Assembly (NCBI RefSeq): GCF_004403465.1
Contig: NZ_SOGQ01000009.1
Span: 62,344-126,343, forward strand
Length of the DNA: 64,000 nucleotides
DNA from: Cryobacterium sinapicolor
GTDB lineage: Bacteria; Actinomycetota; Actinomycetes; Actinomycetales; Microbacteriaceae
Direction of reading: 5' to 3'
The notes below the pieces were generated by a model. It worked only from the letters and a program-made list of their open reading frames with translations. It was not told the origin of the DNA and did no database searches. Position 1 is the stretch's first letter. Each line of letters starts with the position of its first letter. Both the position numbers and the translations under genes were made by a program. Shown here in pieces: positions 1 to 64,000 of this stretch.

Positions 1-1380
1 ATCCAGTTCGAGTACCGCGACGCCGTGATCAACCTCGTGGACACCCCCGGACACGCGGACTTCTCCGAGGACACCTTCCGTGTCCTCTCCGCCGTGGACG
101 CCGCTGTCATGCTCGTCGACGCCAGCAAGGGCCTCGAAGTGCAGACGATGAAACTCTTCGAGGTGTGCAAGCAGCGCGGCCTGCCGGTGATCACGGTCAT
201 CAACAAGTGGGACCGTCCGGGCGCGGAGGCGCTGGACCTGATGGACGAGATCCGGGAGCGCACCGGACTCCTGCCCACTCCCCTGACCTGGCCCGTCGGG
301 ATCGCCGGGGACTTCCGCGGCGTGATCGACCGTTCCTCGCACGAATTCATCCGCTTCCACCGCACCGCCGGCGGAGCGAAGGCCGCCGAACCCGAGCGCC
401 TGAGCGTGGCCGTCGCTGCCGCCGAGGAAGGCGCAGCCTGGGTCACCGCCACCGAGGAATCCGAGTTGCTCGCCGAGGAGGACCAGGACCACGACGAGGC
501 CCGCTTCCTGGCGAACGAGACCACCCCGGTGCTCTTCGCCGCGGCCGTGCTCAACTTCGGCGTGCAGCACATTCTGGACACCCTCGTGGACTTCGCGCCG
601 GCGGCGGAAGCCCGGGAGGACGCATCCGGTGGCCACCGCCCGGTGGACAGCGCCTTCTCCGGATTCGTCTTCAAGGTGCAGTCGGGCATGAACGCCTCGC
701 ACCGCGACCACGTCGCGTTCGTGCGGGTCTGCTCCGGCCAGTTCAAACGCGGGATGATCGTGACCCACGCGGCCAGCGGGCGGCCCTTCGCCACGAAGTA
801 CGCCCAGCACCTGTTCGGGCGCGAGCGCGAGGTGGCCGACGAAGCCTGGCCCGGGGACATCGTCGGCCTGGTCAACGCGTCCGCCCTGCGGGTCGGCGAC
901 TCGATCTTCGAGATCGAACCGGTCGAGTATCCGCCGCTGCCGATGTTCGCGCCGGAACACTTCCGCGTGGTGCGGTCGGCGGACTCCAGCAAACACAAGC
1001 AGTTCCGTCGCGGCATCGACCAGCTCGACCACGAGGGCGTCATCCAGGTGCTGCGGTCCGAGCTGCGCGGCGACCAGGCGCCGGTGCTCGGCGCGGTCGG
1101 CCCGATGCAGTTCGAGGTTGTGGAGGAGCGGATGACGCACGACTTCGGCGCCGCCATCCGCACCGAGGCTCTGCCGTATCAGCTGGCCCGGCGCACGGAC
1201 CGGGCGAGCGCCGAGATCCTCGGCCACGACCGCCAGGTCGAGGTGCTGATGCGTTCCGACGGCACACTGCTCGCCCTGTTCAGCACCCCGTGGCGGCTGC
1301 GCAACACCGTGCGCGATCACCCCGAGCTGATGCTGGAAGACCTCGCCACGGGCAGCAACGCGGTTCCCGCCGCGTACTAG
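1..1380 (+). CDS. prfC: Peptide chain release factor 3 (5' truncated)
   Basis: Translational GTPase that recycles RF1/RF2 after termination. The reading frame is open from the first base, so the start and the P-loop (G1) lie upstream of the window. Visible are the G3 motif DTPGH near residue 14 of the fragment and the G4 motif NKWD near residue 68, followed by an EF-Tu-like beta-barrel and the RF3 C-terminal domain (KHKQFRRGIDQLDHEGVIQ). The 459 visible residues leave only about 60-80 residues missing compared with a usual RF3. It ends in TAG just before a palindromic repeat and converges on the penicillin-binding protein gene. EF-G is excluded by the short C-terminus. Confidence 0.95.
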   Translation: MQFEYRDAVINLVDTPGHADFSEDTFRVLSAVDAAVMLVDASKGLEVQTMKLFEVCKQRGLPVITVINKWDRPGAEALDLMDEIRERTGLLPTPLTWPVGIAGDFRGVIDRSSHEFIRFHRTAGGAKAAEPERLSVAVAAAEEGAAWVTATEESELLAEEDQDHDEARFLANETTPVLFAAAVLNFGVQHILDTLVDFAPAAEAREDASGGHRPVDSAFSGFVFKVQSGMNASHRDHVAFVRVCSGQFKRGMIVTHAASGRPFATKYAQHLFGREREVADEAWPGDIVGLVNASALRVGDSIFEIEPVEYPPLPMFAPEHFRVVRSADSSKHKQFRRGIDQLDHEGVIQVLRSELRGDQAPVLGAVGPMQFEVVEERMTHDFGAAIRTEALPYQLARRTDRASAEILGHDRQVEVLMRSDGTLLALFSTPWRLRNTVRDHPELMLEDLATGSNAVPAAY

Positions 1381-1413
1381 GCGCGGTTCTGCTGATTCGC
1401 CGGCCCGCAGCCC

Positions 1414-1505
1414 GAACGAATTCGACGGAAATTATGCCGGAATCGACGCCAAACCGGGAGAGAAACCGCTCTCACATCACAATCTCCGTCGAATTGGTCA
1501 GACGC
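1414..1505. repeat. Palindromic intergenic element, copy A
   Basis: The left arm GAACGAATTCGACGGAAATT and the right arm AATCTCCGTCGAATTGGT are inverted copies around a ~47-bp core that begins ATGCCGGAATCG. The left arm has one G-to-A change in the otherwise constant GACGGAGATT. It lies between convergent prfC and the PBP gene, where it could act as a bidirectional terminator. See the family finding for the other copies. Confidence 0.8.
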
Positions 1506-1546
1506 CTCCGCGGCTGAGGGGCGGGAGGATGCCGCAGGGCGCGAGG

Positions 1547-3646
1547 TCAGCGGGTCATGCTGCGCGGCGGCTCCATGAACTCGTCCCCGCCGTACTTTTC
1601 GTTGGCGATGCTCATCACGTCGGGCCACATCTGGTGCCGGGCCCTGGCCGCCTGCCCGCTCTCGAACCAGGTCTCCCGCTGGTCTTCACCGACCCCGGAC
1701 ACATTCACAACGCCTACGATCGTGGCGACCTTCGTGCTCGCGCCGGCCATCCAGGTGTCCTTGTTCTCGTCGGTGGTGCCGGTCTTGCCGATCATCGGCA
1801 CCTGTGGGTCGGTCTCGTAGTACGACGGGCCGCCCGAGCCTCTGGTCATCACCCGCTCCATCGCGTAGCTCATGCCGGCGGCGACTTCAGGGGTGACGGA
1901 CTGCGTGCAGTTCGACTGCGGAGCGGGGATCTCGGCGCCGTCTGGTCCGGTGATCCGGTCGATCACGATCGGGGTACAGGTGACCCCGTTGTTGGCGATC
2001 CCCGCGTAGGCGGCGGCCATCGTCAGTGGCGCGATCTCGTTGGTGCCGAGGACGGCGGACGCGCCCTGCTCCAGGGCGCCGCCATCGGCCCGGTGCACGC
2101 CGAAGGCTTCGGCCGTCTTCCGGATGCCGCAGAGGTCGAGTTCCTTGGCCATCCCGATGAAGCCGGTATTGATCGAATCGATGGTCGATTCCAGCGGCGA
2201 ATAGTAGGAATCGTTATCCGAGGAGGAGTCGTTGCCCGGCGCGAACGCCTCGCCGTATTCCTGAGGCCCGTTGCAGCTGTCCTCGAAGGTTCCCCAGTCG
2301 TCCCGTTCCCGCGAATTGACCGAATCGTCGAGCGAATTACCCTGGGTGAGCCATTCGGCGAGGGTGAAGACCTTGTAGGTCGACCCGGTCTGGAATCCGT
2401 TGGAACCACCCTGGGCCATGTCCGTGTTGTAGTTGATGGCGGTGAAGTTGGCCCCGGTGTCGGCCGGGTCCTGGCTGTAGTTCTTGTTCTGGGTCATGGC
2501 CAGCACCCGGCCCGTGCCGACGCCCACGCTCGAGATGACGCCGCCGACATCCCAGTCCTCGAATGTCTGGGGAACGTTCTCGGCCATGGTCGCCTCGGCC
2601 GCCCCCTGGAGGTCCAGGTCCAGGGTCGTGTACACGTTGTAGCCGCCGAGCCGGAAGTTGGCCAGGCGCGCGTCGGCATCCGCGCCGAAGGCCGGGTCGT
2701 TGCGGAGGGTCTGTAGGACCAGGTCGCAGAAATAGGCGCTGCCGCCCGCGGTGCGGCAGCCTGTGCTCGGCTCGGTGATCGTCGGTTCGATCGGAGCGCT
2801 GACCGCGGCGTCTCGCTCGGCAGCGGTGATCTTCTCGTTCGCCAGCATCTCGTCAAGGATGTAGTCGCGGCGTTCCTTGTTGGCCGCGTAGCCGTTGGCG
2901 GCGCCGTTGGTCGCGCTCTCGGGGTCGTCCAGCTGGAACTTGACCGGGTTGTTCACGATCGCCACGAGACTCGCGGCCTGCGGAAGCGTGAGCGTGGCCG
3001 CAGTGCTGTTGTAGTAGTAGTTGGCGGCCGCCTCGATGCCGTAGACGGATCCGCCAAAGCCGGTGATGTTCAGGTATTGGCGCAGGATGTCGTCCTTGGA
3101 GGACTTCTTCTCCAGCCCCACGGCGAGGCTCATCTCTTTGAGCTTGCGCCACGGGCTCGTCTCGGTGGCCGCGTCGTAGCAGGTGCTGCGCTCGTCGGCG
3201 TCGGAGAGCGCCTCGCACTGCTGAACGAAGACGTTCTTCACGTACTGCTGGGTGATCGAAGAACCGCCGCGGACCTCGCCGGTGAACAGCGTCGTGGCCG
3301 CGCCGGTGAGGCTGCCCCAGATGTTCACGCCACCGTGCTCGTAGAAGCCGGGATCCTCACCGGAGGTCGCCGCATCCTTCACGTACTGGCTGATCGCCTC
3401 CGAACTCACTTCGACCCGGTTCTGGTCGTAGAAGGAGGCGAGCAGAATAGGCGAGCCGTCGCTCGCCGTGGCATAGATGTTGCTCTTCTGCGACAACCGG
3501 CCGATCGACAGGTCGTCGGGCAGATTGACGACGACGACGATCGCCGTGGTCGCGAGCACGGCCATGACGACACCGAGCGCGATCCAAACGCGCGCCCGCC
3601 GTCGGGACCGACGAGCGGTCTTTCTGCCGGATGATTCAGTGGTCAT
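1547..3646 (-). CDS. Class A penicillin-binding protein (transglycosylase/transpeptidase)
   Basis: Bifunctional peptidoglycan synthase of 699 residues anchored in the membrane. There is a basic N-terminus and one membrane segment (about 20-41), then a GT51 transglycosylase domain with catalytic Glu97 in GEDPGFYEH and the SITQQ motif at 130-134. The transpeptidase domain has the serine motif STYK at 422-425, SIN at 491-493 and KTGT at 621-624, so both activities look intact. Paired cysteines (C144/C156, C297/C307) could form extracytoplasmic disulfides. The ATG at 3646 directly precedes the basic TM region. It is a single gene; rnj lies upstream on the same strand, about 80 bp away. Confidence 0.93.
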   Translation of the reverse strand: MTTESSGRKTARRSRRRARVWIALGVVMAVLATTAIVVVVNLPDDLSIGRLSQKSNIYATASDGSPILLASFYDQNRVEVSSEAISQYVKDAATSGEDPGFYEHGGVNIWGSLTGAATTLFTGEVRGGSSITQQYVKNVFVQQCEALSDADERSTCYDAATETSPWRKLKEMSLAVGLEKKSSKDDILRQYLNITGFGGSVYGIEAAANYYYNSTAATLTLPQAASLVAIVNNPVKFQLDDPESATNGAANGYAANKERRDYILDEMLANEKITAAERDAAVSAPIEPTITEPSTGCRTAGGSAYFCDLVLQTLRNDPAFGADADARLANFRLGGYNVYTTLDLDLQGAAEATMAENVPQTFEDWDVGGVISSVGVGTGRVLAMTQNKNYSQDPADTGANFTAINYNTDMAQGGSNGFQTGSTYKVFTLAEWLTQGNSLDDSVNSRERDDWGTFEDSCNGPQEYGEAFAPGNDSSSDNDSYYSPLESTIDSINTGFIGMAKELDLCGIRKTAEAFGVHRADGGALEQGASAVLGTNEIAPLTMAAAYAGIANNGVTCTPIVIDRITGPDGAEIPAPQSNCTQSVTPEVAAGMSYAMERVMTRGSGGPSYYETDPQVPMIGKTGTTDENKDTWMAGASTKVATIVGVVNVSGVGEDQRETWFESGQAARARHQMWPDVMSIANEKYGGDEFMEPPRSMTR

Positions 3647-3725
3647 GGTCGCGCCGAGTCGTTTCTGGTTGCGAAGAGAGCGGGAGGGTCGCCGGGCCGA
3701 ACGGCTCGGCGACCCGCCGACTGTA

Positions 3726-5414
3726 TCAGGCGTCGACGACGACCGAGGTGATGACCGGGATGCGGCGGTACTTGCGCTGCATCCAGCGGGTCAGGCTCTG
3801 CGTGAAGATGTCTTCGAGTTCGGCGCCGTTGACGATCTTGACCTTGTTCGCGGCACGCAGAGCGTCATCGATGGACTTGGTCGCGCCCTGGATCCACTCG
3901 TTGTCCTGCACGAAGCCGCGGGCGATGAATTCGACCGGCTCGGTGAGCAGGCCGGTGCGGGTGTCGAGGATGCCGAGGATCGTGACGGCACCGTCGTTGG
4001 AGAGCTGCACGCGGTCGGCGAGAGCCTCTTCGGAACCGCCGCCGCCGACGGTCATGCCGTGCACGAAGACGAGCTCGGCAGCCACGCGGCCGGTGACCTT
4101 CGCGACGCCGTCGACGAGGTCGACGACCACGCCGTCTTCGACGACGAGGACCTGGTCCTCGGGGACGCCTGTGCGGATGGCGAGGTCGGCATTCGACTTG
4201 AGGTGTCGCCATTCGCCGTGGTACGGGATGACGTTCTTGGGCTTGACGATGTTGTAGCAGTAGACGAGTTCGCCGGCCGACGCGTGGCCGGAAACGTGCA
4301 CCTTGGCGTTGCCCTTGTGCACGACGTTGGCACCCCAGCGGGTGAGGCCGTTGATGACCCGGTAGATCGAGTTCTCATTGCCGGGGATCAGCGAGCTGGC
4401 CAGGAGCACCGTGTCGCCCTCGCCGATCTTGATGGTGTGCTCGCGGTTGGCCATCCGGGCCAGCGCGGCCATCGGCTCACCCTGTGAACCGGTGCAGATG
4501 AGGACGACCTTGTCGTCCTTCATCCGGTCGAAGGCCTTGACGTCGACGAGGAGGCCCTTGGGCACCTGGAGGAAGCCCAGCTTCTCGGCGATGCCCATGT
4601 TGCGCACCATCGAGCGGCCGACGAATGCCACCTTGCGGTTGTGGCGGGCGGCAGCGTCGATGACCTGCTGGATGCGATGCACGTGGCTGGCGAAGCTGGA
4701 AACGATGATGCGGCGCGGCGCGGTGCGGAAGACGGCGTCGATGGCCGGGCGGATGTCCTCCTCGGTCACCGTGAACCCGGGAACCTCGGCGTTGGTCGAG
4801 TCGGTCAGGAACAGGTCGACGCCCTCTTCCCCGAGCCGGGCGAAGCCAGGCAGATCGGTGAGGCGGTTGTCGAGGGGGAACTGGTCCATCTTAAAGTCGC
4901 CGGTGACGAGCACGAGGCCGGCCTCGGTGCGGATCGCGACGGCGAGGCCGTCGGGGATCGAGTGGTTCACGGCGAGGAATTCGAGGTCGAACGGACCGGC
5001 CTTGCGGCGCTGCCCTTCCTTGACCTCGATCAGGCGCGGCGTGATGCGGTGCTCTTCGAGCTTCGCGGTCACGAAGGCCAGGGTCAGCTGCGACCCGATG
5101 ATCGGGATGTCCTTGCGCTCGCGCAGCAGGTACGGCACCCCGCCGATGTGGTCCTCGTGCCCGTGGGTGAGCACGATGGCCTCGATGTCCTGGAGGCGGT
5201 CGCGCAGGGACGAGAAGTCGGGGAGGATCACGTTGATGCCGGGCTGGGTCTCCTCGGGGAAGAGAACGCCGCAGTCCACGATCAGGAGCTTGCCCTTGTG
5301 TTCGAAGACGGTCATGTTGCGGCCGATCTCGCCGAGACCGCCGAGCGGGGTGACGCGGAGTCCGCGGCGGGGCAGTTGCGGCGGCGTGGACAGGTCGAGC
5401 GGGTGCTTGGTCAA
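3726..5414 (-). CDS. rnj: Ribonuclease J
   Basis: Metallo-beta-lactamase/beta-CASP ribonuclease with 5' exo- and endonuclease activity in rRNA maturation and mRNA decay. The 562-residue length fits the family. The metal-binding HxHxDH motif is at 84-89 (HGHEDH), with a further histidine in the AVNHSIPDG segment and the beta-CASP motif CTGSQGEP. The C-terminal domain ends in RKYRRIPVITSVVVDA. The ATG at 5414 starts MTKHPLDLS. In many actinobacteria dapA lies next to rnj; here the upstream neighbour is a divergent glutathione-peroxidase-like gene. Confidence 0.95.
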   Translation of the reverse strand: MTKHPLDLSTPPQLPRRGLRVTPLGGLGEIGRNMTVFEHKGKLLIVDCGVLFPEETQPGINVILPDFSSLRDRLQDIEAIVLTHGHEDHIGGVPYLLRERKDIPIIGSQLTLAFVTAKLEEHRITPRLIEVKEGQRRKAGPFDLEFLAVNHSIPDGLAVAIRTEAGLVLVTGDFKMDQFPLDNRLTDLPGFARLGEEGVDLFLTDSTNAEVPGFTVTEEDIRPAIDAVFRTAPRRIIVSSFASHVHRIQQVIDAAARHNRKVAFVGRSMVRNMGIAEKLGFLQVPKGLLVDVKAFDRMKDDKVVLICTGSQGEPMAALARMANREHTIKIGEGDTVLLASSLIPGNENSIYRVINGLTRWGANVVHKGNAKVHVSGHASAGELVYCYNIVKPKNVIPYHGEWRHLKSNADLAIRTGVPEDQVLVVEDGVVVDLVDGVAKVTGRVAAELVFVHGMTVGGGGSEEALADRVQLSNDGAVTILGILDTRTGLLTEPVEFIARGFVQDNEWIQGATKSIDDALRAANKVKIVNGAELEDIFTQSLTRWMQRKYRRIPVITSVVVDA

Positions 5415-5745
5415 GAAAACTCATTTCTCAGGGTGAGAACGCGCGCGTGGCGGGCGTGTCTCGCGTAATGGACCGTTGTCGGGTCCTGGTGAATGGATGT
5501 TCTGGGGAACAGATCGTGCAAAGTCTGGATTCGGCTACCTCGCCCGGGGCGAACGTTAGTGTCCGATCGGGTCGGAGTCGAGGCTGAGTCCGAAGGCGGT
5601 GGCGTCAGGTCCGTGAAGTCATCGACACGGCGGTCGAGAGGGCACGGATGATGCTCATGACTGTCTATTCTACCGCAGCGCGGTCGACCGCTCCGCCGTT
5701 GCCCTGCCCAGCCTTCTCGAAGCCGGCACCGGTAACGTCTGACCC
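5415..5745. other. Intergenic region between divergent rnj and gpx genes
   Basis: This 331-bp stretch must hold the promoters of rnj (leftward) and the peroxidase gene (rightward). I see no convincing gene: the open frame on the minus strand has low-complexity, basic, GC-driven composition and no recognisable domain. It is somewhat less GC-rich than its surroundings around 5450-5530 and 5640-5680, as expected for promoters. I could not pick a single confident -35/-10 pair. Confidence 0.6.
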
Positions 5746-6249
5746 ATGTCAGCAACAGAGCTTTATTCGACCCCGCTCACCCTCATCGACGGCACGGAGA
5801 CGACCTTCGACCAGTTCGCCGGCAAGGCTGTCCTGGTTGTGAACGTCGCCTCCAAATGCGGCTTCACCCCGCAGTACGCCGGCCTCGAAGCGCTCCATCA
5901 GAAGTACCAGAACGAGGGACTCGTCGTGCTCGGCCTGCCCTGCAACCAGTTCATGGGGCAGGAGCCTGGCGCCGAGGCGGACATCGAGTCGTTCTGCCAG
6001 ATGAACTATGGCGTCACCTTCCCGCTCAGCGTGAAGGTCGACGTGCGTGGAAAGCACCAGCATCCGCTGTACGCCCAGCTGACCAAGTTCAAGTCCGGCG
6101 TGCTGCCCGGCCTGATCAAGTGGAACTTCGAGAAGTTCCTGGTGAGCCCCGACGGCGATATCGTCAACCGTTTTGCCTCGACGGTCGAGCCGGAGTCGGA
6201 CGAGATCGTACGGGCGATCGAGAAGACGCTTGCGGCCGACGCCGCCTAA
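5746..6249 (+). CDS. Glutathione peroxidase-family thiol peroxidase
   Basis: Thioredoxin-fold peroxidase of 167 residues that reduces H2O2 or organic hydroperoxides. In actinobacteria, which lack glutathione, such enzymes probably use thioredoxin or mycothiol-linked reductants (inference). The peroxidatic Cys38 is in SKCGF, Gln68 in CNQF, and Trp126-Asn127 in KWNFEKF complete the family catalytic tetrad. A second cysteine at 66 or 84 could act in resolving. The ATG at 5746 gives MSATELYSTPL, the usual N-terminus. The gene is monocistronic and followed by the 6.3-6.7 kb repeat block. Confidence 0.93.
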   Translation: MSATELYSTPLTLIDGTETTFDQFAGKAVLVVNVASKCGFTPQYAGLEALHQKYQNEGLVVLGLPCNQFMGQEPGAEADIESFCQMNYGVTFPLSVKVDVRGKHQHPLYAQLTKFKSGVLPGLIKWNFEKFLVSPDGDIVNRFASTVEPESDEIVRAIEKTLAADAA

Positions 6250-6307
6250 TAGTCCGGCAAGCCAGCGGTCCACCGAGTCCGAGACCGCCTCGGGGTGACT
6301 CCGTCCC

Positions 6308-6399
6308 GAACCAATTCGACGGAGATTCTGCCCGAAACGGGCCCGAATCCCGAAAAAAGGGCCTGTTATAGGAGAATCTCCGTCGAATTCGTTGGACGC
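6308..6399. repeat. Palindromic intergenic element, copy B
   Basis: The left arm GAACCAATTCGACGGAGATT (6309-6328) and the right arm AATCTCCGTCGAATTCGTT pair perfectly over AATTCGACGGAGATT. The core starts CTGCCCGAAACGGGC and contains a run of six A. It is nearly identical over its whole length to copy C about 320 bp downstream, so the two are a recent duplication or were homogenised. It lies 58 bp past the peroxidase stop codon. Confidence 0.88.
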
Positions 6400-6443
6400 T
6401 TGGCACCGCAGGGCAGGCGCAGCGCGGACAGCCAGGCGGGGCC

Positions 6444-6567
6444 CGCGGGTGTGGCCAACTCAGGACATCCGTCGCCCGGGTTCGCCAACCGCCACGGACG
6501 AGTGTGGAACCGGAGCGGATGCCCGGCCCGGCCCGCCAGATCTCCTGAGTTGGCCACAACACCCGCC
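6444..6567. repeat. Second, unrelated inverted repeat between copies B and C
   Basis: The arms GTGGCCAACTCAGGA (6451-6465) and TCCTGAGTTGGCCAC (6543-6557) are a perfect 15-bp inverted repeat. The pairing extends outward with a small bulge (GCGGGT and ACCCGC). The roughly 75-bp interior has no ORF of interest. It shares no sequence with the AATTCGACGGAGATT family and I saw no other copy in the window. Confidence 0.75.
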
Positions 6568-6629
6568 GGATAGGCCTCCGCTCGCGTGCGCTTAGGGCAT
6601 CCACCGATCCTGGCCCCCACACGGCGACC

Positions 6630-6722
6630 CGAACCAATTCGACGGAGATTCTGCCCGAAACTGGCCCGAATCCCGAAAAAAGGGCCTGTTTCAGGAGAAT
6701 CTCCGTCGAATTCGTTGGACGC
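6630..6722. repeat. Palindromic intergenic element, copy C
   Basis: The left arm GAACCAATTCGACGGAGATT (6631-6650) and right arm AATCTCCGTCGAATTCGTTG are as in copy B. Within the element only a few bases differ from B (for example AACTGG for AACGGG and TTTCAGG for TTATAGG). It ends about 10 bp before the CitE-like gene's stop codon, so it sits in the 3' region of that leftward operon. Confidence 0.88.
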
Positions 6723-6732
6723 CGGGCGTCTT

Positions 6733-7581
6733 CTAGTAGTCCACCGCGTCCGGCGGAGCCCCCTGCTCCGGTGCTGCGGCCGCCGCCCGCCGCAGCACCG
6801 CTTCGGCATGGCGCAACAGAGGCATGTCGATCATGCGCCCCTGGTAGGCGAAGACGCCCTCCTCGCCGGCGGCCGCCTCCAGAATCTGCCATGCCGCCGA
6901 AACCTCGGCGGGGGTGGGCCGGTGGGCGTCCCGGATGACGGACACCTGGCTGGGGTGGATGCAGGCGGTGGCGCGGAATCCGCTGGCCACGGCATCCACC
7001 ACCTCGGCCTTCAGACCCTCGAGGTCGGGGATGGCCAGGAACACGCCGTCCACCGCCGCCTTGTCGTGGGCCCCGGCCGCCAGCAGCACCGCGGAACGGG
7101 CATGGCGGGCGATGGCGCGATAGCTGCCGTCGGGGAACCGGCTCGAGCTGCCGCCGAGCGAGGCCACCAGGTCGTCGGCGCCCCACATCAGCGCCACCAC
7201 ATTGGGTTCGGCCGCGATCGACGGTGCGGCGAGCACCCCGGCGGCGGTCTCGCAGAGCGCGATCACCTCGAACCGGGCCAGAGCGGCGAGGTGGGCGGCG
7301 CTCACGGCCTTCGGCAGCATCACGTAGCGGTACAGGGTGTCGTCGAGGGCGGCGAGGTCCAGCTCGAAGTCGGGCGTGCCGACCGGGTTGACGCGCACGA
7401 TGGTGCGCTCGGGGTCGAGCGGATGACTGACCAGCAGGCCGCGGGCCCTGGCCCGGTTGCCGGGCAGGAGCGCGTCTTCCAGGTCGAGGATCACGGCATC
7501 CGCCCGCTCCGCCGCCTTGCGGTAGCGGTCGGTGCGGTCGGCCGGGCAGAACAGCAGCGCGGGTCCGAGGTCGAAACTCAT
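6733..7581 (-). CDS. CitE-like CoA ester lyase (HpcH/HpaI family)
   Basis: TIM-barrel lyase of about 282 residues, related to citrate lyase beta and malyl/citramalyl-CoA lyases. Family features are the N-terminal LLFCPADRTDRYRKA, the acidic motif ILDLEDAL (metal/CoA site) and ALCETAAGV with the metal-binding Glu. It is the last gene of the operon: its ATG (7581) overlaps the TGA of the MaoC gene by 4 bp, which is why I prefer it to a start six codons upstream. In M. tuberculosis the gene at this position is Rv2498c, a (R)-3-hydroxyacyl-CoA-type lyase in leucine breakdown. The substrate here is inferred from that context. Confidence 0.85.
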   Translation of the reverse strand: MSFDLGPALLFCPADRTDRYRKAAERADAVILDLEDALLPGNRARARGLLVSHPLDPERTIVRVNPVGTPDFELDLAALDDTLYRYVMLPKAVSAAHLAALARFEVIALCETAAGVLAAPSIAAEPNVVALMWGADDLVASLGGSSSRFPDGSYRAIARHARSAVLLAAGAHDKAAVDGVFLAIPDLEGLKAEVVDAVASGFRATACIHPSQVSVIRDAHRPTPAEVSAAWQILEAAAGEEGVFAYQGRMIDMPLLRHAEAVLRRAAAAAPEQGAPPDAVDY

Positions 7582-8063
7582 CGCGCGGCCTCCCGGCACC
7601 AGACCAGCACCGTGCGCTCGGCGGTGGCCACCACGTCTCCGTGTTGGTTCCGCCCGGTGTGCAGGAGCGTGACCAGACCCTGGCCCGGCCGGGACGCCGA
7701 CAGCCGCCGGGAGGTGATGATCGTGTCGGAGTAGAGGGTGTCGCCGTGGAAGAGCGGATGCGGGAACGTCACCTCCCCGAAGCCGAGGTTCGCCACAATC
7801 GTGCCCTGAGTCAGCTGCGCGACCGAACTGCCCACCAGCGTGGCGAGGGTGAACATCGAGTTGACCAGGCGCTGCCCGAACGGTTGGGTGGCCGCCCAGG
7901 CCGCGTCAAGGTGCAGTGCCTGCGAGTTCATGGTCAGCGTGCTGAAGAGCACGTTGTCGGACTCGGTGACGGTGCGGCCGGGGCTGTGCCGGTAGCGGGC
8001 CTCGAGGTCGAATTCCTCGTAGTACAGCCCGCGCTGCTCGATCGTGCGTCGTTCGTCGTTCAT
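7578..8063 (-). CDS. MaoC-family hot-dog dehydratase
   Basis: A 161-residue hot-dog-fold protein, probably an enoyl-CoA hydratase or 3-methylglutaconyl-CoA-type hydratase. The N-terminus GLYYEEFDLEARYRHSPGRTVTESDN is typical of this MaoC branch, followed by NSQALHLD and the GDTLYSDT segment. It starts 11 bp downstream of the acyl-CoA dehydrogenase stop and ends in a 4-bp overlap with the CitE-like gene, so it belongs to the operon. Its position matches Rv2499c of M. tuberculosis. The hydration step is inferred from operon logic. Confidence 0.86.
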   Translation of the reverse strand: MNDERRTIEQRGLYYEEFDLEARYRHSPGRTVTESDNVLFSTLTMNSQALHLDAAWAATQPFGQRLVNSMFTLATLVGSSVAQLTQGTIVANLGFGEVTFPHPLFHGDTLYSDTIITSRRLSASRPGQGLVTLLHTGRNQHGDVVATAERTVLVWCREAAR

Positions 8064-8074
8064 TTTCCTCCCGC

Positions 8075-9241
8075 CTAACCGGTGAACCCAAGCGCCCGCG
8101 AGATGACCATCAGCTGAACCTCGGTGGTGCCTTCACCGAGCTCGAGCACCTTCGAGTCGCGGTAGTGTCTGGCCACCGAGTTCTCGTTCAGGAACCCGTA
8201 TCCGCCGAAGATCTGGGTGGCGTCGCGGGCGTTGTCCATGGCGGCTTCGCTCCCCACCATCTTGGCAATCGAGGCCTCCATTTTGAAGGGGTGTCCGTGC
8301 ACCATTTTCAAGGCGGCGTCGTAGTAGGCGAGGCGGGACGTGTGCACGCGCGCCTGCATCCGTGCAATCTTGAACGCGATGTGCTGGTTGGAGCCGATCG
8401 ACCGGCCGAACACGTTGCGGGTGTTGGCGTAGCGGATGGCCTCCTCGAGGCAGCCCTGCGCCGCGCCCGTGCAGAGCGCGGCGAAGGCGATGCGGCCCTC
8501 GTCGAGGGTCTGCACGAAGTTGGCGAAGCCGCGGCCGCGGTCGCCGAGGAGGTTTGCCTCCGGCACGCGCACGTTCTCGAAGAGCAGCGGATGCGTGTCG
8601 GAGGTGTGCCAGCCCACCTTGTCGTAGGCCGGCAGAGCCGTGAACCCCGGGGTGGGGGTGGGCACCAGGATGGCCGTGAGCTCCTTCTTCACCGAGCCGT
8701 CGGGGCGTTCGGACTCGCCCGTGACGGCGGTCACGGTGACCAGCCGGGTTATCTCGGAGCCGGAGTTGGTGATGAACTGCTTCGTGCCGTTGATCACCCA
8801 TTCACCGCCGGACAGTTCGGCCGTCGTCTTCGTGCCGGCGGCGTCGGAGCCGGCGTCCGCCTCGGTCAGCCCGAACGCGGCGAGCGCCCGCCCGCTGGTC
8901 AGCAGCGGCACCCATTCCTGCTTCTGCGCCTCGGTGCCGCGCCGGTAGACGGGCATGATCCCGAGCCCCACGCCGGCCTCGAGGGTGACGGCGATGGATT
9001 GGTCGACCCGGGCGAGTTGTTCGACCGCGAGGCAGAGCGAGAAGTAGTCCTGGCCCTGCCCGCCGTACTCCTGAGGGAAAGGCAGGCCGAACAGGCCCAT
9101 CTCCCCCATCTGGGCGATGATGTCGTAGGGCAGGCTGCGCTTGGTGTCGTACTCGTAGGCGGCCGGCGCCACGACCGTGTCGGCGAAGTCGCGCACGGTG
9201 TCGCTGAGGCGACGCTGCTGCTCGGTCAGTTCCTGTTTCAC
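8075..9241 (-). CDS. Acyl-CoA dehydrogenase, probably isovaleryl-CoA type
   Basis: FAD-dependent dehydrogenase of 388 residues. It runs from an N-terminal helical domain ([20 protein letters not shown]) through the FAD-binding segment [17 protein letters not shown] to the C-terminal [21 protein letters not shown]. An open frame extends far upstream into the carboxylase gene, but the family N-terminus fits the GTG at 9241, whose GTGA overlaps the TGA of the upstream gene. It lies between carboxylase and hydratase genes, as FadE19 does in M. tuberculosis, which points to isovaleryl-CoA or another branched short-chain acyl-CoA. Substrate is inferred. Confidence 0.9.
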
Positions 9242-11409
9242 GTTGGGTCTCCCTTGACTGGCGTGGCTGATGGTGTGGCTTCGGTGTCTGGCGCGCTGGC
9301 TTCCGTCAGGGTGGTGGTGGCGACGGCGACGGCGTCGACGCTGGCGACGATCTGGTCGAGGCGCACGAGGTCGCCCGGGCGCACGCCGACGGTGAGCAGG
9401 CCATCCGTTTCGGCCAGCAGGTGGTGCTCCATCTTCATGGCCTCCACGGTAAGGATGCGTTGGCCCGCGACGATCAGGTCTCCGGTGGCGAGGTGCACGG
9501 CGACGACGGTGCCGGGCATCGGGGAGCGCACCTCCGGCCGGGCCGTCCCGGCCTCTCCCCCCGCACGGCCCCGGCCGGCGAGACGGTCGGCGAGCCGTTC
9601 GGCCCGGGAGCGGTGCACCAGCTCCGCGCTGAAGCCGTTCTGGCCGAGCCAGAGGCGCGGGCCGTCGGACACGAGCTGCAGCACCTCGAGGCGGCCGTCC
9701 AGCTCGCAGGCGAAGGTGCCCGAATGATCGGCGACCGGCGAGAGTCGGGCGGGAACGGGCATCCGATCGTCGACGGCCACGCTCAGGCCGTCCGGCCCGG
9801 TCAGCACGGCGACGTCGACCGTTTCGGTGGCGCTGACCCGCAGGCTGTAGCGCGCCGGCCGGGCCGGGCCGAGCCGCCAGCCGTTCGGCTGCGCCCAGGG
9901 GCCGGTGCCACTGCCCGCGGCGGCGTGCAGGAACAGGGCGGCGGCGACAGAAAAGTGGTCGGGCAGGGGTTGACCCGGCATTCCCCGGAGGCCGAGGCCC
10001 GGCAGGCTCCGCTCGATCAGGCCGGTGTCGAGGCGGCCGGCGGCCACGTCGGGGTTCCGCAGCAGCAGCCGGAGGAACTCCACGTTGGTGTGCACCCCGA
10101 GCACCACGGTGTCGGCCAGGGCCCGGTCGAGGCGGGCGAGAGCCTCGGCGCGGTCGGCGCCCCAGGCGATCACCTTGGCCAGCATCGGGTCGTAGACCCC
10201 GGAGATGGTCAGACCCGGCCGCAGCGAGCTGTCGACCCGGATGCCGTCGCCGACCGGCTCGGACAGGCTCAGCACGGCGCCCTGGCTGGGCAGAAAACCG
10301 CGGGCCGGGTTCTCGGCGTAGACGCGCGCCTCGATCGCGTGCCCGGTGAGCACCACCTCCGCCTGGGTCAGCGGCAGCGACTCCCCCGCGGCGATGCGCA
10401 GCTGCCACTCGACCAGGTCGAGGCCGGTGACCAGCTCGGTGACCGGGTGCTCCACCTGCAGCCGGGTGTTCATCTCCATGAAGAAGAACTCGTCCGGGGC
10501 CATGTCGGAGACCAGGAATTCCACCGTGCCGGCGCCGGTGTAGCCGACGCTTCGGGCGGCCCGGCAGGCTGCCTCACCGATGCGCGCGCGGGTCGCCGGA
10601 TCGAGCAGCGGCGAGGGAGCCTCCTCGATCACCTTCTGGTGGCGGCGCTGCAGGGAGCACTCGCGCTCGCCGAGGTGGATGACCGCGCCCGAGGCGTCCG
10701 CGAGCACCTGCACCTCGATATGCCGCGGCCGGTCGAGGTAGCGTTCGAGCAGCAGGGTGTCGTCGCCGAAAGAGCCCTGCGCCACGCGCCGAGCCGTGAC
10801 GAGCGCGTCGGCGAGCTCGCCGGCGGCGTCGACCCGCAGCATCCCCTTGCCGCCGCCGCCCGCGGACGGTTTGATCAGCAGCGGGTAGCCCACCTCGGCG
10901 GCGGCGGCGGCGACGAGCTGCGCGTCGCTCTGGCCCGGACGGGAGAACCCGGGAATGACGGGCACACCGCTGCCGGCGACGTGGTTCTTGCCGCGGATCT
11001 TGTCGCCCATCACGGCGAGGGCGGTCAGGCCCGGTCCGACGAAGACGAGGCCGGCGTCGGCGCAGGCCCGCGCGAAGGCCTCGTTCTCGCTCAGGAACCC
11101 GTAGCCGGGGTGCACGGCACCGGCGCCCGTGGCGGCCGCGGCGGCGAGGATCGCGTCGATGTTCAGGTAGCTGGCGTGGGGCGCGGCCGGGCCGAGGCGC
11201 ACCGCGGCATCCGCGAGGCTCACGTGCAGCGCGTCGCGGTCGGCGTCGCTGTAGACGGCCACCGAACGGATGCCCAGGGCTCGCAGGGTGCGGATGATGC
11301 GGCAGGCGATCTCGCCGCGATTGGCGACCAGCACGGTCTCGAAGGGTTTCCTGCGCGGTGTCGGTGCGTTCGATGTCGGTGCGTTCGATGTCGGTGCGTT
11401 CGATGTCAT
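9238..11409 (-). CDS. Acyl-CoA carboxylase alpha subunit (biotin carboxylase + BCCP)
   Basis: Biotin-dependent carboxylase subunit of about 723 residues, likely methylcrotonyl-CoA or a related acyl-CoA carboxylase. The biotin carboxylase domain starts [21 protein letters not shown]. It has the ATP-grasp glycine loop [11 protein letters not shown], the [13 protein letters not shown] motif and a C-terminal biotinyl domain with VEAMKMEHH, whose lysine is biotinylated. A GTG at 11421 overlaps the upstream TGA, but the ATG at 11409 has a GAGG Shine-Dalgarno about 7 bases before it, so I chose the ATG. The N-terminus carries three SNAPT repeats. It pairs with the adjacent carboxyltransferase. Confidence 0.92.
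11361..11405. repeat. 15-bp tandem repeat, 3 perfect units
   Basis: TCGGTGCGTTCGATG occurs three times head to tail, directly after the carboxylase start codon. On the minus strand it encodes (T)SNAP pentapeptides ahead of the conserved biotin carboxylase domain. Length change by whole units would keep the frame. Confidence 0.9.
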
Positions 11410-11417
11410 GGTGCGCC

Positions 11418-13025
11418 TCACATCCGGAAGAGGCCGAAGGCGGTCTCGGGCAGGGGCGCCAGGGCGACGACGTCGAGGGCCAGGCCCAGCACGGTGCGGG
11501 TGTCAGCCGGGTCGATCACCCCGTCGTCCCAGAGCCGGGCGGTGGAATAGTAGGGGCTGCCCTGCCGTTCGTACTGGGCGGTGACGGGCGCGGTGACAGC
11601 GGCCTCGGCATCCTCCGACCAGGGCACGCCGGCCTTCTCCTGCTGCTCCCTTTTGACGGTGGCGAGCACGGACGCGGCCTGCGGGCCGCCCATCACGGAG
11701 ATGCGGCTGTTCGGCCACATCCAGAGGAAGCGGGGCGAGTAGGCGCGGCCGCACATGGCGTAGTTGCCGGCGCCGAAGGACCCGCCGATCACGACCGTGA
11801 GCTTGGGCACGCGCGCGGTGGCGACGGCGGTGACCATCTTCGCGCCGTTCTTGGCGATGCCGCCGGCCTCATAGTCACGGCCGACCATGAATCCGGAGAT
11901 GTTCTGCAGGAAGATCAGCGGGATGCCGCGTTGGTCGCACAGCTCGATGAAGTGCGCGCCCTTGAGCGCGGATTCGGAGAACAGCACGCCGTTGTTGGCG
12001 ATGATGCCGACCGGGTGGCCGTGCAGGTGCGCGAAGCCGGTGACCAGGGTCGTGCCGTACTCCCGCTTGAACTCGTGGAACTCGCTGCCGTCGACCAGCC
12101 TGATGATCACCTCGTGCACGTCGTAACGGCCCTGCGGGTCGGTGGGTACGGCGCCGTAGAGCTCGGCCGGGTCGGCGACCGGGTCGCCGGCCGGCGACCG
12201 CGGCCAGGCCGGCGGCGGCGGTGCGGGCAGGTAGCGCACGATGTCGCGCACGATCTGGAGGGCGTGCTCGTCGTCCTCGGCGAGGTGGTCGGTCACCCCG
12301 GAGGTGCGAGCGTGCAGGTCGCCGCCGCCGAGTTCCTCGGCCGTGACAACCTCGCCGATCGCGGCCTTCACCAGCGGCGGGCCGCCGAGGAAGATAGTGC
12401 CCTGGTTCCGCACGATCACGGTCTCGTCGCTCATCGCGGGAACATAGGCCCCGCCGGCGGTGCAGGAGCCCAGGACGGCGGCGATCTGCGGGATCTGGGC
12501 CGCGGACATCCGGGCCTGGTTGTAGAAGATACGGCCGAAGTGGTTGATGTCGGGGAAGACCTCATCCTGCAGCGGCAGGAAGGCCCCGCCCGAGTCGACC
12601 AGGTAGACGCACGGGAGCCGGTTCTCGAACGCGATCTCCTGGGCCCGGAGGTGCTTCTTGACCGTCATCGGGTAGTACGTGCCGCCCTTGACGGTGGCGT
12701 CGTTGGAGAGGACGAGCACGTGGCGGCCGTGGATGAGCCCGATCCCGGCGATCAGGCCGGCGCCGGGGCTGTCGTCGTCGTAGAGGCCGGTGGCGGCCAG
12801 GGGCGCGATCTCGAGGAAGGGGCTGCCGGCATCCAGCAGCCGGTCGATGCGTTCCCGCGGCAGGAGCTTGCCGCGGTCGAGGTGGCGCTGGCGGGAGGTC
12901 GCGGGGCCGCCGAGGGCGACGACGGCGAGGCGGCGGCGCAGGTCGGCGACAAGTTCGCGGTGGGCGGCGGCGTTCGCGGCGAAGGCCGGACTGGTCGAGT
13001 CGATCAGACTCGCGAGTGTCTCCAT
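11418..13025 (-). CDS. Acyl-CoA carboxylase beta subunit (carboxyltransferase), MCC-beta type
   Basis: Carboxyltransferase of 535 residues in the crotonase-like superfamily. Segments [39 protein letters not shown] and [16 protein letters not shown] are characteristic of methylcrotonyl-CoA carboxylase beta/AccD1. The second half has [18 protein letters not shown]. It is the first gene of the leftward operon, 114 bp from a divergent TetR gene and beside two candidate operators. Together with the alpha subunit, dehydrogenase, hydratase and lyase it forms a leucine/isovalerate catabolic module. The order matches accD1-accA1-fadE19-Rv2499c-citE of M. tuberculosis. Confidence 0.92.
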
Positions 13026-13067
13026 CGACGACGTCCCGCTTTCCCGCTTGAGTGCTCAGCCGGTACA

Positions 13068-13109
13068 GTTAGCGTGTACTAACCGAAATTCAGGTTAGCG
13101 GTTCATAAC
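13068..13109. promoter_or_regulatory. Two candidate TetR operators in the divergent promoter
   Basis: Two 16-bp inverted repeats sit in the 114-bp gap between the carboxyltransferase gene and tetR. The first is GTTAGCGTGTACTAAC (13068-13083, GTTAG/CTAAC arms) and the second GTTAGCGGTTCATAAC (13094-13109, GTTA/TAAC arms). Their centres are 26 bp apart. Same length, same arms and divergent placement suggest that the TetR protein represses both its own gene and the operon. Confidence 0.65.
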
Positions 13110-13139
13110 TGAGTTGTCCAGAGTCCTGGGCCGGATGGG

Positions 13140-13754
13140 ATGTCGATGGTGCTCGTGCCTGGTTCTTCGTCCGTGCCGACGCCGCGCAGCCGGGCCAAGG
13201 CCGACCGGCGGCAGGCGTTGCTCGGGGCTGCGGCCGCGCTGTTCGCCCGGTCGGGCTACAACGGGGTCTCGATCGAGGACCTCGGCGCGGCCGTCGGCGT
13301 GAGCGGCCCGGCCGTCTACCGGCACTTCAGCGGCAAGCCGGCCGTGCTCGCCGCACTGCTGGTGGAGGTCAGCGAAACGCTGGTGGCGGGCGGGCAGGCC
13401 GTGGTCGAGGGCGCTCCGGATGCCGCGGGCGCCCTCCGCGCACTGGTGCGCTTCCACACGGACTTCGCCCTGTCGCACCCGAACGTCATCCGCGTGCAGG
13501 ACCGGGACCTGGACAGCCTGGCCCCCGCGGACCGGCACCGGGTGCGCACCCTGCAGCGCACCTATGTCGAGCTGTGGGTGCGCGTGCTCGGGCAGGTGCA
13601 CCCCGAGGTGGAAGCGCAGCTGCTGCGCATCCGGGCCCAGGCGACGTTCGGACTGCTGAACTCGACCCCGCACACTCTGCCCGCGTCTCCGAGCGGCGCG
13701 GTGCGACCGCTGCTGGAGGAGATGGCGCTCGCGGCACTCGGGGCCGCTCAGTAG
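13140..13754 (+). CDS. TetR-family regulator of the acyl-CoA carboxylase operon
   Basis: A 204-residue regulator with an N-terminal TetR helix-turn-helix: RRQALLGAAAALFARSGYNGVSIEDLGAAVGVSGPAVYRHFSGK spans about residues 23-66. The C-terminal ligand domain is all-helical. Divergent placement and two matching inverted repeats upstream make it the likely repressor of the catabolic operon, probably relieved by an acyl-CoA (inference; Rv2506 holds the same place in M. tuberculosis). The start is uncertain, since ATG codons at 13140 and 13146 are both close. Its stop overlaps the convergent dehydratase-VOC gene by 7 bp. Confidence 0.9.
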   Translation: MSMVLVPGSSSVPTPRSRAKADRRQALLGAAAALFARSGYNGVSIEDLGAAVGVSGPAVYRHFSGKPAVLAALLVEVSETLVAGGQAVVEGAPDAAGALRALVRFHTDFALSHPNVIRVQDRDLDSLAPADRHRVRTLQRTYVELWVRVLGQVHPEVEAQLLRIRAQATFGLLNSTPHTLPASPSGAVRPLLEEMALAALGAAQ

Positions 13755-14410
13755 ACGGTCGTGCAGACGCAGAGCTCGTTGCCCTCTGGGTCGGCCAGCA
13801 CCCACCAGTCGGGGGCGTGCTCGTCGGTGAGGAGGTCGCCGCCGACGGCGATGATGTCCTGCACGCGGGACTCGGCGTCGATCGTGGGCAGATATACGTC
13901 CAGGTGGATGCGGTTGCGTTCGGTGCGCGCGATGTCCATGCTCTGAAACCAGACCCGGGGACCCGGGCCGACTGGATCGACGAGTTCGATCGCACCCTCA
14001 CTGTCGACCTCCACGTAGCCGAGACCCACCCGCCAGAACGGTCGGATCGCGTCGGCGTCGGTGCAGTCGATCGCCACGTCGTATCGGGCCGGGGTGACGG
14101 GCGCCCGGTCGGCGCCCTGCGCATCCGCAAGTTCCTGGATCCGCAGCGCGAGCCGCAGGTCGCGTTCGGTCACACCGCCGGCGTCATGGGAGGAGAGGCG
14201 GAAGCCGACCCGGCCGTAGCCGAGCCGCACGTCGGGATGGTGGTTCATCGCATCCGCCGCCTCGGCCACCAGGACGAGCAGGCGCACCGCCGACGCGAAA
14301 TCCCGGGTCGTGAACGAGCCGTGCAGGGCGCCGTCGAGGTGTGCGAAGGCACCGCCGGAGAGTACGGACTCGGTGTCGATCGGGGTGAGGAGGGTGCCCG
14401 GTGCAGTCAT
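13748..14410 (-). CDS. Pterin-4a-carbinolamine dehydratase/VOC domain fusion
   Basis: A 220-residue, two-domain protein. Residues about 1-95 look like pterin-4a-carbinolamine dehydratase, with the active-site signature MNHHPDV (His57, His58) and the later VTERDLRLA segment. Residues about 105-220 look like a glyoxalase/bleomycin-resistance (VOC) domain ending DPEGNELCVCTTVY. The start at ATG 14410 (MTAPGTLLTP) excludes a longer frame that runs into the repeat upstream. A biopterin-dependent hydroxylase is not visible nearby, so the partner and the VOC substrate are unknown. It sits between tetR and bkdC. Confidence 0.82.
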   Translation of the reverse strand: MTAPGTLLTPIDTESVLSGGAFAHLDGALHGSFTTRDFASAVRLLVLVAEAADAMNHHPDVRLGYGRVGFRLSSHDAGGVTERDLRLALRIQELADAQGADRAPVTPARYDVAIDCTDADAIRPFWRVGLGYVEVDSEGAIELVDPVGPGPRVWFQSMDIARTERNRIHLDVYLPTIDAESRVQDIIAVGGDLLTDEHAPDWWVLADPEGNELCVCTTVY

Positions 14411-14511
14411 CCACTCACTCTGCTGCGCGGTGCGAACCCCGTCAAGGCGCGCTCGGGGGCATCCGTTGCCGGCCCGCTCCCCCGCACGGATGCCGCGCCC
14501 AACGAGCTCGG

Positions 14512-14603
14512 CGAACCAATTCGACGGAGATTGTGAGAAAAATGACCGTTTTTGGCCGTATTCCAGGCACCAGAGGCAAAATCTCCGTCGAGTTAGTGAG
14601 GGG
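14512..14603. repeat. Palindromic intergenic element, copy D (reverse orientation)
   Basis: The left arm GAACCAATTCGACGGAGATT and right arm AATCTCCGTCGAGTTAGT flank a core that, read in reverse complement, begins TTTGCC and resembles copies A and E. The orientation is thus opposite to B and C. The right arm has drifted (GAGTTAGT for GAATTCGT). It lies between the bkdC stop and the dehydratase-VOC start. A 13-bp direct repeat (CGGGGCGGAACGG) follows at about 14629-14660. Confidence 0.78.
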
Positions 14604-14663
14604 CAGACCACGTTGGGGGGTGGACGGTCGGGGCGGAACGGCGGGGCGGAACGGCGGGGCGGA

Positions 14664-16151
14664 CTAGAGCAGGGCGAGGGCGCGCGCGGGGTGGGCGAGG
14701 ATGCCGGCGACGTCGGTCAGGAAGCGGGCGGCCTGCTCGCCGTCGACGAGCCGGTGGTCGAAGGCGACGCTGAGGGTGACCACCTGCCGCAGCGCGATCT
14801 CGCCGCGGTGCTCCCACGGCCGCGGGGCGATCGCACCCAGGGCGAGGATCACGGCCTCTCCCGGCGGGAGGATCGGCGTGCCGGCATCGATGCCGAAGGA
14901 ACCGATGTTGGTGATCGAGATCGTGCCGCCGGTCAGGGCGGCCGGGCTGGTCGCACCCGCCCGGGCGGTACTGGTCAGCTCGGCGAGCGCCGCGGCGAGG
15001 TCGGCGAGGCCCAGCCGGTCGGCATCCGGGATGCCGGGAACGAGCAGCCCCCGCGGCGTGGCGGCGGCGATGCCGAGGTTCACGTAGTGGAACTGCACGA
15101 TCTCGTCGGCCGCCTCGTCCCAGCGGGTGTTCACCTCGGGCGTGCGGGCGACCGCGAGGCAGAGCGCCTTGGCGACGACGGCCAGGATGCCGATGTGCGC
15201 GTCGGCGAACTCCCGGTCGCGTTTGAGCGCGTCGATCAGCTCCATTGTCGGCGTCACGTCCACGGTCAGGAACTCCGTGGCGTGCGGCGCGGTGAACGCG
15301 CTACGCACCATGGCGGCGGCGGTGAGCTTGCGCACGCTCCGGATCGGACTGCGGGTTTCCCGGGCACCGGGCGCGGCTGCCTTCGGCCGAGCTGCCGGTT
15401 CGGCCCGGTTGACGACGAGGGCCGTGGGCGCGGCAGGCGCGCCGTGCGCCTCCACGTCCTCCCGGGTGATCAGGCCGGTCGGACCGGTTCCGGTCACCTC
15501 TGTCAGGTCGACGCCCAGGGTGCGGGCCAAGGCTCGCACCGGCGGCGTGGACCGCGGACGCTCGGTCGTGACCGAGCACCGCTCCCCCGCGATCGGAGGC
15601 GCAGGCACCGTCGCCTCCCCGGTCACCACCGTCACGCCGGGCACCGTCACGCCCGGCACCGTTGCCCGTGCGACCGGACCCCGCGCATCCGGACCACCCG
15701 CATCCGTCGCCCCGGTGCGAGCCCGTCGCTGGGGCCGCCCGCCGCGCTCGACGGCGGCGCCGTACCCCACCAGAACGGCCTCCCGTTCGGGCTCGCGAGC
15801 GCGCAGATCATGCCCCGTCGATTCGTTTGGCGGGGCTGAGTGGTCGCTCTCGCGGCCAGAACCGGCAGAACGAGGCGCAGCGGCATCGGCGGGAGTCACG
15901 GGAGGCTCGGCGCCGGCCACCTCGAAGGAGACGATCGGGTCACCCACGTGCACGGTGGTGCCGGGCTGCTGATGGAGTTCGGCGACCACGCCCGCGAAGG
16001 GCGACGGCAGCTCGACGACGGCCTTGGCCGTCTCCACCTCGGCGATGAGTTGGTTGAGCGTCACCGTCTCGCCCGGCGCGACCCGCCAGGCCACGATCTC
16101 CGATTCGGTCAGTCCCTCGCCGAGGTCCGGCAGCCTGAAGACCTTGATCAT
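14664..16151 (-). CDS. bkdC: Branched-chain 2-oxoacid dehydrogenase E2 (dihydrolipoyl acyltransferase)
   Basis: E2 core of 495 residues. The N-terminal lipoyl domain has the lipoyl-lysine motif EVETAKAVVELPSP. Next come a variable Ala/Pro/Arg-rich linker with a VPGVT repeat, a peripheral subunit-binding domain (ARTLGVDLTEVTGTGPTGLI) and the catalytic acyltransferase domain ending in HRLVDG (HxxxDG active site). Its ATG overlaps the bkdB stop by 4 bp. No E3 (lpd) gene is in the window, so E3 is probably shared with other complexes. The neighbouring E1 genes and acyl-CoA catabolic operon favour branched-chain over pyruvate substrates. Confidence 0.92.
   Translation of the reverse strand: MIKVFRLPDLGEGLTESEIVAWRVAPGETVTLNQLIAEVETAKAVVELPSPFAGVVAELHQQPGTTVHVGDPIVSFEVAGAEPPVTPADAAAPRSAGSGRESDHSAPPNESTGHDLRAREPEREAVLVGYGAAVERGGRPQRRARTGATDAGGPDARGPVARATVPGVTVPGVTVVTGEATVPAPPIAGERCSVTTERPRSTPPVRALARTLGVDLTEVTGTGPTGLITREDVEAHGAPAAPTALVVNRAEPAARPKAAAPGARETRSPIRSVRKLTAAAMVRSAFTAPHATEFLTVDVTPTMELIDALKRDREFADAHIGILAVVAKALCLAVARTPEVNTRWDEAADEIVQFHYVNLGIAAATPRGLLVPGIPDADRLGLADLAAALAELTSTARAGATSPAALTGGTISITNIGSFGIDAGTPILPPGEAVILALGAIAPRPWEHRGEIALRQVVTLSVAFDHRLVDGEQAARFLTDVAGILAHPARALALL
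15631..15660. repeat. 15-bp tandem repeat, 2 units, in the bkdC linker
   Basis: GTCACGCCGGGCACC followed by GTCACGCCCGGCACC (one mismatch). On the minus strand they encode VPGVT-VPGVT in the flexible linker between the lipoyl and subunit-binding domains. Confidence 0.75.
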
Positions 16152-17197
16152 CGTCGTCTCCCCAGCACGCGGTCGACGCCGTCGAGCATGCGATCAAGGT
16201 CCGGCAGGTGGTGACCCTCCAGCTTCGCCGTCGGGTACGGGATGTCGAAGCCGGTGACCCGAACCGGCGCGGCCTCGAGGTAGTCGAAGCAGCGCTCGGT
16301 GACCTCGGCGATGATCTCGCCGCCCAGCCCGCCCGAGCGGGAGGCCTCGTGCGTCACGACGAGCCGGCCGGTCTTCCGAATGGATGCCTCGACGGTGGCG
16401 TAGTCGATGGGCGAGAGCGAGCGCAGGTCGATGACCTCGACCGAGATGCCGTCGTCGGCGGCGGCGAGCGCGGCATCCGTCGCCGTGGACACCAGCGCGC
16501 CGTAGGTGAGCAGCGTGACGTCGGTGCCGGCGGCCACGACCCGGGCCCTCTCGAAGGACTCGCCGAGCTGCGGGGACACCGGGCCGGCGACGTGGTAGCG
16601 CCGCTTGGGCTCGAAGAAGAGCACCGGGTCGTCGGAGGCGATCGCCTGTCGGATCAGGCTGTAGGCGTCCTGCGGGTTCGAGACCGCGACCACCCGCAGG
16701 CCCGAGGTGTGCGTGAAGTAGGCCTCGGGAGATTCGGAGTGGTGCTCCGCGGCGCCGATGCCGCCGCCGAAGGGTACCCGGATGGTGATGGGCATGCGCA
16801 GGGCCCCCTGGGTGCGGTAGTGGAACCGGGCCACCTGGCTGACGATCTGGTCGAAGCCGGGGAAGATGAAGCCGTCGAACTGGATCTCGCAGACCGGGCG
16901 GTAGCCGCGGTACGCCAGTCCCACCGCGGTGCCGATGATGGCAGACTCGGCCAGCGGGGTGTCGACGACCCGGTTCGGCCCGAACTCGGCGAGCAGGTCG
17001 CTGGTCACCCGGAATACGCCGCCGAGGGCGCCGATGTCCTCGCCGAGGAGCACCACCTTCGGGTCGTCGAGCATCGCGCGCCGCAGCCCGGCGTTGATCG
17101 CCTTGGCCAGGGTCAGGGTGGTCGTCTCGGTCAGCGGCACCGGCGCCTGGCCGTTCGCCGCGGGGAGCGGGGAACTCCGGATGGTTTCGATGGTCAT
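16148..17197 (-). CDS. bkdB: Branched-chain 2-oxoacid dehydrogenase E1 beta
   Basis: E1 beta subunit of 349 residues that pairs with BkdA to bind thiamine diphosphate and decarboxylate 2-oxoacids. It contains LGEDIGALGGVFRVTSDL, DTPLAESAIIGTAVGLAYRG, PFGGGIGAAEHHSESPEAYF and the C-terminal VTGFDIPYPTAKLE. A longer open frame exists, but the ATG at 17197 overlaps the bkdA TGA by 4 bp and gives the family N-terminus. It is the middle gene of a tightly coupled bkdA-bkdB-bkdC operon. Confidence 0.93.
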   Translation of the reverse strand: MTIETIRSSPLPAANGQAPVPLTETTTLTLAKAINAGLRRAMLDDPKVVLLGEDIGALGGVFRVTSDLLAEFGPNRVVDTPLAESAIIGTAVGLAYRGYRPVCEIQFDGFIFPGFDQIVSQVARFHYRTQGALRMPITIRVPFGGGIGAAEHHSESPEAYFTHTSGLRVVAVSNPQDAYSLIRQAIASDDPVLFFEPKRRYHVAGPVSPQLGESFERARVVAAGTDVTLLTYGALVSTATDAALAAADDGISVEVIDLRSLSPIDYATVEASIRKTGRLVVTHEASRSGGLGGEIIAEVTERCFDYLEAAPVRVTGFDIPYPTAKLEGHHLPDLDRMLDGVDRVLGRRR

Positions 17198-18306
17198 GAG
17201 TCCTTTCCTCCGGTCGGCTCGAAGCTCGCCAGGTAGGCCGCGTATTCCGCGCGCTGGCGGTCGATCCCGGTGTGCGGGGTGGCGTAGACGTTGGCGAGCA
17301 CGGTCAGCGGCTCCGGGTCGGGGAGCCCGATGCAGCCGGCGCGCAGCTCCGCGGCCGTGGCGTCGGCCACGGCCTGGGTCTCGGCCTCTAGTTCGGGCGT
17401 GAGCAGCCCAAGGGAGTCCAGTAGCCGCCCCAGGCGCAGGATCGGGTCTTTCTTCGCCCATTCCTCGAGTTCGGCCGCCGGCCGGTAGCGGGTGGGGTCA
17501 TCCGCCGTCGTGTGCGGGCCCATCCGGTAGGTGACGGCCTCGATGAAGGTGGGGCCTCCGCCGGTGCGGGCCCGGTTCAGGGCCAGCCGGGTCGCGGCCA
17601 TCACGGCCAGGATGTCGTTGCCGTCGATTCGCAGGCTGGGGATTCCGAACCCGGGGGCCCGCCCGGCGATGCCGGCCCGGGCCTGCAGACCGACCGGCTC
17701 GGAGATGGCCCAGTGGTTGTTCTGGCAGAAGAAGACCACCGGCGCCTGGAAGCTCGCCGCGAACACGAGCGCCTCGTTGACGTCACCCTCGCTGGTCGCG
17801 CCGTCGCCGAAGTAGGCCACGGCCACCGAGTCCGCGCCGTCGAACCGGGCTCCCATCGCCCAGCCCGTGGCATGCAGGGTCTGCGCCCCGATGATGATGC
17901 TGGGCGTCGCCATCCGGTGCACCAGCGGGTCCCAGCCGGATTGCGCGGTGCCGCGCCACACCCGCAGGATGTCGGTGGGCGCCACGCCACGGCACCAGGC
18001 GACCGCGTTCTCCCGGTAGCTGGAGAAGACGAAGTCGTCGGCGCGGAGCGCGCGGCCCGAGCCGATCTGAGCGGCCTCCTGACCGAGCAGGGGCGGCCAG
18101 AGTCCCAGTTCGCCCTGGCGCTGCAGCGCCGTGGCCTCGGCGTCGATGCGGCGCACCACCACCATGTCCCGGTAGAGCGCCGCGAGGTCGTTCCCGGTCA
18201 TCTCCGCGACCCAGGGATCGAGATCGGCGTCGGCCAGCCGCACCCCCGCGGGGCTCAGCAGCTGCAGGAGAACGTCGGGGGTACCCCCGGTGTGGACAGT
18301 GTTCAT
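17194..18306 (-). CDS. bkdA: Branched-chain 2-oxoacid dehydrogenase E1 alpha
   Basis: E1 alpha subunit of 370 residues. The thiamine-diphosphate motif is visible from YFGDGATSEGDVNEAL to NNHWAIS, and the substrate-channel segments are EATALQRQGELGLWPPLLGQEAA and SSYRENAVAWCRG. The C-terminal part has YRMGPHTTADDPTRYR. I chose the ATG at 18306, which has GGGAGCG about 7 bases upstream. A longer frame reaches into the promoter. It is the first gene of the bkd operon and diverges from an Lrp/AsnC gene. Confidence 0.93.
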   Translation of the reverse strand: MNTVHTGGTPDVLLQLLSPAGVRLADADLDPWVAEMTGNDLAALYRDMVVVRRIDAEATALQRQGELGLWPPLLGQEAAQIGSGRALRADDFVFSSYRENAVAWCRGVAPTDILRVWRGTAQSGWDPLVHRMATPSIIIGAQTLHATGWAMGARFDGADSVAVAYFGDGATSEGDVNEALVFAASFQAPVVFFCQNNHWAISEPVGLQARAGIAGRAPGFGIPSLRIDGNDILAVMAATRLALNRARTGGGPTFIEAVTYRMGPHTTADDPTRYRPAAELEEWAKKDPILRLGRLLDSLGLLTPELEAETQAVADATAAELRAGCIGLPDPEPLTVLANVYATPHTGIDRQRAEYAAYLASFEPTGGKDS

Positions 18307-18355
18307 GAACCGCTCCCAGCGTCGTTGCCGAAGTTGTTGAGAGCGTACGATTCCG

Positions 18356-18378
18356 CGACATGGAGCACAACCATGTCG
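18356..18378. promoter_or_regulatory. Perfect inverted repeat in the bkdA/bkdR divergent promoter
   Basis: CGACATGG (18356-18363) and CCATGTCG (18371-18378) form a perfect 8-bp inverted repeat with a 7-bp spacer. An AT-rich segment with TTGAGCAA (18387-18394) follows. The 131-bp gap must hold both promoters, so these are candidate binding sites for the Lrp/AsnC regulator. Confidence 0.55.
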
Positions 18379-18437
18379 AGTAATTTTGAGCAATTTGCCC
18401 TATTCATGGGGCAGTCAGCGTGCTAGCGTCGAGCATT

Positions 18438-18965
18438 ATGCACAGGCTGGACAAAGTCGACCTACAGCTGCTGCGCGCCCTGTGCGCGGACCCACGCAGC
18501 ACATTCGTCGCGCTCGCCCAGCAGTTGCACCTCTCCCGCAACACCGTGCAGGCGCGCATGGCGCGGCTCGAGGAATCGAAGGCGTTCCTCTCCTTCGACC
18601 GCCGCATCAACCCGGTCGCCCTGGGCTACCCGCTGACGGCCTTCATCGAGGTGCACGTGCAGCAGAAACGCCTCGCCCAAATCGTGGCCGAGCTCGCCCG
18701 CATCCCGGAAATCGTGCAGGCGCACGGCATGAGCGGGGCCACCGACATCCTGGTGCGCGTGGTGTGCGCGGATGCCGACGACCTGTTTCGCATCGACGGC
18801 ACCATCCTCGCCTGCGAGGGTGTTGATCGCACTGAGACATCCCTGGCCATGGGCGAGCTGATTCCCTTCCGGATCACCCCGCTTCTGGAGCGCACCGGCC
18901 GCCAGGGCGGCGCCGGCACGTCAGGCCCCGGCGCATCTCCCTTCCCCGACGCGATGATCCCGTGA
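18438..18965 (+). CDS. Lrp/AsnC-family regulator, probably of bkd
   Basis: About 175 residues. The N-terminal Lrp helix-turn-helix runs VDLQLLRALCADPRSTFVALAQQLHLSRNTVQARMARLE, and a RAM-type ligand domain follows (VALGYPLTAFIEVHVQ, GATDILVRVVCADADDLF). I use the ATG at 18438 because MHRLDKVD matches the usual Lrp start; a GTG at 18420 is possible. The divergent position before bkdA suggests a BkdR-type sensor of branched-chain amino acids (inference). The C-terminal 20 residues are low-complexity. Confidence 0.9.
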   Translation: MHRLDKVDLQLLRALCADPRSTFVALAQQLHLSRNTVQARMARLEESKAFLSFDRRINPVALGYPLTAFIEVHVQQKRLAQIVAELARIPEIVQAHGMSGATDILVRVVCADADDLFRIDGTILACEGVDRTETSLAMGELIPFRITPLLERTGRQGGAGTSGPGASPFPDAMIP

Positions 18966-18981
18966 TGCGGGCGGCCCGCCG

Positions 18982-19614
18982 ATGACCGAGTCGCCGGAGA
19001 CGACCCTGCCGATGTTCCCGCTCGGATCGGTGCTGTTCCCCTACATGCCGCTGCAGCTGCGCGTGTTCGAGGACCGCTACCTGGTCATGCTGTCGCGCAT
19101 CCTCAAGGAGGAGCCGGCCGAGTTCGGCGTGGTGCTGATCGAACGCGGCCAGGAGGTCGGCGGCGGCGAGCGGCGGTTCCGGTTCGGGACCGTGGCCCAG
19201 ATCACCGAGCTCGAGGCCTCCGAGGGCTTCGTCGGGGTGACCGCCCAGGGCGAACGCCGGATCGAGGTCGTGGACTGGCTGACCGAGGACCCGCACCCCC
19301 AGGCCACGGTTCGTCACCTGGACGCGCTGGACTGGGACGACGACCTGCTGCCGCTGCGGGAACGGGCCGAGCAGGCCGTGCGACGTGCCCTGGCCCTCGC
19401 GAGCGAATTCGCCGACCAGCTCTGGCCGTCGACGGTGGAACTGTCCCGGGATCCGACGGCGGCCGCCTGGCAGATCGCCGGAATCGCCCCGCTGGGTCCG
19501 CTGGACCAGGTCGAACTGCTGCGGTCGACCTCGATCGAGCAGCTCCTCACCGCGGTGATCGACTTCACCCAGGACGCCGTGGACTCCCTGAGCGCGCCCT
19601 GGCCCGACGAATAA
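18982..19614 (+). CDS. LON substrate-binding (LonN) domain protein
   Basis: A 210-residue stand-alone LonN/PUA-like domain protein. The N-terminus LPMFPLGSVLFPYMPLQLRVFEDRY is typical of Lon N-terminal domains. The ATPase and protease domains of Lon are absent. Such proteins occur widely in actinobacteria; their function is unknown, possibly substrate recognition in proteostasis. It starts 17 bp after the Lrp gene and could be cotranscribed with it. The strong AT-rich promoter region of the next module follows. Confidence 0.85.
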   Translation: MTESPETTLPMFPLGSVLFPYMPLQLRVFEDRYLVMLSRILKEEPAEFGVVLIERGQEVGGGERRFRFGTVAQITELEASEGFVGVTAQGERRIEVVDWLTEDPHPQATVRHLDALDWDDDLLPLRERAEQAVRRALALASEFADQLWPSTVELSRDPTAAAWQIAGIAPLGPLDQVELLRSTSIEQLLTAVIDFTQDAVDSLSAPWPDE

Positions 19615-19620
19615 CCCGAA

Positions 19621-19668
19621 TCTATTTGATAAATTCATCATATAGGTATATAAAGAAGTAATGATGTA
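19621..19668 (+). promoter_or_regulatory. AT-rich promoter/operator of the hydrogenase-4-like operon
   Basis: A conspicuously AT-rich stretch in GC-rich DNA. TGATAAATTCATCA (19627-19640) is a 14-bp near-palindrome, and TATATA just downstream is a possible -10 element. The block begins CTATTTGA (19622-19629), and the same octamer occurs upstream of the arsR gene at the far end of the operon (minus strand, 27325-27332). That suggests a shared regulator. Confidence 0.55.
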
Positions 19669-19689
19669 TCGTGCCCCACGGAGCCTGAG

Positions 19690-20175
19690 TTGAGCGTCAA
19701 ACGACTCACGAAGCTCATCCGAACCAGTGGGCGCATCGCCGAAGCGGCCCCGCCTGCCCCGGCCCTGTTCCCGGGCGCCGAGGTCTTCGGCGGCAGCGTT
19801 CAGGTGCGCTTCATCAACGGCGGCGGCTGCAATGACTGCGCGATGGAGGTGCAGAGCGCGTTCGGCCCGGTCTACGACGTCGAGCGCTACGGCATCCGTC
19901 TGGTCGCGTCGCCGCGCCACGCCGACGTGCTCGTGATCACGGGCGCCGTGACCCGCAACCTGATCGAGCCCCTGCTGCGCACCATCGACGCCACGCCGAC
20001 CCCCCGCTTCGTGATCGCCGTCGGCGACTGCGCCATCACCGGCGGCGTCTTCGCCGACGGCTACGGGGTGGCCGGTCCGGTTTCCGATTTCGTGCACGTG
20101 GACCTGTCCGTGCCGGGCAACCCGCCCGAGCCGGCCGTCATCGCCCTGGCTCTGCGCCGGATGACCGGCCGATGA
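19690..20175 (+). CDS. Hydrogenase-4/complex I-like small subunit (HyfI/NuoB family), ligand altered
   Basis: A 161-residue small subunit of the NuoB/[NiFe]-hydrogenase family, which normally holds the proximal/N2 4Fe-4S cluster. Cys47 and Cys50 (GGGCNDCAMEV) and Cys114 (VGDCAITGGVF) are in place. The fourth ligand, usually PGCPP, is Asn144 (VPGNPPEP). ASPRHADVLVITG is a family hallmark. The cluster may have a non-Cys ligand or be a 3Fe type, or be lost (inference). The TTG start at 19690 has GGAG about 7 bases upstream. The gene overlaps the next by 4 bp and leads the operon, as Rv0082 does in M. tuberculosis. Confidence 0.85.
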   Translation: MSVKRLTKLIRTSGRIAEAAPPAPALFPGAEVFGGSVQVRFINGGGCNDCAMEVQSAFGPVYDVERYGIRLVASPRHADVLVITGAVTRNLIEPLLRTIDATPTPRFVIAVGDCAITGGVFADGYGVAGPVSDFVHVDLSVPGNPPEPAVIALALRRMTGR

Positions 20176-22190
20176 CAGCCCTCGAAGCCGGGATGCTCAG
20201 CCAGACCCTGCTGCTGGTGGTCGCCATCGCCGCGGCCCTCGCCACCCCCCTCTCCTGGCGTTCCCGGGTCAGCGGAACCTTCTGCACCCTGCTCGCCGCG
20301 GCCGGCATCGTCACCGGCGCGATCGCCCTCGCCGGCGGCACCGGTTCGCTGAGCATCCCCACCGCCCTCCCGATGGACCCGCTCGCACTCTCCCCCGACC
20401 GCCTCGGCGGCCTTGTCATGGTGGTCGTCTCCGTGGTCGGCGTGCTCGCCTCCCTGTTCGGGATCGGCTCGGCCCGCGTCGCCTCCGCCTCCCGCACCGC
20501 CTGGCTGTCGATGGCCGTGTTCCTCTTCGGCATGCAGCTGGTGCCGGCCGCCACCGATGTGGTGTCGTTCCTGCTGTTCTGGGAGATCATGACGCTCGGT
20601 TCGACGGCGCTGCTGCTGGCCCACCATGCCACCCGCGGCACGGTCGCCTCCGCCCTGGTCTGGTACTCGGCGATGTCGCAGCTGAGCTTCTTCTTCGTGC
20701 TGGCCGGCTTCGCCATGCTCGCCGGCCTGGCCGGCGGCACCGGGTTCGCCGACCTCGCCACGATCGATCCCTTCACCTGGCAGGCGAGCGTCGCGTTCCT
20801 GCTGCTCCTGCTCGGCTTCGGCGGCAAGGCCGAGCTCGTGCCCCTGCACGTCTGGGTTCCCCGGGTGCTGCCCGAGGCCCCCGGCCATGTCGCCGCCGCG
20901 ATGAGCGGGGCGATGGTCAACATCGGCGTCTACGGCGCCCTCCTCGTCGTCGTGCGGCTGCTGCCCGACGGCCCGGCTTGGTGGGGCGTGCTGATCATGG
21001 CGCTCGGCGGGGTGTCCGCGCTCTACGGGATCCTGCAGGCCTCGGTGGCGAGCAACCTCAAGGTGCTGCTGGCCTACTCCACGACCGAGAACATGGGGCT
21101 GGTGTTCCTGGGGCTCGGCGCATCCGTTCTGCTGCGCGCCGACAACGCCACGGCCGCAGCCGACGCGGCCCTCGTCGCCGCCCTGCTGCTGATGCTCAGC
21201 CACGCCGCGTTCAAGTCCACCCTGTTCCTCGGCGCGGGCGCCGTGGCCCGCGCGGCCGGCGAGATGAACCTCGACCGACTCGGCGGCCTCGGCAGCCGGA
21301 TGCCGTGGACCGCCGCCGCCTTCGGCGCGGCCGCCATGGGTGCCGCGGCCCTGCCCGTCACGAGCGGGTTCGTCGCCGAGTGGATGCTGCTGCAGGCCCT
21401 GATCCACGGCTCCCGGGTCGACGGGGAGGTCGTCTCCGTCGCGGCATCCGTCGCCATGCCGCTCGCGGTCGCCGTGATCGCCCTCACCGCCGGGCTGGCA
21501 CTGCTCACCTTCGTCAAGGCCTACGGGATCGCCTTCCTGGCCCGCCCGCGCTCCCAGGAGGCCAAACAGGCCCGCGAGGTACCCGTCATCATGCGCATCC
21601 CGCTCGCGATCGGCGCCCTGCTCGTGATCGGGCTCGGCGTGCTGCCCGGGCCGCTCGCCGTGGCCATCGGCGGCGCCGTGGGCCCCGAGTTCACCCCGGA
21701 CGTGCGCACCATCGGCCTCGCGGGCATCGACGCCCGCGGCATCGACGCCGTGCTCGACCCCATCACCTTCGTGGTGCTGGCCGGGCTCCTGCTGGTACCC
21801 GTGCTGATCGTTCTGTTCCTCTCCGCCCGGCGCCACCCCACCCGCACCTCGCCGCTCCCCTGGGCCGGCGGCGGGTCCCGGCTGCGCCCACGGATGCAGT
21901 ACACGGCCACCTCCTACGCCGAGCCGCTGGTGCGCGTGTTCGACGACGTGCTCCGGCCCTCCCGCGACGTCGAGGTCACCCACGCGGGCGAATCCCGCTA
22001 CCTGGTGGAACGCGTGCACGTGGAACAGAGCGTGTCCGACGTGGTCGAGACCCGGCTCTACCGCCCGGTGCTGAACCTCATGCAACGAGCAGGCATCCTG
22101 GCCCGACGCGCGCAGAACGGCAGCATCCATCGCTACCTGTCCTACTCCTTCGTCGCCCTGCTGGTCGTTCTGATCGTGGTGTCCCTGTGA
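20172..22190 (+). CDS. Proton-translocating antiporter-like membrane subunit (HyfB/NuoL type)
   Basis: A 672-residue polytopic membrane protein of the NuoL/M/N-Mrp antiporter superfamily. Key charged residues for proton transfer are kept: Glu in LLFWEIMTL, Lys in GFGGKAELVPLHVWVP, and Lys in SHAAFKSTLFLGAG. PLHVWVPRVLPEAPGHVAA is the core signature. A C-terminal extension with the soluble segment RPSRDVEVTHAGESRYLVE and a last membrane helix resembles HyfB. It begins in a 4-bp overlap with the small subunit and ends in a GTGA overlap with the next gene. It probably forms one proton channel of the complex. Confidence 0.9.
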   Translation: MTALEAGMLSQTLLLVVAIAAALATPLSWRSRVSGTFCTLLAAAGIVTGAIALAGGTGSLSIPTALPMDPLALSPDRLGGLVMVVVSVVGVLASLFGIGSARVASASRTAWLSMAVFLFGMQLVPAATDVVSFLLFWEIMTLGSTALLLAHHATRGTVASALVWYSAMSQLSFFFVLAGFAMLAGLAGGTGFADLATIDPFTWQASVAFLLLLLGFGGKAELVPLHVWVPRVLPEAPGHVAAAMSGAMVNIGVYGALLVVVRLLPDGPAWWGVLIMALGGVSALYGILQASVASNLKVLLAYSTTENMGLVFLGLGASVLLRADNATAAADAALVAALLLMLSHAAFKSTLFLGAGAVARAAGEMNLDRLGGLGSRMPWTAAAFGAAAMGAAALPVTSGFVAEWMLLQALIHGSRVDGEVVSVAASVAMPLAVAVIALTAGLALLTFVKAYGIAFLARPRSQEAKQAREVPVIMRIPLAIGALLVIGLGVLPGPLAVAIGGAVGPEFTPDVRTIGLAGIDARGIDAVLDPITFVVLAGLLLVPVLIVLFLSARRHPTRTSPLPWAGGGSRLRPRMQYTATSYAEPLVRVFDDVLRPSRDVEVTHAGESRYLVERVHVEQSVSDVVETRLYRPVLNLMQRAGILARRAQNGSIHRYLSYSFVALLVVLIVVSL

Positions 22191-23137
22191 CCGGCGCCGC
22201 GGCGATCATCATCGCCCTCGTCCAGCTGGTGCTGTTCGTGTTCCTCGCCCCCGTGTTGATCGGGGTGATCCGCCAGGTGCGGGCCCGCCTCGAGGGCCGG
22301 GCCGGTTCCGGCATCTGGCAACCGTGGCGCGATGTGCGTAAGCTCCTGGCGAAGAACCCGGTGCGCGCCGCCGGCAGCAGCTGGATGCTCGCAGCCGGCC
22401 CAGTCACCCTCCTGGTCTCCAGCCTGCTGCTCTGCGCCCTGCTGCCGCTGGTCGGCACCCTGCCGCTGCCGCTGATCCCCAGCGACCTGTTCGTGATCGT
22501 TTCCGTCATGCTGATCGGCGTCGTGGCCCTGGCCCTGGTCGGCCTCGACGCCGGCACCGCGTTCGGCGGGATGGGATCCAGCCGGCACATGACCGTCGCC
22601 GCCCTGGTCGAGCCGACCCTGCTGCTTGCGGTCTACGCGCTCTCCATCCCGGCCGGCACCTCGACGCTCTCACTGATCGTGGAGACCCGGCTCGCCAACC
22701 CGGCCGTGATCATCTCCCCGGTCAGCCTGCTGGCCATGGTCGCGCTGGCGATCGCCATCATGGCCGAGACCAGCCGCCTGCCGGTCGACAACCCGTCGAC
22801 CCACCTCGAACTGACCATGCTGCACGAGGCCATGGTGCTGGAGGCGTCCGGCCGCGACCTGGCCTGGCTCGAACTCGGCTCCTGGCTCAAGCTGGCGGCC
22901 CTGCTCGGCCTGCTCAGCAACCTGATCGTGCCGTGGGGCATCGTGACCGACTTCTCGGTGCTCGGCGTCATAGTCGGCGTGGGCACCGTCACCGTGAAGG
23001 TCCTGCTGCTGGGCGTCGTGCTCAGCGTGGGTGAGGTCTTCCTGGCCAAGGCGCGGCTGTTCCGCGTGCCCGAGCTGCTGGCGGGGTCGTTCGCCCTGGG
23101 CCTGCTGGCCGTCACCGCTTCTTACCTGGTCGCTTAG
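22187..23137 (+). CDS. Membrane anchor subunit, NuoH/HyfC-like
   Basis: A 316-residue membrane protein of the complex I subunit 1 family. It links the peripheral and proton-pumping parts. Signatures are ARLEGRAGSGIWQPWRDVRKLL at the first cytoplasmic loop and ETSRLPVDNPSTHLELTMLHEAMVLEASG, the hydrogenase-4-type version of the NuoH acidic loop. Eight or so membrane segments follow. The GTG start at 22187 overlaps the preceding TGA. It corresponds to hycD (Rv0084) in the M. tuberculosis order. Confidence 0.9.
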   Translation: MTGAAAIIIALVQLVLFVFLAPVLIGVIRQVRARLEGRAGSGIWQPWRDVRKLLAKNPVRAAGSSWMLAAGPVTLLVSSLLLCALLPLVGTLPLPLIPSDLFVIVSVMLIGVVALALVGLDAGTAFGGMGSSRHMTVAALVEPTLLLAVYALSIPAGTSTLSLIVETRLANPAVIISPVSLLAMVALAIAIMAETSRLPVDNPSTHLELTMLHEAMVLEASGRDLAWLELGSWLKLAALLGLLSNLIVPWGIVTDFSVLGVIVGVGTVTVKVLLLGVVLSVGEVFLAKARLFRVPELLAGSFALGLLAVTASYLVA

Positions 23138-23145
23138 GAGCATCC

Positions 23146-23802
23146 GTGTTCACCACCGTTTACCCGCAGTTGATCGGCCTCTGCACAGGCGCCCTGCTGC
23201 TCACCAGCGCCCTGATGGTCTGGCGGCACTCGCTGCTGGCGTCCATCCGACTGCTCAGCGTGCAGGGCTTCGCGCTGGCCGCGCTGGTCGCCGTGATCGG
23301 CGTGGAGGAGGGCGAGCTCGAGGTGATCCTCGTGGCCGTGCTCGTGCTGCTGGTCAAGGGCATGGCCCTGCCCTGGGTACTCGCCCGCGAGACCCATGCC
23401 ACCACGCGAACGGATGAGGCGCCGCGCCTCAACCCGACGGCGGCCCTCCTGACCGTGGCACTGCTCACCATCCTCAGCTACGTCGTCGCCAGCCGACTGC
23501 TCACCGGCGACACCAGCATCTCGGCCCACGCAGCCCCGATCGGCCTCGCGATGGTGCTGATCGGGTTCCTGCTGCTGGTCACCCGCCGGCAGGCCGGATC
23601 GCAGCTGATCGGCTTCCTGGTGCTCGACAACGGAATCGCCACCGTCGCGTTTCTGACCTCGGGCGGCGTGCCGCTGTTCCTCGAGCTCGGCATCTCCCTG
23701 GACGTGCTGCTGGTGGTCGTCATCCTGTACGTCTTCGCCGGCCGTATGCGCAACAAGTTCGGCAACACCGAGATCGATCAGCTCAGAAAGTTGCACGACT
23801 GA
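23146..23802 (+). CDS. Membrane subunit, HyfE/NuoK-like
   Basis: A 218-residue membrane protein with about six to seven segments, similar to HyfE, whose C-terminal half is NuoK-like. Acidic residues sit within or near helices (GVEEGELEVILVAVLVLLVKG and LVLDNGIATVAF). The C-terminal tail GRMRNKFGNTEIDQLRKLHD is typical of HyfE. It is 8 bp after the NuoH-like gene and overlaps the next start by one base (TGATG). It corresponds to hycP (Rv0085). Confidence 0.87.
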   Translation: MFTTVYPQLIGLCTGALLLTSALMVWRHSLLASIRLLSVQGFALAALVAVIGVEEGELEVILVAVLVLLVKGMALPWVLARETHATTRTDEAPRLNPTAALLTVALLTILSYVVASRLLTGDTSISAHAAPIGLAMVLIGFLLLVTRRQAGSQLIGFLVLDNGIATVAFLTSGGVPLFLELGISLDVLLVVVILYVFAGRMRNKFGNTEIDQLRKLHD

Positions 23803-25397
23803 TGTCCTTCGCCCTCTGGACCCCTCTGGCCATCCCGGCCGTCCTCGCCCTGCTCAGCCTCGTCGTTCCCTCCCCCGCGCTGCGCCGGCTCAGCCCCGTC
23901 GCCTCCAGCGTCGCGGTGCTCGTCTCCGGTCTGCTCCTGGTGAGCGCCGTGCTCGCGGACCAGGTTCCGACTCTGGCCGGCGGGCTGCTCCGCGCGGACG
24001 CGCTGAGCGCCTACATGCTCACCGTGGTCGGCGCCGTCGGGCTCGTCTCAACCTGGGGCGGGCTCGGCCACGCCGGCAACGTTCCCGCCCGGTTCGCCGG
24101 CTCCTACGATGCCCTGATCTCCGTATTCCTGGCCGCGATGAGCCTCGCGGTGATCGCGGACAACATCGGTCTGATGTGGGCCGCGGTCGAGGCCACTACC
24201 ATCGCCACGGCCTTCCTGGTCGGCCACCACCGCACCCCCCGCTCGCTGGAGGCCGCCTGGAAGTACGTCATCCTCGGCTCCGTCGGCGTGGCCATCGCCC
24301 TGCTCGGCATCGTGCTCATCTACGCCGCCTCCCGCGGCACCGGCGAGGCCACCCTCTCCTGGCTCGTGCTCAGCCAGGCCGGCCTGCCGCTCGACCCCGC
24401 GCTGATCCGCGCCGGCGGCGCCCTCGCCGTGCTCGGCTTCGCCACCAAGGCCGGGCTCGCCCCCATGCACAGCTGGCTGCCCGACGCGCACAGCCAGGCG
24501 CCGGCACCCGTCTCCGGGCTCATGTCGGGCGTGCTGCTCGCGGTCGCCCTCTACGCGATCCTCCGCATCCAGACCATCACCGACGCCGTGATCGGGCCGG
24601 ACTTCCTGCGCATCATGCTCAGCGTCGGCGGGTTGCTCTCCCTCTTCGTAGCGGCGGCGCTCCTGATCCGCCAGCGCGACTTCAAACGGATGCTGGCCTA
24701 CTCCAGCATCGAGCACATGGGAATGATGGCCATCGGCGCGGCCATCGGCGCGGCGGCCCTGCCGGCCGTGCTGCTGTACGTGCTCGGCCACGGGTTGACG
24801 AAGGCGACGCTGTTCGTGATCTCCGGGCGCATCCTCGAGGTCGAGGGCACCCCGAAGATCGACGACGTGCGCGCCCTGCTCGTGCGGCGACCGGGCCTGG
24901 CCGTGCTGTGGCTGATCGCCATGGCCGCCCTGATCGGATTCCCCCCGTTCAGCATCTTCTTCTCCGAGGTCGGCATCATCGTGGCCGGCTACGCGACAGG
25001 CATGGGCGTGGTGGTCGGCATCGCGCTGGTGCTGCTCCTCGTGATCTTCGCCAGCCTCACCCGTCTGACGGTGGCCATGACGATCGGGGCGCCGGTAGCG
25101 CAGACTTCGGCTTCGGTTGCGGCCCCGGCTGCGGTTCTGCCCTCGGCGGCTGCGCCCGGCATCGACGTCACCGGAGCGATGACCGGCGTGGTCCCCGCGG
25201 CCGGCGTCGGCGCATCCGTCACCCCGGTCGACGCCGAGCCTCGCCCGGAGGCGCCTATCGTGCCGGACCGGTCGGGCCACGGGCCGATGCTGCCGCTCAT
25301 CCTGGCCCTGGGCACCACCGCGGTGGTGGCCTTCATCGCCGAACCGGTCGGCACGCTCCTGACGCGTGCGGCCGAGGTTCTGGGAGGAATCCAATGA
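23802..25397 (+). CDS. Second antiporter-like membrane subunit (HyfF/NuoN type)
   Basis: A 531-residue NuoL/M/N-family channel. Retained residues are Glu in LMWAAVEATTIATAFLVG, Lys in GFATKAGLAPMHSWLPDAH, and Lys in GHGLTKATLFVISGRI; LAYSSIEHMGMM is also present. Unusually, before the last helix there is a ~75-residue Ala/Pro/Val-rich insertion (from about PVAQTSASVAAP to PDRSGHG). It is probably a periplasmic or cytoplasmic linker. It corresponds to hycQ (Rv0086). The stop overlaps the next ATG by 4 bp. Confidence 0.88.
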   Translation: MSFALWTPLAIPAVLALLSLVVPSPALRRLSPVASSVAVLVSGLLLVSAVLADQVPTLAGGLLRADALSAYMLTVVGAVGLVSTWGGLGHAGNVPARFAGSYDALISVFLAAMSLAVIADNIGLMWAAVEATTIATAFLVGHHRTPRSLEAAWKYVILGSVGVAIALLGIVLIYAASRGTGEATLSWLVLSQAGLPLDPALIRAGGALAVLGFATKAGLAPMHSWLPDAHSQAPAPVSGLMSGVLLAVALYAILRIQTITDAVIGPDFLRIMLSVGGLLSLFVAAALLIRQRDFKRMLAYSSIEHMGMMAIGAAIGAAALPAVLLYVLGHGLTKATLFVISGRILEVEGTPKIDDVRALLVRRPGLAVLWLIAMAALIGFPPFSIFFSEVGIIVAGYATGMGVVVGIALVLLLVIFASLTRLTVAMTIGAPVAQTSASVAAPAAVLPSAAAPGIDVTGAMTGVVPAAGVGASVTPVDAEPRPEAPIVPDRSGHGPMLPLILALGTTAVVAFIAEPVGTLLTRAAEVLGGIQ

Positions 25398-26938
25398 CGA
25401 AGCCGAGCCAGCTGTCAGCCGGCACCCCCGAGGTGCGCACGCTCACCCGCGACGAGCTGCGGGACGTAGTCGCCGCACTGCTGACCGAAGGCAACCGGCT
25501 CGCGCTGGTGGCCTGCCACGACGACGGCGACCGACTGCGCGTGGTCTACTCCTTCGTGGCCGTCTTCCCGCGGCGCCAGATCGACCTCGTCGTGCCGATC
25601 CCCTACGACGACGCCTGGATTCCGAGCCTGGCCGACCTCTCGTTCCCGGCCGGCAACTTCGAGCGCGGCACCCGCGACCTGTTCGGGGTGCGGCCGGCGA
25701 ACCACCCCCAGCCCCACCGGCTGGTGCGCCACGGGCACTGGCCCCGCGGCTGGTACCCGATGCGCAAAGACGCACGGGACACCCCCGAATTCGAGCCCGA
25801 CGTCGAGTCGTTCCCGTTCGTGGAGGTCGAGGGGCCCGGGGTCTACGAGATCGCGGTCGGCCCCATCCACGCCGGCATCATCGACCCCGGCCACTTCCGT
25901 TTCTCCGTGGTCGGCGAGACCATCGTGCGGATGGAAGCCCGCCAGTGGTACATGCACCGCGGCGTCGAGCGGCTCTTCGAGGGCCGTCTGCCCGAGGACG
26001 GTCTCGCAATGGCCGAGCAGATCGCCGGAGACACCGTGATCGGCCACACGCTGGCCTACGTCATGGCGATCGAAGCGGCCTCCGGCCTCGAGGTCTCCGA
26101 GCCCGACCGCCTGCTACGCGCCCTGCTGCTCGAACTCGAACGCCTCTACAACCATGTCTCCGATCTCGGATCGCTGGCCAACGACGTGGGGTTCAGCGTC
26201 GTGAACTCGCACACCCAGCGGCTGCGCGAAACGCTGCTCCGGATCAACAAGTCCGTCACCGGGCATCGATTCCTGCGCGGGGCGCTGTCGGTGGGCGGGG
26301 TGAACGTGCTCACCCTGCCGGATCCCGACGACCTGCGCCGGATCGCCGCCGACGTGCAGGAGATCATCGCAATCACTCTCGGGCACGCGATCGTACGGGA
26401 CCGGTTCAGCGGCACCGCCCCGCTGCCAACCGCCCTGGCCGAGGCCATGGGCACGCTGGGCTACGTGGCGCGGGCATCCGGTATCGACGCCGACGCCCGA
26501 CGCGACCACCCCTTCGTCGATCTCGGCGAACACTTCCACGTGGTCACTGATACCGGCGGCGACGTGCTCAGCCGTTACCGGGTGCGGGCCGGCGAGTTCG
26601 AGGTCTCCGTCGCGGTGGCGATCGACCTGATCGGCCGGCTGGGCGCGCACCGCGGCGACGTTGCCGCTGTGGCCGCTCCGGCGGCGACGGATGCTGCGTC
26701 GACGGCCGCGGCGACACCGGATACCCGCAGCGGCCTCGCCCTCGTGGAGGGGTGGCGCGGAACCATCTGCCACCGGGTCGAACTGGGCCGAGACGGCGCC
26801 ATCACCCGGCTCAAGGTCGTCGACCCGTCCTACTTCAACTGGCCGGCGCTGCCGGTGGCTCTGTCCGAAACGATCGTGCCGGACTTCCCCCTGGTGAACA
26901 AGAGCTTCAACCAGTCCTACGCCGGCAACGACCTCTAG
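25394..26938 (+). CDS. NuoC-NuoD/HyfG-like large subunit without NiFe ligands
   Basis: A 514-residue fusion of a 30-kDa (NuoC-like) domain, ending near DLFGVRPANHPQPHRLVRHG, and a 49-kDa/large-subunit domain. In [NiFe] hydrogenases the large subunit has CGxC near the N-terminus and DPCxxC at the C-terminus. Here the corresponding segments are AEQIAGDTVIGHTLAYVMA and VVDPSYFNWPAL, with no cysteine; I count only two cysteines in the protein, both elsewhere. So it cannot bind a NiFe centre and resembles complex I in that respect. It corresponds to hycE (Rv0087). It converges on the ArsR gene with a 12-bp gap. Confidence 0.88.
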   Translation: MTKPSQLSAGTPEVRTLTRDELRDVVAALLTEGNRLALVACHDDGDRLRVVYSFVAVFPRRQIDLVVPIPYDDAWIPSLADLSFPAGNFERGTRDLFGVRPANHPQPHRLVRHGHWPRGWYPMRKDARDTPEFEPDVESFPFVEVEGPGVYEIAVGPIHAGIIDPGHFRFSVVGETIVRMEARQWYMHRGVERLFEGRLPEDGLAMAEQIAGDTVIGHTLAYVMAIEAASGLEVSEPDRLLRALLLELERLYNHVSDLGSLANDVGFSVVNSHTQRLRETLLRINKSVTGHRFLRGALSVGGVNVLTLPDPDDLRRIAADVQEIIAITLGHAIVRDRFSGTAPLPTALAEAMGTLGYVARASGIDADARRDHPFVDLGEHFHVVTDTGGDVLSRYRVRAGEFEVSVAVAIDLIGRLGAHRGDVAAVAAPAATDAASTAAATPDTRSGLALVEGWRGTICHRVELGRDGAITRLKVVDPSYFNWPALPVALSETIVPDFPLVNKSFNQSYAGNDL

Positions 26939-26950
26939 CCGCGCCTCGGG

Positions 26951-27292
26951 CTACTGCGTGTCCTGCTCGATGGTGCGGAGCAGGGCGTTGGAGTGCTCGA
27001 GGCTGGTCACGAGCATCCGCTTGGAGATGGCCAGGAGCTGGGCGACGCCCGGGTCGCGCAGGGCGTAGAAGATGGTGTTGCCGTCGCGGCGGGTGACGAC
27101 CACGCCGGCACGGCGAAGGACACCCAGTTGCTGGGAGAGGTTGGACAGTTCGGCGCCGAGCACCTCGGCGAGGCTGCCGACCGACCGTTCCCCGCCGACG
27201 AGCTGCTCCAGAACCTGCACTCGCAACGGATGCCCGAGCGCCTTGAAGAGGTCGGACTTCAATTGGGCCATGGGGAGTCCGGTCGCTGACAC
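26951..27292 (-). CDS. ArsR-family regulator next to the hydrogenase-4-like operon
   Basis: A 113-residue winged-helix regulator. KSDLFKALGHPLRVQVLEQL, SVGSLAEVLGAELSNLSQQLGVLRRAGVV and RRDGNTIFYALRD form the ArsR DNA-binding core. No typical metal-binding cysteine motif is seen. The start may be GTG 27292 or ATG 27271 (MAQLKSDLF); neither has a strong Shine-Dalgarno. In M. tuberculosis the related locus carries Rv0081, an ArsR-type regulator, but divergent at the front. Here the gene is convergent at the rear. It shares the octamer CTATTTGA in its promoter with the operon. Confidence 0.88.
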   Translation of the reverse strand: MSATGLPMAQLKSDLFKALGHPLRVQVLEQLVGGERSVGSLAEVLGAELSNLSQQLGVLRRAGVVVTRRDGNTIFYALRDPGVAQLLAISKRMLVTSLEHSNALLRTIEQDTQ

Positions 27293-27296
27293 CGTT

Positions 27297-27332
27297 TGAT
27301 CATATCGCTAACCTGTAATACTTTCAAATAGG
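27297..27332 (-). promoter_or_regulatory. Candidate arsR promoter/operator
   Basis: Read on the minus strand the region is CTATTTGAAAGTATTACAGG, then GTTAGCGATATGATCAAA. TTTGA and TCAAA form widely spaced inverted half-sites. The CTATTTGA block recurs at 19622-19629 upstream of the operon's first gene. It is the only AT-rich stretch nearby. Confidence 0.45.
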
Positions 27333-27380
27333 TGCGGGGTCTCGACAGGCTCGACCACCGAACCGCGCGTGTGCCTCGTG

Positions 27381-27437
27381 ACTGTTCCCGTTCCGGACAA
27401 GAGTTACCGGCGTGCGGGCAACAGTTGACCGATTCGG
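27381..27437. repeat. Dispersed hairpin repeat, copy 1
   Basis: The sequence CGGACAAGAGTTACCGG / CGGGCAACAGTTGACCG is an imperfect hairpin flanked by conserved outer bases (TGTTCCCGTTC left, ATTCGGCGACAG right). It aligns along its length with 42767-42836, the only other copy I found. It lies between arsR and the pnp terminator. Confidence 0.55.
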
Positions 27438-27461
27438 CGACAGTCGTCTCCGGGAATGCAA

Positions 27462-27493
27462 AAAGCCCGCCCTGCCGTAGCAGGACGGGCTTT
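27462..27493 (-). terminator. Rho-independent terminator of pnp
   Basis: AAAGCCCG-C-CCTGC and GCAGG-A-CGGGCTTT form a 14-bp stem with one mismatch and a CGTA loop. On the minus strand it is followed by a T run (TTTTTGC). It lies about 50 bp past the pnp stop codon. Confidence 0.85.
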
Positions 27494-27541
27494 CCGTCTA
27501 GCCGACTAACCTGGCGAGAGGTTGTCGGTAGATCTAGCGGA

Positions 27542-29815
27542 CTACGCCTCGGTCGAAACCGGTGCGTCCTCGGTGCCGGCCTCAGCCGACTCGTCGAGGA
27601 CCGGGGCGAGCGAAAGCTTGCCACGGTCGTCAATCTTGGTGATCTCCACGAGGACCTTCTGACCCACGCCGAGCACGTCTTCGACGTTCTCGACCCGCTT
27701 GCCACCGGCGAGCTTGCGGACCTCGCTGATGTGCAGCAGTCCGTCCTTGCCCGGGAGCAGGGAGACGAAGGCGCCGAACGCGGCGATCTTGACGACGGTT
27801 CCAAGGAACTGCTCGCCGATCTCCGGGTTGGTCGGGTTCGCGATCGCGTTGACCTGGGCACGAGCTGCCTCGGCCGACGGTCCGTCAACGGCGCCGATGT
27901 ACACCGTGCCGTCCTCCTCGATCGAGATGTCGGCGCCGGTCTGGTCCTGGATGGCGTTGATCGTCTTGCCCTTCGGGCCGATCAGCTCGCCGATCTTGTC
28001 GACGGGGATCTGCACGCTGATCACACGGGGCGCGGTCGGTGCCATCTCGTCGGGACGGTCGATGGCGGCGTTCAGCACCGACAGGATGGTCGCGCGAGCG
28101 TCCTTGGCCTGGGTGAGCGCGCCGGCGAGAACGGATGCCGGGATGCCGTCGAGCTTCGTGTCGAGCTGGATCGCGGTGACGAACTCGCTCGTGCCGGCGA
28201 CCTTGAAGTCCATGTCGCCGAGGGCGTCTTCGGCGCCGAGGATGTCGGTGAGAGCCGCGTAGCGGGTCTTGCCGTCGACGGTGTCGGAGATGAGGCCCAT
28301 GGCGATGCCGGCAACGGGTGCGCGCAGCGGCACACCGGCGTTGAGCAGCGACAGGGTCGAGGCGCAGACGGAACCCATCGAGGTGGATCCGTTGGAGCTG
28401 AGCGCCTCGGAGACCTGACGGATGGCGTAGGGGAACTCCTCGCGCGTCGGCAGCACGGGGACCAGGGCACGCTCAGCGAGCGCGCCGTGGCCGATCTCGC
28501 GGCGTTTCGGCGTTCCGACCCGGCCGGTCTCACCGGTCGAGTAGGGCGGGAAGTTGTAGTTGTGCATGTAGCGCTTCTTGGTGACCGGGCTCAGGGAGTC
28601 GATCGTCTGCTCGAGCTTGAGCATGTTCAGCGTGGTGACGCCCAGGATCTGGGTCTCGCCGCGCTGGAAGATCGCCGACCCGTGCACGCGCGGGATGATG
28701 GCAACCTCGGCGTCGAGCGGGCGGATGTCCGCGAGCCCACGGCCGTCGATGCGGATGCCCTCGTTGAGAACGCGCGAGCGCACGACGAGCTTGGTGACCG
28801 ACTTGTACGCGGCGGACACCTGGTTGTTCGCGCCGGCGTCGAGTTCGCCGGCGGCGACCTTGGCAGCGATGGCTTCCTTGACGGATGCCTTGAGTGCGTC
28901 ATCCGCGTTCTGGCGCTCGATCTTGTCGGCGATCTGGTAGACGGCCCCCAGCTGGTCGTACGCGAGAGCGGCGACGGCGTCGTAGGTGGCCGGCTGGTAG
29001 GACGGGAACACCGGGTAGGCGCCGGTCGGCTTGGCGGCCGAGGCGGCAACCTTCTGCTGCGCTTCGATGAGCTGCTTGATGAAGGGTTTCGAGGCTTCGA
29101 TGCCCTCGGCGATGACCTCTTCGTTCGGCTTGATGGCGCCGCCCTTGATGAGGTCCCAGGCGTTGTCGGTGGCTTCGGCTTCGATCATCATGATCGCGAC
29201 ATCCTGCGCGCCGTTGGCGTCGGTCACGACGCGGCCGGCGACGACCATGCTGAACACGGCGTCAACGATCTGCGAGTGCTTCGGGAAGGCAACCCACTGG
29301 CCGGAGCCGTTCTCGTCGGGGATGAGGGCGACGCGGACGCCACCGATCGGGCCCGAGAAGGGGAGGCCGGCGAGCTGGGTCGACATCGACGCCGCGTTGA
29401 TCGCGAGCACGTCGTAGTACTCGTCGGGCGCGATGGCCAGAACGGTGACGACGACCTGGATCTCGTTGCGGAGACCGTCGACGAACGACGGGCGCAGCGG
29501 CCGGTCGATCAGACGGCAGGTGAGGATCGCCTCGGTCGACGGGCGACCTTCGCGACGGAAGAAGCTGCCCGGGATGCGTCCGGCAGCGTACATGCGCTCC
29601 TCGACGTCGATGGTGAGGGGGAAGAAATCGAAGTTTTCCTTCGGGTTCTTGCTGGCGCTCGTGGCGGAGAGAAGCATGGTCTCTTCGTCGATGTAGGCGG
29701 CGGCCGAGCCCTGCGCCTGCTGGGCGAGACGCCCGGTTTCGAAACGGATGGTGCGTGTGCCGTACTTGCCGTTATCGATAACGGTTTCGGCGAACGTGAT
29801 TTCTGGACCCTCCAT
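27542..29815 (-). CDS. pnp: Polyribonucleotide nucleotidyltransferase (PNPase)
   Basis: A 757-residue 3'-5' phosphorolytic exoribonuclease and degradosome component. Two RNase PH domains (first with [20 protein letters not shown], second with [12 protein letters not shown] and [18 protein letters not shown]) precede a KH domain ([21 protein letters not shown]) and an S1 domain ([27 protein letters not shown]). The ATG at 29815 ([10 protein letters not shown]) has the strong Shine-Dalgarno AAAGGAGAG; a longer upstream frame is spurious. rpsO, often directly upstream of pnp, is instead about 15 kb away at 44.5 kb. Confidence 0.97.
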
Positions 29816-30071
29816 ATGGGGGTTCTCTCCTTTGGTTTTTTGCTTCTCGCCATTCTGGCGACGAAGACTCGGTTGCCCGTATGGCGCGCGAGCTGGACGC
29901 GGAGGAGAAGGGCACGTGCTGGCCACCAGTAGAAATTCACCAACCGCGGCTGTCGCCGCCGGGTTGGGAAACCACCACCGAGGACCAGCCTGCTGCCGGT
30001 CTGCTCCGTATTGAGCGTGATTCTGCGTGGTCACTCCGAAGATTGACCTTCTCAAGCCTAACAGAACACGC

Positions 30072-31025
30072 TCAGCCTGCCGGGAGCACCGCGTCGAACA
30101 CCGGGCCGTCGACGCAGACCAGCGGCCCCTCGACGGCGGGATCCGTAGCCACCGGCGCGGCGCATCCGTGGCAGTAGCCGAGGCCGCAGGCCATGTGGGC
30201 CTCCAGCGAGACCTGCACCGGCACCCCCCACTCGGCGCCGAGTTCGGCGGCCAGGCGGGCGAGCACACCGGCGCCGCAGACCAGGATCACGTCGGGCGGG
30301 GCCCCGGCGAAGAGCCCGCGCAGGCGTTCGCCGAGCGCCGCGAGCGCACTCGAGCCGTCGTCGTCGGTGACGGGGATGACCGTGGCACCGAGTTCGGCGC
30401 AATCGGCCGACCCGATCAGGTTGGCCCGTGACCGTCCGCTGAGCACGACCGTGGCGTCGATGCCGAGCCGGGCGGCGTCTTCGACCGAGCCCATGATGGC
30501 GCAGACGCCGACCCCGCGGCCGATCATCAGGGCCGTGCGGGCGGGCCGCGGGCCGGCGGCATCCGGGCCGGCAGCATCCGGAAACTCGAAGCCGCGGCCC
30601 AGCGGGCCGGTGACCAGGAGGCGCTCCCCCACGCCCACGTCGACGAGCGCGGTGGTGCCGCGGCCGGCCACGCCGTAGATCACCTCCACGGTGCCCTGCT
30701 CAGGGTGCCGCCGGTGGATGGCCATCGGCCGGGGGAGCAGGATGCGCTCCCCCAGCGCCGGCGGCACGGTGATCATCAGGAACTGTCCGGCCAGGGCGGT
30801 CGTCGCAATGGTGGCGCTGGCCAGCACGAGCCGGCGGTACCGCTCCCCCACGACCTCGTGCACGAGAACGGCGGCGTCGTCCCAGACCGGGTCGGGCCGG
30901 GGCATCCGTTCGGGCGGGCGCACCGCGATGAGACCGGCGAGCGCGGCCTCGTCGGCGGCGGCGAAGGCCTGTTGGCGGCGCAGGACGGCGAGGCGTTCCG
31001 CGACTGTCGCGGTTGTACCGGTCAT
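30072..31025 (-). CDS. Dihydroorotate dehydrogenase electron-transfer subunit (PyrK-like)
   Basis: Flavoprotein of about 317 residues in the ferredoxin-reductase/PyrK family. FAD-binding lies around [11 protein letters not shown] and the NAD-binding site at [19 protein letters not shown]-terminal cysteine cluster, [13 protein letters not shown] followed by VCVDGPVF, is the PyrK 2Fe-2S site. An ATG at 31025 overlaps the pyrD TGA by one base (TGATG), so the two are coupled. It passes electrons between the PyrD FMN and NAD. A 15-bp duplication gives [10 protein letters not shown] in a surface loop. The N-terminal ~40 residues are longer than in typical PyrK. Confidence 0.85.
30550..30579. repeat. 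15-bp tandem duplication inside the pyrK-like gene
   Basis: GGGCCGGCGGCATCC and GGGCCGGCAGCATCC lie head to tail (one mismatch). On the minus strand they encode two copies of a PDAAG pentapeptide in a loop between the flavin- and NAD-binding domains. Confidence 0.7.
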
Positions 31026-31996
31026 CAGGCTCTCCACAGTTCGATCAGTTCGGCGATGTCAGCCGCGGCGGCGCCCTCACAGCGCTCCTGCAGCGCGCGG
31101 ATGATTTCGACCATGGCGAACGGGCGTCCGAAGCTGGCCGTGCCGACCTGCACCGCGCGGGCGCCGACCGAGAAGTAGTCGAGGGCGTCGTCGGCTGTTT
31201 CGATGCCGCCGCAGGCGATCACCGGGATGTCGACCGCCCGGGCGGCCAGCCAGACCAGCCGCAGCACGACGGGTCGGATGTTTGGTCCGGACAGGCCGCC
31301 GATGACGTTGCCGAGGACGGGGCTGCGGGTGTCGGCCGTGAGCGGCAGCGCGGGGATGGAGTTGGCCACGCAGACGGCGTCGGCGCCGGCCGCCTCGGCT
31401 GCCTGGGCGCAGTCCGCGATCGAGGAGACGAGCACGGGCAGCTTGACGATCAGGGGTTTGTCGGTCTCGCGCCGGACGGCCTGCACGACCGTCCCGATGG
31501 CGTCGGGGTCGGAGCCGATGTCGGTGCCGTGGCGGTCGAGGTTCGGACAGGAGACGTTGAGCTCGTAGGCGTCGCCCGCGCCCCGCAGGCCGCGCACGAC
31601 GGGGGCGTATTCGCCGGGCCGGTGGCCGCCGACGCTGACGATCACGGGCACGCCGAGCGCGAGGTAGAGCGGATGCTGCGCCGCGAGGTAGCCGGCGGCG
31701 CCGCGACTCGGGATGCCGACGCTGTTGACCATCCCGGCCCGGAGCTCGGTCAGGCGATGCGCCGCGTTGCCGCCGCGCGGGGTGCCGAACACGGTCTTGG
31801 TGACGACGGCGCCGAGCTCGGCGACGGGGATCAGTCGGCCGAGCGCGGGCCCGAAGCAGCCCGAGGCAGGCATGACCGGGTTGGCGAGGGTGAGGCTGCC
31901 GATTCGCACCGAGAGGTTGACCGCCTCGAAGGCGCGGCGGGCGTCGAAGAAGGCGCGGCGCGCATCCGTCGGGGGCATAGGGGGTGCGATGGTCAT
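31025..31996 (-). CDS. pyrD: Dihydroorotate dehydrogenase, class 1B-like
   Basis: A 323-residue TIM-barrel FMN enzyme that oxidises dihydroorotate in pyrimidine synthesis. Motifs include LANPVMPASGCFG, YELNVSCPNLDRHGTD, IVKLPVLVSSIADCAQAAEAAGAD and VIACGGIETADDALDYFSVGARAVQVGT. With the PyrK-like partner it would form the NAD-linked class 1B enzyme. No other pyr gene is nearby. Actinobacteria usually carry a class 2 quinone-linked PyrD, so this pair may be a paralogue with a related substrate. Confidence 0.87.
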   Translation of the reverse strand: MTIAPPMPPTDARRAFFDARRAFEAVNLSVRIGSLTLANPVMPASGCFGPALGRLIPVAELGAVVTKTVFGTPRGGNAAHRLTELRAGMVNSVGIPSRGAAGYLAAQHPLYLALGVPVIVSVGGHRPGEYAPVVRGLRGAGDAYELNVSCPNLDRHGTDIGSDPDAIGTVVQAVRRETDKPLIVKLPVLVSSIADCAQAAEAAGADAVCVANSIPALPLTADTRSPVLGNVIGGLSGPNIRPVVLRLVWLAARAVDIPVIACGGIETADDALDYFSVGARAVQVGTASFGRPFAMVEIIRALQERCEGAAAADIAELIELWRA

Positions 31997-32018
31997 GGTG
32001 CCTGCTTCCGCGGGTGGT

Positions 32019-33125
32019 TCACGGTCGGGCGACGGATGCCGCGAGCCGGCCGTTCTCGGCCTCGGCCTTCAGAGAGGCGTGCGTGGGTGCCTCGGGAACG
32101 TGGGCCGGGCGGTTCGCGGCCAGCTCCTTGCGGAGCACAGGCACCACCTCGCCGCCGAGGATGTCGAGCTGCTCGAGCACGGTCTTCAGCGGCAGTCCGG
32201 CGTGGTCCATCAGGAACAGCTGGCGCTGGTAGTCGCCGAAGTAGTCGCGCATGCCGGCGTAGCGGTCGATGATCTGCTGCGGGCTGCCGACGGTCAGGGG
32301 CGTCCGCTCGGTGAACTCCTCGAGGCTCGGGCCGTGGCCGTAGACCGGGGCGTTGTCGAAGTAGGGCCGGAATTCGTCGACCGCTTCCTGCGAGTTCGTG
32401 CGCATGAAGACCTGGCCGCCGAGGCCCACGATGGCCTGGTCGGCGCGGCCGTGGCCGTAGTGCTCGAACCGGGCCCGGTAGAGGCCGATCAGCTGGAGGT
32501 AGTGCTCCCGGGGCCAGAAGATGTTGTTGGCGAAGAAGCCGTCCCCGTAGAACGCGGCCTGCTCGGCGATCTCCGGGCTGCGGATGCTGGCGTGCCAGAC
32601 GAAGGGCGGCACCCCGTCGAGGGGACGCGGCGTCGACTGGAACCCCTGCAACGGGGTGCGGAACTGGCCCTCCCAGTCCACGACGTCCTCGCGCCAGAGC
32701 CGGCGCAGCAGGGCATAGTTCTCCAGCGCGAGCGGGATGCCCTGGCGGACATCCTGGCCGAACCACGGGTAGACCGGGCCGGTGTTGCCGCGGCCGAGCA
32801 TCAAGTCGACTCGACCGTCGGAGAGGTGCTGCAGCATGGCGAAGTCCTCGGCGATCTTGACCGGGTCGTTCGTCGTGATCAGGGTCGTGGCCGTGGAGAG
32901 GATGATGTGCTCGGTCTTCGCGGCGATGTAGCCGAGCATCGTCGTCGGAGAGGACGGCACGAACGGCGGGTTGTGGTGCTCGCCGGCCGCGAAGACGTCG
33001 AGTCCGACCTCTTCGGCCTTCCGGGCGATGGCGACCATGGCGGTGATGCGCTCGTGCTCGGTGGGGGTGCGGCCGGTCGTGGGGTTGGCCGTGAGGTCAC
33101 CCACGGTGAAGATCCCGAATTGCAT
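32019..33125 (-). CDS. LLM-class flavin-dependent oxidoreductase
   Basis: A 368-residue luciferase-like monooxygenase family protein. MQFGIFTVGD starts the barrel, and GLDVFAAGEHHNPPFVPSSP and RVDLMLGRGNTGPVYPWFG are family segments. The PPFVWHASIRSPE region suggests an FMN- or F420-binding pocket. It lies 22 bp upstream of pyrD on the same strand and might be cotranscribed. Substrate is unknown. Confidence 0.87.
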   Translation of the reverse strand: MQFGIFTVGDLTANPTTGRTPTEHERITAMVAIARKAEEVGLDVFAAGEHHNPPFVPSSPTTMLGYIAAKTEHIILSTATTLITTNDPVKIAEDFAMLQHLSDGRVDLMLGRGNTGPVYPWFGQDVRQGIPLALENYALLRRLWREDVVDWEGQFRTPLQGFQSTPRPLDGVPPFVWHASIRSPEIAEQAAFYGDGFFANNIFWPREHYLQLIGLYRARFEHYGHGRADQAIVGLGGQVFMRTNSQEAVDEFRPYFDNAPVYGHGPSLEEFTERTPLTVGSPQQIIDRYAGMRDYFGDYQRQLFLMDHAGLPLKTVLEQLDILGGEVVPVLRKELAANRPAHVPEAPTHASLKAEAENGRLAASVARP

Positions 33126-33162
33126 GTGCAGCCTCCCACTCGCGCGGCGCGCAGAGACGAGT

Positions 33163-34323
33163 CTATTCGCTGGCCCGCCTCACGGAGCCGGCCAGGCGGT
33201 CGAGCGAATGCTGGATGGCAACCGCCGCGGCCCCACGGGCCCAGGAAGAGACCCCACTGTCGTCGACGACGATCGTCAGCGGCGTCGCCGCCGGGTCGCG
33301 GTCGGCTCGGGCAGCGGCGATGACGTCCTCGGATGCCTGCGCCCACAGTCCGATCCCCTCGCCGGAGAGCACGATCGTGTCAAGCATCCCGATATTGGCA
33401 ATCACCGCGATCAACCGGCCCAGGGCGCGGCCGGTGGCGGTGACGACGGATGCCGCAGCTCGGTTCCCCTCCACCGCCAGCCGGAGCACCTCGTCGTAGC
33501 CGACCTCGCGGCCGAGGGCCACGCTGACCTGGGCGGACACGCTCTGGCTCGTGAGCATGGCCTGCGAGCAGCCGCGGTGTCCCTCGGGGCAGAGTGGCCC
33601 GTTTGGGTCGAGCGGGATGTGCCCGCCGAGGCCCAGGCCGCTGTCGACCGTCACGATCACCCGGTCATGGACGACCAGTCCGTAGCCGACGCCGACGCCG
33701 ACGGTCAGAACCGCGAAGGTCGGGGCACCCCGGACCGCTCCGAACCACTGTTCCGCGGAGGTGAGCGCGACGACGTCGTTCTCGATCGTGACTGGGATTC
33801 CCAGCAGGTGCTCGAGCTGCGCGGCCAGGTCCACGTCGTGCCAGCCCAGGAAGGGCGCCCGGGTCACGACCCGGGCGCCGGTGACGTGCCCGCCCACGCA
33901 GACGCCGAGCCCGGACAGGCCGTCCGGGCCGCCGAGCTCGCGCACGACTTCCTCGATCCTCGCCACGACGTGTTCGACCGCGTGGCCGGCCAGCAGCCGC
34001 CGGGCCGAGCCCAGTTGGTTGGCACGCAGGTCGGTGAGCACCCCGAATACGTCGTCGCCGGCGAGCTTCACCCCGACGAATCGGCTGGCATCCACCCGCA
34101 CGTCCAGCGGACGGGCCGGACGCCCGACCGTTCCGTCGGGCTCTTCGCTGGCCTCGACGAAGAGGCCCCGGTCGAGGAACGGCTTGCTCAGCCGGGTGAG
34201 GCTGGCCGGCGACAGTCCGAGACGACGGCCGAGGTCGCCGCGAGAAATCGGGCCGTGGATGAGCACGGCGCGCGCGAGTTCCCGGGAGGTCTCGCTCACC
34301 GTCGACGGTGTATCCGTGGTCAT
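33163..34323 (-). CDS. ROK-family transcriptional repressor of the alpha-glucoside operon
   Basis: About 386 residues. An N-terminal winged helix (ISRGDLGRRLGLSPASLTRLSKPFLDRGLF) is followed by a ROK sugar-kinase-like domain with FVGVKLAG and VENDV-type active-site motifs (IPVTIENDVVA). The ROK zinc signature is reduced: GHIPLDPNGPLC, then GHRGCSQ. The ATG at 34323 is the first start after the promoter; a longer frame would cross the operators. Its divergent position and the palindromes in the gap suggest sugar-responsive control of the ABC transporter and glucosidase genes. Confidence 0.88.
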   Translation of the reverse strand: MTTDTPSTVSETSRELARAVLIHGPISRGDLGRRLGLSPASLTRLSKPFLDRGLFVEASEEPDGTVGRPARPLDVRVDASRFVGVKLAGDDVFGVLTDLRANQLGSARRLLAGHAVEHVVARIEEVVRELGGPDGLSGLGVCVGGHVTGARVVTRAPFLGWHDVDLAAQLEHLLGIPVTIENDVVALTSAEQWFGAVRGAPTFAVLTVGVGVGYGLVVHDRVIVTVDSGLGLGGHIPLDPNGPLCPEGHRGCSQAMLTSQSVSAQVSVALGREVGYDEVLRLAVEGNRAAASVVTATGRALGRLIAVIANIGMLDTIVLSGEGIGLWAQASEDVIAAARADRDPAATPLTIVVDDSGVSSWARGAAAVAIQHSLDRLAGSVRRASE

Positions 34324-34402
34324 ATCCGCTCCCCGAGGTGCTATTTGTTCCATAATGGCATGAATGGGCTGCCTCCGATGGAATTTTGGCCCCTCAATGG
34401 CA

Positions 34403-34451
34403 CAGAATTCTGGAGTTGACGTCCTATTCTTTTTGCCGTAGAAAGATTCTA
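34403..34451 (+). promoter_or_regulatory. Promoter and palindromic operators of the alpha-glucoside operon
   Basis: TTGACG (34416-34421) and TAGAAA (34439-34444) form a -35/-10 pair with 17-bp spacing. CAGAATTCTG (34403-34412) is a perfect palindrome just upstream of the -35. TAGAAAGATTCTA (34439-34451) is a perfect inverted repeat (TAGAA/TTCTA) covering the -10. Both are well placed for repression by the divergent ROK protein. Confidence 0.7.
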
Positions 34452-34482
34452 GCAGTGACATGACGGCCTAAGGAGCCCCGCA

Positions 34483-35820
34483 ATGACGGATACGACGACG
34501 TACCAGACCCCCTCCCGGCGACGGCATCGGGGGCGGAAGTTCGGCACGCTGGAGCGATCCGTGGCACTCCTCCTGGTCGGAATGCTCGGCCTCGGCGCCC
34601 TCAGCGGCTGCGTCCCGGGCGAGACGGACGTCGTCACCCTCGATTTCTTCCAGTTCAAATCCGAGGCCATCGCTGACTTCGATGGCATCATCGCCGATTT
34701 CGAGGCCGAGAACCCCGGCATCCGGGTGACGCAGAACGCCGTCCCCGACGCGGACACCGCCATCCGCACCCTGCTGGTCAAAGACAAGGTGCCCGATGTG
34801 ATCAGCCTGAACGGATCGGGCAACTTCGGCCAGCTCGCACGGGCGGGCGTCTTCCACGACTTCACCGGCGACCCCATTCTCGACCAGATCAACCCGGCCG
34901 TGCAGGACATCGTCGGAGCCCTCGGCTCCCACGAGAACGAGGTGAACGCCCTCGGCTTCGTGAACAACGGCAACGGCGTGCTCTACAACCGCGACATCTT
35001 CGCCGCGCAAGGCATCGAGATCCCCACCACCTGGGACGAACTGATCGCCGCCTGCGACGCCCTCCAGGCGGCCGGAATCGCCCCGTTCTACGGCACCGCG
35101 GCCGACGCTTGGACGGTGCAATCCCCGCTGAACGGTCTCGGCGCCCAGCTCGGCGGCGACGACTTTTTCCCCGACCTCCGCGCGGAGGGTGCGGAGGTCG
35201 GTCCCGACTCGGCCGTCTCGTTCGCGAAGAACTACGACGAGACGTTCGAGAAGCTGCAGACACTGTATTCCTACGCGCAGGACGGCTACCTCGGCCGCAC
35301 CTACGAAGACGGCAACCTGGCCTTCGCGAACGGGGAATCGGCCATGCTGATGCAGGGGATCTGGGCACTCAGCCCGATCCTGGCCAACAACCCCGACATC
35401 AGCGTCGGCGGTTTCCCCTACCCCGTGACGGATGACCCGGCCGACATCGAGCTCGTCTCCGGTGTCGACGTGGCCATCGCCATCGGCCGTGATACGCCGC
35501 ACCTCGCCGAGGCGCAGCTGTTCGTGGACTTCCTTTTCCAGAAGGAGGTGCTCAACTCCTTCGCAGCCTCTCAGAACATGTTTTCGACGGCCCGTGACGC
35601 GGCCGAGAACACCAACCCGGCCCTGGCGGAACTGCAACCGTACTTCCAGGCCGGCCAGATCACCGGCTTCATCGATCACCAGATCCCGGCGAGCATCCCG
35701 CTCGGGCCGATCGTGCAGCAGTTCCTGACGGACACGAACAGCGCGAACGCGCTGGCCACACTCGACAACGAGTGGCGCAAGGTCGCGTCACGCACCACCT
35801 CGACCCGAAGCGGAGACTAA
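34483..35820 (+). CDS. ABC sugar transporter substrate-binding lipoprotein
   Basis: A 445-residue family 1 solute-binding protein. It has a basic N-terminus, a hydrophobic signal (SVALLLVGMLGLGALSGC) and a lipobox with Cys43, so it is probably a lipoprotein facing outward. The mature part runs TLDFFQFKSEAIADFDGIIADFEAENPGI and later ANGESAMLMQGIWAL, typical of maltose/alpha-glucoside binders. AAGGAG precedes the ATG at 34483. It is the first gene of a four-gene operon with two permeases and a glucosidase. The ATPase subunit is not encoded here and is probably a shared MsiK-type protein (inference). Confidence 0.92.
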   Translation: MTDTTTYQTPSRRRHRGRKFGTLERSVALLLVGMLGLGALSGCVPGETDVVTLDFFQFKSEAIADFDGIIADFEAENPGIRVTQNAVPDADTAIRTLLVKDKVPDVISLNGSGNFGQLARAGVFHDFTGDPILDQINPAVQDIVGALGSHENEVNALGFVNNGNGVLYNRDIFAAQGIEIPTTWDELIAACDALQAAGIAPFYGTAADAWTVQSPLNGLGAQLGGDDFFPDLRAEGAEVGPDSAVSFAKNYDETFEKLQTLYSYAQDGYLGRTYEDGNLAFANGESAMLMQGIWALSPILANNPDISVGGFPYPVTDDPADIELVSGVDVAIAIGRDTPHLAEAQLFVDFLFQKEVLNSFAASQNMFSTARDAAENTNPALAELQPYFQAGQITGFIDHQIPASIPLGPIVQQFLTDTNSANALATLDNEWRKVASRTTSTRSGD

Positions 35821-35822
35821 CA

Positions 35823-36758
35823 ATGGCTACTCCCGTCCTGACCCGGCCACGGCCGGAGCGCACGCCCCGAGGATCCCGGCCGAGCACCGTGCGACGTCGC
35901 GTCGGCGCCACCCCGCGCGCCTTCTACTGGATGGTCGTCCCCGCGGTCGCCGTCTTCGCGCTGCTGCATACCGTCCCGGTGCTCATCGGCGTCTTTTTCT
36001 CCTTCACCAACTACGCCGGCTTCGGCTCGTGGGACTTCGTCGGGTTCGGCAACTTCCTCGCCCTGTTCCAGGATGACCGGGTGCTGAAGGCCTACGGATT
36101 CACCTTCGGGTTCGCCATCGTCGCCACCATCCTCACCAACGTGATCTCTCTGGCCATCGCGGTCGGGCTCAACGCGAAGATCGCGTTCCAGTCCACCTTC
36201 CGCGGCATCTTCTTCATCCCCTACGTGCTCGCGATCCTGGTCGTCGGCTACGTCTTCCAGTATTTCTTCGCCAACTCGCTGCCCCGGATCCTGTCGAACG
36301 TCCCGGTGTTCCGTGACAACATCCTGACCAACCCGGACTGGGCGTGGACGGCCATCGTCGCCCTCGCCGTCTGGCAGGCCTGCGCGTTCGCGATCATCCT
36401 CTATCTGGCCGGGCTGCAAACGATTCCTCAGGAGCTCTACGAGGCATCCGCCATCGACGGCGCCACGCCGGGACGGCAGTTCCGGTCGATCACGTTCCCC
36501 ATGATCAGCGCCTTCTTCACCATCAACATGGTGCTCAGCCTGAAGGGGTTCCTGCAGACCTTCGACCACATCGTCGCCCTCACCGCCGGGGGGCCGGGAA
36601 CCTCGACCGAATCGATCACCCTGCTCATCTTCCGGGGCGGCTTCCAGGGCGGCGAGTTCGCCTACCAGTCCGCCAACGCGGTCCTGTTCGTCGTCGTCAT
36701 CATGCTCGTCTCGTTCCTGCAGTTCCGAATTCTCCAGCGCAAGGAGGCCGACTTCTAA
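35823..36758 (+). CDS. ABC sugar transporter permease 1 (MalF/UgpA type)
   Basis: A 311-residue inner-membrane permease with six predicted segments and a basic N-terminal tail. The cytoplasmic EAA loop is visible as LYEASAIDGATPGRQFRSITFPMI, which contacts the ATPase. It starts 2 bp after the binding-protein stop; the ATG at 35823 gives MATPVLTRPRPE. A longer upstream frame overlapping the binding protein is not credible. Its TAA overlaps the next ATG by one base. Confidence 0.92.
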   Translation: MATPVLTRPRPERTPRGSRPSTVRRRVGATPRAFYWMVVPAVAVFALLHTVPVLIGVFFSFTNYAGFGSWDFVGFGNFLALFQDDRVLKAYGFTFGFAIVATILTNVISLAIAVGLNAKIAFQSTFRGIFFIPYVLAILVVGYVFQYFFANSLPRILSNVPVFRDNILTNPDWAWTAIVALAVWQACAFAIILYLAGLQTIPQELYEASAIDGATPGRQFRSITFPMISAFFTINMVLSLKGFLQTFDHIVALTAGGPGTSTESITLLIFRGGFQGGEFAYQSANAVLFVVVIMLVSFLQFRILQRKEADF

Positions 36759-37666
36759 TGGCTATCACCATCGACTCCCCCGCCACAGTCGAACCCGTGT
36801 CCCTCCGCATCGAGCGGGACCCGCGTGGAGTCCGGCGTATCACCGGCAACCGCACCCGGATCAACTGGTGGGCCACGGCGCTGATCGCGATCTGCGCGAT
36901 CACCGTGCTCGTGCCGCTCTATTTCGCGGTGATCACCGCGCTGAAGACCCCCGACCAGCTCGGCGGCACCGGATTCGAACTGCCCACCGGTTTCCACTGG
37001 CAGAACTTCGTCGACGCCTGGACGCTGACCCGGTTCCCGCAGGCGCTGCTGAACACGGCCCTGATCACCGTCGGCGCCGTCGTGCTCACCCTGTTGACGA
37101 ACTCGCTGGTGGCCTATGCCATCGCCCGCAACCTGCACAAGCCGTTCTTCAAGGGCGTCTACTTCTACCTGCTGTCCGCGATCTTCATCCCGTTCCCGAT
37201 CATCATGCTCCCGGTTGTGAAGGAGACGGCCCTGTTCGGCCTCGACAACCAGGTCGGGCTGATCCTGCTCTACGCGGTGTTCGGGCTCTCCCTCAACGTC
37301 TTCATCTACGTCGCGTTCATCAAGTCGATCCCGATCGAGCTTGAGGAGGCGGCCTACACCGACGGGGCGACCACCTGGCGGGTGTACTGGCAGATCATCT
37401 TCCCACTGCTGACCCCGATGAACGCGACCGTCGGCATCCTCACCTGCGTCTGGGCGTGGAACGACTTCATCCTGCCGCTCGTCGTGCTCTCCGACCCGGC
37501 GGCGCGCACCCTGCAGCTTTCCCAGTTCGTGTTCCAGGGCCAGTTCAACACCAACTACTCGGCCGCGTTCGCCTCGTACCTGATGGCCATGGCCCCGCTG
37601 CTGATTGTGTACATTTTTGCCCAGCGCTGGGTCATCTCCGGCGTGATGAGAGGATCGATCAAATGA
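36758..37666 (+). CDS. ABC sugar transporter permease 2 (MalG/UgpE type)
   Basis: A 302-residue permease with six membrane segments. The EAA loop is IPIELEEAAYTDGATTWRVYWQIIFPLL. The N-terminal VPLYFAVITALKTPDQL segment is typical of MalG-like subunits. The start is ATG 36758 in a TAATG junction, and the stop overlaps the glucosidase ATG by 4 bp. It pairs with the upstream permease to form the channel. Confidence 0.92.
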   Translation: MAITIDSPATVEPVSLRIERDPRGVRRITGNRTRINWWATALIAICAITVLVPLYFAVITALKTPDQLGGTGFELPTGFHWQNFVDAWTLTRFPQALLNTALITVGAVVLTLLTNSLVAYAIARNLHKPFFKGVYFYLLSAIFIPFPIIMLPVVKETALFGLDNQVGLILLYAVFGLSLNVFIYVAFIKSIPIELEEAAYTDGATTWRVYWQIIFPLLTPMNATVGILTCVWAWNDFILPLVVLSDPAARTLQLSQFVFQGQFNTNYSAAFASYLMAMAPLLIVYIFAQRWVISGVMRGSIK

Positions 37667-39363
37667 CAAACACCGCACCGACGGCCTCCCCTGAGACCGG
37701 CGCCCCCTGGTGGGCCAGCGCCATCGTCTACCAGGTGTACCCGCGCAGCTTCGCGGACTCCGACGGTGACGGGATCGGCGACCTCGGCGGCATCCGTTCG
37801 AAGCTCGACTACCTCACCGAACTCGGTGTCGACGCGGTCTGGCTGTCCCCCGTCTACCCGTCGCCGCAGCACGACAACGGCTACGACATCAGCGACTACC
37901 AGGACATCGAACCGGTCTTCGGCAGCCTGGCGGAGTTCGATTTGCTGCTGGCCGAGGCTCATGAGCGCGGCCTCAAGATCGTGATGGACCTGGTGGTGAA
38001 CCACACCAGCGACGAGCACGCCTGGTTCCGGGAATCCCGCTCGTCGCTGACGAATCCGAAGCGCGACTGGTACTGGTGGCGCAAGCCGCGGGCCGACGGC
38101 GGCCCGCCGAACGGCTGGGGCAGCGCCTTCAGCGGCCCGGCCTGGACCCTCGATCCGGCGACCGGCGAGTACTACCTGCACCTGTTCGCGAAGCAGCAGC
38201 CCGACCTCAACTGGGAGAACCCCGAGGTGCGACAGGCGGTCTACCTGATGATGAACTGGTGGCTGGACCGCGGCGTCGACGGCTTCCGGATGGACGTGAT
38301 CAACTTCATCGCCAAGCAGGTCGAGCTGATCGACGGGCCGACTCCGGCCACCGGAGGCGGCTCCCCGATGGGTGCGCAGATCCACGAGTTCCTGCAGGAG
38401 ATGCACCGAGAGGTCTTCGACGGGCGCGAAGGCCGGCACCTCACCGTCGGCGAGATGCCCGGTGTGAGCACCGCCGACGCCCGGCTGTTCACCGACCCGG
38501 CCCGGCGCGAGGTCGACATGATATTCCAATTCGAGCATGTAGGCCTGGACCAGGGTGAGCACAAGTTCGACGTGCTCCCCCGCAGCCTGCCGGCACTGAA
38601 GCAGAGCCTGTCCCGCTGGCAGGACGGCCTCGCCGCCACCGGCTGGAACAGCCTCTATCTGAACAACCACGACCAACCCCGACTGGTGTCCCGTTTCGGC
38701 AACGACACCGAGTACCGCTACGAGTCGGCGACGCTCTGGGCGCTGGTGCTCCACCTACATCGCGGCACGCCCTACATCTACCAGGGCGAGGAGATCGGCA
38801 TGACCAACGTGCGGTTCGACACCATCGACGATTACCGCGACCTCGAGTCCCTCAACCACTACCGCGAGGCCGTGGACGAGTTCGACCTGGACCCGGGCAC
38901 CGTGCTTGCCGGCGTGCAGACCATGGGCCGCGACAACGCGCGCACCCCCATGCAGTGGGATTCCTCGCCGCAGGCCGGCTTCACCGCCGGCACGCCGTGG
39001 CTGGCCGTGAACCCGAACAGCACTCATCTCAACGTGGCCGCCGACCTCGCGGGCGAGCGGAGCGTGTTCCGCTTTTACCAGCACCTGATCAGACTGCGGC
39101 ACGCCAACGGGACGGTCGCCCTCGGCGACTTCACCCTCCTCGAACCCGACCACGAGGCGCTCTACGCCTTCACCCGCACCCAGGGTGACGAGACGCTGCT
39201 CGTCGTCGCGAACGCATCCGATGCCCCGCTCACCGACCCGCTTTCGATGGACGTCTCCGGCGCGGAATTGGTTCTGTCCAACTACCCGGTCAGGGTGGAT
39301 GCCGCCGCACCGGCCGCGATCACGGTGCTGCGCCCGTGGGAGGCGCGCCTCTACCGGCTGTAG
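37663..39363 (+). CDS. GH13 alpha-glucosidase
   Basis: Cytoplasmic alpha-amylase-family glucosidase of 566 residues, like oligo-1,6-glucosidase or AglA. The catalytic residues are Asp211 (GFRMDV, nucleophile), Glu264 (TVGEMP, acid/base) and Asp337 (NNHDQPR). Other conserved regions are DLVVNHTSDEHAWF and QGEEIGMTNV. No signal peptide is seen, so it acts on the imported disaccharide. It is translationally coupled to the permease. The exact linkage specificity (alpha-1,4, alpha-1,6 or sucrose) cannot be read with certainty. Its last 13 bp overlap the convergent VanZ gene. Confidence 0.93.
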   Translation: MTNTAPTASPETGAPWWASAIVYQVYPRSFADSDGDGIGDLGGIRSKLDYLTELGVDAVWLSPVYPSPQHDNGYDISDYQDIEPVFGSLAEFDLLLAEAHERGLKIVMDLVVNHTSDEHAWFRESRSSLTNPKRDWYWWRKPRADGGPPNGWGSAFSGPAWTLDPATGEYYLHLFAKQQPDLNWENPEVRQAVYLMMNWWLDRGVDGFRMDVINFIAKQVELIDGPTPATGGGSPMGAQIHEFLQEMHREVFDGREGRHLTVGEMPGVSTADARLFTDPARREVDMIFQFEHVGLDQGEHKFDVLPRSLPALKQSLSRWQDGLAATGWNSLYLNNHDQPRLVSRFGNDTEYRYESATLWALVLHLHRGTPYIYQGEEIGMTNVRFDTIDDYRDLESLNHYREAVDEFDLDPGTVLAGVQTMGRDNARTPMQWDSSPQAGFTAGTPWLAVNPNSTHLNVAADLAGERSVFRFYQHLIRLRHANGTVALGDFTLLEPDHEALYAFTRTQGDETLLVVANASDAPLTDPLSMDVSGAELVLSNYPVRVDAAAPAAITVLRPWEARLYRL

Positions 39364-39812
39364 GTTGCCTCGGCCCGCCGGGGCCGAGGGTCCTCACGGC
39401 GCACCAGCTTGAACGCCGTGAGGATGAGGCCGCCGATCACTCCGAGTACGGCGCCGCTCCCGTTTGCGACCAGATCGCGCACATCCGGGACCCGGGTCGG
39501 CAGGAACTGCTGGATGAACTCGATCGATCCCGTGAGCAGGACGGCGACGACGATCGCCAGCCACCACAGCCGGCGTCCGAACAGGAGTAACAGGAACACA
39601 CCGATCGGGATGAACATGGCGATGTTGGCCGCGAATTCGACCCGCCCGTAGGTGATCCAGTCGGTGGCGTCGTGCCGGTCGAAGAATCGAAGCGCCCGCA
39701 GCAGCAGCTCGTTGTTGCCACTGTCGAGCGGCTGCGGCCCGAGGGTCACCCAGCCCACGGACGCCAGGTAGGCGAGCGTGACCAGGGACAGGACGGGATG
39801 GCGATGCAGCAT
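39351..39812 (-). CDS. VanZ-family membrane protein
   Basis: A 153-residue VanZ-like protein with four or so membrane segments. Family features are FAANIAMFIPIGVFLLLLFGRR, VVLLTGSIEFIQQFLPTRVPDVRDLVANGSGAVLGVIGG. The start at ATG 39812 (MLHRHPVLSLV) is chosen by the family N-terminus. VanZ itself gives low-level teicoplanin resistance; the role of most family members is unknown. It overlaps the glucosidase gene tail to tail. Confidence 0.88.
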   Translation of the reverse strand: MLHRHPVLSLVTLAYLASVGWVTLGPQPLDSGNNELLLRALRFFDRHDATDWITYGRVEFAANIAMFIPIGVFLLLLFGRRLWWLAIVVAVLLTGSIEFIQQFLPTRVPDVRDLVANGSGAVLGVIGGLILTAFKLVRREDPRPRRAEATYSR

Positions 39813-39880
39813 GGCTCCATCCTCCCCGATCGTTGCTGGGGGTCCACCCGGTGCGCCGTCCCCGAACGGCGACAATGGGG

Positions 39881-41419
39881 CTATTGCTTGCCCAGGGCAG
39901 CCTTTTCCTCGGCGATGAGCTCGTCGCGGAGGGTGTCGTCGAAAACGCGTTTGGCCTCGATCCCGACCACGGAGTGGCGACGGCCGTAGAGGAAGTACAC
40001 GGCGATTCCGATGGCGAGCCACACCGCGAAGCGCACCCAGGTGAGCGTCGTCAGGTTGAGCATCAGCCAGAAGCAGAGCGCCGCAGACAGGATCGGCAGG
40101 AAGGGAGAGAAGGGCACCTTGAAGGCTCGGGGCAGGTCGGGGCGCTTCTTGCGCAGCACGACCACGGCGATGCTGACCAGCACGAAGGCCGACAGCGTGC
40201 CAATGTTGATCATTTCCTCGAGCACGCCCACGTCGGTGAAGCCGGCGATCAGGGCGACCGCGGCGCCGGAGATGATCTGCACCCGGGCGGGCGTTCCGCG
40301 CTTGGACGAGGTGACGCTCAGACCGCGGGGCAGCAGGCCATCCCGGCTCATGGCGAAGAGCACGCGGGAGAGGCCGAGGAGCAGCACCATGATCACGGTG
40401 GTCAGCCCCACGAGGATGCCGACCGAGATGACCTGGGCGGCCCAGCCCGCGCCGACCGAGATGAACGCCGTCGCGAGCGAGGCGTTGGGGTCGTCGGCGA
40501 GGACCGTGTAGGGAACCATGCCGGTGAGCACGAGGCTGACGCCGAGGTACAGCACCGTCACGATGGCCAGACCGGCGAAGATGCCGCGCGGCAGGGTCTT
40601 CTGCGGGTTCTTGACCTCTTCCGCGCTGGTGGCGACCACATCGAAGCCGATGAACGCGAAGAAGACGAGCGAGGCACCGGCGAGCAGGCCGAACAGCCCG
40701 TACTGGGCCGGCTGAGCGCCGGTCATGAACGAGAAGAGGGACTGCATCCAGACATCGCCGTCGCCGCCCGTGGACGGCACGGCCTCGGGAATGAACGGCG
40801 TGTAGTTCTTCGGGTTGATGAAGAAGGCGCCCACAACGATCACGAACAGCACGATCGCGACTTTGAGGATGGTGAAGATGCTGGCGACGCGCGCCGACAG
40901 CTTGGTGCCCAGCACCAGCAGGGTGGTGAAGACGGCGACGATGACGAACGCACCCCAACTGACCTGCAGACCGAAGACCGGGATCGTGGCCGGGACATCC
41001 CAGTTCCAGAGTGCGAAGACCTCGCTCAGGTAGATCCCCCAGTACTTCGCGATCACGGCCGCGGCGGTGAGCATCTCAAGGATCAGGTCCCAGCCGATGA
41101 TCCAGGCGAGCAGCTCGCCGAGGGTCGCGTACGTGAAGGTGTACGCCGAACCGGCCACCGGGACCGCCGAGGCGAATTCCGCGTAACACATGATGGCCAG
41201 GGCGCAGGTGATCGCGGCGAGCAGGAACGCCAGGGTGACGGATGGCCCGGCGTAGCTTCCGGCCGCTTTCGCACCGACCGAGAAGATTCCGGCGCCGACG
41301 GCGACCGCGACTCCCATGATCATGAGGTCCCAGGTGCCCAGCGTGCGCTTGAGGCTGTGGCCCTTCTCGAGGGAGTCGGCCATGGAGGCTTCGATACTCT
41401 TGGTGCGCCAGACGCTCAT
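39881..41419 (-). CDS. APC-family amino acid permease
   Basis: A 512-residue transporter with 12 or more membrane segments, of the cationic amino-acid transporter/YfnA type. Core features are MIMGVAVAVGAGIFSVGAKAAG in helix 1 and FFAFIGFDVVATSAEEVKNPQKTLPRGI in helix 6. The start at ATG 41419 (MSVWRTKSIEASMADS) fits the family; the frame stays open upstream through repeat copy E, which should not be read as coding. Substrate unknown, possibly basic amino acids. It is divergent from azlCD. Confidence 0.9.
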   Translation of the reverse strand: MSVWRTKSIEASMADSLEKGHSLKRTLGTWDLMIMGVAVAVGAGIFSVGAKAAGSYAGPSVTLAFLLAAITCALAIMCYAEFASAVPVAGSAYTFTYATLGELLAWIIGWDLILEMLTAAAVIAKYWGIYLSEVFALWNWDVPATIPVFGLQVSWGAFVIVAVFTTLLVLGTKLSARVASIFTILKVAIVLFVIVVGAFFINPKNYTPFIPEAVPSTGGDGDVWMQSLFSFMTGAQPAQYGLFGLLAGASLVFFAFIGFDVVATSAEEVKNPQKTLPRGIFAGLAIVTVLYLGVSLVLTGMVPYTVLADDPNASLATAFISVGAGWAAQVISVGILVGLTTVIMVLLLGLSRVLFAMSRDGLLPRGLSVTSSKRGTPARVQIISGAAVALIAGFTDVGVLEEMINIGTLSAFVLVSIAVVVLRKKRPDLPRAFKVPFSPFLPILSAALCFWLMLNLTTLTWVRFAVWLAIGIAVYFLYGRRHSVVGIEAKRVFDDTLRDELIAEEKAALGKQ

Positions 41420-41547
41420 AACTGGGTGCTTCCGTTCCGTTGGGTACCGGTCAATGTTAGGCCCCCGCCGGGTTTTCCCGCCCCGGCCGTCCGACTGCCC
41501 GGAGCGCCGAGTCCGTCGAGTCCGCTCGCCGGCGGTGACCCCGCCCC

Positions 41548-41638
41548 GAACGAATTCGACGGAGATTTTGCCGAAATCGTGCCCGATTGCGCTGATAGAA
41601 CGGTATTCCATGAGAATCTCCGTCGAATTCGTTGGGGC
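41548..41638. repeat. Palindromic intergenic element, copy E
   Basis: The left arm GAACGAATTCGACGGAGATT and right arm AATCTCCGTCGAATTCGTTG pair perfectly, including the GAATTC sites. The core starts TTGCCGAAATCGTGCCCG, like copies A to C. This copy lies between divergent genes (the APC permease and azlC), so it is not simply a terminator for converging units. Confidence 0.87.
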
Positions 41639-41683
41639 GTCACGCAGCCGGAGGATCGGCCCTCCCTCGCCTAGCATTGAGCG

Positions 41684-42445
41684 GTGCCCACCGACCTCCG
41701 CCACTCCCCAGGGGCCCGGGTCGGCCTGTCGATCGCCGTGGCCACCGGGCTCTACGGCCTCTCGTTCGGCGCCCTCGCGGTCTCGTCGGGACTCGACGTC
41801 TGGCAGACGTCGGCGCTGAGCCTGCTCCTCTTCTCCGGGGGATCCCAGTTCGCCTTCATCGGGGTGATCGCCGGCGGCGGCAGCGGTGCGGCGGCCGCCG
41901 GCGCGGCGGCGCTCCTCGGCATCCGTAACGGGGTGTACGGGATGCAGCTGAATGCCCTGCTGCACCCTCGTGGCTGGCGCCGCTTCGCCGCCGCCCACGT
42001 CACCATCGACGAGTCACTCGCCACGAGCACCGGGCAGACCGTGCTCCTCGAGCAGAAACGGGGGTTCTGGGTGGCCGGCCTGGGCATCTTCGTGCTCTGG
42101 AACGTGTTCACCCTGATCGGAGCGCTCGCGGGCGACGCCTTGGGTGACCCGAAGCAGTGGGGCCTCGACGGGGCAGCGGTCGCGGCGTTCCTCGGGCTGC
42201 TCTGGCCACGGCTGCGGTCGAGGGAGGCCGGGGCGATCGCCGTGGCCTGCGCCCTCGCCACCATGCTGGCCGTGCCGTTCGTGCCGCCGGGCGTGCCGAT
42301 CCTGGTTGCGGCCGTCGTTGCCGGGGCCATCGGCTGGTTCGGGTTTCGGCACGGGCCCGACGGTGAGGGGCTCGAACCCGACTTGGACCCCTATCCCGCG
42401 CCGCAGGGCCGGCCCGGGCCGACGGATGCGCAGGCGACCCGATGA
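41684..42445 (+). CDS. azlC: AzlC-family branched-chain amino acid exporter, large subunit
   Basis: A 253-residue membrane protein of the AzlC/YgaZ family, which exports branched-chain amino acids with AzlD. It starts at GTG 41684 (PTDLRHSPGARVGLSIAVATGLYGLSFGALA). LLFSGGSQFAFIGVIAGG is characteristic. The TGA overlaps the azlD ATG by 4 bp. The C-terminal ~30 residues are Pro/Asp-rich. The presence of bkd and leucine-type genes elsewhere in the window makes branched-chain substrates plausible, but they are not linked in an operon. Confidence 0.9.
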   Translation: MPTDLRHSPGARVGLSIAVATGLYGLSFGALAVSSGLDVWQTSALSLLLFSGGSQFAFIGVIAGGGSGAAAAGAAALLGIRNGVYGMQLNALLHPRGWRRFAAAHVTIDESLATSTGQTVLLEQKRGFWVAGLGIFVLWNVFTLIGALAGDALGDPKQWGLDGAAVAAFLGLLWPRLRSREAGAIAVACALATMLAVPFVPPGVPILVAAVVAGAIGWFGFRHGPDGEGLEPDLDPYPAPQGRPGPTDAQATR

Positions 42446-42753
42446 GCGTCTGGGTCTGGATCCTGGTGGCCTGCGCGGCGGCATTCGTCACGAAGCTGCT
42501 CGGCTATCTCGTGCCGCGGAAGTTGCTCGCCAACGCGCGCATCGCCCGCGTCGCCGGCACTCTGACGATCGGCCTGCTGGCCTCCCTGACGGTGGCGAAC
42601 ACCGTGGCCACCGGCCAGGAGCTGGTCGTCGACGCCCGGCTCGGCGCCCTCGTCGCCGCGGCGATCGCGCTCTGGCTCAAAGCCCCGTTCCTGGTGGTGG
42701 TCATCGTGGGCGCCGCCGCGGCCGCGGGACTGCGGCTCCTGGGTGCGGCCTAG
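42442..42753 (+). CDS. azlD: AzlD-family small subunit of branched-chain amino acid exporter
   Basis: A 103-residue membrane protein of the AzlD/YgaH family with about four helices. WILVACAAAFVTKLLGYLVPRKLL at the start and ALWLKAPFLVVVIVGAAAAAGLRLLG at the end fit the family. It is coupled to azlC by an ATGA overlap. Both are required for export in characterised homologues. Confidence 0.9.
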   Translation: MSVWVWILVACAAAFVTKLLGYLVPRKLLANARIARVAGTLTIGLLASLTVANTVATGQELVVDARLGALVAAAIALWLKAPFLVVVIVGAAAAAGLRLLGAA

Positions 42754-42766
42754 GGTCGCCCACGCT

Positions 42767-42836
42767 CACCTGTTGCCCGTTCGGACAACTGTTGCCGGCA
42801 CACCGGCAACGGATGTCCGATCCGGCAACGATTGCG
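42767..42836. repeat. Dispersed hairpin repeat, copy 2
   Basis: CGGACAACTGTTGCCGG and CCGGCAACGGATGTCCG form an imperfect 17-bp hairpin with a CACA loop. Flanking bases (TGTTGCCCGTT left, ATCCGGCAACGATTG right) also match copy 1 at 27381-27437. It sits after azlD. A short GGGCC tandem run follows at about 42839-42861. Confidence 0.6.
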
Positions 42837-42933
42837 GGCCGGGCCGGGCCGGGCCGGGCCGCCGGTGGCGGTAGGGTTTTCGGAACGGCTAGCTGCCGAC
42901 CACGTTTTTCAATGTTGAAGAAATGAGTGTGTG

Positions 42934-43122
42934 ATGAGCGGAAAATACGAGCTCTACGCAGAACGATCCGGCGGATATCAGTTTCGGCTGAAGGCCAACA
43001 ACGGCGAAGTGATCGCGACCTCCGAGAGCTACCATTCCAAGGCGGAGGCCCTCAAGGGCATCGAGGCGCTGAAGACCCACGTCAAGTCGCACGTGGTCGA
43101 CATGACGGAACCGGACGCCTGA
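42934..43122 (+). CDS. DUF1508 (YegP-like) small protein
   Basis: A 62-residue protein with one YegP/DUF1508 domain: GKYELYAERSGGYQFRLKANNGEVIATSESYHSKAEALKGIEAL. Members often have two tandem copies; this one has one. Function is unknown, with stress-related roles proposed for some homologues. The ATG at 42934 follows a GTG at 42931; both are possible. Repeat copy F starts 20 bp past the stop. Confidence 0.87.
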   Translation: MSGKYELYAERSGGYQFRLKANNGEVIATSESYHSKAEALKGIEALKTHVKSHVVDMTEPDA

Positions 43123-43142
43123 GCCGAGTTCGCGTCCGGCGT

Positions 43143-43234
43143 CGAACCAATTCGACGGAGATTCTCCTGGAAACAGGGTATTTCCACGGTTGTGAGCCCG
43201 TTTCGGGCAAAATCTCCGTCGAATTCGTTCGGGG
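43143..43234. repeat. Palindromic intergenic element, copy F (reverse orientation)
   Basis: The left arm GAACCAATTCGACGGAGATT and right arm AATCTCCGTCGAATTCGTT are perfect. The reverse complement of the core begins TTGCCCGAAACGGGC and ends TTTCCAGGAG. This matches copies B and C, so F is inserted in the opposite direction. It lies between convergent DUF1508 and LLM genes. Confidence 0.87.
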
Positions 43235-43270
43235 CGGAGGTCTCGCTGTGCGACAACCGCCCCGGAGCGC

Positions 43271-44359
43271 CTAGCCGGCCCTGAGCAGTGCGGCGGCGAG
43301 GTGCTCGCCGATCAGGAGCTGAGCAGCGAGCAGTTCCAGCGTGCGCTCACGACCGGGTGAGGTGGCCATGTCGGCGCCCGTGTGAGCGGAGGCGATCGGC
43401 TGCAGCATGACCTCGTCGACCCCGAACTGCGCCGCGAGGGCACGGATGCGCGCGGCTGCGGCGACGGGTTCGTCGATGATCCAGGCGGCCGTCATCCGTT
43501 CGACCATCTCGAGCAGCGCCGGCGCCATCGGCGCGGCGGCGGCCTCTTCGACCGTTGCGAGCGGGCCGAGCGGAAGGCCCGATCGCAGCCGCGCCATCTG
43601 CTGCATCTGAGGCAGCGCGAGGGCGAGGGCTTCGCCTCTGGTGTCGGCGACCGACACGTTCAGGGTGAGGATCGTGCGCGGCGCGTCGAGGGTCTCGCTG
43701 GGTGTGAACCCGCGGCGGTACAGCTCGAGGGCCGCCGTGGTGCCGTCGCCGGCGAAGTGGTTGGCGAACACGTAGGGCATGCCCTGCCGGGCGGCGAGCC
43801 GGGCCGAGTAGTCGCTGGAGCCGAGCAGCCAGATTTCGGGTATCCCCGTGGCGGCCGGTGTCGCGTGCAGGGTGTACTCCCGGCCGGAGGTGAGGCTGAG
43901 CGACGCCCCGTCGGGGTGTAACAGCGCCGCGATGTCGGCGATGTTGCGCGGGAACGCGTCGACCTCGCTGACGGCTCCGCTCGAGCGCAGCAGCGCGGTG
44001 ATCATCGGGTCGCTGCCGGGCGCCCGGCCCAGTCCCAGGTCGATGCGGCCGGGGTACGCGGCCTCGAGGATGCCGAACTGCTCGGCGATCACCAGCGGTG
44101 AGTGGTTCGGCAGCATGACACCCCCGGCGCCGACCCGGATGCGTTCGGTCTGGGCCGCGAGGATGCCGATCAGCACGGGCGGGTTCGTCGACGCGACCGC
44201 CTGCATGTTGTGGTGCTCCGCCACCCAGTAGCGGGTGTAACCGAGCCGGTCCGCGCTCCGGGCGAGGTGCACGGCTGCCGCGATTGCGTGTGCGGAGCTC
44301 TGCGAGGTGCGGACGGGGATCAGATCGAGCACGGAGAGGCTCAGCGGGGAGGTAGACAT
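43271..44359 (-). CDS. LLM-class flavin-dependent oxidoreductase (YhbW-like)
   Basis: A 362-residue luciferase-like protein. LSVLDLIPVRTSQSSAHAI, RYWVAEHHNMQAVASTNPPVLIG and RVGAGGVMLPNHSPLVIAEQFG are typical of the MsnO8/YhbW group, and RIDLGLGRAPGSDP follows. The ATG at 44359 gives MSTSPLSLSVL; the longer frame adds no family sequence. It is preceded on the same strand by rpsO and its terminator, so it has its own promoter. Substrate unknown. Confidence 0.88.
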   Translation of the reverse strand: MSTSPLSLSVLDLIPVRTSQSSAHAIAAAVHLARSADRLGYTRYWVAEHHNMQAVASTNPPVLIGILAAQTERIRVGAGGVMLPNHSPLVIAEQFGILEAAYPGRIDLGLGRAPGSDPMITALLRSSGAVSEVDAFPRNIADIAALLHPDGASLSLTSGREYTLHATPAATGIPEIWLLGSSDYSARLAARQGMPYVFANHFAGDGTTAALELYRRGFTPSETLDAPRTILTLNVSVADTRGEALALALPQMQQMARLRSGLPLGPLATVEEAAAAPMAPALLEMVERMTAAWIIDEPVAAAARIRALAAQFGVDEVMLQPIASAHTGADMATSPGRERTLELLAAQLLIGEHLAAALLRAG

Positions 44360-44420
44360 CGTTGGTGGAAACCGCGCCGGGCCCGAGGATATTCCCGCAT
44401 TCCGCACCCCCGGACAAACG

Positions 44421-44455
44421 AAACGGGCCGCCACCCGAAAGGTGACGACCCGTTT
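44421..44455 (-). terminator. Rho-independent terminator of rpsO
   Basis: AAACGGGCCGCCACC and GGTGACGACCCGTTT pair as a 15-bp stem with three mismatched pairs and a short loop. It lies about 30 bp past the rpsO stop. On the minus strand it ends in CGTTTCGTTTG, a weak T tract. Confidence 0.75.
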
Positions 44456-44487
44456 GTAAGAAGATCGCGGTGTCTTCGAAAAGTGCC

Positions 44488-44757
44488 TTAGCGGCGCAGT
44501 CCGAGGCTGCCGATCAGCGTGCGGTACCGAGTGATGTCGACATCCGACAGGTAACCGAGCAGACGACGGCGCTGACCAACCATGAGAAGCAGGCCACGAC
44601 GCGAGTGGTGGTCGTGCTTGTGCTCTTTCAGGTGCTCCGTGAGGTCCAGGATGCGCTGCGTGAGCATTGCAATCTGAACTTCGGGGGACCCGGTGTCGCC
44701 TGGGTGGGTAGCGTACTTTTCGATGATCGCCTTCTTTGCATTAGCTTCGAGTGCCAT
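44488..44757 (-). CDS. rpsO: 30S ribosomal protein S15
   Basis: An 89-residue ribosomal protein that binds the central domain of 16S rRNA. The conserved segments [54 protein letters not shown] are all present. The start at ATG 44757 ([15 protein letters not shown]) has GGGGAT about 8 bases upstream. A longer frame is spurious. The gene has its own terminator and is not adjacent to pnp. Confidence 0.98.
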
Positions 44758-44867
44758 AGATGGGATCCCCTTTCTCTCACTGCGCGGTGCCCGGGGCCGA
44801 ATGCCTGGGCTCTCTTGATCCGCGGCCGTCAAACGGCAACCGTCCGAGTTTAGCAGAGTCCGGATGG

Positions 44868-45863
44868 TTAGAAGATGCGGGCGGCGATCTCGGCCGGGGC
44901 GGCGAGCAACCCCTCGATCTCGTCGTCGAGGCGCACCAGGGTGAGGGATGCTCCCGCCATGTCCAGCGAGGTGCAGTACTCGCCGACGTAGCTGCGGCCC
45001 ACGGTGATCCCCCGCGCGGCGAGCTGCTCGTGCGCCCGCCCGAACAGAATGTAGAGCTCGCTGATCGGGGTGCCGCCGAGGCCGTTGATCATCAGGGCCA
45101 CCCGATCCCCCGACACGTACGGCAGGTCACTCACGACCGCGTCGAGCATCTCGTCGGTCATTTCGTTCGCGGTGGTCAGCTTCGCGCGGCGCCGGCCCGG
45201 TTCACCATGGATGCCCACGCCCACCTCAATCTCATCCTCCCCCAGTTCGAACAGGGGCGATCCCTTCGAGGGCGGGGTGCAGGAGGTGAGCGCGATTCCC
45301 ATGGTGCGGGTGACGCTGTCCACCTTCTCGCCGATCCGCACGCACTCCTCGAGGTCGGCGCCGGCCTCGGCCGCCGCCCCAACGGCCTTCATCACGAAGA
45401 AATTGCCCGCCACGCCGCGGCGCCCCACGGTGTAGGTGGAGTCCTGCACGGCGACGTCATCGTCGATGAACAGGGTCTTCACGGTGATGCCGTCGGCCTC
45501 GGCCATCTCCTGGGCCATCTCGAACGCCATCCGGTCGCCGGTGTAGTTGTTGACCAGCAGCAGCACCCCCTTCGGCGACGCCAGGAGTTTGGTGGTCTCG
45601 TAGACGTAGTCCATGGGCGGCGCGGCGAAGACGTCACCCGGGCACGCGGCATCCAGCATGCCCCGGCCCACCGTCATGACGTGCGCCGGCTCGTGGCCGG
45701 ACCCGGATCCTTGGATGATCGAGACCCGATTCGGGCTGGGGCTGTCGGACCGCATGATCAGGTTGTACTCCGGCACGTAGCGCAGCGTGTCGGGGTTCGC
45801 GGCGGCGATGCCCTTGAGCATGTCGGGCACGAACTGCTTCGGGTCGTTGACGAATTTCTTCAT
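44868..45863 (-). CDS. dhaK: Dihydroxyacetone kinase subunit DhaK-like
   Basis: A 331-residue DhaK-fold kinase subunit. [25 protein letters not shown] binds substrate, and the conserved His in [11 protein letters not shown] is the residue that covalently holds the ketone carbonyl in family members. It lies downstream of dhaL with a 35-bp gap. No DhaM phosphotransfer subunit or dhaR is visible. Together with the aldolase and HAD genes it may act on a ketotetrose or other short ketose rather than dihydroxyacetone (inference). It starts at ATG 45863. Confidence 0.9.
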
Positions 45864-45898
45864 GGTTCCCTCCTCCTGGTGCCGTTGATGGTTGTGAG

Positions 45899-46546
45899 TC
45901 AGAGGTCGTCGCGCGAGGACCATTCCCGGCTGAGACGCTCCAGGATGACCGCCACGGCGACCGCTCCGGGATCGGGCGAGCCGATGCTGCGTTCCCCGGT
46001 GTAGCTGGCCCGGCCGCGACGGGCCTGCAGCATGCTCGTGGCATCCGCGCTCAATCGTGCGACCACGGCGATCCTGGCGAGGATGGCCTCCGGGTCGCTG
46101 CCGGCGGCGACCTCGGCTTCGAGCGCATCCGTGGCCGGCACGAGGGCGTCAAGCAGGGTTTTGTCGCCGAGGTCGGCCTTGCCGCGGGCCTTGATCCCGT
46201 CGGCGGCGGCCCGGAGCATCGCCACCACGTCGGTGCCGCTCAGTTCCTCTTTGCCCGACACCGCCGCGGCCGAGCGCAGAAATGCGGTGCCCCAGAGGGG
46301 ACCGGAGGTGCCGCCGATACGCCCGGAGATGACCAGCGCCACCTTCTTCAGGAAGGCCGAGGGGCTGGAGCGGTCGAAGCCGTCCCAGTCGGCGAGCACG
46401 ATCTCGAACCCGCGGGCCAGGGAGAACCCAAAGTCGCCGTCACCGACGACGGCGTCGAGGTCCCCGAATTCCCGCTCGTTGTCGACGGCCGTGCGGGCAA
46501 TACTGTGAACGACGAATTCGGTGTCGGACAGTGCTGAGCGGGTCAT
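45899..46546 (-). CDS. dhaL: Dihydroxyacetone kinase subunit DhaL-like
   Basis: A 215-residue all-helical nucleotide-binding subunit. LDAVVGDGDFGFSLARGFE carries the aspartates that hold Mg-ADP in the family, and SGPLWGTAFLRSA and GKADLGDKTLLDALVP are typical. The ATG at 46546 overlaps the TGA of the upstream HAD gene by 4 bp. In most dha operons dhaK precedes dhaL; here the order is reversed. Confidence 0.9.
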   Translation of the reverse strand: MTRSALSDTEFVVHSIARTAVDNEREFGDLDAVVGDGDFGFSLARGFEIVLADWDGFDRSSPSAFLKKVALVISGRIGGTSGPLWGTAFLRSAAAVSGKEELSGTDVVAMLRAAADGIKARGKADLGDKTLLDALVPATDALEAEVAAGSDPEAILARIAVVARLSADATSMLQARRGRASYTGERSIGSPDPGAVAVAVILERLSREWSSRDDL

Positions 46547-47370
46547 CGGTTCTCCAGATCGGGGGCAGTGAGATCGGGGGCAGTGAGGTCGGGGGCAGGA
46601 GTGGTCAGGATGGCGACGAAATCGGGCAGGTCGACGAAGAATTCCGGCTCCAGACCCAGCGTGTCGACGAGCGTCACGGTGGTGGGGCCGCCGGGGTCCC
46701 CCAGCGAGGACACCACCAGGGATGCCCCGGTGAAGTCCTCGTCCGCGGTGTAACCGCTGACCGTGATGACGGTGCGGAGCCCCGCGGCGAGCGCCGACCG
46801 GAGGCCGTTCGCGCTGTCTTCGACGACCACGGCGTCGGCGGGTCCGATCCCGAGTTCACGCAGGGCGTGCAGGTAGATGTCCGGGGCCGGCTTCTTCCGG
46901 TCGACGATGTCGCCGGCGAAGACTTGGAACTGCGCGGCCAACTCGGGCCCGACCGCGTGCGTGAGCACGGCGCGCACGGATTCCTCCGCCGAGGTCGAAG
47001 CCACGGCGAGGGTCCAGCCGGCAGCCTCGGCCTGGGCGACGAGGCGACGGATGCCCGGGCGGGCCGGCAGCGCGCCGCTCGCCACCCGCTCGGTGTAGAT
47101 CGCGGTCTTTCGCCGGTGCCAGCGGGCGACGGCCTCGTCGAGGGCCACGGGGTCGCCCTGCGGCAGACCGAGCGCGGTCGCGACCTCCGGGGTGAGGATG
47201 CTGCGCATCCGTTCCTTGCCTCCCCCGATCTTCACTCTCAGGGCATAATCGGAGTCGCTCCACTGCACGGGCACCGAGAATTCCTCGAAGGTCTGGTTGA
47301 ACGCCGGCAGGTGGCCGTCGCGTTCGGTGTCGGCCAGTACGCCGTCGCAGTCGAAGATAATCGCCGGCAT
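46543..47370 (-). CDS. HAD-superfamily sugar-phosphate phosphatase (CbbY-like)
   Basis: A 275-residue HAD hydrolase. Motif I is FDCDGVLADTE, motif II includes VASTSAEE, motif III a lysine in DRKKPAPDIY and motif IV VVVEDSANGLRSALAAG. The cap domain is helical. The C-terminus has three TAPDL-type repeats encoded by a 15-bp tandem repeat. It starts 5 bp after the aldolase stop and is coupled to dhaL, so it probably dephosphorylates or repairs a sugar phosphate in that pathway. Confidence 0.9.
   Translation of the reverse strand: MPAIIFDCDGVLADTERDGHLPAFNQTFEEFSVPVQWSDSDYALRVKIGGGKERMRSILTPEVATALGLPQGDPVALDEAVARWHRRKTAIYTERVASGALPARPGIRRLVAQAEAAGWTLAVASTSAEESVRAVLTHAVGPELAAQFQVFAGDIVDRKKPAPDIYLHALRELGIGPADAVVVEDSANGLRSALAAGLRTVITVSGYTADEDFTGASLVVSSLGDPGGPTTVTLVDTLGLEPEFFVDLPDFVAILTTPAPDLTAPDLTAPDLENR
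46557..46601. repeat. 15-bp tandem repeat, 3 units, at the HAD gene 3' end
   Basis: AGATCGGGGGCAGTG, the same again, then AGGTCGGGGGCAGGA. On the minus strand they encode APDLT-APDLT-APDLE just before the stop codon. Confidence 0.88.
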
Positions 47371-47374
47371 GGCC

Positions 47375-48232
47375 TCACGCCTTCCCCGCGCTGCCGAATC
47401 GCACGGCCAGGTCGCGGGTGAGTGCGACGACGTCGCCGCGCACCTGACCGAACAGCGACGGCGGGTCCCAGGTGTCCCGGGCCTCCGCCTCTTTCAGGAA
47501 GGCGAGGCTCGACTGCATGAACGTCATCTTCAGCGCGGTGGAGATGTTGACCTTGGCGCAGCCGCGCCCGATCAGGTCGGTGAACTGGGCCGGGCTGAGG
47601 CCGCTGCCGCCGTGCAGGGCGATTGGGATCGGGTGCGCGGCCACCAGATCGGTGACCCGGTCGAAGTCGAGCACCGGCTCACGCTTGTACACGCCGTGAG
47701 CGTTGCCGATCGCGGGAGCGAAGACATCCACCCCGGTGGCCTCGATGAACCGCAGCGAGATCTCCAGGCTCTGTCGCGCGGAGGGCGCCTCCGAGCCGAT
47801 CCCGTCTTCCACCCCGGTGATCGACTCGATCTCGCCCTCCACATGCGCGCCGAAACCGCGAGCCTCGGCGACGACCTCGATGGTCTGCCGCTGGTTCTCC
47901 GCCACGGGCAGAACGGAGGCGTCGAAGAGCACCGAGTTCCAACCCTGGCGCAGGCATTCGGTGATCACGGCCCGGTCGGGACAGTGGTCGAGGTGCAGCA
48001 CCACGGGCACCTCGATGCCGGCGGTCATCGCCTCCCACGTGGCGAACAGCACCCTCGACCCGATGGTCTTCACGGTTTTGACGGATGTCTGCACGATCAC
48101 CGGGGAGCGCGCCTCGACCGCCCCCGCGAGAACGGCCTCCATGGTCAAGTCGTTCACGACATTGATCGCGGGCACGCCGTAACGTTCGGCGAATGCCCGG
48201 TCGACGACGGACTTCAGCGTTGAGATCGCCAC
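47375..48232 (-). CDS. Class II (zinc) ketose-bisphosphate aldolase
   Basis: A 285-residue aldolase of the FbaA/GatY family. VPAINVVNDLTMEAVLAGAVE starts the barrel, LHLDHCPD holds zinc-binding His, and HVEGEIESITG, NAHGVYK and ALHGGSGLS are other active-site segments. The GTG start at 48232 has GGGAGG about 6 bases upstream. It is the first gene of the aldolase-HAD-dhaL-dhaK operon. The substrate is not established; the cluster suggests a phosphorylated ketose cleaved to DHAP. Confidence 0.9.
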   Translation of the reverse strand: MAISTLKSVVDRAFAERYGVPAINVVNDLTMEAVLAGAVEARSPVIVQTSVKTVKTIGSRVLFATWEAMTAGIEVPVVLHLDHCPDRAVITECLRQGWNSVLFDASVLPVAENQRQTIEVVAEARGFGAHVEGEIESITGVEDGIGSEAPSARQSLEISLRFIEATGVDVFAPAIGNAHGVYKREPVLDFDRVTDLVAAHPIPIALHGGSGLSPAQFTDLIGRGCAKVNISTALKMTFMQSSLAFLKEAEARDTWDPPSLFGQVRGDVVALTRDLAVRFGSAGKA

Positions 48233-48329
48233 CTGTGCCTCCCCGGTCAGATGCCGCTCATCGTAGGCTGGCGGCCCGACGCCGACAATGCCCGAAGCCG
48301 ACAACCCGACGCCGACACTGGGTTTCGGC

Positions 48330-49484
48330 CTACGCGGTCTGCGCCGGCTTCGCGGGCTGGGACGGACTCACGGGTGTCGGCCGGTGCCGGAGGGAGAACT
48401 TCTCCCGCTGGGTGATCGACTGGTCCGGCCCATCCCAGACCTTGATCATCGCCCAGCCCACGGCCACGATCGGCACGGCGAGCACGGCCCCGGCGATGCC
48501 GCCGAGGATGGTGCCCCCGGTCAACGCGACGAGGATCACGAGCGGATGCAGCCTCAACGATCCCGCCATCACCACAGGGTTGAGCAGATCGCCCTCGAGC
48601 TGGTTGACCACGATCACGATGGCCACGACGATCAGCGCCACGAGCGGCCCGTTGGCCACCAGCGCCACGAGGGCAGCCAGGATGCCCGCGATGGTCGCCC
48701 CGATCAGGGGGATGAACGCGGTCAGGAACACGATCACGGCCAGCGGCAGCGCCAGCGGAACCTGTAGGACGGCCAGCCCGATTCCGATCAGAACGGCGTC
48801 GAACAGGGCGATGATCGCCGTTCCCCGCACGTACTGGCCGAGGACCACCGGGGTGGCGTCGCCGATCCGGTGCGCGCGCTCGAGGTTCTCACCGTGCAGG
48901 AAACGCAGGAAGAAGGTCCAGATCTGGCCGCCGTCCTTCAGGAAGAAGAACAGGATCACCAGCACGAGCAGGGCTCCGGTGACCAGTTCCACCGCGGCGG
49001 ACACACCGGCGAGCGCGCCCGTGCCGAATTGCGCGCTCGTGACGAAGCCCACGACCGCATCACGCACCGCGTTGAACTGCTCCGAGTCCAACGCGATCGG
49101 CCCCTCGACCAGCAGCCCCTGCAGTTCATCGAGCCCGTCGCCGGCTGCCGCCACCAGTTCACCCCACTGGTTGCGCACCGCGACGACGATGAGCGTGATG
49201 ATGCCGCCGAGGATGAGCGCCCCTGCCAGCAGGGTGATCCAGGTCGCGAGGATCCTCGGGAGGCCGCGCTTGCGCAGCCAGCCGACCAGCGGTGCCAGCG
49301 CCGACGCCAGGATGAGCGCCACGAGGACGGGGATCACCACAAGCTTCACCTGCACCAGCGCGTAGACGGCGCCGGCGGCCAGCACGACCACGACGATGAT
49401 CTGGGCAGAGCGGATGGCCCACCGGCCCAGCCGGCTGGTCAGCAGGGTCTGCAGGGACGGGTGCGAGGGGTCGTCGGTGCGCAT
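48330..49484 (-). CDS. AI-2E/PerM-family membrane transporter
   Basis: A 384-residue membrane protein of the AI-2E exporter family with seven to eight segments. Pairs of helices at the start (IRSAQIIVVVVLAAGAVYALVQVKLVVIPVLVALILA) and the core LTAFIPLIGATIAGILAALVALVANGP are characteristic. NQLEGDLLNPVVMAGSLRLHPLVILVALTGG is the family signature. The ATG at 49484 is used. Despite the name, most members are not known to export AI-2; some act in pH or salt stress. Monocistronic. Confidence 0.9.
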   Translation of the reverse strand: MRTDDPSHPSLQTLLTSRLGRWAIRSAQIIVVVVLAAGAVYALVQVKLVVIPVLVALILASALAPLVGWLRKRGLPRILATWITLLAGALILGGIITLIVVAVRNQWGELVAAAGDGLDELQGLLVEGPIALDSEQFNAVRDAVVGFVTSAQFGTGALAGVSAAVELVTGALLVLVILFFFLKDGGQIWTFFLRFLHGENLERAHRIGDATPVVLGQYVRGTAIIALFDAVLIGIGLAVLQVPLALPLAVIVFLTAFIPLIGATIAGILAALVALVANGPLVALIVVAIVIVVNQLEGDLLNPVVMAGSLRLHPLVILVALTGGTILGGIAGAVLAVPIVAVGWAMIKVWDGPDQSITQREKFSLRHRPTPVSPSQPAKPAQTA

Positions 49485-49580
49485 GCTGCCACCATAGGCA
49501 CCTGTGCCACCCGGGTAAACGGCTGCCCGGCCGAGAGCCTCCCGACCGATTGGGCGGCGGCACCCCCCGGCCCGGCGTCG

Positions 49581-49600
49581 GACCACTTCGACGGAGATTC
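49581..49600. repeat. Possible half-copy of the palindromic element (G)
   Basis: GACCACTTCGACGGAGATTC matches the left arm with two or three changes. No right arm is found in the following 100 bp. Where the core should be, sequence similar to hemD begins. It could be a broken copy or chance. Confidence 0.45.
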
Positions 49601-49609
49601 GCCGGCGGC

Positions 49610-49760
49610 CTCGACGCCGTCACCTTCACCAGCGCGCCGACCGTGGCGGCACTGTTCGGCGCCTTCAGAGACACCGTCGTGGCCGCGGCGGTGGGTCCGG
49701 TGACGGCGGCCCCACTCGTGGCCCCCGGCATCCGCCCGCTCACGCCGGAAGGCTACCGAT
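49610..49760 (+). pseudogene. Uroporphyrinogen-III synthase (HemD)-like remnant
   Basis: About 50 codons read LDAVTFTSAPTVAALFGAF, then AAAVGPVTAAPLVAPGIRPLTPEGYR. This resembles the C-terminal half of actinobacterial HemD/uroporphyrinogen-III synthase. No start, N-terminal domain or proper C-terminus is present: the frame runs on into the antisense of the BCCT gene. It follows directly on the half-repeat G. I read it as a relic from deletion or rearrangement. Assignment is by motif memory only. Confidence 0.5.
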
Positions 49761-49763
49761 GGG

Positions 49764-51725
49764 TTATCGCATCGACGTCCGAGGCGTCTCAGGTTCGGCA
49801 GGTTCGGCCGGCGCAGCCTGAATCGGCTCGCCCTGAATCGGCCCGGCCTGAATCGGCTCGCCCTGAATCGGCTCGCCCTGAATCGGCTCGGCCTGAATCG
49901 GCTCGGCCTGAATCGGCCCGGACAGCTCCACCTGAGCGCCATCGTCCGACTCCGCACGGGCGTGCTCCACCGGATGCTTGCGACGCCAGAGCTTCCAGCG
50001 GCGTTGCTCCCCCTCGGAGAGGGCAGCGGTGATCCGCTCGTCCATCTGGTCGCCGAAGTGGTCGTCGAAATTCTCTTCCAGGTGGTCGGTCACGTTCTTC
50101 CGGATCCGCCGGGACAGTTCGTCCCGGCGTTGACGGCGTTCGAGGCGAACCAGCACCTGATGCTCCTCCTGGAACGCCTTGTAGGTGGCGACGCACATGC
50201 CGATCATCACCACGCTGACCGGGATGGCGGTCAGGATGGCTCCGGTCTGCAGCGCCGCGAGCCCGCCGGCCAGCAGCAACGCGATCGCGACGAGTCCGCT
50301 GAGACCCGCCCAGAGGATGCGGCTCCACTTGGGCGGGTTGGTGTCGCCGCCGGAAGCGAGCATATCGATGACGAGCGACCCGGAGTCGGCCGAGGTGATG
50401 AAGAAGATGGCCACCACGATCACGGCGAGCACCGAGAGCACGCCGCCGAAGGGCAGTCCGGAGAGGAAGTCGAAGAGCACGTTCTCGGCGATGATGCCGA
50501 CTGCCGGGTCGAACAGTCCGCCGCCGTCGCCGCCGAAGGCCTGCTTGATGGCGCTGCCGCCCATGACCGCGAACCAGGCGAAGGTCACCAGGGTCGGCAC
50601 CAGCAGAACGCCGGCCACGAACTCGCGCACCGTGCGCCCGCGGGAGATCCGGGCGATGAAGACGCCGACGAACGGCGCCCACGAAATCCACCAGCCCCAG
50701 TAGAAGACGGTCCAGGCACCCTGCCAGTCGAGGCCGGTCTGGCCGGTGAAGGAACCGGCATCGAACGTGAGTCCGACGACGCCCTGCAGATAGCCGCCGA
50801 TCGATTCGACGAACACGCGAAACAGGTAGAGCGTGGGGCCGAGGAGCAGCACCGCGACCAGGAGGAGCCCGGCCATGCCGAGGTTGATGTTCGAGAGCCA
50901 CTTGATGCCCCGGCCCACGCCACTGACGACGGAGGCGGTGGCGATCGCCGTGATGATAACGATGAGCACGACGAGCAGGGTATTGTCGACCGCGCCGACG
51001 ACGCCCAAGTGGCGCAGGCCTGCCGCGATCTGCTTGACGCCCAGGCCGAGGGACGTGGCCACGCCGAAGAGCGTGCCGACGATCGCGATCACGTCGATGG
51101 CATCGCCGAGGCGCCCGCGCACTCGGTCGCCGAGGAGCGGTTCCAGGGCCCAGCGGATGGAGACGGGGCGTCCCTTGCGGTGGATGGCGTAGGCCAGCGA
51201 CAGTCCGACGACGGCGTAGATGGCCCAGGCGTGGAAACCCCAGTGCAGGAACGTCTGCGACATGGCCGCGGCGGCGAGCTCCTGGCTGCTGCCCGTGACG
51301 CCGGGCTTGGGGTTGGTGAAGTGGGTGAGTGGCTCGGCCGTGCCCCAGAAGACGAGGCCGATGCCCATGCCGGCGGCGAAGAGCATCGAGAACCACGACA
51401 TCAGCCCGAACTCGGGCACGTCGTCGTCCTGGCCGAGCTTGATGTCACCGAATCGACTCATGCCCATCCAGGTGGCGAAGACCACGAACGCGGCGACGAT
51501 CAAGATGTAATACGGGCCCAGGCCGGCCACGACCCAGCCCTGCAGCAGGGCAAGGGTGTCGCCCGTGCCGGTGGGGAAGACGATGGCAACCACGACGACG
51601 AGCAGGATGATGATCAGGGCCGGGAAGAAGACCCGCGGGGCAGGCACAAGCCTGCCGCGGACACGGTGGCGGGAATCGTCCGGGGTTCGATCGTCGGGGC
51701 GGCTTGGTGAGGAGAGTGGTGTCAC
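49764..51725 (-). CDS. BCCT-family glycine betaine/choline transporter
   Basis: A 653-residue secondary transporter with 12 membrane segments, for uptake of betaine-type osmolytes. The family region GLGPYYILIVAAFVVFATWMG, the glycine stretch MLFAAGMGIGLVFWGTAEPLTHF and the Trp-rich WQGAWTVFYWGWWISWAPFVG are clear. The C-terminal cytoplasmic tail is acidic/basic and ends with seven PIQ[AG][EG] repeats, which is unusual. C-terminal tails act in osmosensing in BetP. The GTG at 51725 is the most likely start (TPLSSPSRPDD), though a longer frame exists. No strong Shine-Dalgarno. Confidence 0.9.
   Translation of the reverse strand: MTPLSSPSRPDDRTPDDSRHRVRGRLVPAPRVFFPALIIILLVVVVAIVFPTGTGDTLALLQGWVVAGLGPYYILIVAAFVVFATWMGMSRFGDIKLGQDDDVPEFGLMSWFSMLFAAGMGIGLVFWGTAEPLTHFTNPKPGVTGSSQELAAAAMSQTFLHWGFHAWAIYAVVGLSLAYAIHRKGRPVSIRWALEPLLGDRVRGRLGDAIDVIAIVGTLFGVATSLGLGVKQIAAGLRHLGVVGAVDNTLLVVLIVIITAIATASVVSGVGRGIKWLSNINLGMAGLLLVAVLLLGPTLYLFRVFVESIGGYLQGVVGLTFDAGSFTGQTGLDWQGAWTVFYWGWWISWAPFVGVFIARISRGRTVREFVAGVLLVPTLVTFAWFAVMGGSAIKQAFGGDGGGLFDPAVGIIAENVLFDFLSGLPFGGVLSVLAVIVVAIFFITSADSGSLVIDMLASGGDTNPPKWSRILWAGLSGLVAIALLLAGGLAALQTGAILTAIPVSVVMIGMCVATYKAFQEEHQVLVRLERRQRRDELSRRIRKNVTDHLEENFDDHFGDQMDERITAALSEGEQRRWKLWRRKHPVEHARAESDDGAQVELSGPIQAEPIQAEPIQGEPIQGEPIQAGPIQGEPIQAAPAEPAEPETPRTSMR
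49817..49921. repeat. 15-bp tandem repeat, 7 units, at the BCCT gene 3' end
   Basis: CCTGAATCGGCTCGC-type units repeat seven times with changes only at the last few bases (CTCGC, CCCGG, CTCGG). On the minus strand they encode seven PIQ-[AG]-[EG] pentapeptides in the transporter's tail. Confidence 0.92.
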
Positions 51726-51926
51726 GAAGTGCTTTCTGGATCGGGAGCATGGACCGTCGCCATCAGGGTCGTGCGGGCGCGGAGCGGAGGTCGTGTCAGC
51801 ACCTCGTCGACGAGGCCTGCAGCGGGGCCGGGCCCGGTTCCAGAGCGGAAGGGGATGCCGGTGCGAATCGTCCATTCTAGCTCATCTTCGCCGACTGTGC
51901 GATGCCGGTACTCCTCTGCCTGCTGG

Positions 51927-52829
51927 TCAGGCCTCGCCGGCTCCGGCGTGCCCTTGGATCACAGCGGCCGCCTGCTGCAGGACGGTCTCCGTTCCGGCGT
52001 AGATTCCCTCCGCGCGTGGCCAGTGGCTGATCACGTCGGTGAAGCCGAGTTCGGCCGCTCGGCCGACGGCATCCTCGAAGGCTCCGATGCTCTGCAGGGA
52101 GTAGCCGCCACCGCTGTCGAGCGAGAGGTACCGGTCGATGGTGGCCGGGTCGCGGCCCGCGGCGAACGCCGTGTCCTCGAGCCGGCGCGTCAGGCCGGCC
52201 ACCGTTGCCCACCAGTCCGCGCCCACGGCGCCGTCCGCTCCCGTCGTCACCCAACCGGCCCCGAACGTCGTGACCAGGCGCAGCCCCTTGGGCCCATTTG
52301 CGGCGATGACGAACGGAACCCGCGGCTCCTGGGCCGGCGTGCCGACCATACGCGCGCCGACCGCGGTCGCCCACTCCCCCGCAAAGCTGATGCCGCCGCT
52401 GCCCGGTTGCTCGTGGCGCAGCAGCCGGTCGAGGGCCGAGACGAAGGCGGCGAAGCGCTCGGACCGCTGCCTCGGGGAGTAGTCGGGCTGTCCGAGCACG
52501 GAGGCGTCGAACCCGGTGCCGCCCGAGCCGACCCCGAGCAGAAACCGCCCGCCGGCGATGTCGTCGAGGGTGGCGATCTCCTTGGCGAAGGTCACCGGAT
52601 GCCGGAAGTTCGGTGACGAAACGAAGGTACCCAGTCGGATCCGGGAGGTGACGACCGCCGCGGCGGTCAGAGTCGGGATGGTCGCGTGCCAGGGCTGGTC
52701 GGCCAGCGACCGCCAGGACAGGTGGTCATAGGTCCAGGCGTGGTCGAAGCCGAGCCGCTCCGCGCCCTGCCAGCGGCGGCGGGCCTGGGGCCACGAGTCT
52801 TGCGGGAGGATGACGATTCCGAAGCGCAT
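51927..52829 (-). CDS. LLM-class F420-dependent oxidoreductase
   Basis: A 300-residue member of the luciferase-like family. MRFGIVILPQDSWPQARRRW, FDHAWTYDHLSWRSL, RIRLGTFVSSPNFRHPVTFAKE and RFLLGVGSGGTGFD are typical of F420-dependent enzymes. The C-terminal half has FVIAANGPKGLRL. Substrate unknown. It is monocistronic; a 200-bp gap before the BCCT start holds no recognised feature. Confidence 0.88.
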   Translation of the reverse strand: MRFGIVILPQDSWPQARRRWQGAERLGFDHAWTYDHLSWRSLADQPWHATIPTLTAAAVVTSRIRLGTFVSSPNFRHPVTFAKEIATLDDIAGGRFLLGVGSGGTGFDASVLGQPDYSPRQRSERFAAFVSALDRLLRHEQPGSGGISFAGEWATAVGARMVGTPAQEPRVPFVIAANGPKGLRLVTTFGAGWVTTGADGAVGADWWATVAGLTRRLEDTAFAAGRDPATIDRYLSLDSGGGYSLQSIGAFEDAVGRAAELGFTDVISHWPRAEGIYAGTETVLQQAAAVIQGHAGAGEA

Positions 52830-53083
52830 GCTGAGAGTCTACGAAAGGCCCGTCGCCGGCACCTTTTCGCCCGGCCTGAGCAGTGCTATTAATGGTGCTC
52901 GACCGGCGTTCGTTCCCCCTCGGGCAGCCGGTCAACGGCTGTACACCAGACCCCCGTGGCGGCACCCGGCCCACGTTCCGGATGCCGCCGCGGGCCTCCC
53001 CCACTCGGGTTCCCGGTGCCGGCCCGCGGCCCGGTCGGGGGTTTTCTGTGGTGCAGGTGCGCGTCAGGTGCCACACTCGACCC

Positions 53084-54268
53084 ATGACAGGCTCATCGGA
53101 CGGCTTCTCCCGGTGCACGATCGTGCCGCCGTACCTGCTGGTGCGGCTGGCCCGGGTCGACGATCCCCGGCTCGCGGCTGCGGCCGAGGCAGCCAGACGC
53201 TCCCTGATGCGGGACGTGCCGATCCGGGAACTGCGCGCGGCGGCGCATCCGTCACCACCGTCGGCTGCCCGCCCGGGTGTGCGCGGCGGGGCGCCGCCGG
53301 TGCGCGGTCGGCTCGACCGGGCCGTGTCGGATGCCGGTGGCCTGGAGCGCCTGCCGGGCCGGCTGGTCCGCCGCGAGGGCCAGCCCGAGGGGGCCGACCC
53401 TGCCGTGAACGAGGCCTGGGCGGGGCTCGGAGACACCCATTCCCTGTTCTGGAACGCGTTCGAACGCGACTCGATCGACGACCGCGGGCTGACGCTGGAG
53501 GCAACCGTGCACTACGGCCGCAACTACGACAACGCGTTCTGGGACGGCGAGCGCATGGTGTTCGGCGATGGCGACGGCCAGGTCTTCAACCGCTTCACCT
53601 CGTCGCTGACGGTGATCGGGCACGAACTCACCCACGGGGTGACCCAGTTCACCGCCAACCTCGCCTACGAGGGGCAGTCGGGCGCGATCAACGAATCTCT
53701 GTCAGACGTGTTCGGCTCCCTGGTGGAGCAGCGGTCGTTGGGCCAGTCCGCCGCCGAGGCCGGCTGGCTGATCGGCGAGGGACTCTTCACCGACCAGGTG
53801 CAGGGGGTCGCGCTGCGCTCGCTGAAGGCTCCGGGCACCGCCTACAACGACGACGTGCTCGGCAAGGACCCGCAACCCGCCGACATGGCCGGCTACATCG
53901 AAACCGAGGACGACAACGGCGGAGTGCACCTGAACTCCGGCATTCCGAACCGGGCGTTCTACCTCGTGGCCACCGCTCTCGGCGGTAACGCCTGGGAAAC
54001 GGCCGGCCAGATCTGGTTCGACACCCTCACCTCGGGCACGCTCGGCCGCACCGTGGACTTCGCCGGGTTCGCCCGGGCGACCTCCCGGGCCGCGGTCACG
54101 CGCCACGGAGCCGGGTCCCGCGAACACGAGGCCGTGATCGCCGGCTGGAGCGCCGTCGGCCTCGGCGGCGGGCTCGGCGCCGGCTCCCGGGCCTGGTCCG
54201 ACATCGCGGCGGGGACCGGGACCGCCTCCGGCCACGTCGCCGTCGATCCTGTGCCCCGGCCGGAGTAG
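53084..54268 (+). CDS. Protealysin-like M4 metalloprotease
   Basis: A thermolysin-family zinc protease of 394 residues. HELTH at 180-184 gives the two zinc histidines and catalytic Glu181; Glu204 in GAINESLSD is the third zinc ligand, and GVHLNSGIPNRAFY holds the transition-state His. No signal peptide is seen. The short propeptide with PPYLL at 15-19 is typical of protealysin-like rather than secreted thermolysins. The ATG at 53084 fits this start. The gene is followed 10 bp later by emfourin, its inhibitor family. Role probably intracellular or in interactions with other cells (inference). Confidence 0.92.
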   Translation: MTGSSDGFSRCTIVPPYLLVRLARVDDPRLAAAAEAARRSLMRDVPIRELRAAAHPSPPSAARPGVRGGAPPVRGRLDRAVSDAGGLERLPGRLVRREGQPEGADPAVNEAWAGLGDTHSLFWNAFERDSIDDRGLTLEATVHYGRNYDNAFWDGERMVFGDGDGQVFNRFTSSLTVIGHELTHGVTQFTANLAYEGQSGAINESLSDVFGSLVEQRSLGQSAAEAGWLIGEGLFTDQVQGVALRSLKAPGTAYNDDVLGKDPQPADMAGYIETEDDNGGVHLNSGIPNRAFYLVATALGGNAWETAGQIWFDTLTSGTLGRTVDFAGFARATSRAAVTRHGAGSREHEAVIAGWSAVGLGGGLGAGSRAWSDIAAGTGTASGHVAVDPVPRPE

Positions 54269-54278
54269 CATCGGCCTC

Positions 54279-54548
54279 ATGAAGGTCGTCGTCTCGCGCA
54301 GCGGTGGCTTTGCCGGCATCCGCACCACCTGGGAGGTGCAGGTGGACGAACAACCCGACCGGTCCACCTGGGCGGAAATGCTCTCCGGGCTCCCCTGGGA
54401 CGAGGTGTCCGAGACCGCACCGCAGCCGGACCGGTACGTATACCGCATCCGCTGCGCACCCCACGAGGTCGTGCTCGGCGAACAGCAGGTCCATGGGCCG
54501 TGGCAAGAACTTATTGACCGGGTCAGAGGCGTGAACGAGGGCCACTGA
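54279..54548 (+). CDS. Emfourin (protealysin inhibitor family)
   Basis: An 89-residue cytoplasmic inhibitor of M4 protealysin-like proteases. It starts MKVVVSRSGGFAGIRTTWEV, a typical emfourin N-terminus with the SGGF/GI segment that contacts the protease in studied homologues. The C-terminal half contains YRIRCAPHEVVLGEQQ. Placement 10 bp after the protease gene on the same strand mirrors the known protealysin-emfourin pairs. Confidence 0.88.
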   Translation: MKVVVSRSGGFAGIRTTWEVQVDEQPDRSTWAEMLSGLPWDEVSETAPQPDRYVYRIRCAPHEVVLGEQQVHGPWQELIDRVRGVNEGH

Positions 54549-54611
54549 CCCGTATTCCGTCGTGTGCGGCTGAGAATCCCCTGTTAGAGTGTCCCTAATA
54601 AGGGGGCCTCC

Positions 54612-55559
54612 ATCGCAAATCTGCCGGCTGTTAAATCTTCACGTACATTCTTTCACTCGACGGCACTGAACCGTTCGATTGTCCTGGCCCTCGGCCTCCT
54701 CCTTTCAGCCTTCGTCCTGACCGCGTCGCCTCTGGTTGCGGCTTCTGCCGCTCCGGTCGACGGCACCGTCGATCAGTGCAACGATGTTGCCGGCGTCGGC
54801 GGCGGAACCGGCGCCGTCGAATGCAGCGTCACGGTCGACAACTATCTCAATCTGGCCACCGGCGCGACCAGCTCGACCACGAGCACCATCGTCAGCGTTC
54901 ACGCGGCGAACACCGAGGTACAGCCCCCCGCAGCGACGGTCGTGAACTCTTCCAAGCTAATCCGCACGATCACCCAGTGCAACGGCTCGATCAACGTCGG
55001 AGGCGGCAACACCATCTGCACGGTGACCGTGAACAACCACATCACCGGTGCGACCACGGCATCCCCGGCCACGGTCAACCAATGCGTCGGATCCGGAGCC
55101 AGCACGGAACTTGACTGCGTGCCCCTCCAGAACACCACCGACGCGACCGTCACCCAGTGCAATAACGCCGGCAACGGCGGCGGCGCCGATGTGCTCTGCC
55201 GGGTGAATCCCTCGGCAACGGTGACGACCGAGGTTCCCATCACCGTTAACCAGTGCAACTACTCCAGCAACGGTGGCGGCTCGACCGTGGAGTGCGCGAC
55301 CGAGCTCAACACGATCGCGCTTGCGGCCGAGGTCACGCCGACAGAGACACAGACACCCACACCGACGGCAACCCCGACCCCCACCGAGACGGCACTGCCG
55401 GCTGCCGCTGACACGGTGACGGCCGCTCCCGAGCTCGCCGCGACCGGCGTCGACTCGGCTCCCTTGCTGGTCTCCGTGGCCGTCGGCACCCTGCTCCTCG
55501 GACTCGGCGCGCTCCTCGCGCTGCGACGCACCGTGGTGCGCCCGGCCCATCGGGACTGA
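54612..55559 (+). CDS. Cysteine-repeat cell-wall protein with LAxTG anchor; non-canonical start
   Basis: No ATG, GTG or TTG is in frame before the signal peptide. The best start is ATC at 54612, 5 bases after AAGGGGG. Read so, the protein has 315 residues: a hydrophobic signal (SIVLALGLLLSAFVL) cleaved near ASA-AP, about five modules with paired cysteines (QCN, then GGG, then a C about 8-10 residues on), a Thr/Pro-rich spacer, LAATG, a membrane helix and RR tail. LAxTG fits class E sortase substrates. The first in-frame GTG (54942) would lose the signal and two modules, so it is unlikely. Function unknown; perhaps a disulfide-stabilised surface protein. Alternatives are a lost start or frameshift. 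Confidence 0.75.
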   Translation: MANLPAVKSSRTFFHSTALNRSIVLALGLLLSAFVLTASPLVAASAAPVDGTVDQCNDVAGVGGGTGAVECSVTVDNYLNLATGATSSTTSTIVSVHAANTEVQPPAATVVNSSKLIRTITQCNGSINVGGGNTICTVTVNNHITGATTASPATVNQCVGSGASTELDCVPLQNTTDATVTQCNNAGNGGGADVLCRVNPSATVTTEVPITVNQCNYSSNGGGSTVECATELNTIALAAEVTPTETQTPTPTATPTPTETALPAAADTVTAAPELAATGVDSAPLLVSVAVGTLLLGLGALLALRRTVVRPAHRD

Positions 55560-55580
55560 TCCGGCTCGCTGATCCGGCCG

Positions 55581-55623
55581 AAAACGCGCCCACCGCCCCT
55601 CGGGGAACGGTGGGCGCGTTTTT
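55581..55623 (+). terminator. Rho-independent terminator after the wall protein gene
   Basis: AAAACGCGCCCACCG and CGGTGGGCGCGTTTTT form a 15-bp perfect stem with a CCCCTCGGGGAA loop that can itself pair. It ends in a T run. It lies 22 bp after the stop codon. It is the strongest terminator in the window and may work in both directions. Confidence 0.95.
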
Positions 55624-55672
55624 CGTACCGCCGCCTGCTCGCGCCGCACCGGACCGCGTGGGACTATGGGTC

Positions 55673-56098
55673 ATGGAAACCAACGACCTGTATCCGGTTC
55701 AGAACCTCACCGAGGACGAATGCTGGGATCTCCTGATCTCGTCCAGTTTCGGGCGGCTCGCGATGAGCATTTCCAATGAGCCGGACATCTACCCGGTGAA
55801 CTTCGTCTCCGCAGACGGGCGTCTCGTTTTCCGCACCGCCGAGGGCACGAAGCTCCTCGAGCTCACGGTGAACAACCGCGTCGCCTTCGAGATCGACGGC
55901 ATCGGCCGCAGCGAGGCATGGAGCGTCGTGGTGCGAGGCGAGGCCCGGGTTCTCGACAAGCAGGCCGAAATCGAGGCCGCGGACCAGCTGCCTCTACGCC
56001 CGCTGATCCCGACCCTGAAGTACATCTACGTCGAGATCACGCCGAAAAAGCTCACCGGCCGACGGTTCCAGCTCGGCCCGGAACCTGACCGGTACTAG
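55673..56098 (+). CDS. Pyridoxamine 5'-phosphate oxidase-like flavin-binding protein
   Basis: A 141-residue split-barrel protein of the PPOX/DUF family that binds FMN or F420. GRLAMSISNEPDIYPVNFVSADGRLVFRTAEGTKL and VAFEIDGIGRSEAWSVVVRGEA are typical. The ATG at 55673 gives METNDLYPVQNLTEDECWDLL, the family N-terminus. It is 4 bp ahead of the broken SDR gene and was probably cotranscribed. Specific reaction unknown. Confidence 0.88.
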   Translation: METNDLYPVQNLTEDECWDLLISSSFGRLAMSISNEPDIYPVNFVSADGRLVFRTAEGTKLLELTVNNRVAFEIDGIGRSEAWSVVVRGEARVLDKQAEIEAADQLPLRPLIPTLKYIYVEITPKKLTGRRFQLGPEPDRY

Positions 56099-56102
56099 CA
56101 GA

Positions 56103-56828
56103 ATGACTCACGCACCGGACTCCCGCGTCGTCTTGATCACGGGGACCTCCTCCGGCATCGGACTCCATGCCGCCGTCGCCGCCGCACGGGCCGGGCACAC
56201 GGTGGTGGCCACCATGCGCAAACCTCGAGGGTGCCCGGGCCCTGGCCCTGCGGGACGCGACCGCCGACGCGGAGGTGAGCCTCGACATCCGTCGCCTGGA
56301 CGTGACTGAGCCTCAGGCTGCAACGGATGCCGTGGCCGGCTGATCACCGTGTCCAGCGCGGGCGGGGTCGTCGGACAGCCCTTCAACGAGGCGTATTGCG
56401 CGGCGAAGTTCGCGGTAGAGGGGTTCATGGAAAGCCTCGCCCCGGTCGCCGCCACGGTCGGCGTGTCGGTGACTGTGGTCGAGACCGGCGCGGTGGCCTC
56501 CTCATGCGTCGCCAATGTCGGCCGGGACCTCAGCCGGTCCGGCCCGGCAAATGACCCGTACGCCGCCGCATTGGAGGCCTACCTGGCCCGGGCGGCGTCG
56601 TCGTTCGACGCGGCGCAGTCGGCCCGGAGCGCCGGCGAGGTCATCGCTGCCCTGCTCGACGGCGACCGGCCCCCGTTCCGGGTGCAGACCTCGGACGCGG
56701 CGCGCCGGTTCGTGGCGGTCAAGCTCGCCGATCTCGACGGGGCGGACAGCCGCGGGAGCAAGGTCAGCCGCGGGAGCAAGGTCAGCCGCGAGGGCAGGGT
56801 CAGGCGAGGGAGTCGGCGGACAGGCTGA
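56103..56828 (+). pseudogene. Short-chain dehydrogenase, frameshifted and internally deleted
   Basis: The first part encodes VVLITGTSSGIGLHAAVAAARAGHTVVATMRK, an intact NAD(P)-binding TGxxxGIG. A frameshift follows at about 56223, after which NLEGARALALRDATADAEVSLDIRRLDVTEP continues in another frame and stops at TGA 56341. A third frame, starting LITVSSAGGVVGQPFNEAYCAAKFAVEG, carries the catalytic Ser and YxxxK and runs to 56828. The middle (NNAG region, about 50-70 residues) is missing. The 3' end has an 18-bp repeat encoding SRGSKV. Non-functional. Confidence 0.82.
56748..56801. repeat. 18-bp tandem repeat at the SDR pseudogene 3' end
   Basis: AGCCGCGGGAGCAAGGTC occurs twice perfectly, then once with changes (AGCCGCGAGGGCAGGGTC). 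It encodes SRGSKV repeats at the end of the pseudogene. Confidence 0.75.
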
Positions 56829-57219
56829 TCAGGCGGAGGAGCGCGTCGCCGTAGGCATCCGCGGGGTCGGCGGCGTCGAAGCATTCCGGCGCACCGAACA
56901 GGTCGACCGTGACCCGGTAGCTGTTCTCGCCCTGCCGGGTGAGCGACCGGAACGTGCTCCTCAGCAGGTCGCGCAGCTGGTCCTCCCGCGGCAACCAGAG
57001 GGCATCCTCGAGGGCCAGCGAATCCAGGGCCCAATCGGTGGTGCCGTTGAAGCCGAGGATCGTTCCCGTGTCGAACTCGTGCGGCTCGATCGTCATGTCG
57101 CTGACGGTGAACACGTCGCTCTCGAACCCGGAGCGCTCGATGCGGAAGGCGTCACCGGAGGTCGGTCGCCAGTACAATCCGGCCTCGGCCAGGGCCCGTG
57201 CATTATCGATTGAGATCAT
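56800..57219 (-). CDS. Conserved actinobacterial protein of unknown function
   Basis: A 139-residue acidic protein starting MISIDNARALAEAGLYWRPTSGDAFRI. Conserved-looking parts are DVFTVSDMTIEPHEF, ILGFNGTTDWALDSL and ALWLPREDQLRDLL. Some database entries of this type carry the name pilus assembly protein CpaE, but no CpaE ATPase features are present, so I do not use it. No signal or membrane segment. The 3' end overlaps the SDR pseudogene; a divergent DUF167 gene lies 55 bp upstream. Confidence 0.8.
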   Translation of the reverse strand: MISIDNARALAEAGLYWRPTSGDAFRIERSGFESDVFTVSDMTIEPHEFDTGTILGFNGTTDWALDSLALEDALWLPREDQLRDLLRSTFRSLTRQGENSYRVTVDLFGAPECFDAADPADAYGDALLRLISLSADSLA

Positions 57220-57274
57220 GTTCCGACTCCGCCCACTAGCGTTGTGAAGAGAACTATATTCCAGGAGGACCGGC

Positions 57275-57559
57275 GTGACGCGAACGGTGAACCTGACGGT
57301 GCATGTGAAGCCCGGCAGCCGCAAGGGACCGCTCGTCACCGTGGACGAGCCGGGCCAGGCGCCGGGCGACGCTATGCCCCATGCCCCGACGGATGCCGCG
57401 CTCACCGTGTTCCTGCAGCAGCGGGCTGTCGAAGGGGCCGCCAACGATGCGCTGGTGAAGCTGCTGGCCAAGCACTTCGGAGTGTCCACGAGTGCGGTGA
57501 CCATCGTGCGCGGTCACGCCTCCCGGATCAAGCACGTGCGAATCGAAGACGATTCGTAG
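57275..57559 (+). CDS. DUF167 (YggU-like) protein
   Basis: A 94-residue protein with the DUF167 fold: LTVHVKPGSRKG, ALTVFLQQRAVEGAANDALVKLLAKHFGVS and VTIVRGHASRIKHVRI. The GTG at 57275 is the start, after GGAGGACCGGC. Function unknown, widely conserved. It faces a divergent hypothetical gene and converges on the FKBP gene. Confidence 0.9.
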   Translation: MTRTVNLTVHVKPGSRKGPLVTVDEPGQAPGDAMPHAPTDAALTVFLQQRAVEGAANDALVKLLAKHFGVSTSAVTIVRGHASRIKHVRIEDDS

Positions 57560-57609
57560 CGAACGGCGACCCGCGTGGCGACTCGCACGTGCCTCGTCGA
57601 TGCGGGTTT

Positions 57610-57981
57610 CTAGCGGGTGCCGAGCAGGTCGATCACAAAGATCAGGGTCTGGCCGGAGAGCTGGTGTCCTCCGCCGGCCGGTCCGTAGGCCAGGTGCGGC
57701 GGGACGACCAGCTTGCGGCGTCCGCCAACCTTCATGCCGGGGATGCCCTGCTGCCAGCCGGCGATGAGCTGGCCCAGCGGGAAGTTGATCGACTGCCCGC
57801 GGCTCCAGGAGGAGTCGAATTCGTCTCCGGTGTCGTAGGCGACGCCGAGGTAGTGCACGTTGACGGTGGCGCCGGGGGTTGCCTCGGCACCCTCGCCCAC
57901 CACGATGTCGGTGACGGTCAGTTCGGTGGGCGCGGGGCCCTCGGGCGCGTCGAGTTCGGGCTTGGTATTCAGATCAGTCAT
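57610..57981 (-). CDS. FKBP-type peptidyl-prolyl isomerase
   Basis: A 123-residue cytoplasmic FKBP that catalyses prolyl isomerisation. One FKBP domain: VNVHYLGVAYDTGDEFDSSWSRGQSINFPLG, LIAGWQQGIPGMKVGGRRKLVVPPHLAYG and LIFVIDLLG. There is no signal peptide or extra domain. ATG 57981 (MTDLNTK) is preferred over a TTG at 57993. The 278-bp upstream gap to prsW carries a 15-bp repeat. Confidence 0.94.
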   Translation of the reverse strand: MTDLNTKPELDAPEGPAPTELTVTDIVVGEGAEATPGATVNVHYLGVAYDTGDEFDSSWSRGQSINFPLGQLIAGWQQGIPGMKVGGRRKLVVPPHLAYGPAGGGHQLSGQTLIFVIDLLGTR

Positions 57982-58145
57982 AGCTCTATCCAATCGGATT
58001 GCGCGCTCCCCCGCACGCCGAAAATTCCTCCGTGCGCGAACGCCTTCCCTCTTGCGCGAACGCGGGTGCCGGGCGCACTATGTTCTGAGAACTCGTCGCC
58101 CCGGGAGAGTTGTCGGCACTGCCACACCACCGGGACGGCGAGTCC

Positions 58146-58227
58146 CTGTTCGTCAGGGCGTTGTTCGTCAGGGCGTTGCTCGTCAGGGCCTTGCTCGTCA
58201 GGGCCTTGCTCGTCAGGGCCTTGCTCG
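58146..58227. repeat. 15-bp tandem repeat, 5 units, downstream of prsW
   Basis: TTGCTCGTCAGGGCC-type units repeat five times with slight changes, plus a partial copy. Read on the minus strand in the prsW frame, directly past its TGA at 58260-58262, the repeats encode EQGPD/EQRPD. They may be a former tail of PrsW or noncoding. They lie between prsW and the FKBP gene, in its promoter region. Confidence 0.9.
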
Positions 58228-58259
58228 CGGAGGCATCGGCGCTCGCCGGGAACACGGCA

Positions 58260-59486
58260 TCAGGTGATCACGCCGGCACGGTCACGCTGGATCAGCCCCA
58301 GCAGCTCCGACTCGTCGGCACGGTCGACGTTCGCGGCCGTTCCGTTCAGCATGCGTTGGCGCGCGAAGGCGAGACGGGTGGAGTTGTGGATGAAGTCACG
58401 CATCGCCCGTTTACGGGCCGGCGGCTGCCGCGACGCCCAAGCGCGGGCCTGGCTGCGGCCGTCGCGGGTGGCGAGCATGCCCACCTCGGCCAGGCTGAAC
58501 CAGCCGGCGGCGGCATACTCGCGCAGCCGGAGCACGGTGACGCGTTCCTCCTGGCGCCGCAGCAGCACGACAACCACGATCGCGGCGAGGAATAGGGGAA
58601 CCTGCACGGCGAGGTAGTACGACACCAGCGATTCGCTCTCGACCAGGAAGAACGCGCCGTTCCAGACGAAGTGCAGGAAGATCGCAGAGGCGAATCCAAG
58701 CAGGATCGTGGCGAAGGCCGCGACGGGCCGAAACCGAACAGCCAGCCCGCAGGCGATGCCGATGCAGGCGGTGAACATGACATGGGCGAAGGGAGACAGC
58801 ACCCCGCGCACCAGGAACGTGAAACCCAGGTTCTCGGCGCCGCCCTCCATCATTGCCACGCCGAAATACTGGATGTTCTCGGTGAAGGCGAAACCGGCAG
58901 CGATCGTCGCGGCATAGACCACGCCGTCGACCGGGCCGTCGAACCGGCGGCGCAGCACCCAGAAGAGCAGCAGCACCCCGGCTCCCTTGGCGGCCTCCTC
59001 GACGAGGGGCGCCTGGAAGACGGCGGCGGCGAACCCGTCATCCGTTTCGCTGAATCCGGTGCCGGCGCGGGCCAACTGCACGCCCAGGTCGAAGAGCAGC
59101 GCGGTCACGACGGAGACGCCGGCGCCCCAGAGGAACGCGAACCAGAGCGCGGGGCGCGGCTCCGGCTCCCACCGGTCGATCCAGCGCACCGCGAGCAGGA
59201 TGCCGATCAGCGGGATGAGCGCCAGGATGAGGCCGACCAGCAGCGTGCCGGCCCCGAGGAAGGTGGCCAGGTAGACGAACACCAGCAGCAGGCTCGCACC
59301 CCCGAAGACGAGGCCGGCGACCGCGAGCGTGACGATGCCCGCCCGGGTGCGGCGCACCGGCGCGGTCCAGACGGGCTGCACCGGCTGGGCCGCCGGGCGC
59401 ACGGCGGCGGCTGGGGCCGTCGGCCGGGATCCGTCCGGACGAGAGTGCGGGGCGGCGGCGTGCGCCGGGGTCGGCTCGTAGGTCAT
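58260..59486 (-). CDS. PrsW-family intramembrane metalloprotease
   Basis: A 408-residue membrane protein with about eight segments. The PrsW active-site motifs are present: EEAAKG (EExxK), AFTENIQYFG (FxxxEN), SPFAHVMFTACIGIA and FLHFVWNG, which bring metal-binding Glu and His. In Bacillus PrsW cleaves an anti-sigma factor; no anti-sigma gene is nearby. The N-terminal ~40 residues are Pro/Ala-rich and the C-terminal ~90 residues are basic and soluble. ATG 59486 is preferred. A repeat in the same frame follows the stop codon. Confidence 0.9.
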   Translation of the reverse strand: MTYEPTPAHAAAPHSRPDGSRPTAPAAAVRPAAQPVQPVWTAPVRRTRAGIVTLAVAGLVFGGASLLLVFVYLATFLGAGTLLVGLILALIPLIGILLAVRWIDRWEPEPRPALWFAFLWGAGVSVVTALLFDLGVQLARAGTGFSETDDGFAAAVFQAPLVEEAAKGAGVLLLFWVLRRRFDGPVDGVVYAATIAAGFAFTENIQYFGVAMMEGGAENLGFTFLVRGVLSPFAHVMFTACIGIACGLAVRFRPVAAFATILLGFASAIFLHFVWNGAFFLVESESLVSYYLAVQVPLFLAAIVVVVLLRRQEERVTVLRLREYAAAGWFSLAEVGMLATRDGRSQARAWASRQPPARKRAMRDFIHNSTRLAFARQRMLNGTAANVDRADESELLGLIQRDRAGVIT

Positions 59487-59508
59487 GCCCAACAGACTAG
59501 CGGCGTGC

Positions 59509-60900
59509 TCAGGACCCGAACATCGTGCCCGGGTTGAGGATGCCCAGCGGGTCGAACACCGCCTTGATCCGACGCTGAAGGGCCAGGCCGGGGTCGCCGA
59601 GTTCCTCGGCCAGCCAGCGCCGCTTGAGCACGCCGACCCCGTGCTCACCGGTGAGGGTGCCGCCGAGTTCGAGCGCGGCGCGGAAGAGCTCTCCGGCCGC
59701 CAACCAGACCTGTTCGGGTACGACCGGCTCCGCGCTGACCCGGGACGGATCGAACGGGATCAGGAAGTTGGGGTGCAGGTTGCCGTCACCGGCATGGGCC
59801 ACCGTGGGGATGAGCAGCCCCGTGCGGGTGCTGATCGCGGCGATCCGCTCGAACATCTCGGCCAGCCGGGACCGAGGCACGCAGACATCCTCGATCAGCA
59901 CGTCGCCGTGGGCGGCCAGCGCGGGGTGCGCGGCCCGCCGCACGGCCAGCAGGCGGTCGGCGGACTCGGCGTCAGTGGACACACGCACCTCCCCACCCGC
60001 GGCCCGCAGCACGGCCACGGCCTGGTCCGCCTCGGACGGGCTCGCCGGGCCATCCGTCTGCACCAGTAGGAACGCGCCCCCGGCCGGCACTCCCGGGGAG
60101 AGGTCCGGTCCGAGGTGCGCCACGATCAGGGCCAGGGCCACCGGGTCGATGAGTTCCATCACGGCCGGGCGCAGCCGGGCCGCCGTGACGAGAGCGGATG
60201 CCGCGGCCGCCTGGGCCACGTCGGGGAACGTCGCGCCGATCGTGACCGTCTCTCCCAGCGTGATGGCGCGCGCCCGCACGGTGGCCCGGACGATGACGCC
60301 GAGGGTGCCCTCCGAGCCGGTGAGCAGCGCGGTCAGGTCGTAGCCGGTGACACCCTTCACGGTGCGGTGCCCGGTCTCCAGCAGGCTCCCGTCGGCTAGG
60401 ACCACCGTCAGCGCCAGCACCGCCTCCCGGGTGACGCCATACTTCGTGCAGAGCAGTCCGCCCGCGTTCGTGGCGATGTTGCCGCCGACCGTGGAGATCG
60501 CCCGGCTCGCCGGGTCAGGCGCGAACCAGAGCCCGTGCGCGGAGAGGGCCAGGTTGAGGTCGCCGTTCAGTACGCCCGGCTCGACCACGGCCAGTTCGTC
60601 CTCCGGCCGGATCTCGAGGATGCGGTTCATCCGTGAGGTGCTGAGCACGATGGCCCCGTCGGAGCCGCACGCTCCCCCGGCCAGGCCCGTTCCGGCGCCC
60701 CGGGTGATGACCGGCACCCGGAACTCGGTCGCGATGCGCAGTGTGGCCTGCACCTCGGCGACGGATGCGGCGTACACCACGGCCAGCGGCATGCCCGGGG
60801 CCACCCAGCCCGACTTGTCGGCCCGAACAGCCGCCAGCCGGTGCGGATCGACGCTGACGTGGGTGCCGAGTTCAGCCTGCAGGCGCTCCAGTGCGGTCAT
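59509..60900 (-). CDS. FAD-linked oxidase (GlcD/lactate dehydrogenase type)
   Basis: A 463-residue VAO-family flavoprotein. The FAD-binding domain has VPVITRGAGTGLAGGACGSDGAIVLS and STVGGNIATNAGGLLCTKYGVTREAVLALTVV. The C-terminal cap ends with AHAGDGNLHPNFLIPFD and GTLTGEHGVGVLKRRWL, typical of glycolate oxidase GlcD and D-lactate dehydrogenases. The start at ATG 60900 (MTALERLQAEL) is used. No Fe-S partner (GlcE/GlcF) is adjacent, so it may be a single-subunit 2-hydroxyacid dehydrogenase. Confidence 0.9.
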   Translation of the reverse strand: MTALERLQAELGTHVSVDPHRLAAVRADKSGWVAPGMPLAVVYAASVAEVQATLRIATEFRVPVITRGAGTGLAGGACGSDGAIVLSTSRMNRILEIRPEDELAVVEPGVLNGDLNLALSAHGLWFAPDPASRAISTVGGNIATNAGGLLCTKYGVTREAVLALTVVLADGSLLETGHRTVKGVTGYDLTALLTGSEGTLGVIVRATVRARAITLGETVTIGATFPDVAQAAAASALVTAARLRPAVMELIDPVALALIVAHLGPDLSPGVPAGGAFLLVQTDGPASPSEADQAVAVLRAAGGEVRVSTDAESADRLLAVRRAAHPALAAHGDVLIEDVCVPRSRLAEMFERIAAISTRTGLLIPTVAHAGDGNLHPNFLIPFDPSRVSAEPVVPEQVWLAAGELFRAALELGGTLTGEHGVGVLKRRWLAEELGDPGLALQRRIKAVFDPLGILNPGTMFGS

Positions 60901-61027
60901 GCGCCCAGAGTACCGGGCCGGGTGCCGCGCGAAGTGCCGCGCCGGCGGGCAGGCCGAGCCCCGGAGCGGCGACGGCGATGGCCGATTCCCGCTGGTGCAC
61001 CCGGGCCCCGGGTGACAGGCTGAACCG

Positions 61028-62677
61028 GTGACCATCCTTCCTGCCGGCCCCGATCCGGTCTTCGCCGAGCGCTACCGGGCCGTGTCCTCCCGCGACGCCC
61101 GCTTCGACGGGCTGTTCATCACGGGTGTGCACTCCACCGGCATCTACTGCCGCCCCAGCTGCCCGGCGGCGACACCGAAGCCGGCGAATGTGTCGTTCTA
61201 CCTGACCAGCGCGGCCGCGCACGAAGCCGGGCTGCGGGCGTGCAAGCGCTGCCTACCCGACGCCGTGCCCGGGTCGCCGGACTGGGACATCCGTGACGAC
61301 CTCGCCGCCCGGGCCATGCGCCTGATCAGCGACGGGACGGTCGAGCGGGCGGGGGTGCCCGGCCTGGCCCGCCGCCTCGGCTACAGCGAACGGCACCTGA
61401 CCCGCGTGCTCGTGACCGAGCTCGGCGCCGGCCCGCTCGCGCTCGCCCGGGCGCACCGCGCGGAGACCGCCCGGGTGCTGCTCACCGGCACGGATGTCCC
61501 GATCACCGACGTCGCGTTCGCCGCCGGTTTCGGCAGCGTGCGCCAGTTCAACGACACCATTGCCGCCGTCTACGATCGCACCCCCACAGAGCTGCGCCGC
61601 GCCCGGCCCTCGGGTGCACACACCGGAACCGATCCCGTCGGAACCGATCCCATCGGTCGCGAGAGCGCACAATCTGTCCCCTCGGGGACGGGGATCGACC
61701 TGCAGTTGCCGGCGCGGGCGCCATTCGACGGGGTAGGGGTGTTGCGGTTCCTCGCCGCGCGCGGCCTCGCGGGGGTGGAACAGGCGACGGATGCCCGCTA
61801 CGCGCGCACACTGCGCCTGCCTGCCGGCCCCGCGACGGTGGAACTGACCCTATCCGGAACGGCGGCCGCTCCATCAGTCGCCTGCCGCGCCCGCCTGACC
61901 AGCCTCGCCGACCTCGCGCCGCTCGTCAGCCGGGTGCGCCGACTGCTCGACCTGGACGCGGACTCCCGGGCGATCGACCTGGCGCTCGGGCGGGACCCGG
62001 CCCTCGCAGCCGGTATCGCGGCCACCCCCGGTATGCGGGTGCCGGGCAGCATGGACCCCGAGGAAACGCTGTTCCGTGCGCTGATCGGCCAGCAGGTCTC
62101 GGTGGCCTCCGCCCGCACGGCACTCACCCGGCTGGCCGCGGCCCTCGGCGACGAACTCGTCCCGGGTTCAGACGGCGACGACGCCAAAAACCGCGGCGGC
62201 GGCGACGGCCAGGGCCACGGAGCCACCGGGCCCGGCCCGACGGCGGCTCCCCTGACCCGGCTGTTCCCCACCGCCCAGCGAATCGCGGCCGAGGGGCGCG
62301 GCGTGCTACGTGGCCCGGCCGCGCGCATCGATGCGATCATCGGTGTGGCGGAGGCGCTCTGGTCCGGCGATCTGGTGCTGTCCTATGGGCAGACCCGGGA
62401 AGAGCTCGAGACCCGCCTCACCGCCCTGGCCGGAATCGGACCGTGGACGGCCGGCTACGTTGCCCTGCGCGTGCTGGGCAGCCCGGACATCTTGCTGACC
62501 AGCGACCTGGCCCTGCGGCAGGGCGCCGGGCGGCTCGGCCTCCCAGCCGAGGCCCGGCAACTCGCCCGCCACGGCGCCGCCTGGGCGCCGTGGCGCAGCT
62601 ACGCCGGCATGCACCTCTGGCGTGCGGCAGGCGCCACGGCGACCCCCGCGCAGCGAGACCCCTCTTCGGGCAGATAG
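61028..62677 (+). CDS. Ada regulatory domain-AraC HTH-AlkA glycosylase fusion
   Basis: A 549-residue alkylation-repair protein. Residues about 15-80 are the Ada zinc domain with four cysteines (C41, C45, C72, C75; [11 protein letters not shown] and ACKRCLPD) that senses methylphosphotriesters. An AraC helix-turn-helix follows (about 105-195: [18 protein letters not shown] and [13 protein letters not shown]). The C-terminal part is AlkA, with the helix-hairpin-helix [18 protein letters not shown] and the catalytic Asp in LLTSDLALR. The O6-methyltransferase domain of Ada is missing. A 15-bp repeat sits in the linker. It starts at GTG 61028. Confidence 0.93.
61625..61654. repeat. 15-bp tandem duplication in the Ada-AlkA linker
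   Basis: GGAACCGATCCCGTC followed by GGAACCGATCCCATC encodes [10 protein letters not shown] between the helix-turn-helix and glycosylase domains. Confidence 0.75.
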
Positions 62678-62686
62678 CCTGAACAG

Positions 62687-63562
62687 GTGAAATTCGCCCA
62701 CCTCAGAGTTGAAGGTCAATCCACTCCGCGTCTCGCCGCTGTCTTCGACGACGCAGCCCTGTTCCTCGACGAGATCATGGACGATGCCCCCCGCGATCTG
62801 CAGGACCTGATCGAGAAGGGCTCCGACGAGTACGACCGGGTGCGCGCCCTGAGTCAGAACGCCGCCGGGCAGGGAGCCACGCTCACCCCGCTCGCCGAGC
62901 TGCGCTACTCGTCGGCCGTGCTGCGCCCGCCGCAGATCATCGCGATCGGCGCCAACTACGCCGCCCACTCCGCTGAGCTGAAGCTGCGCATCGAATCGGC
63001 GGCGACCGTATTCTCGCTCTGGCCCAACTCGCTCACCGGGCACGAGTCCACGATCACCTGGCCGACCGATCTGACCGGCCAGGTCGACTACGAGGCCGAA
63101 CTCGGCGTGATCATCGGCAAGGCCGCCCACCACGTGTCGGTGGCTGACGCCCTCGACCACGTATTCGGCTACACGGTCGTCAACGACATCACGGCTCGCG
63201 ACCTGCAGTTCTCCGAGGCGCAGTGGTCGCGCTGCAAGTCCTTCGACGGTTTCACGCCCACCGGGCCGGTCGTCATCACGGCCGACCAGATCGCCGACCC
63301 GCAGGACCTGTGGCTGACCACCCACGTCGACGGCCGGATCCTGCAGGATGCCTCGAGCGGCGACATGGTGCGCTCGGTCGCCGAGCTGATCTCCTTCCTC
63401 TCCAGCACCTCGACCCTGCTGCCGGGCACGCTCATCTCCACCGGCAGCCCGGGCGGCGCCGGCTATAGCCGCAAGCCGCCGGTCTTCCTGCGCGACGGCT
63501 CGACCGTGACGATCACCATCGACAAGATCGGCTTCCTCACCACGCACTGCCGCGCGATCTGA
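62687..63562 (+). CDS. Fumarylacetoacetate hydrolase-family enzyme
   Basis: A 291-residue FAH-fold hydrolase/isomerase. PPQIIAIGANYAAHSAEL starts the domain; metal-binding acidic residues are in DYEAELGVIIGKAAHHV. NDITARDLQF, WSRCKSFDGFTPTGPVVI and LISTGSPGGAGYSRKPPVFLRDG are typical. The GTG at 62687 starts it. The substrate is uncertain; the family covers acylpyruvate hydrolases, decarboxylases and hydratases in catechol or sugar-acid pathways. It is 9 bp after the Ada-AlkA gene. Confidence 0.9.
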   Translation: MKFAHLRVEGQSTPRLAAVFDDAALFLDEIMDDAPRDLQDLIEKGSDEYDRVRALSQNAAGQGATLTPLAELRYSSAVLRPPQIIAIGANYAAHSAELKLRIESAATVFSLWPNSLTGHESTITWPTDLTGQVDYEAELGVIIGKAAHHVSVADALDHVFGYTVVNDITARDLQFSEAQWSRCKSFDGFTPTGPVVITADQIADPQDLWLTTHVDGRILQDASSGDMVRSVAELISFLSSTSTLLPGTLISTGSPGGAGYSRKPPVFLRDGSTVTITIDKIGFLTTHCRAI

Positions 63563-63623
63563 CCGTGGCCGCAACACGGAAGTACATGACCACGGCCGCG
63601 CCCGGACGAGGAGGCAGGCAGCC

Positions 63624-64000
63624 ATGACGACGATCTCCGTCGTGATCCCCTGCTACAACGACGCGGCCTTCCTGGAAAAGTGCCTCGCGGCTCTGGCCCG
63701 GCAGCACCGCGCGCCCGACGAGGTGATTGTCGTCGACAACGCGAGCACGGATGCCTCGGCCGAGATCGCTCTCTCCGGCGGCGCCCGGGTCGTGCGGGCA
63801 CCCCAGCGGGGGATCTGGCCGGCGGCGGCGACCGGCTACGACGCGGCATCCGGTGACGTGATCGCCCGTCTCGACGCCGACTCCGTGCCGCCGGCCGACT
63901 GGCTGGCCCGGATCGAGTCCGCCCTGGCGGAGTCCCCCCAGACGGACATGGTCACCGGCCCCGGTGACTTCTACGACTGCAGCCCCCTTGTGGCCTGGCT
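63624..64000 (+). CDS. Family 2 glycosyltransferase (3' truncated)
   Basis: The window ends inside this gene after 125 codons. It starts MTTISVVIPCYNDAAFLEKCL with GAGGAGGCAGGCAGCC upstream. The GT-A nucleotide-binding segments are VIVVDNASTDASAEIA and DVIARLDADSVPPADWL, where DAD is the DXD metal motif. It is a soluble-looking GT2 so far. Whether membrane helices follow cannot be seen. The sugar and acceptor are unknown. Confidence 0.92.
   Translation, partial: MTTISVVIPCYNDAAFLEKCLAALARQHRAPDEVIVVDNASTDASAEIALSGGARVVRAPQRGIWPAAATGYDAASGDVIARLDADSVPPADWLARIESALAESPQTDMVTGPGDFYDCSPLVAW

What the first reader, a model, noticed from the sequence alone, without database searches (positions are those of the whole stretch)
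19690..26938. Hydrogenase-4-like membrane complex without a hydrogenase active site
Six overlapping genes encode a small subunit, two antiporter-like channels, NuoH-like, HyfE-like and NuoCD-like subunits. The large subunit lacks both cysteine motifs needed for NiFe. There is no NuoI/HyfH ferredoxin subunit, no NADH module (NuoEFG) and no maturation gene in view. Proton-channel lysines and glutamates are kept in both antiporter subunits, so pumping is still selected. The order matches M. tuberculosis Rv0082-Rv0087, whose function is also unsettled. An energy-converting complex with an unknown electron donor and acceptor is the strongest candidate here for an undescribed system.
Basis: partly seen in the sequence, partly recalled or inferred. 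Interest (0 to 1): 0.75.

Follow-up and report, generated by a model that had tools for sequence, protein, structure and literature searches.

The report
Hydrogenase-like pump losing its redox parts
Cold-loving Cryobacterium carry a membrane machine related to hydrogenases and respiratory complex I that has lost its metal catalyst and part of its last iron-sulphur site but keeps its ion-pumping parts, which suggests it may move ions without the usual electron chemistry.

Summary
In detail: six intact genes at 19690-26938 encode a hydrogenase-4-like complex without NiFe ligands, in a Cryobacterium genome with no detectable HypD or NuoF. The class is known: an energy-converting hydrogenase-related (Ehr) complex of the M. 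tuberculosis Rv0082-Rv0087 type, beside an Rv0081-like ArsR gene.

New here: the small subunit has also lost one of the four cysteines of the last Fe-S cluster (N2). It is Asn, Ser or Thr in 32 of 32 distinct intact Cryobacterium genes, but Cys in 63 of 66 other loci of the same type; the 3 exceptions are its nearest kin. A second-sphere N2 arginine is gone too. Two of these kin keep only one of the four cysteines, yet their operons stay intact under purifying selection. The tree needs at least four changes of this kind; all 19 loci that keep NiFe cysteines keep all four N2 cysteines.

Best reading (0.45): an ion-translocating complex no longer driven by normal electron transfer. Main rival: an MBS-like cluster with one open iron.

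Side result: a distant Ehr branch, mostly with altered N2 sites, lies under fluoride riboswitches, where papers speak of formate hydrogen lyase. No such switch was found in this window.

The parts
19622..19645 (+). Palindrome CTATTTGAT-N6-ATCATATAG upstream of the operon, candidate ArsR operator
   Evidence: Only place in the window with up to 3 mismatches, 0.01 expected; similar element upstream in 9 of 12 other Cryobacterium loci inspected
19690..20175 (+). Small subunit (EhrS/NuoB/HyfI-like), 161 aa, TTG start
   Evidence: PF01058 E 9.9e-27; best solved relatives FHL subunit 7 and MbhJ
19828..19839 (+). Codons of Cys47 and Cys50 (first and second N2 ligands) and the two between
   Evidence: Sequence; C in 36 of 36 Cryobacterium rows
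20029..20031 (+). Codon of Cys114 (third N2 ligand)
   Evidence: Sequence; C in 36 of 36 Cryobacterium rows
20119..20121 (+). Codon of Asn144, where the fourth N2 cysteine stands in HycG and MbhJ (PGNPP for PGCPP)
   Evidence: Alignments; N 10, S 20, T 2 in 32 distinct Cryobacterium rows
20172..22190 (+). HyfB-like antiporter subunit, 672 aa
   Evidence: PF00361 E 1.7e-41; NCBIfam hydrogenase 4 subunit B model E 3.3e-150, below its cut-off
22187..23137 (+). NuoH/HyfC-like subunit, 316 aa (GTG start inferred; the ORF list starts further upstream)
   Evidence: PF00146 E 1e-31
23146..23802 (+). HyfE-like membrane subunit, 218 aa
   Evidence: NCBIfam NF008556 E 3.2e-17, below its cut-off; no Pfam match
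23802..25397 (+). HyfF-like antiporter subunit, 531 aa
   Evidence: PF00361 E 5.5e-55
25394..26938 (+). Large subunit (EhrL/NuoCD/HyfG-like), 514 aa
   Evidence: PF00346, PF00329 and PF00374 matches; best solved relative HycE; predicted fold best match 7z0s_E
26018..26020 (+). Codon of Gln209, where relatives have Arg (second-sphere Arg of N2, R141 position of Yarrowia)
   Evidence: R in 71 of 71 four-cysteine Ehr rows and 19 of 19 NiFe rows, Q in 32 of 32 Cryobacterium
26024..26047 (+). AGDTVIGH, in place of the CGxC NiFe motif
   Evidence: [AST]GDT conserved in the close relatives
26903..26935 (+). SFNQSYAGNDL, in place of the DPCxxC NiFe motif, at the C-terminus
26951..27292 (-). Rv0081-like ArsR regulator gene, convergent with the operon
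   Evidence: Best solved match Rv0081, E 8e-27; kin gene near the operon in the relatives
27318..27331 (-). CTATTTGA half-site upstream of the ArsR gene

Best explanation
Shown: an intact, selected six-gene Ehr operon of the Rv0082-Rv0087 type, with two antiporter-like subunits, no NiFe ligands, no ferredoxin or NADH module, no complex-I quinone ligands (the H95 and Y144 positions are I163 and G212), and an N2 site with three of four cysteines and a changed second sphere (Q209 for R, A51 for E). Shown in two operons from nearby genera: one of four N2 cysteines left in an intact operon. Inferred: the complex moves H+, and perhaps another ion, through its antiporter-like and NuoH-like subunits; it is not driven by electron flow through a NiFe site and a normal N2; the former redox arm now binds a ligand or senses a state and gates the ion path, in the manner of Mrp- or DAB-like non-redox machines. 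The Rv0081-like ArsR protein probably controls it through the CTATTTGA palindrome. In Cryobacterium itself a three-cysteine cluster may still be bound.
For: NiFe ligands absent and replaced by conserved residues. Fourth N2 cysteine lost in 32 of 32 distinct Cryobacterium rows, R209 and E51 changed in the same clade. L147 and L148 keep one of four cysteines, with no ferredoxin domain in the small subunit. dN/dS 0.06-0.30 in seven Cryobacterium pairs, 0.11-0.17 between L147 and L148. Ion-path residues kept in all classes. At least 4 changes of ligand state on a 63-row tree; 19 of 19 NiFe-type loci keep all four N2 cysteines. No recurrent redox partner gene among 30 representative loci. No NuoF or HypD in the genome. 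Shared operator-like element.
Against: Cryobacterium keeps the other three cysteines in 36 of 36 rows (weak, since 67 of 121 core positions are invariant), which would suit a bound cluster. MBS shows that a three-cysteine proximal cluster can be catalytic. 71 of 121 NiFe-less loci keep all four cysteines, so electron transfer is probably still the rule in the wider class. The zero-cysteine and L241-L248 clades carry a ferredoxin-like domain fused to the small subunit. Some first-antiporter residues are less kept in the class with two or fewer cysteines (K297 5 of 12, H226 8 of 12). No transport was measured, and no structure of the whole complex was predicted.
Confidence: 0.45

Rival explanations
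1. A redox enzyme with an open-site cluster: three cysteines hold a [4Fe-4S] or [3Fe-4S] cluster whose remaining iron is free or held by Asn/Ser/Thr and acts as the catalytic site, as in Pyrococcus MBS, which reduces sulfane sulfur at a proximal cluster with three cysteine ligands.
For: Three cysteines kept in 36 of 36 Cryobacterium rows with the fourth N, S or T; MBS precedent (PMC7684303, passages).
Against: MBS gets electrons through an extra subunit with two clusters; none recurs here. In MBS a different cysteine is out of reach. The N2 second-sphere Arg is gone. Nearby genera lose two more cysteines.
Confidence: 0.27
2. An ordinary Ehr oxidoreductase: an external donor (for example a soluble formate dehydrogenase or ferredoxin) still passes electrons through a modified N2 to an unknown acceptor, and pumping is redox-driven.
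For: Two FdhF/YdeP-family proteins and a NarG exist elsewhere in the genome; formate-linked roles have been proposed for other Ehr complexes (PMC6349859 and PMC7894505, passages).
Against: No partner gene recurs beside the operon; quinone ligands absent; N2 ligands lost in this clade.
Confidence: 0.15
3. A decaying remnant of a hydrogenase or Ehr complex.
For: Progressive loss of ligands in the clade; 2 of the 10 same-genus genomes listed had no match; one small-subunit gene (L068) is frameshifted in its record.
Against: Six intact genes in nearly all loci held, dN/dS well under 1, conserved channel residues, conserved replacement motifs.
Confidence: 0.1
4. A working hydrogenase or formate hydrogenlyase.
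For: Overall similarity to HycE/HyfG.
Against: 0 of 4 NiFe cysteines; no HypD in the genome.
Confidence: 0.01

Closest known systems
Ehr complexes of actinobacteria, Rv0082-Rv0087 type
   Same: Six-subunit order, GDT and SYAGND motifs, Rv0081-like ArsR neighbour
   Different: The fourth N2 cysteine and the second-sphere Arg are lost in the window's clade; ArsR has moved to the 3' side, convergent, in Cryobacterium
Hydrogenase-4 / formate hydrogenlyase (HyfB-I, HycC-G)
   Same: Homologous subunits
   Different: No NiFe cysteines, no ferredoxin subunits HyfA/HyfH, no formate dehydrogenase or maturation genes beside it
MBS, Pyrococcus sulfane reductase
   Same: NiFe-less relative with a three-cysteine proximal cluster
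   Different: A different cysteine is out of play; MBS has a two-cluster electron-input subunit and more membrane subunits; more distant in sequence, large subunit 45.5 bits against 184.4 for HycE
Respiratory complex I (NuoB-CD-H-L/M/N)
   Same: Fold and ion-path residues
   Different: No NuoEFG or NuoI; quinone-ligand positions changed; N2 ligand lost
Fluoride-riboswitch 'formate hydrogen lyase' operons
   Same: The examples fetched are Ehr-like with none of the four NiFe cysteines; 7 of the 9 riboswitch-headed ones have altered N2 ligands
   Different: Distant branch, other gene order, two of three groups with a fused ferredoxin domain; no fluoride switch in the window or its genome

Membership tests
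Ehr complex | Homologues of group 4 hydrogenase small, large, NuoH-like and antiporter-like subunits in one operon | tested here: met
Ehr complex | Lack of the cysteines that bind NiFe (definition as given in PMC6349859 and PMC10284858, passages) | tested here: met
   A, T, S, G at the four positions
Ehr complex | Charge translocation coupled to a redox reaction (suspected function) | not testable with these tools
   No assay; sequence evidence speaks against a normal redox path
[NiFe] hydrogenase / formate hydrogenlyase | CGxC and DPCxxC ligands in the large subunit | tested here: not met
[NiFe] hydrogenase / formate hydrogenlyase | Hyp maturation genes in the genome | tested here: not met
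   HypD 0 matches in the own genome; other Hyp proteins not tested
Respiratory complex I | NADH module and quinone ligands | tested here: not met
   PF01512 0 matches; H38 and Y87 of Nqo4 align with I163 and G212
MBS-like sulfane reductase | Proximal cluster with one non-cysteinyl iron, fed by an MbsN-like subunit | tested here: inconclusive
   Three-cysteine pattern present, but a different cysteine is missing; no recurrent electron-input gene; the cluster itself cannot be tested here

The most novel reading that the evidence does not exclude
A lineage of complex-I-like machines has given up electron transfer: in genera near the window's the complex has no redox centre that I could identify and runs as an ion transporter gated by its former redox arm, with Cryobacterium as an intermediate. 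The fluoride-riboswitch operons called formate hydrogen lyase are a parallel branch serving pH or ion balance or fluoride export, not formate metabolism.
Probability: 0.3. Interest if true: 0.87.

Novelty: new variant of a known kind. Interest (0 to 1): 0.62.

Why it matters
How complex I couples electron flow to distant proton pumping is still debated. Close relatives with four, three and one of the N2 cysteines, all keeping the ion path, offer a natural series for asking what the membrane arm does when evolution removes the redox driver. It bears on what Rv0082-Rv0087-type complexes do, a question called open in print, and it suggests that 'formate hydrogen lyase' in fluoride regulons is, at least in the operons seen here, a misnomer.

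Tried and rejected
Hydrogenase or formate hydrogenlyase: rejected on ligands and HypD. Complex I variant: rejected on NuoF and quinone-ligand positions. Decay: disfavoured by dN/dS and intact operons. A fluoride role for the window itself: not claimed, no fluoride riboswitch in the window, in 7 other loci of its clade or in its genome. 'All ligand-losing complexes are cofactor-free': dropped after ferredoxin-like domains were found fused to the small subunit in two clades. Conserved redox partner: none found; the other recurrent ORFs that I looked at lie antisense inside the operon. The small-subunit model was poor (mean pLDDT 54.8) and not used; the large-subunit model (72.1) supports the fold only, and its residues 107-179 and 485-514, which hold part of the site, are under 50. 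Paper searches returned mostly unrelated papers. The founding Ehr paper (2013) was seen only in reference lists; the 2012 fluoride paper and the 2011 Rv0081-Rv0088 paper are not held. So I cannot say whether loss of N2 ligands in Ehr is already in print; the listings of searches and the passages opened showed no statement of it.

Full report
What is there. Six ORFs on the + strand, 19690-26938, overlap except for one 8-bp gap and match small subunit, HyfB, NuoH/HyfC, HyfE, HyfF and NuoCD/HyfG. The best solved relatives of the large and small subunits are E. coli formate hydrogenlyase and Pyrococcus MBH subunits; the predicted large-subunit fold has 7z0s_E as its best match. The window is from Cryobacterium: 30 of the first 31 loci returned by the named-genome scan (L063-L093) carry that name; the other (L075) has a record titled Acidobacteria, but the same sequence sits in a genome of the window's family.

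NiFe site. Against HycE and HyfG, CGIC reads AGDT in the window and DPCYSC reads NQSYAG. In relatives of the same type the motifs read [AST]GDTxxGH and SFNxSYAGND with few exceptions. I hold 146 loci with both subunits; 5 same-genome duplicates and L068 (frameshifted small subunit) leave 140. At least three of the four NiFe cysteines are kept in 19 of them (two are the E. coli references; L250 has three), and these form two separate clades. L055 keeps one. So no near relative still holds the NiFe site.

Genome context. In the whole genome PF00374 matches only this operon, HypD 0, PF01512/NuoF 0. Five antiporter-domain matches: two here, two on contig C59 (probably Mrp, not checked) and one next to a DabA gene. 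A NarG and two FdhF/YdeP-family proteins lie elsewhere. In the family 15 of 398 sampled genomes have a related large subunit, among them 8 of the 10 same-genus genomes listed.

The NuoB-like subunit holds the last cluster with four cysteines. The window keeps C47, C50 and C114, but the fourth is Asn144 (PGNPP for PGCPP). In 36 Cryobacterium rows (32 distinct; L068 left out) the first three are always C; the fourth is S 20, N 10, T 2 in the distinct rows. Among the other loci of the same type (large-subunit pattern [AS/T]-T-S-G, or L147, whose end is cut off) 63 have all four cysteines and 3 do not: L146, L147 and L148, which are the nearest rows to Cryobacterium in the tree (a starred set of seven rows). 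In the same clade large-subunit R209 is Q (A in L146), against R in 71 of 71 four-cysteine Ehr rows and 19 of 19 NiFe rows, and small-subunit E51 is A or P, against E in 69 of 71 and 19 of 19. R209 lies 20 residues after the HRGxE arginine and 3 before G212. In Yarrowia complex I R121 and R141 have that spacing, both are second-sphere residues of N2, and Y144 and H95 are quinone ligands (PMC8042128, passages); by the gapless Nqo4 alignment the H95 and Y144 positions are I163 and G212 here. In other ligand-losing clades R209 is kept, so this change is not general. Invariance of three cysteines in Cryobacterium is weak evidence for a cluster, because 67 of 121 core positions are invariant there.

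Nearby genera go further. L147 and L148 (two other genera of the family by the tool's group codes; 56-72% identity to the window over six subunits) keep only the second cysteine. Pfam finds only Oxidored_q6 in their small subunits. dN/dS between them is 0.11-0.17 in the six genes (dS near 1, so rough) and 0.06-0.30 in seven Cryobacterium pairs. Ion-path residues are kept in all classes: second antiporter K216, K295, E304, H330, K334 in 144 of 144 rows, first antiporter E306, H344, K348, E403 in 135 of 135 (of 146 rows, 11 and 2 gave no usable sequence; duplicates and L068 included). Less kept in the class with two or fewer cysteines: first-antiporter K297 (5 of 12) and H226 (8 of 12). An intact, selected complex with one of four N2 ligands is unlikely to depend on electron transfer through a normal N2.

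Convergence. On a 63-row large-subunit tree made without the four NiFe columns, four cysteines against fewer needs at least 4 changes (quick tree, SH-aLRT only, one very long branch, L058; the count cannot tell gain from loss). Unique counts: 19 NiFe-type loci, all with four N2 cysteines; 121 others, of which 71 have four, 35 three, 4 one, 7 none, and 4 (L237-L240) lack the fourth and have a rearranged third region. The sample was drawn by similarity, so these are not frequencies in nature.

Fluoride link in a distant branch. Fluoride riboswitches (RF01734) lie on the operon strand directly upstream of the operon, or upstream of one leading gene, in L149, L150, L241, L244, L246, L248, L237 and L240 above the gathering score and in L226 at 33.3 bits against 34: 9 of 11 testable loci of that branch; L235 and L236 have none, L057 and L059 are cut off. 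L246 and L248 of these nine keep four N2 cysteines; the other seven do not. None was found in the window, 7 others of its clade, 7 four-cysteine Ehr loci, 6 other Ehr loci including L058 of the same branch, L242 and L251, or 8 NiFe loci. The remaining loci were not scanned. Neighbours there include enolase, pyrophosphatase, CrcB, DUF190, UspA, MFS and dynamin-like genes. Two papers name formate hydrogen lyase as a fluoride-riboswitch target (PMC11139923 and PMC8004769, passages); the operons seen here carry none of the four NiFe cysteines. Caveat: the zero-cysteine clade and the L241-L248 clade have a ferredoxin-like domain fused to the small subunit. The window's genome has no fluoride riboswitch.

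Regulation. The ArsR gene at 26951-27292 has Rv0081 as best solved match. An ArsR kin is the one recurrent neighbour among 30 representative loci, though that cluster may hold paralogues; a hit was absent in several loci. It is usually upstream of the small subunit, in Cryobacterium downstream and convergent. The palindrome upstream of the operon is seen in the window and 9 of 12 other Cryobacterium loci, not in L076, L078, L088; CTANNTGA stands before the ArsR gene in all 13, CTATTTGA in 7. In M. tuberculosis the counterpart operon is reported as regulated by Rv0081, once as a putative hydrogenase (PMC6901956, passages) and once as an Ehr complex of unknown function that is not a hydrogenase (PMC6728331, passages). 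The likely Mycobacterium locus here (L046) has four N2 cysteines.

Mechanism. Proposed: an ion-translocating complex whose former redox arm gates or senses. Shown are the patterns of conservation and loss; inferred are membrane location, ion movement, gating, direction and ligand. The main rival, an MBS-like open-iron cluster, has a real precedent (PMC7684303, passages).

Known or new. The class is known and its function open. I saw no statement about loss of N2 ligands in Ehr in the listings of searches or in the passages opened, but the founding Ehr paper was not read.

Noticed in passing
L149 11310-11380, L150 11032-11120, L241 3582-3643, L244 16065-16126, L246 13864-13924, L248 3642-3706, L237 5529-5595, L240 10276-10339: Fluoride riboswitches upstream of Ehr-like operons without NiFe cysteines, where papers speak of formate hydrogen lyase.
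   Followed up: partly
L226 11248-14139: Small subunit and antiporter subunit are one continuous reading frame, with a ferredoxin-like N-terminus.
   Followed up: no
L248 3691-5490 and counterparts in L241, L244, L246: A dynamin-like GTPase gene next to the operon in this fluoride-linked group.
   Followed up: no
Four-cysteine Ehr small subunits, position 118 in window numbering: 59 of 71 rows have an extra cysteine four residues after the third ligand, absent in the window's clade.
   Followed up: no
L068 4045-4548: The small-subunit frame of Cryobacterium breve ERMR7:08 shifts in its second half as recorded; left out of the ligand counts.
   Followed up: no
L075 / L146: A record titled Acidobacteria bacterium carries the same sequence as a genome placed in the window's family, so its title is probably wrong.
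   Followed up: no
L250 large subunit: Three of four NiFe cysteines; the first motif reads CGAD.
   Followed up: no
L062 9362-13530 (window genome, contig C2): A DabA gene beside an antiporter-like gene, a probable inorganic-carbon transporter pair.
   Followed up: no
window 18982-19614: A LON substrate-binding-domain gene lies just upstream of the operon on the same strand; it did not come up as a recurrent neighbour.
   Followed up: partly
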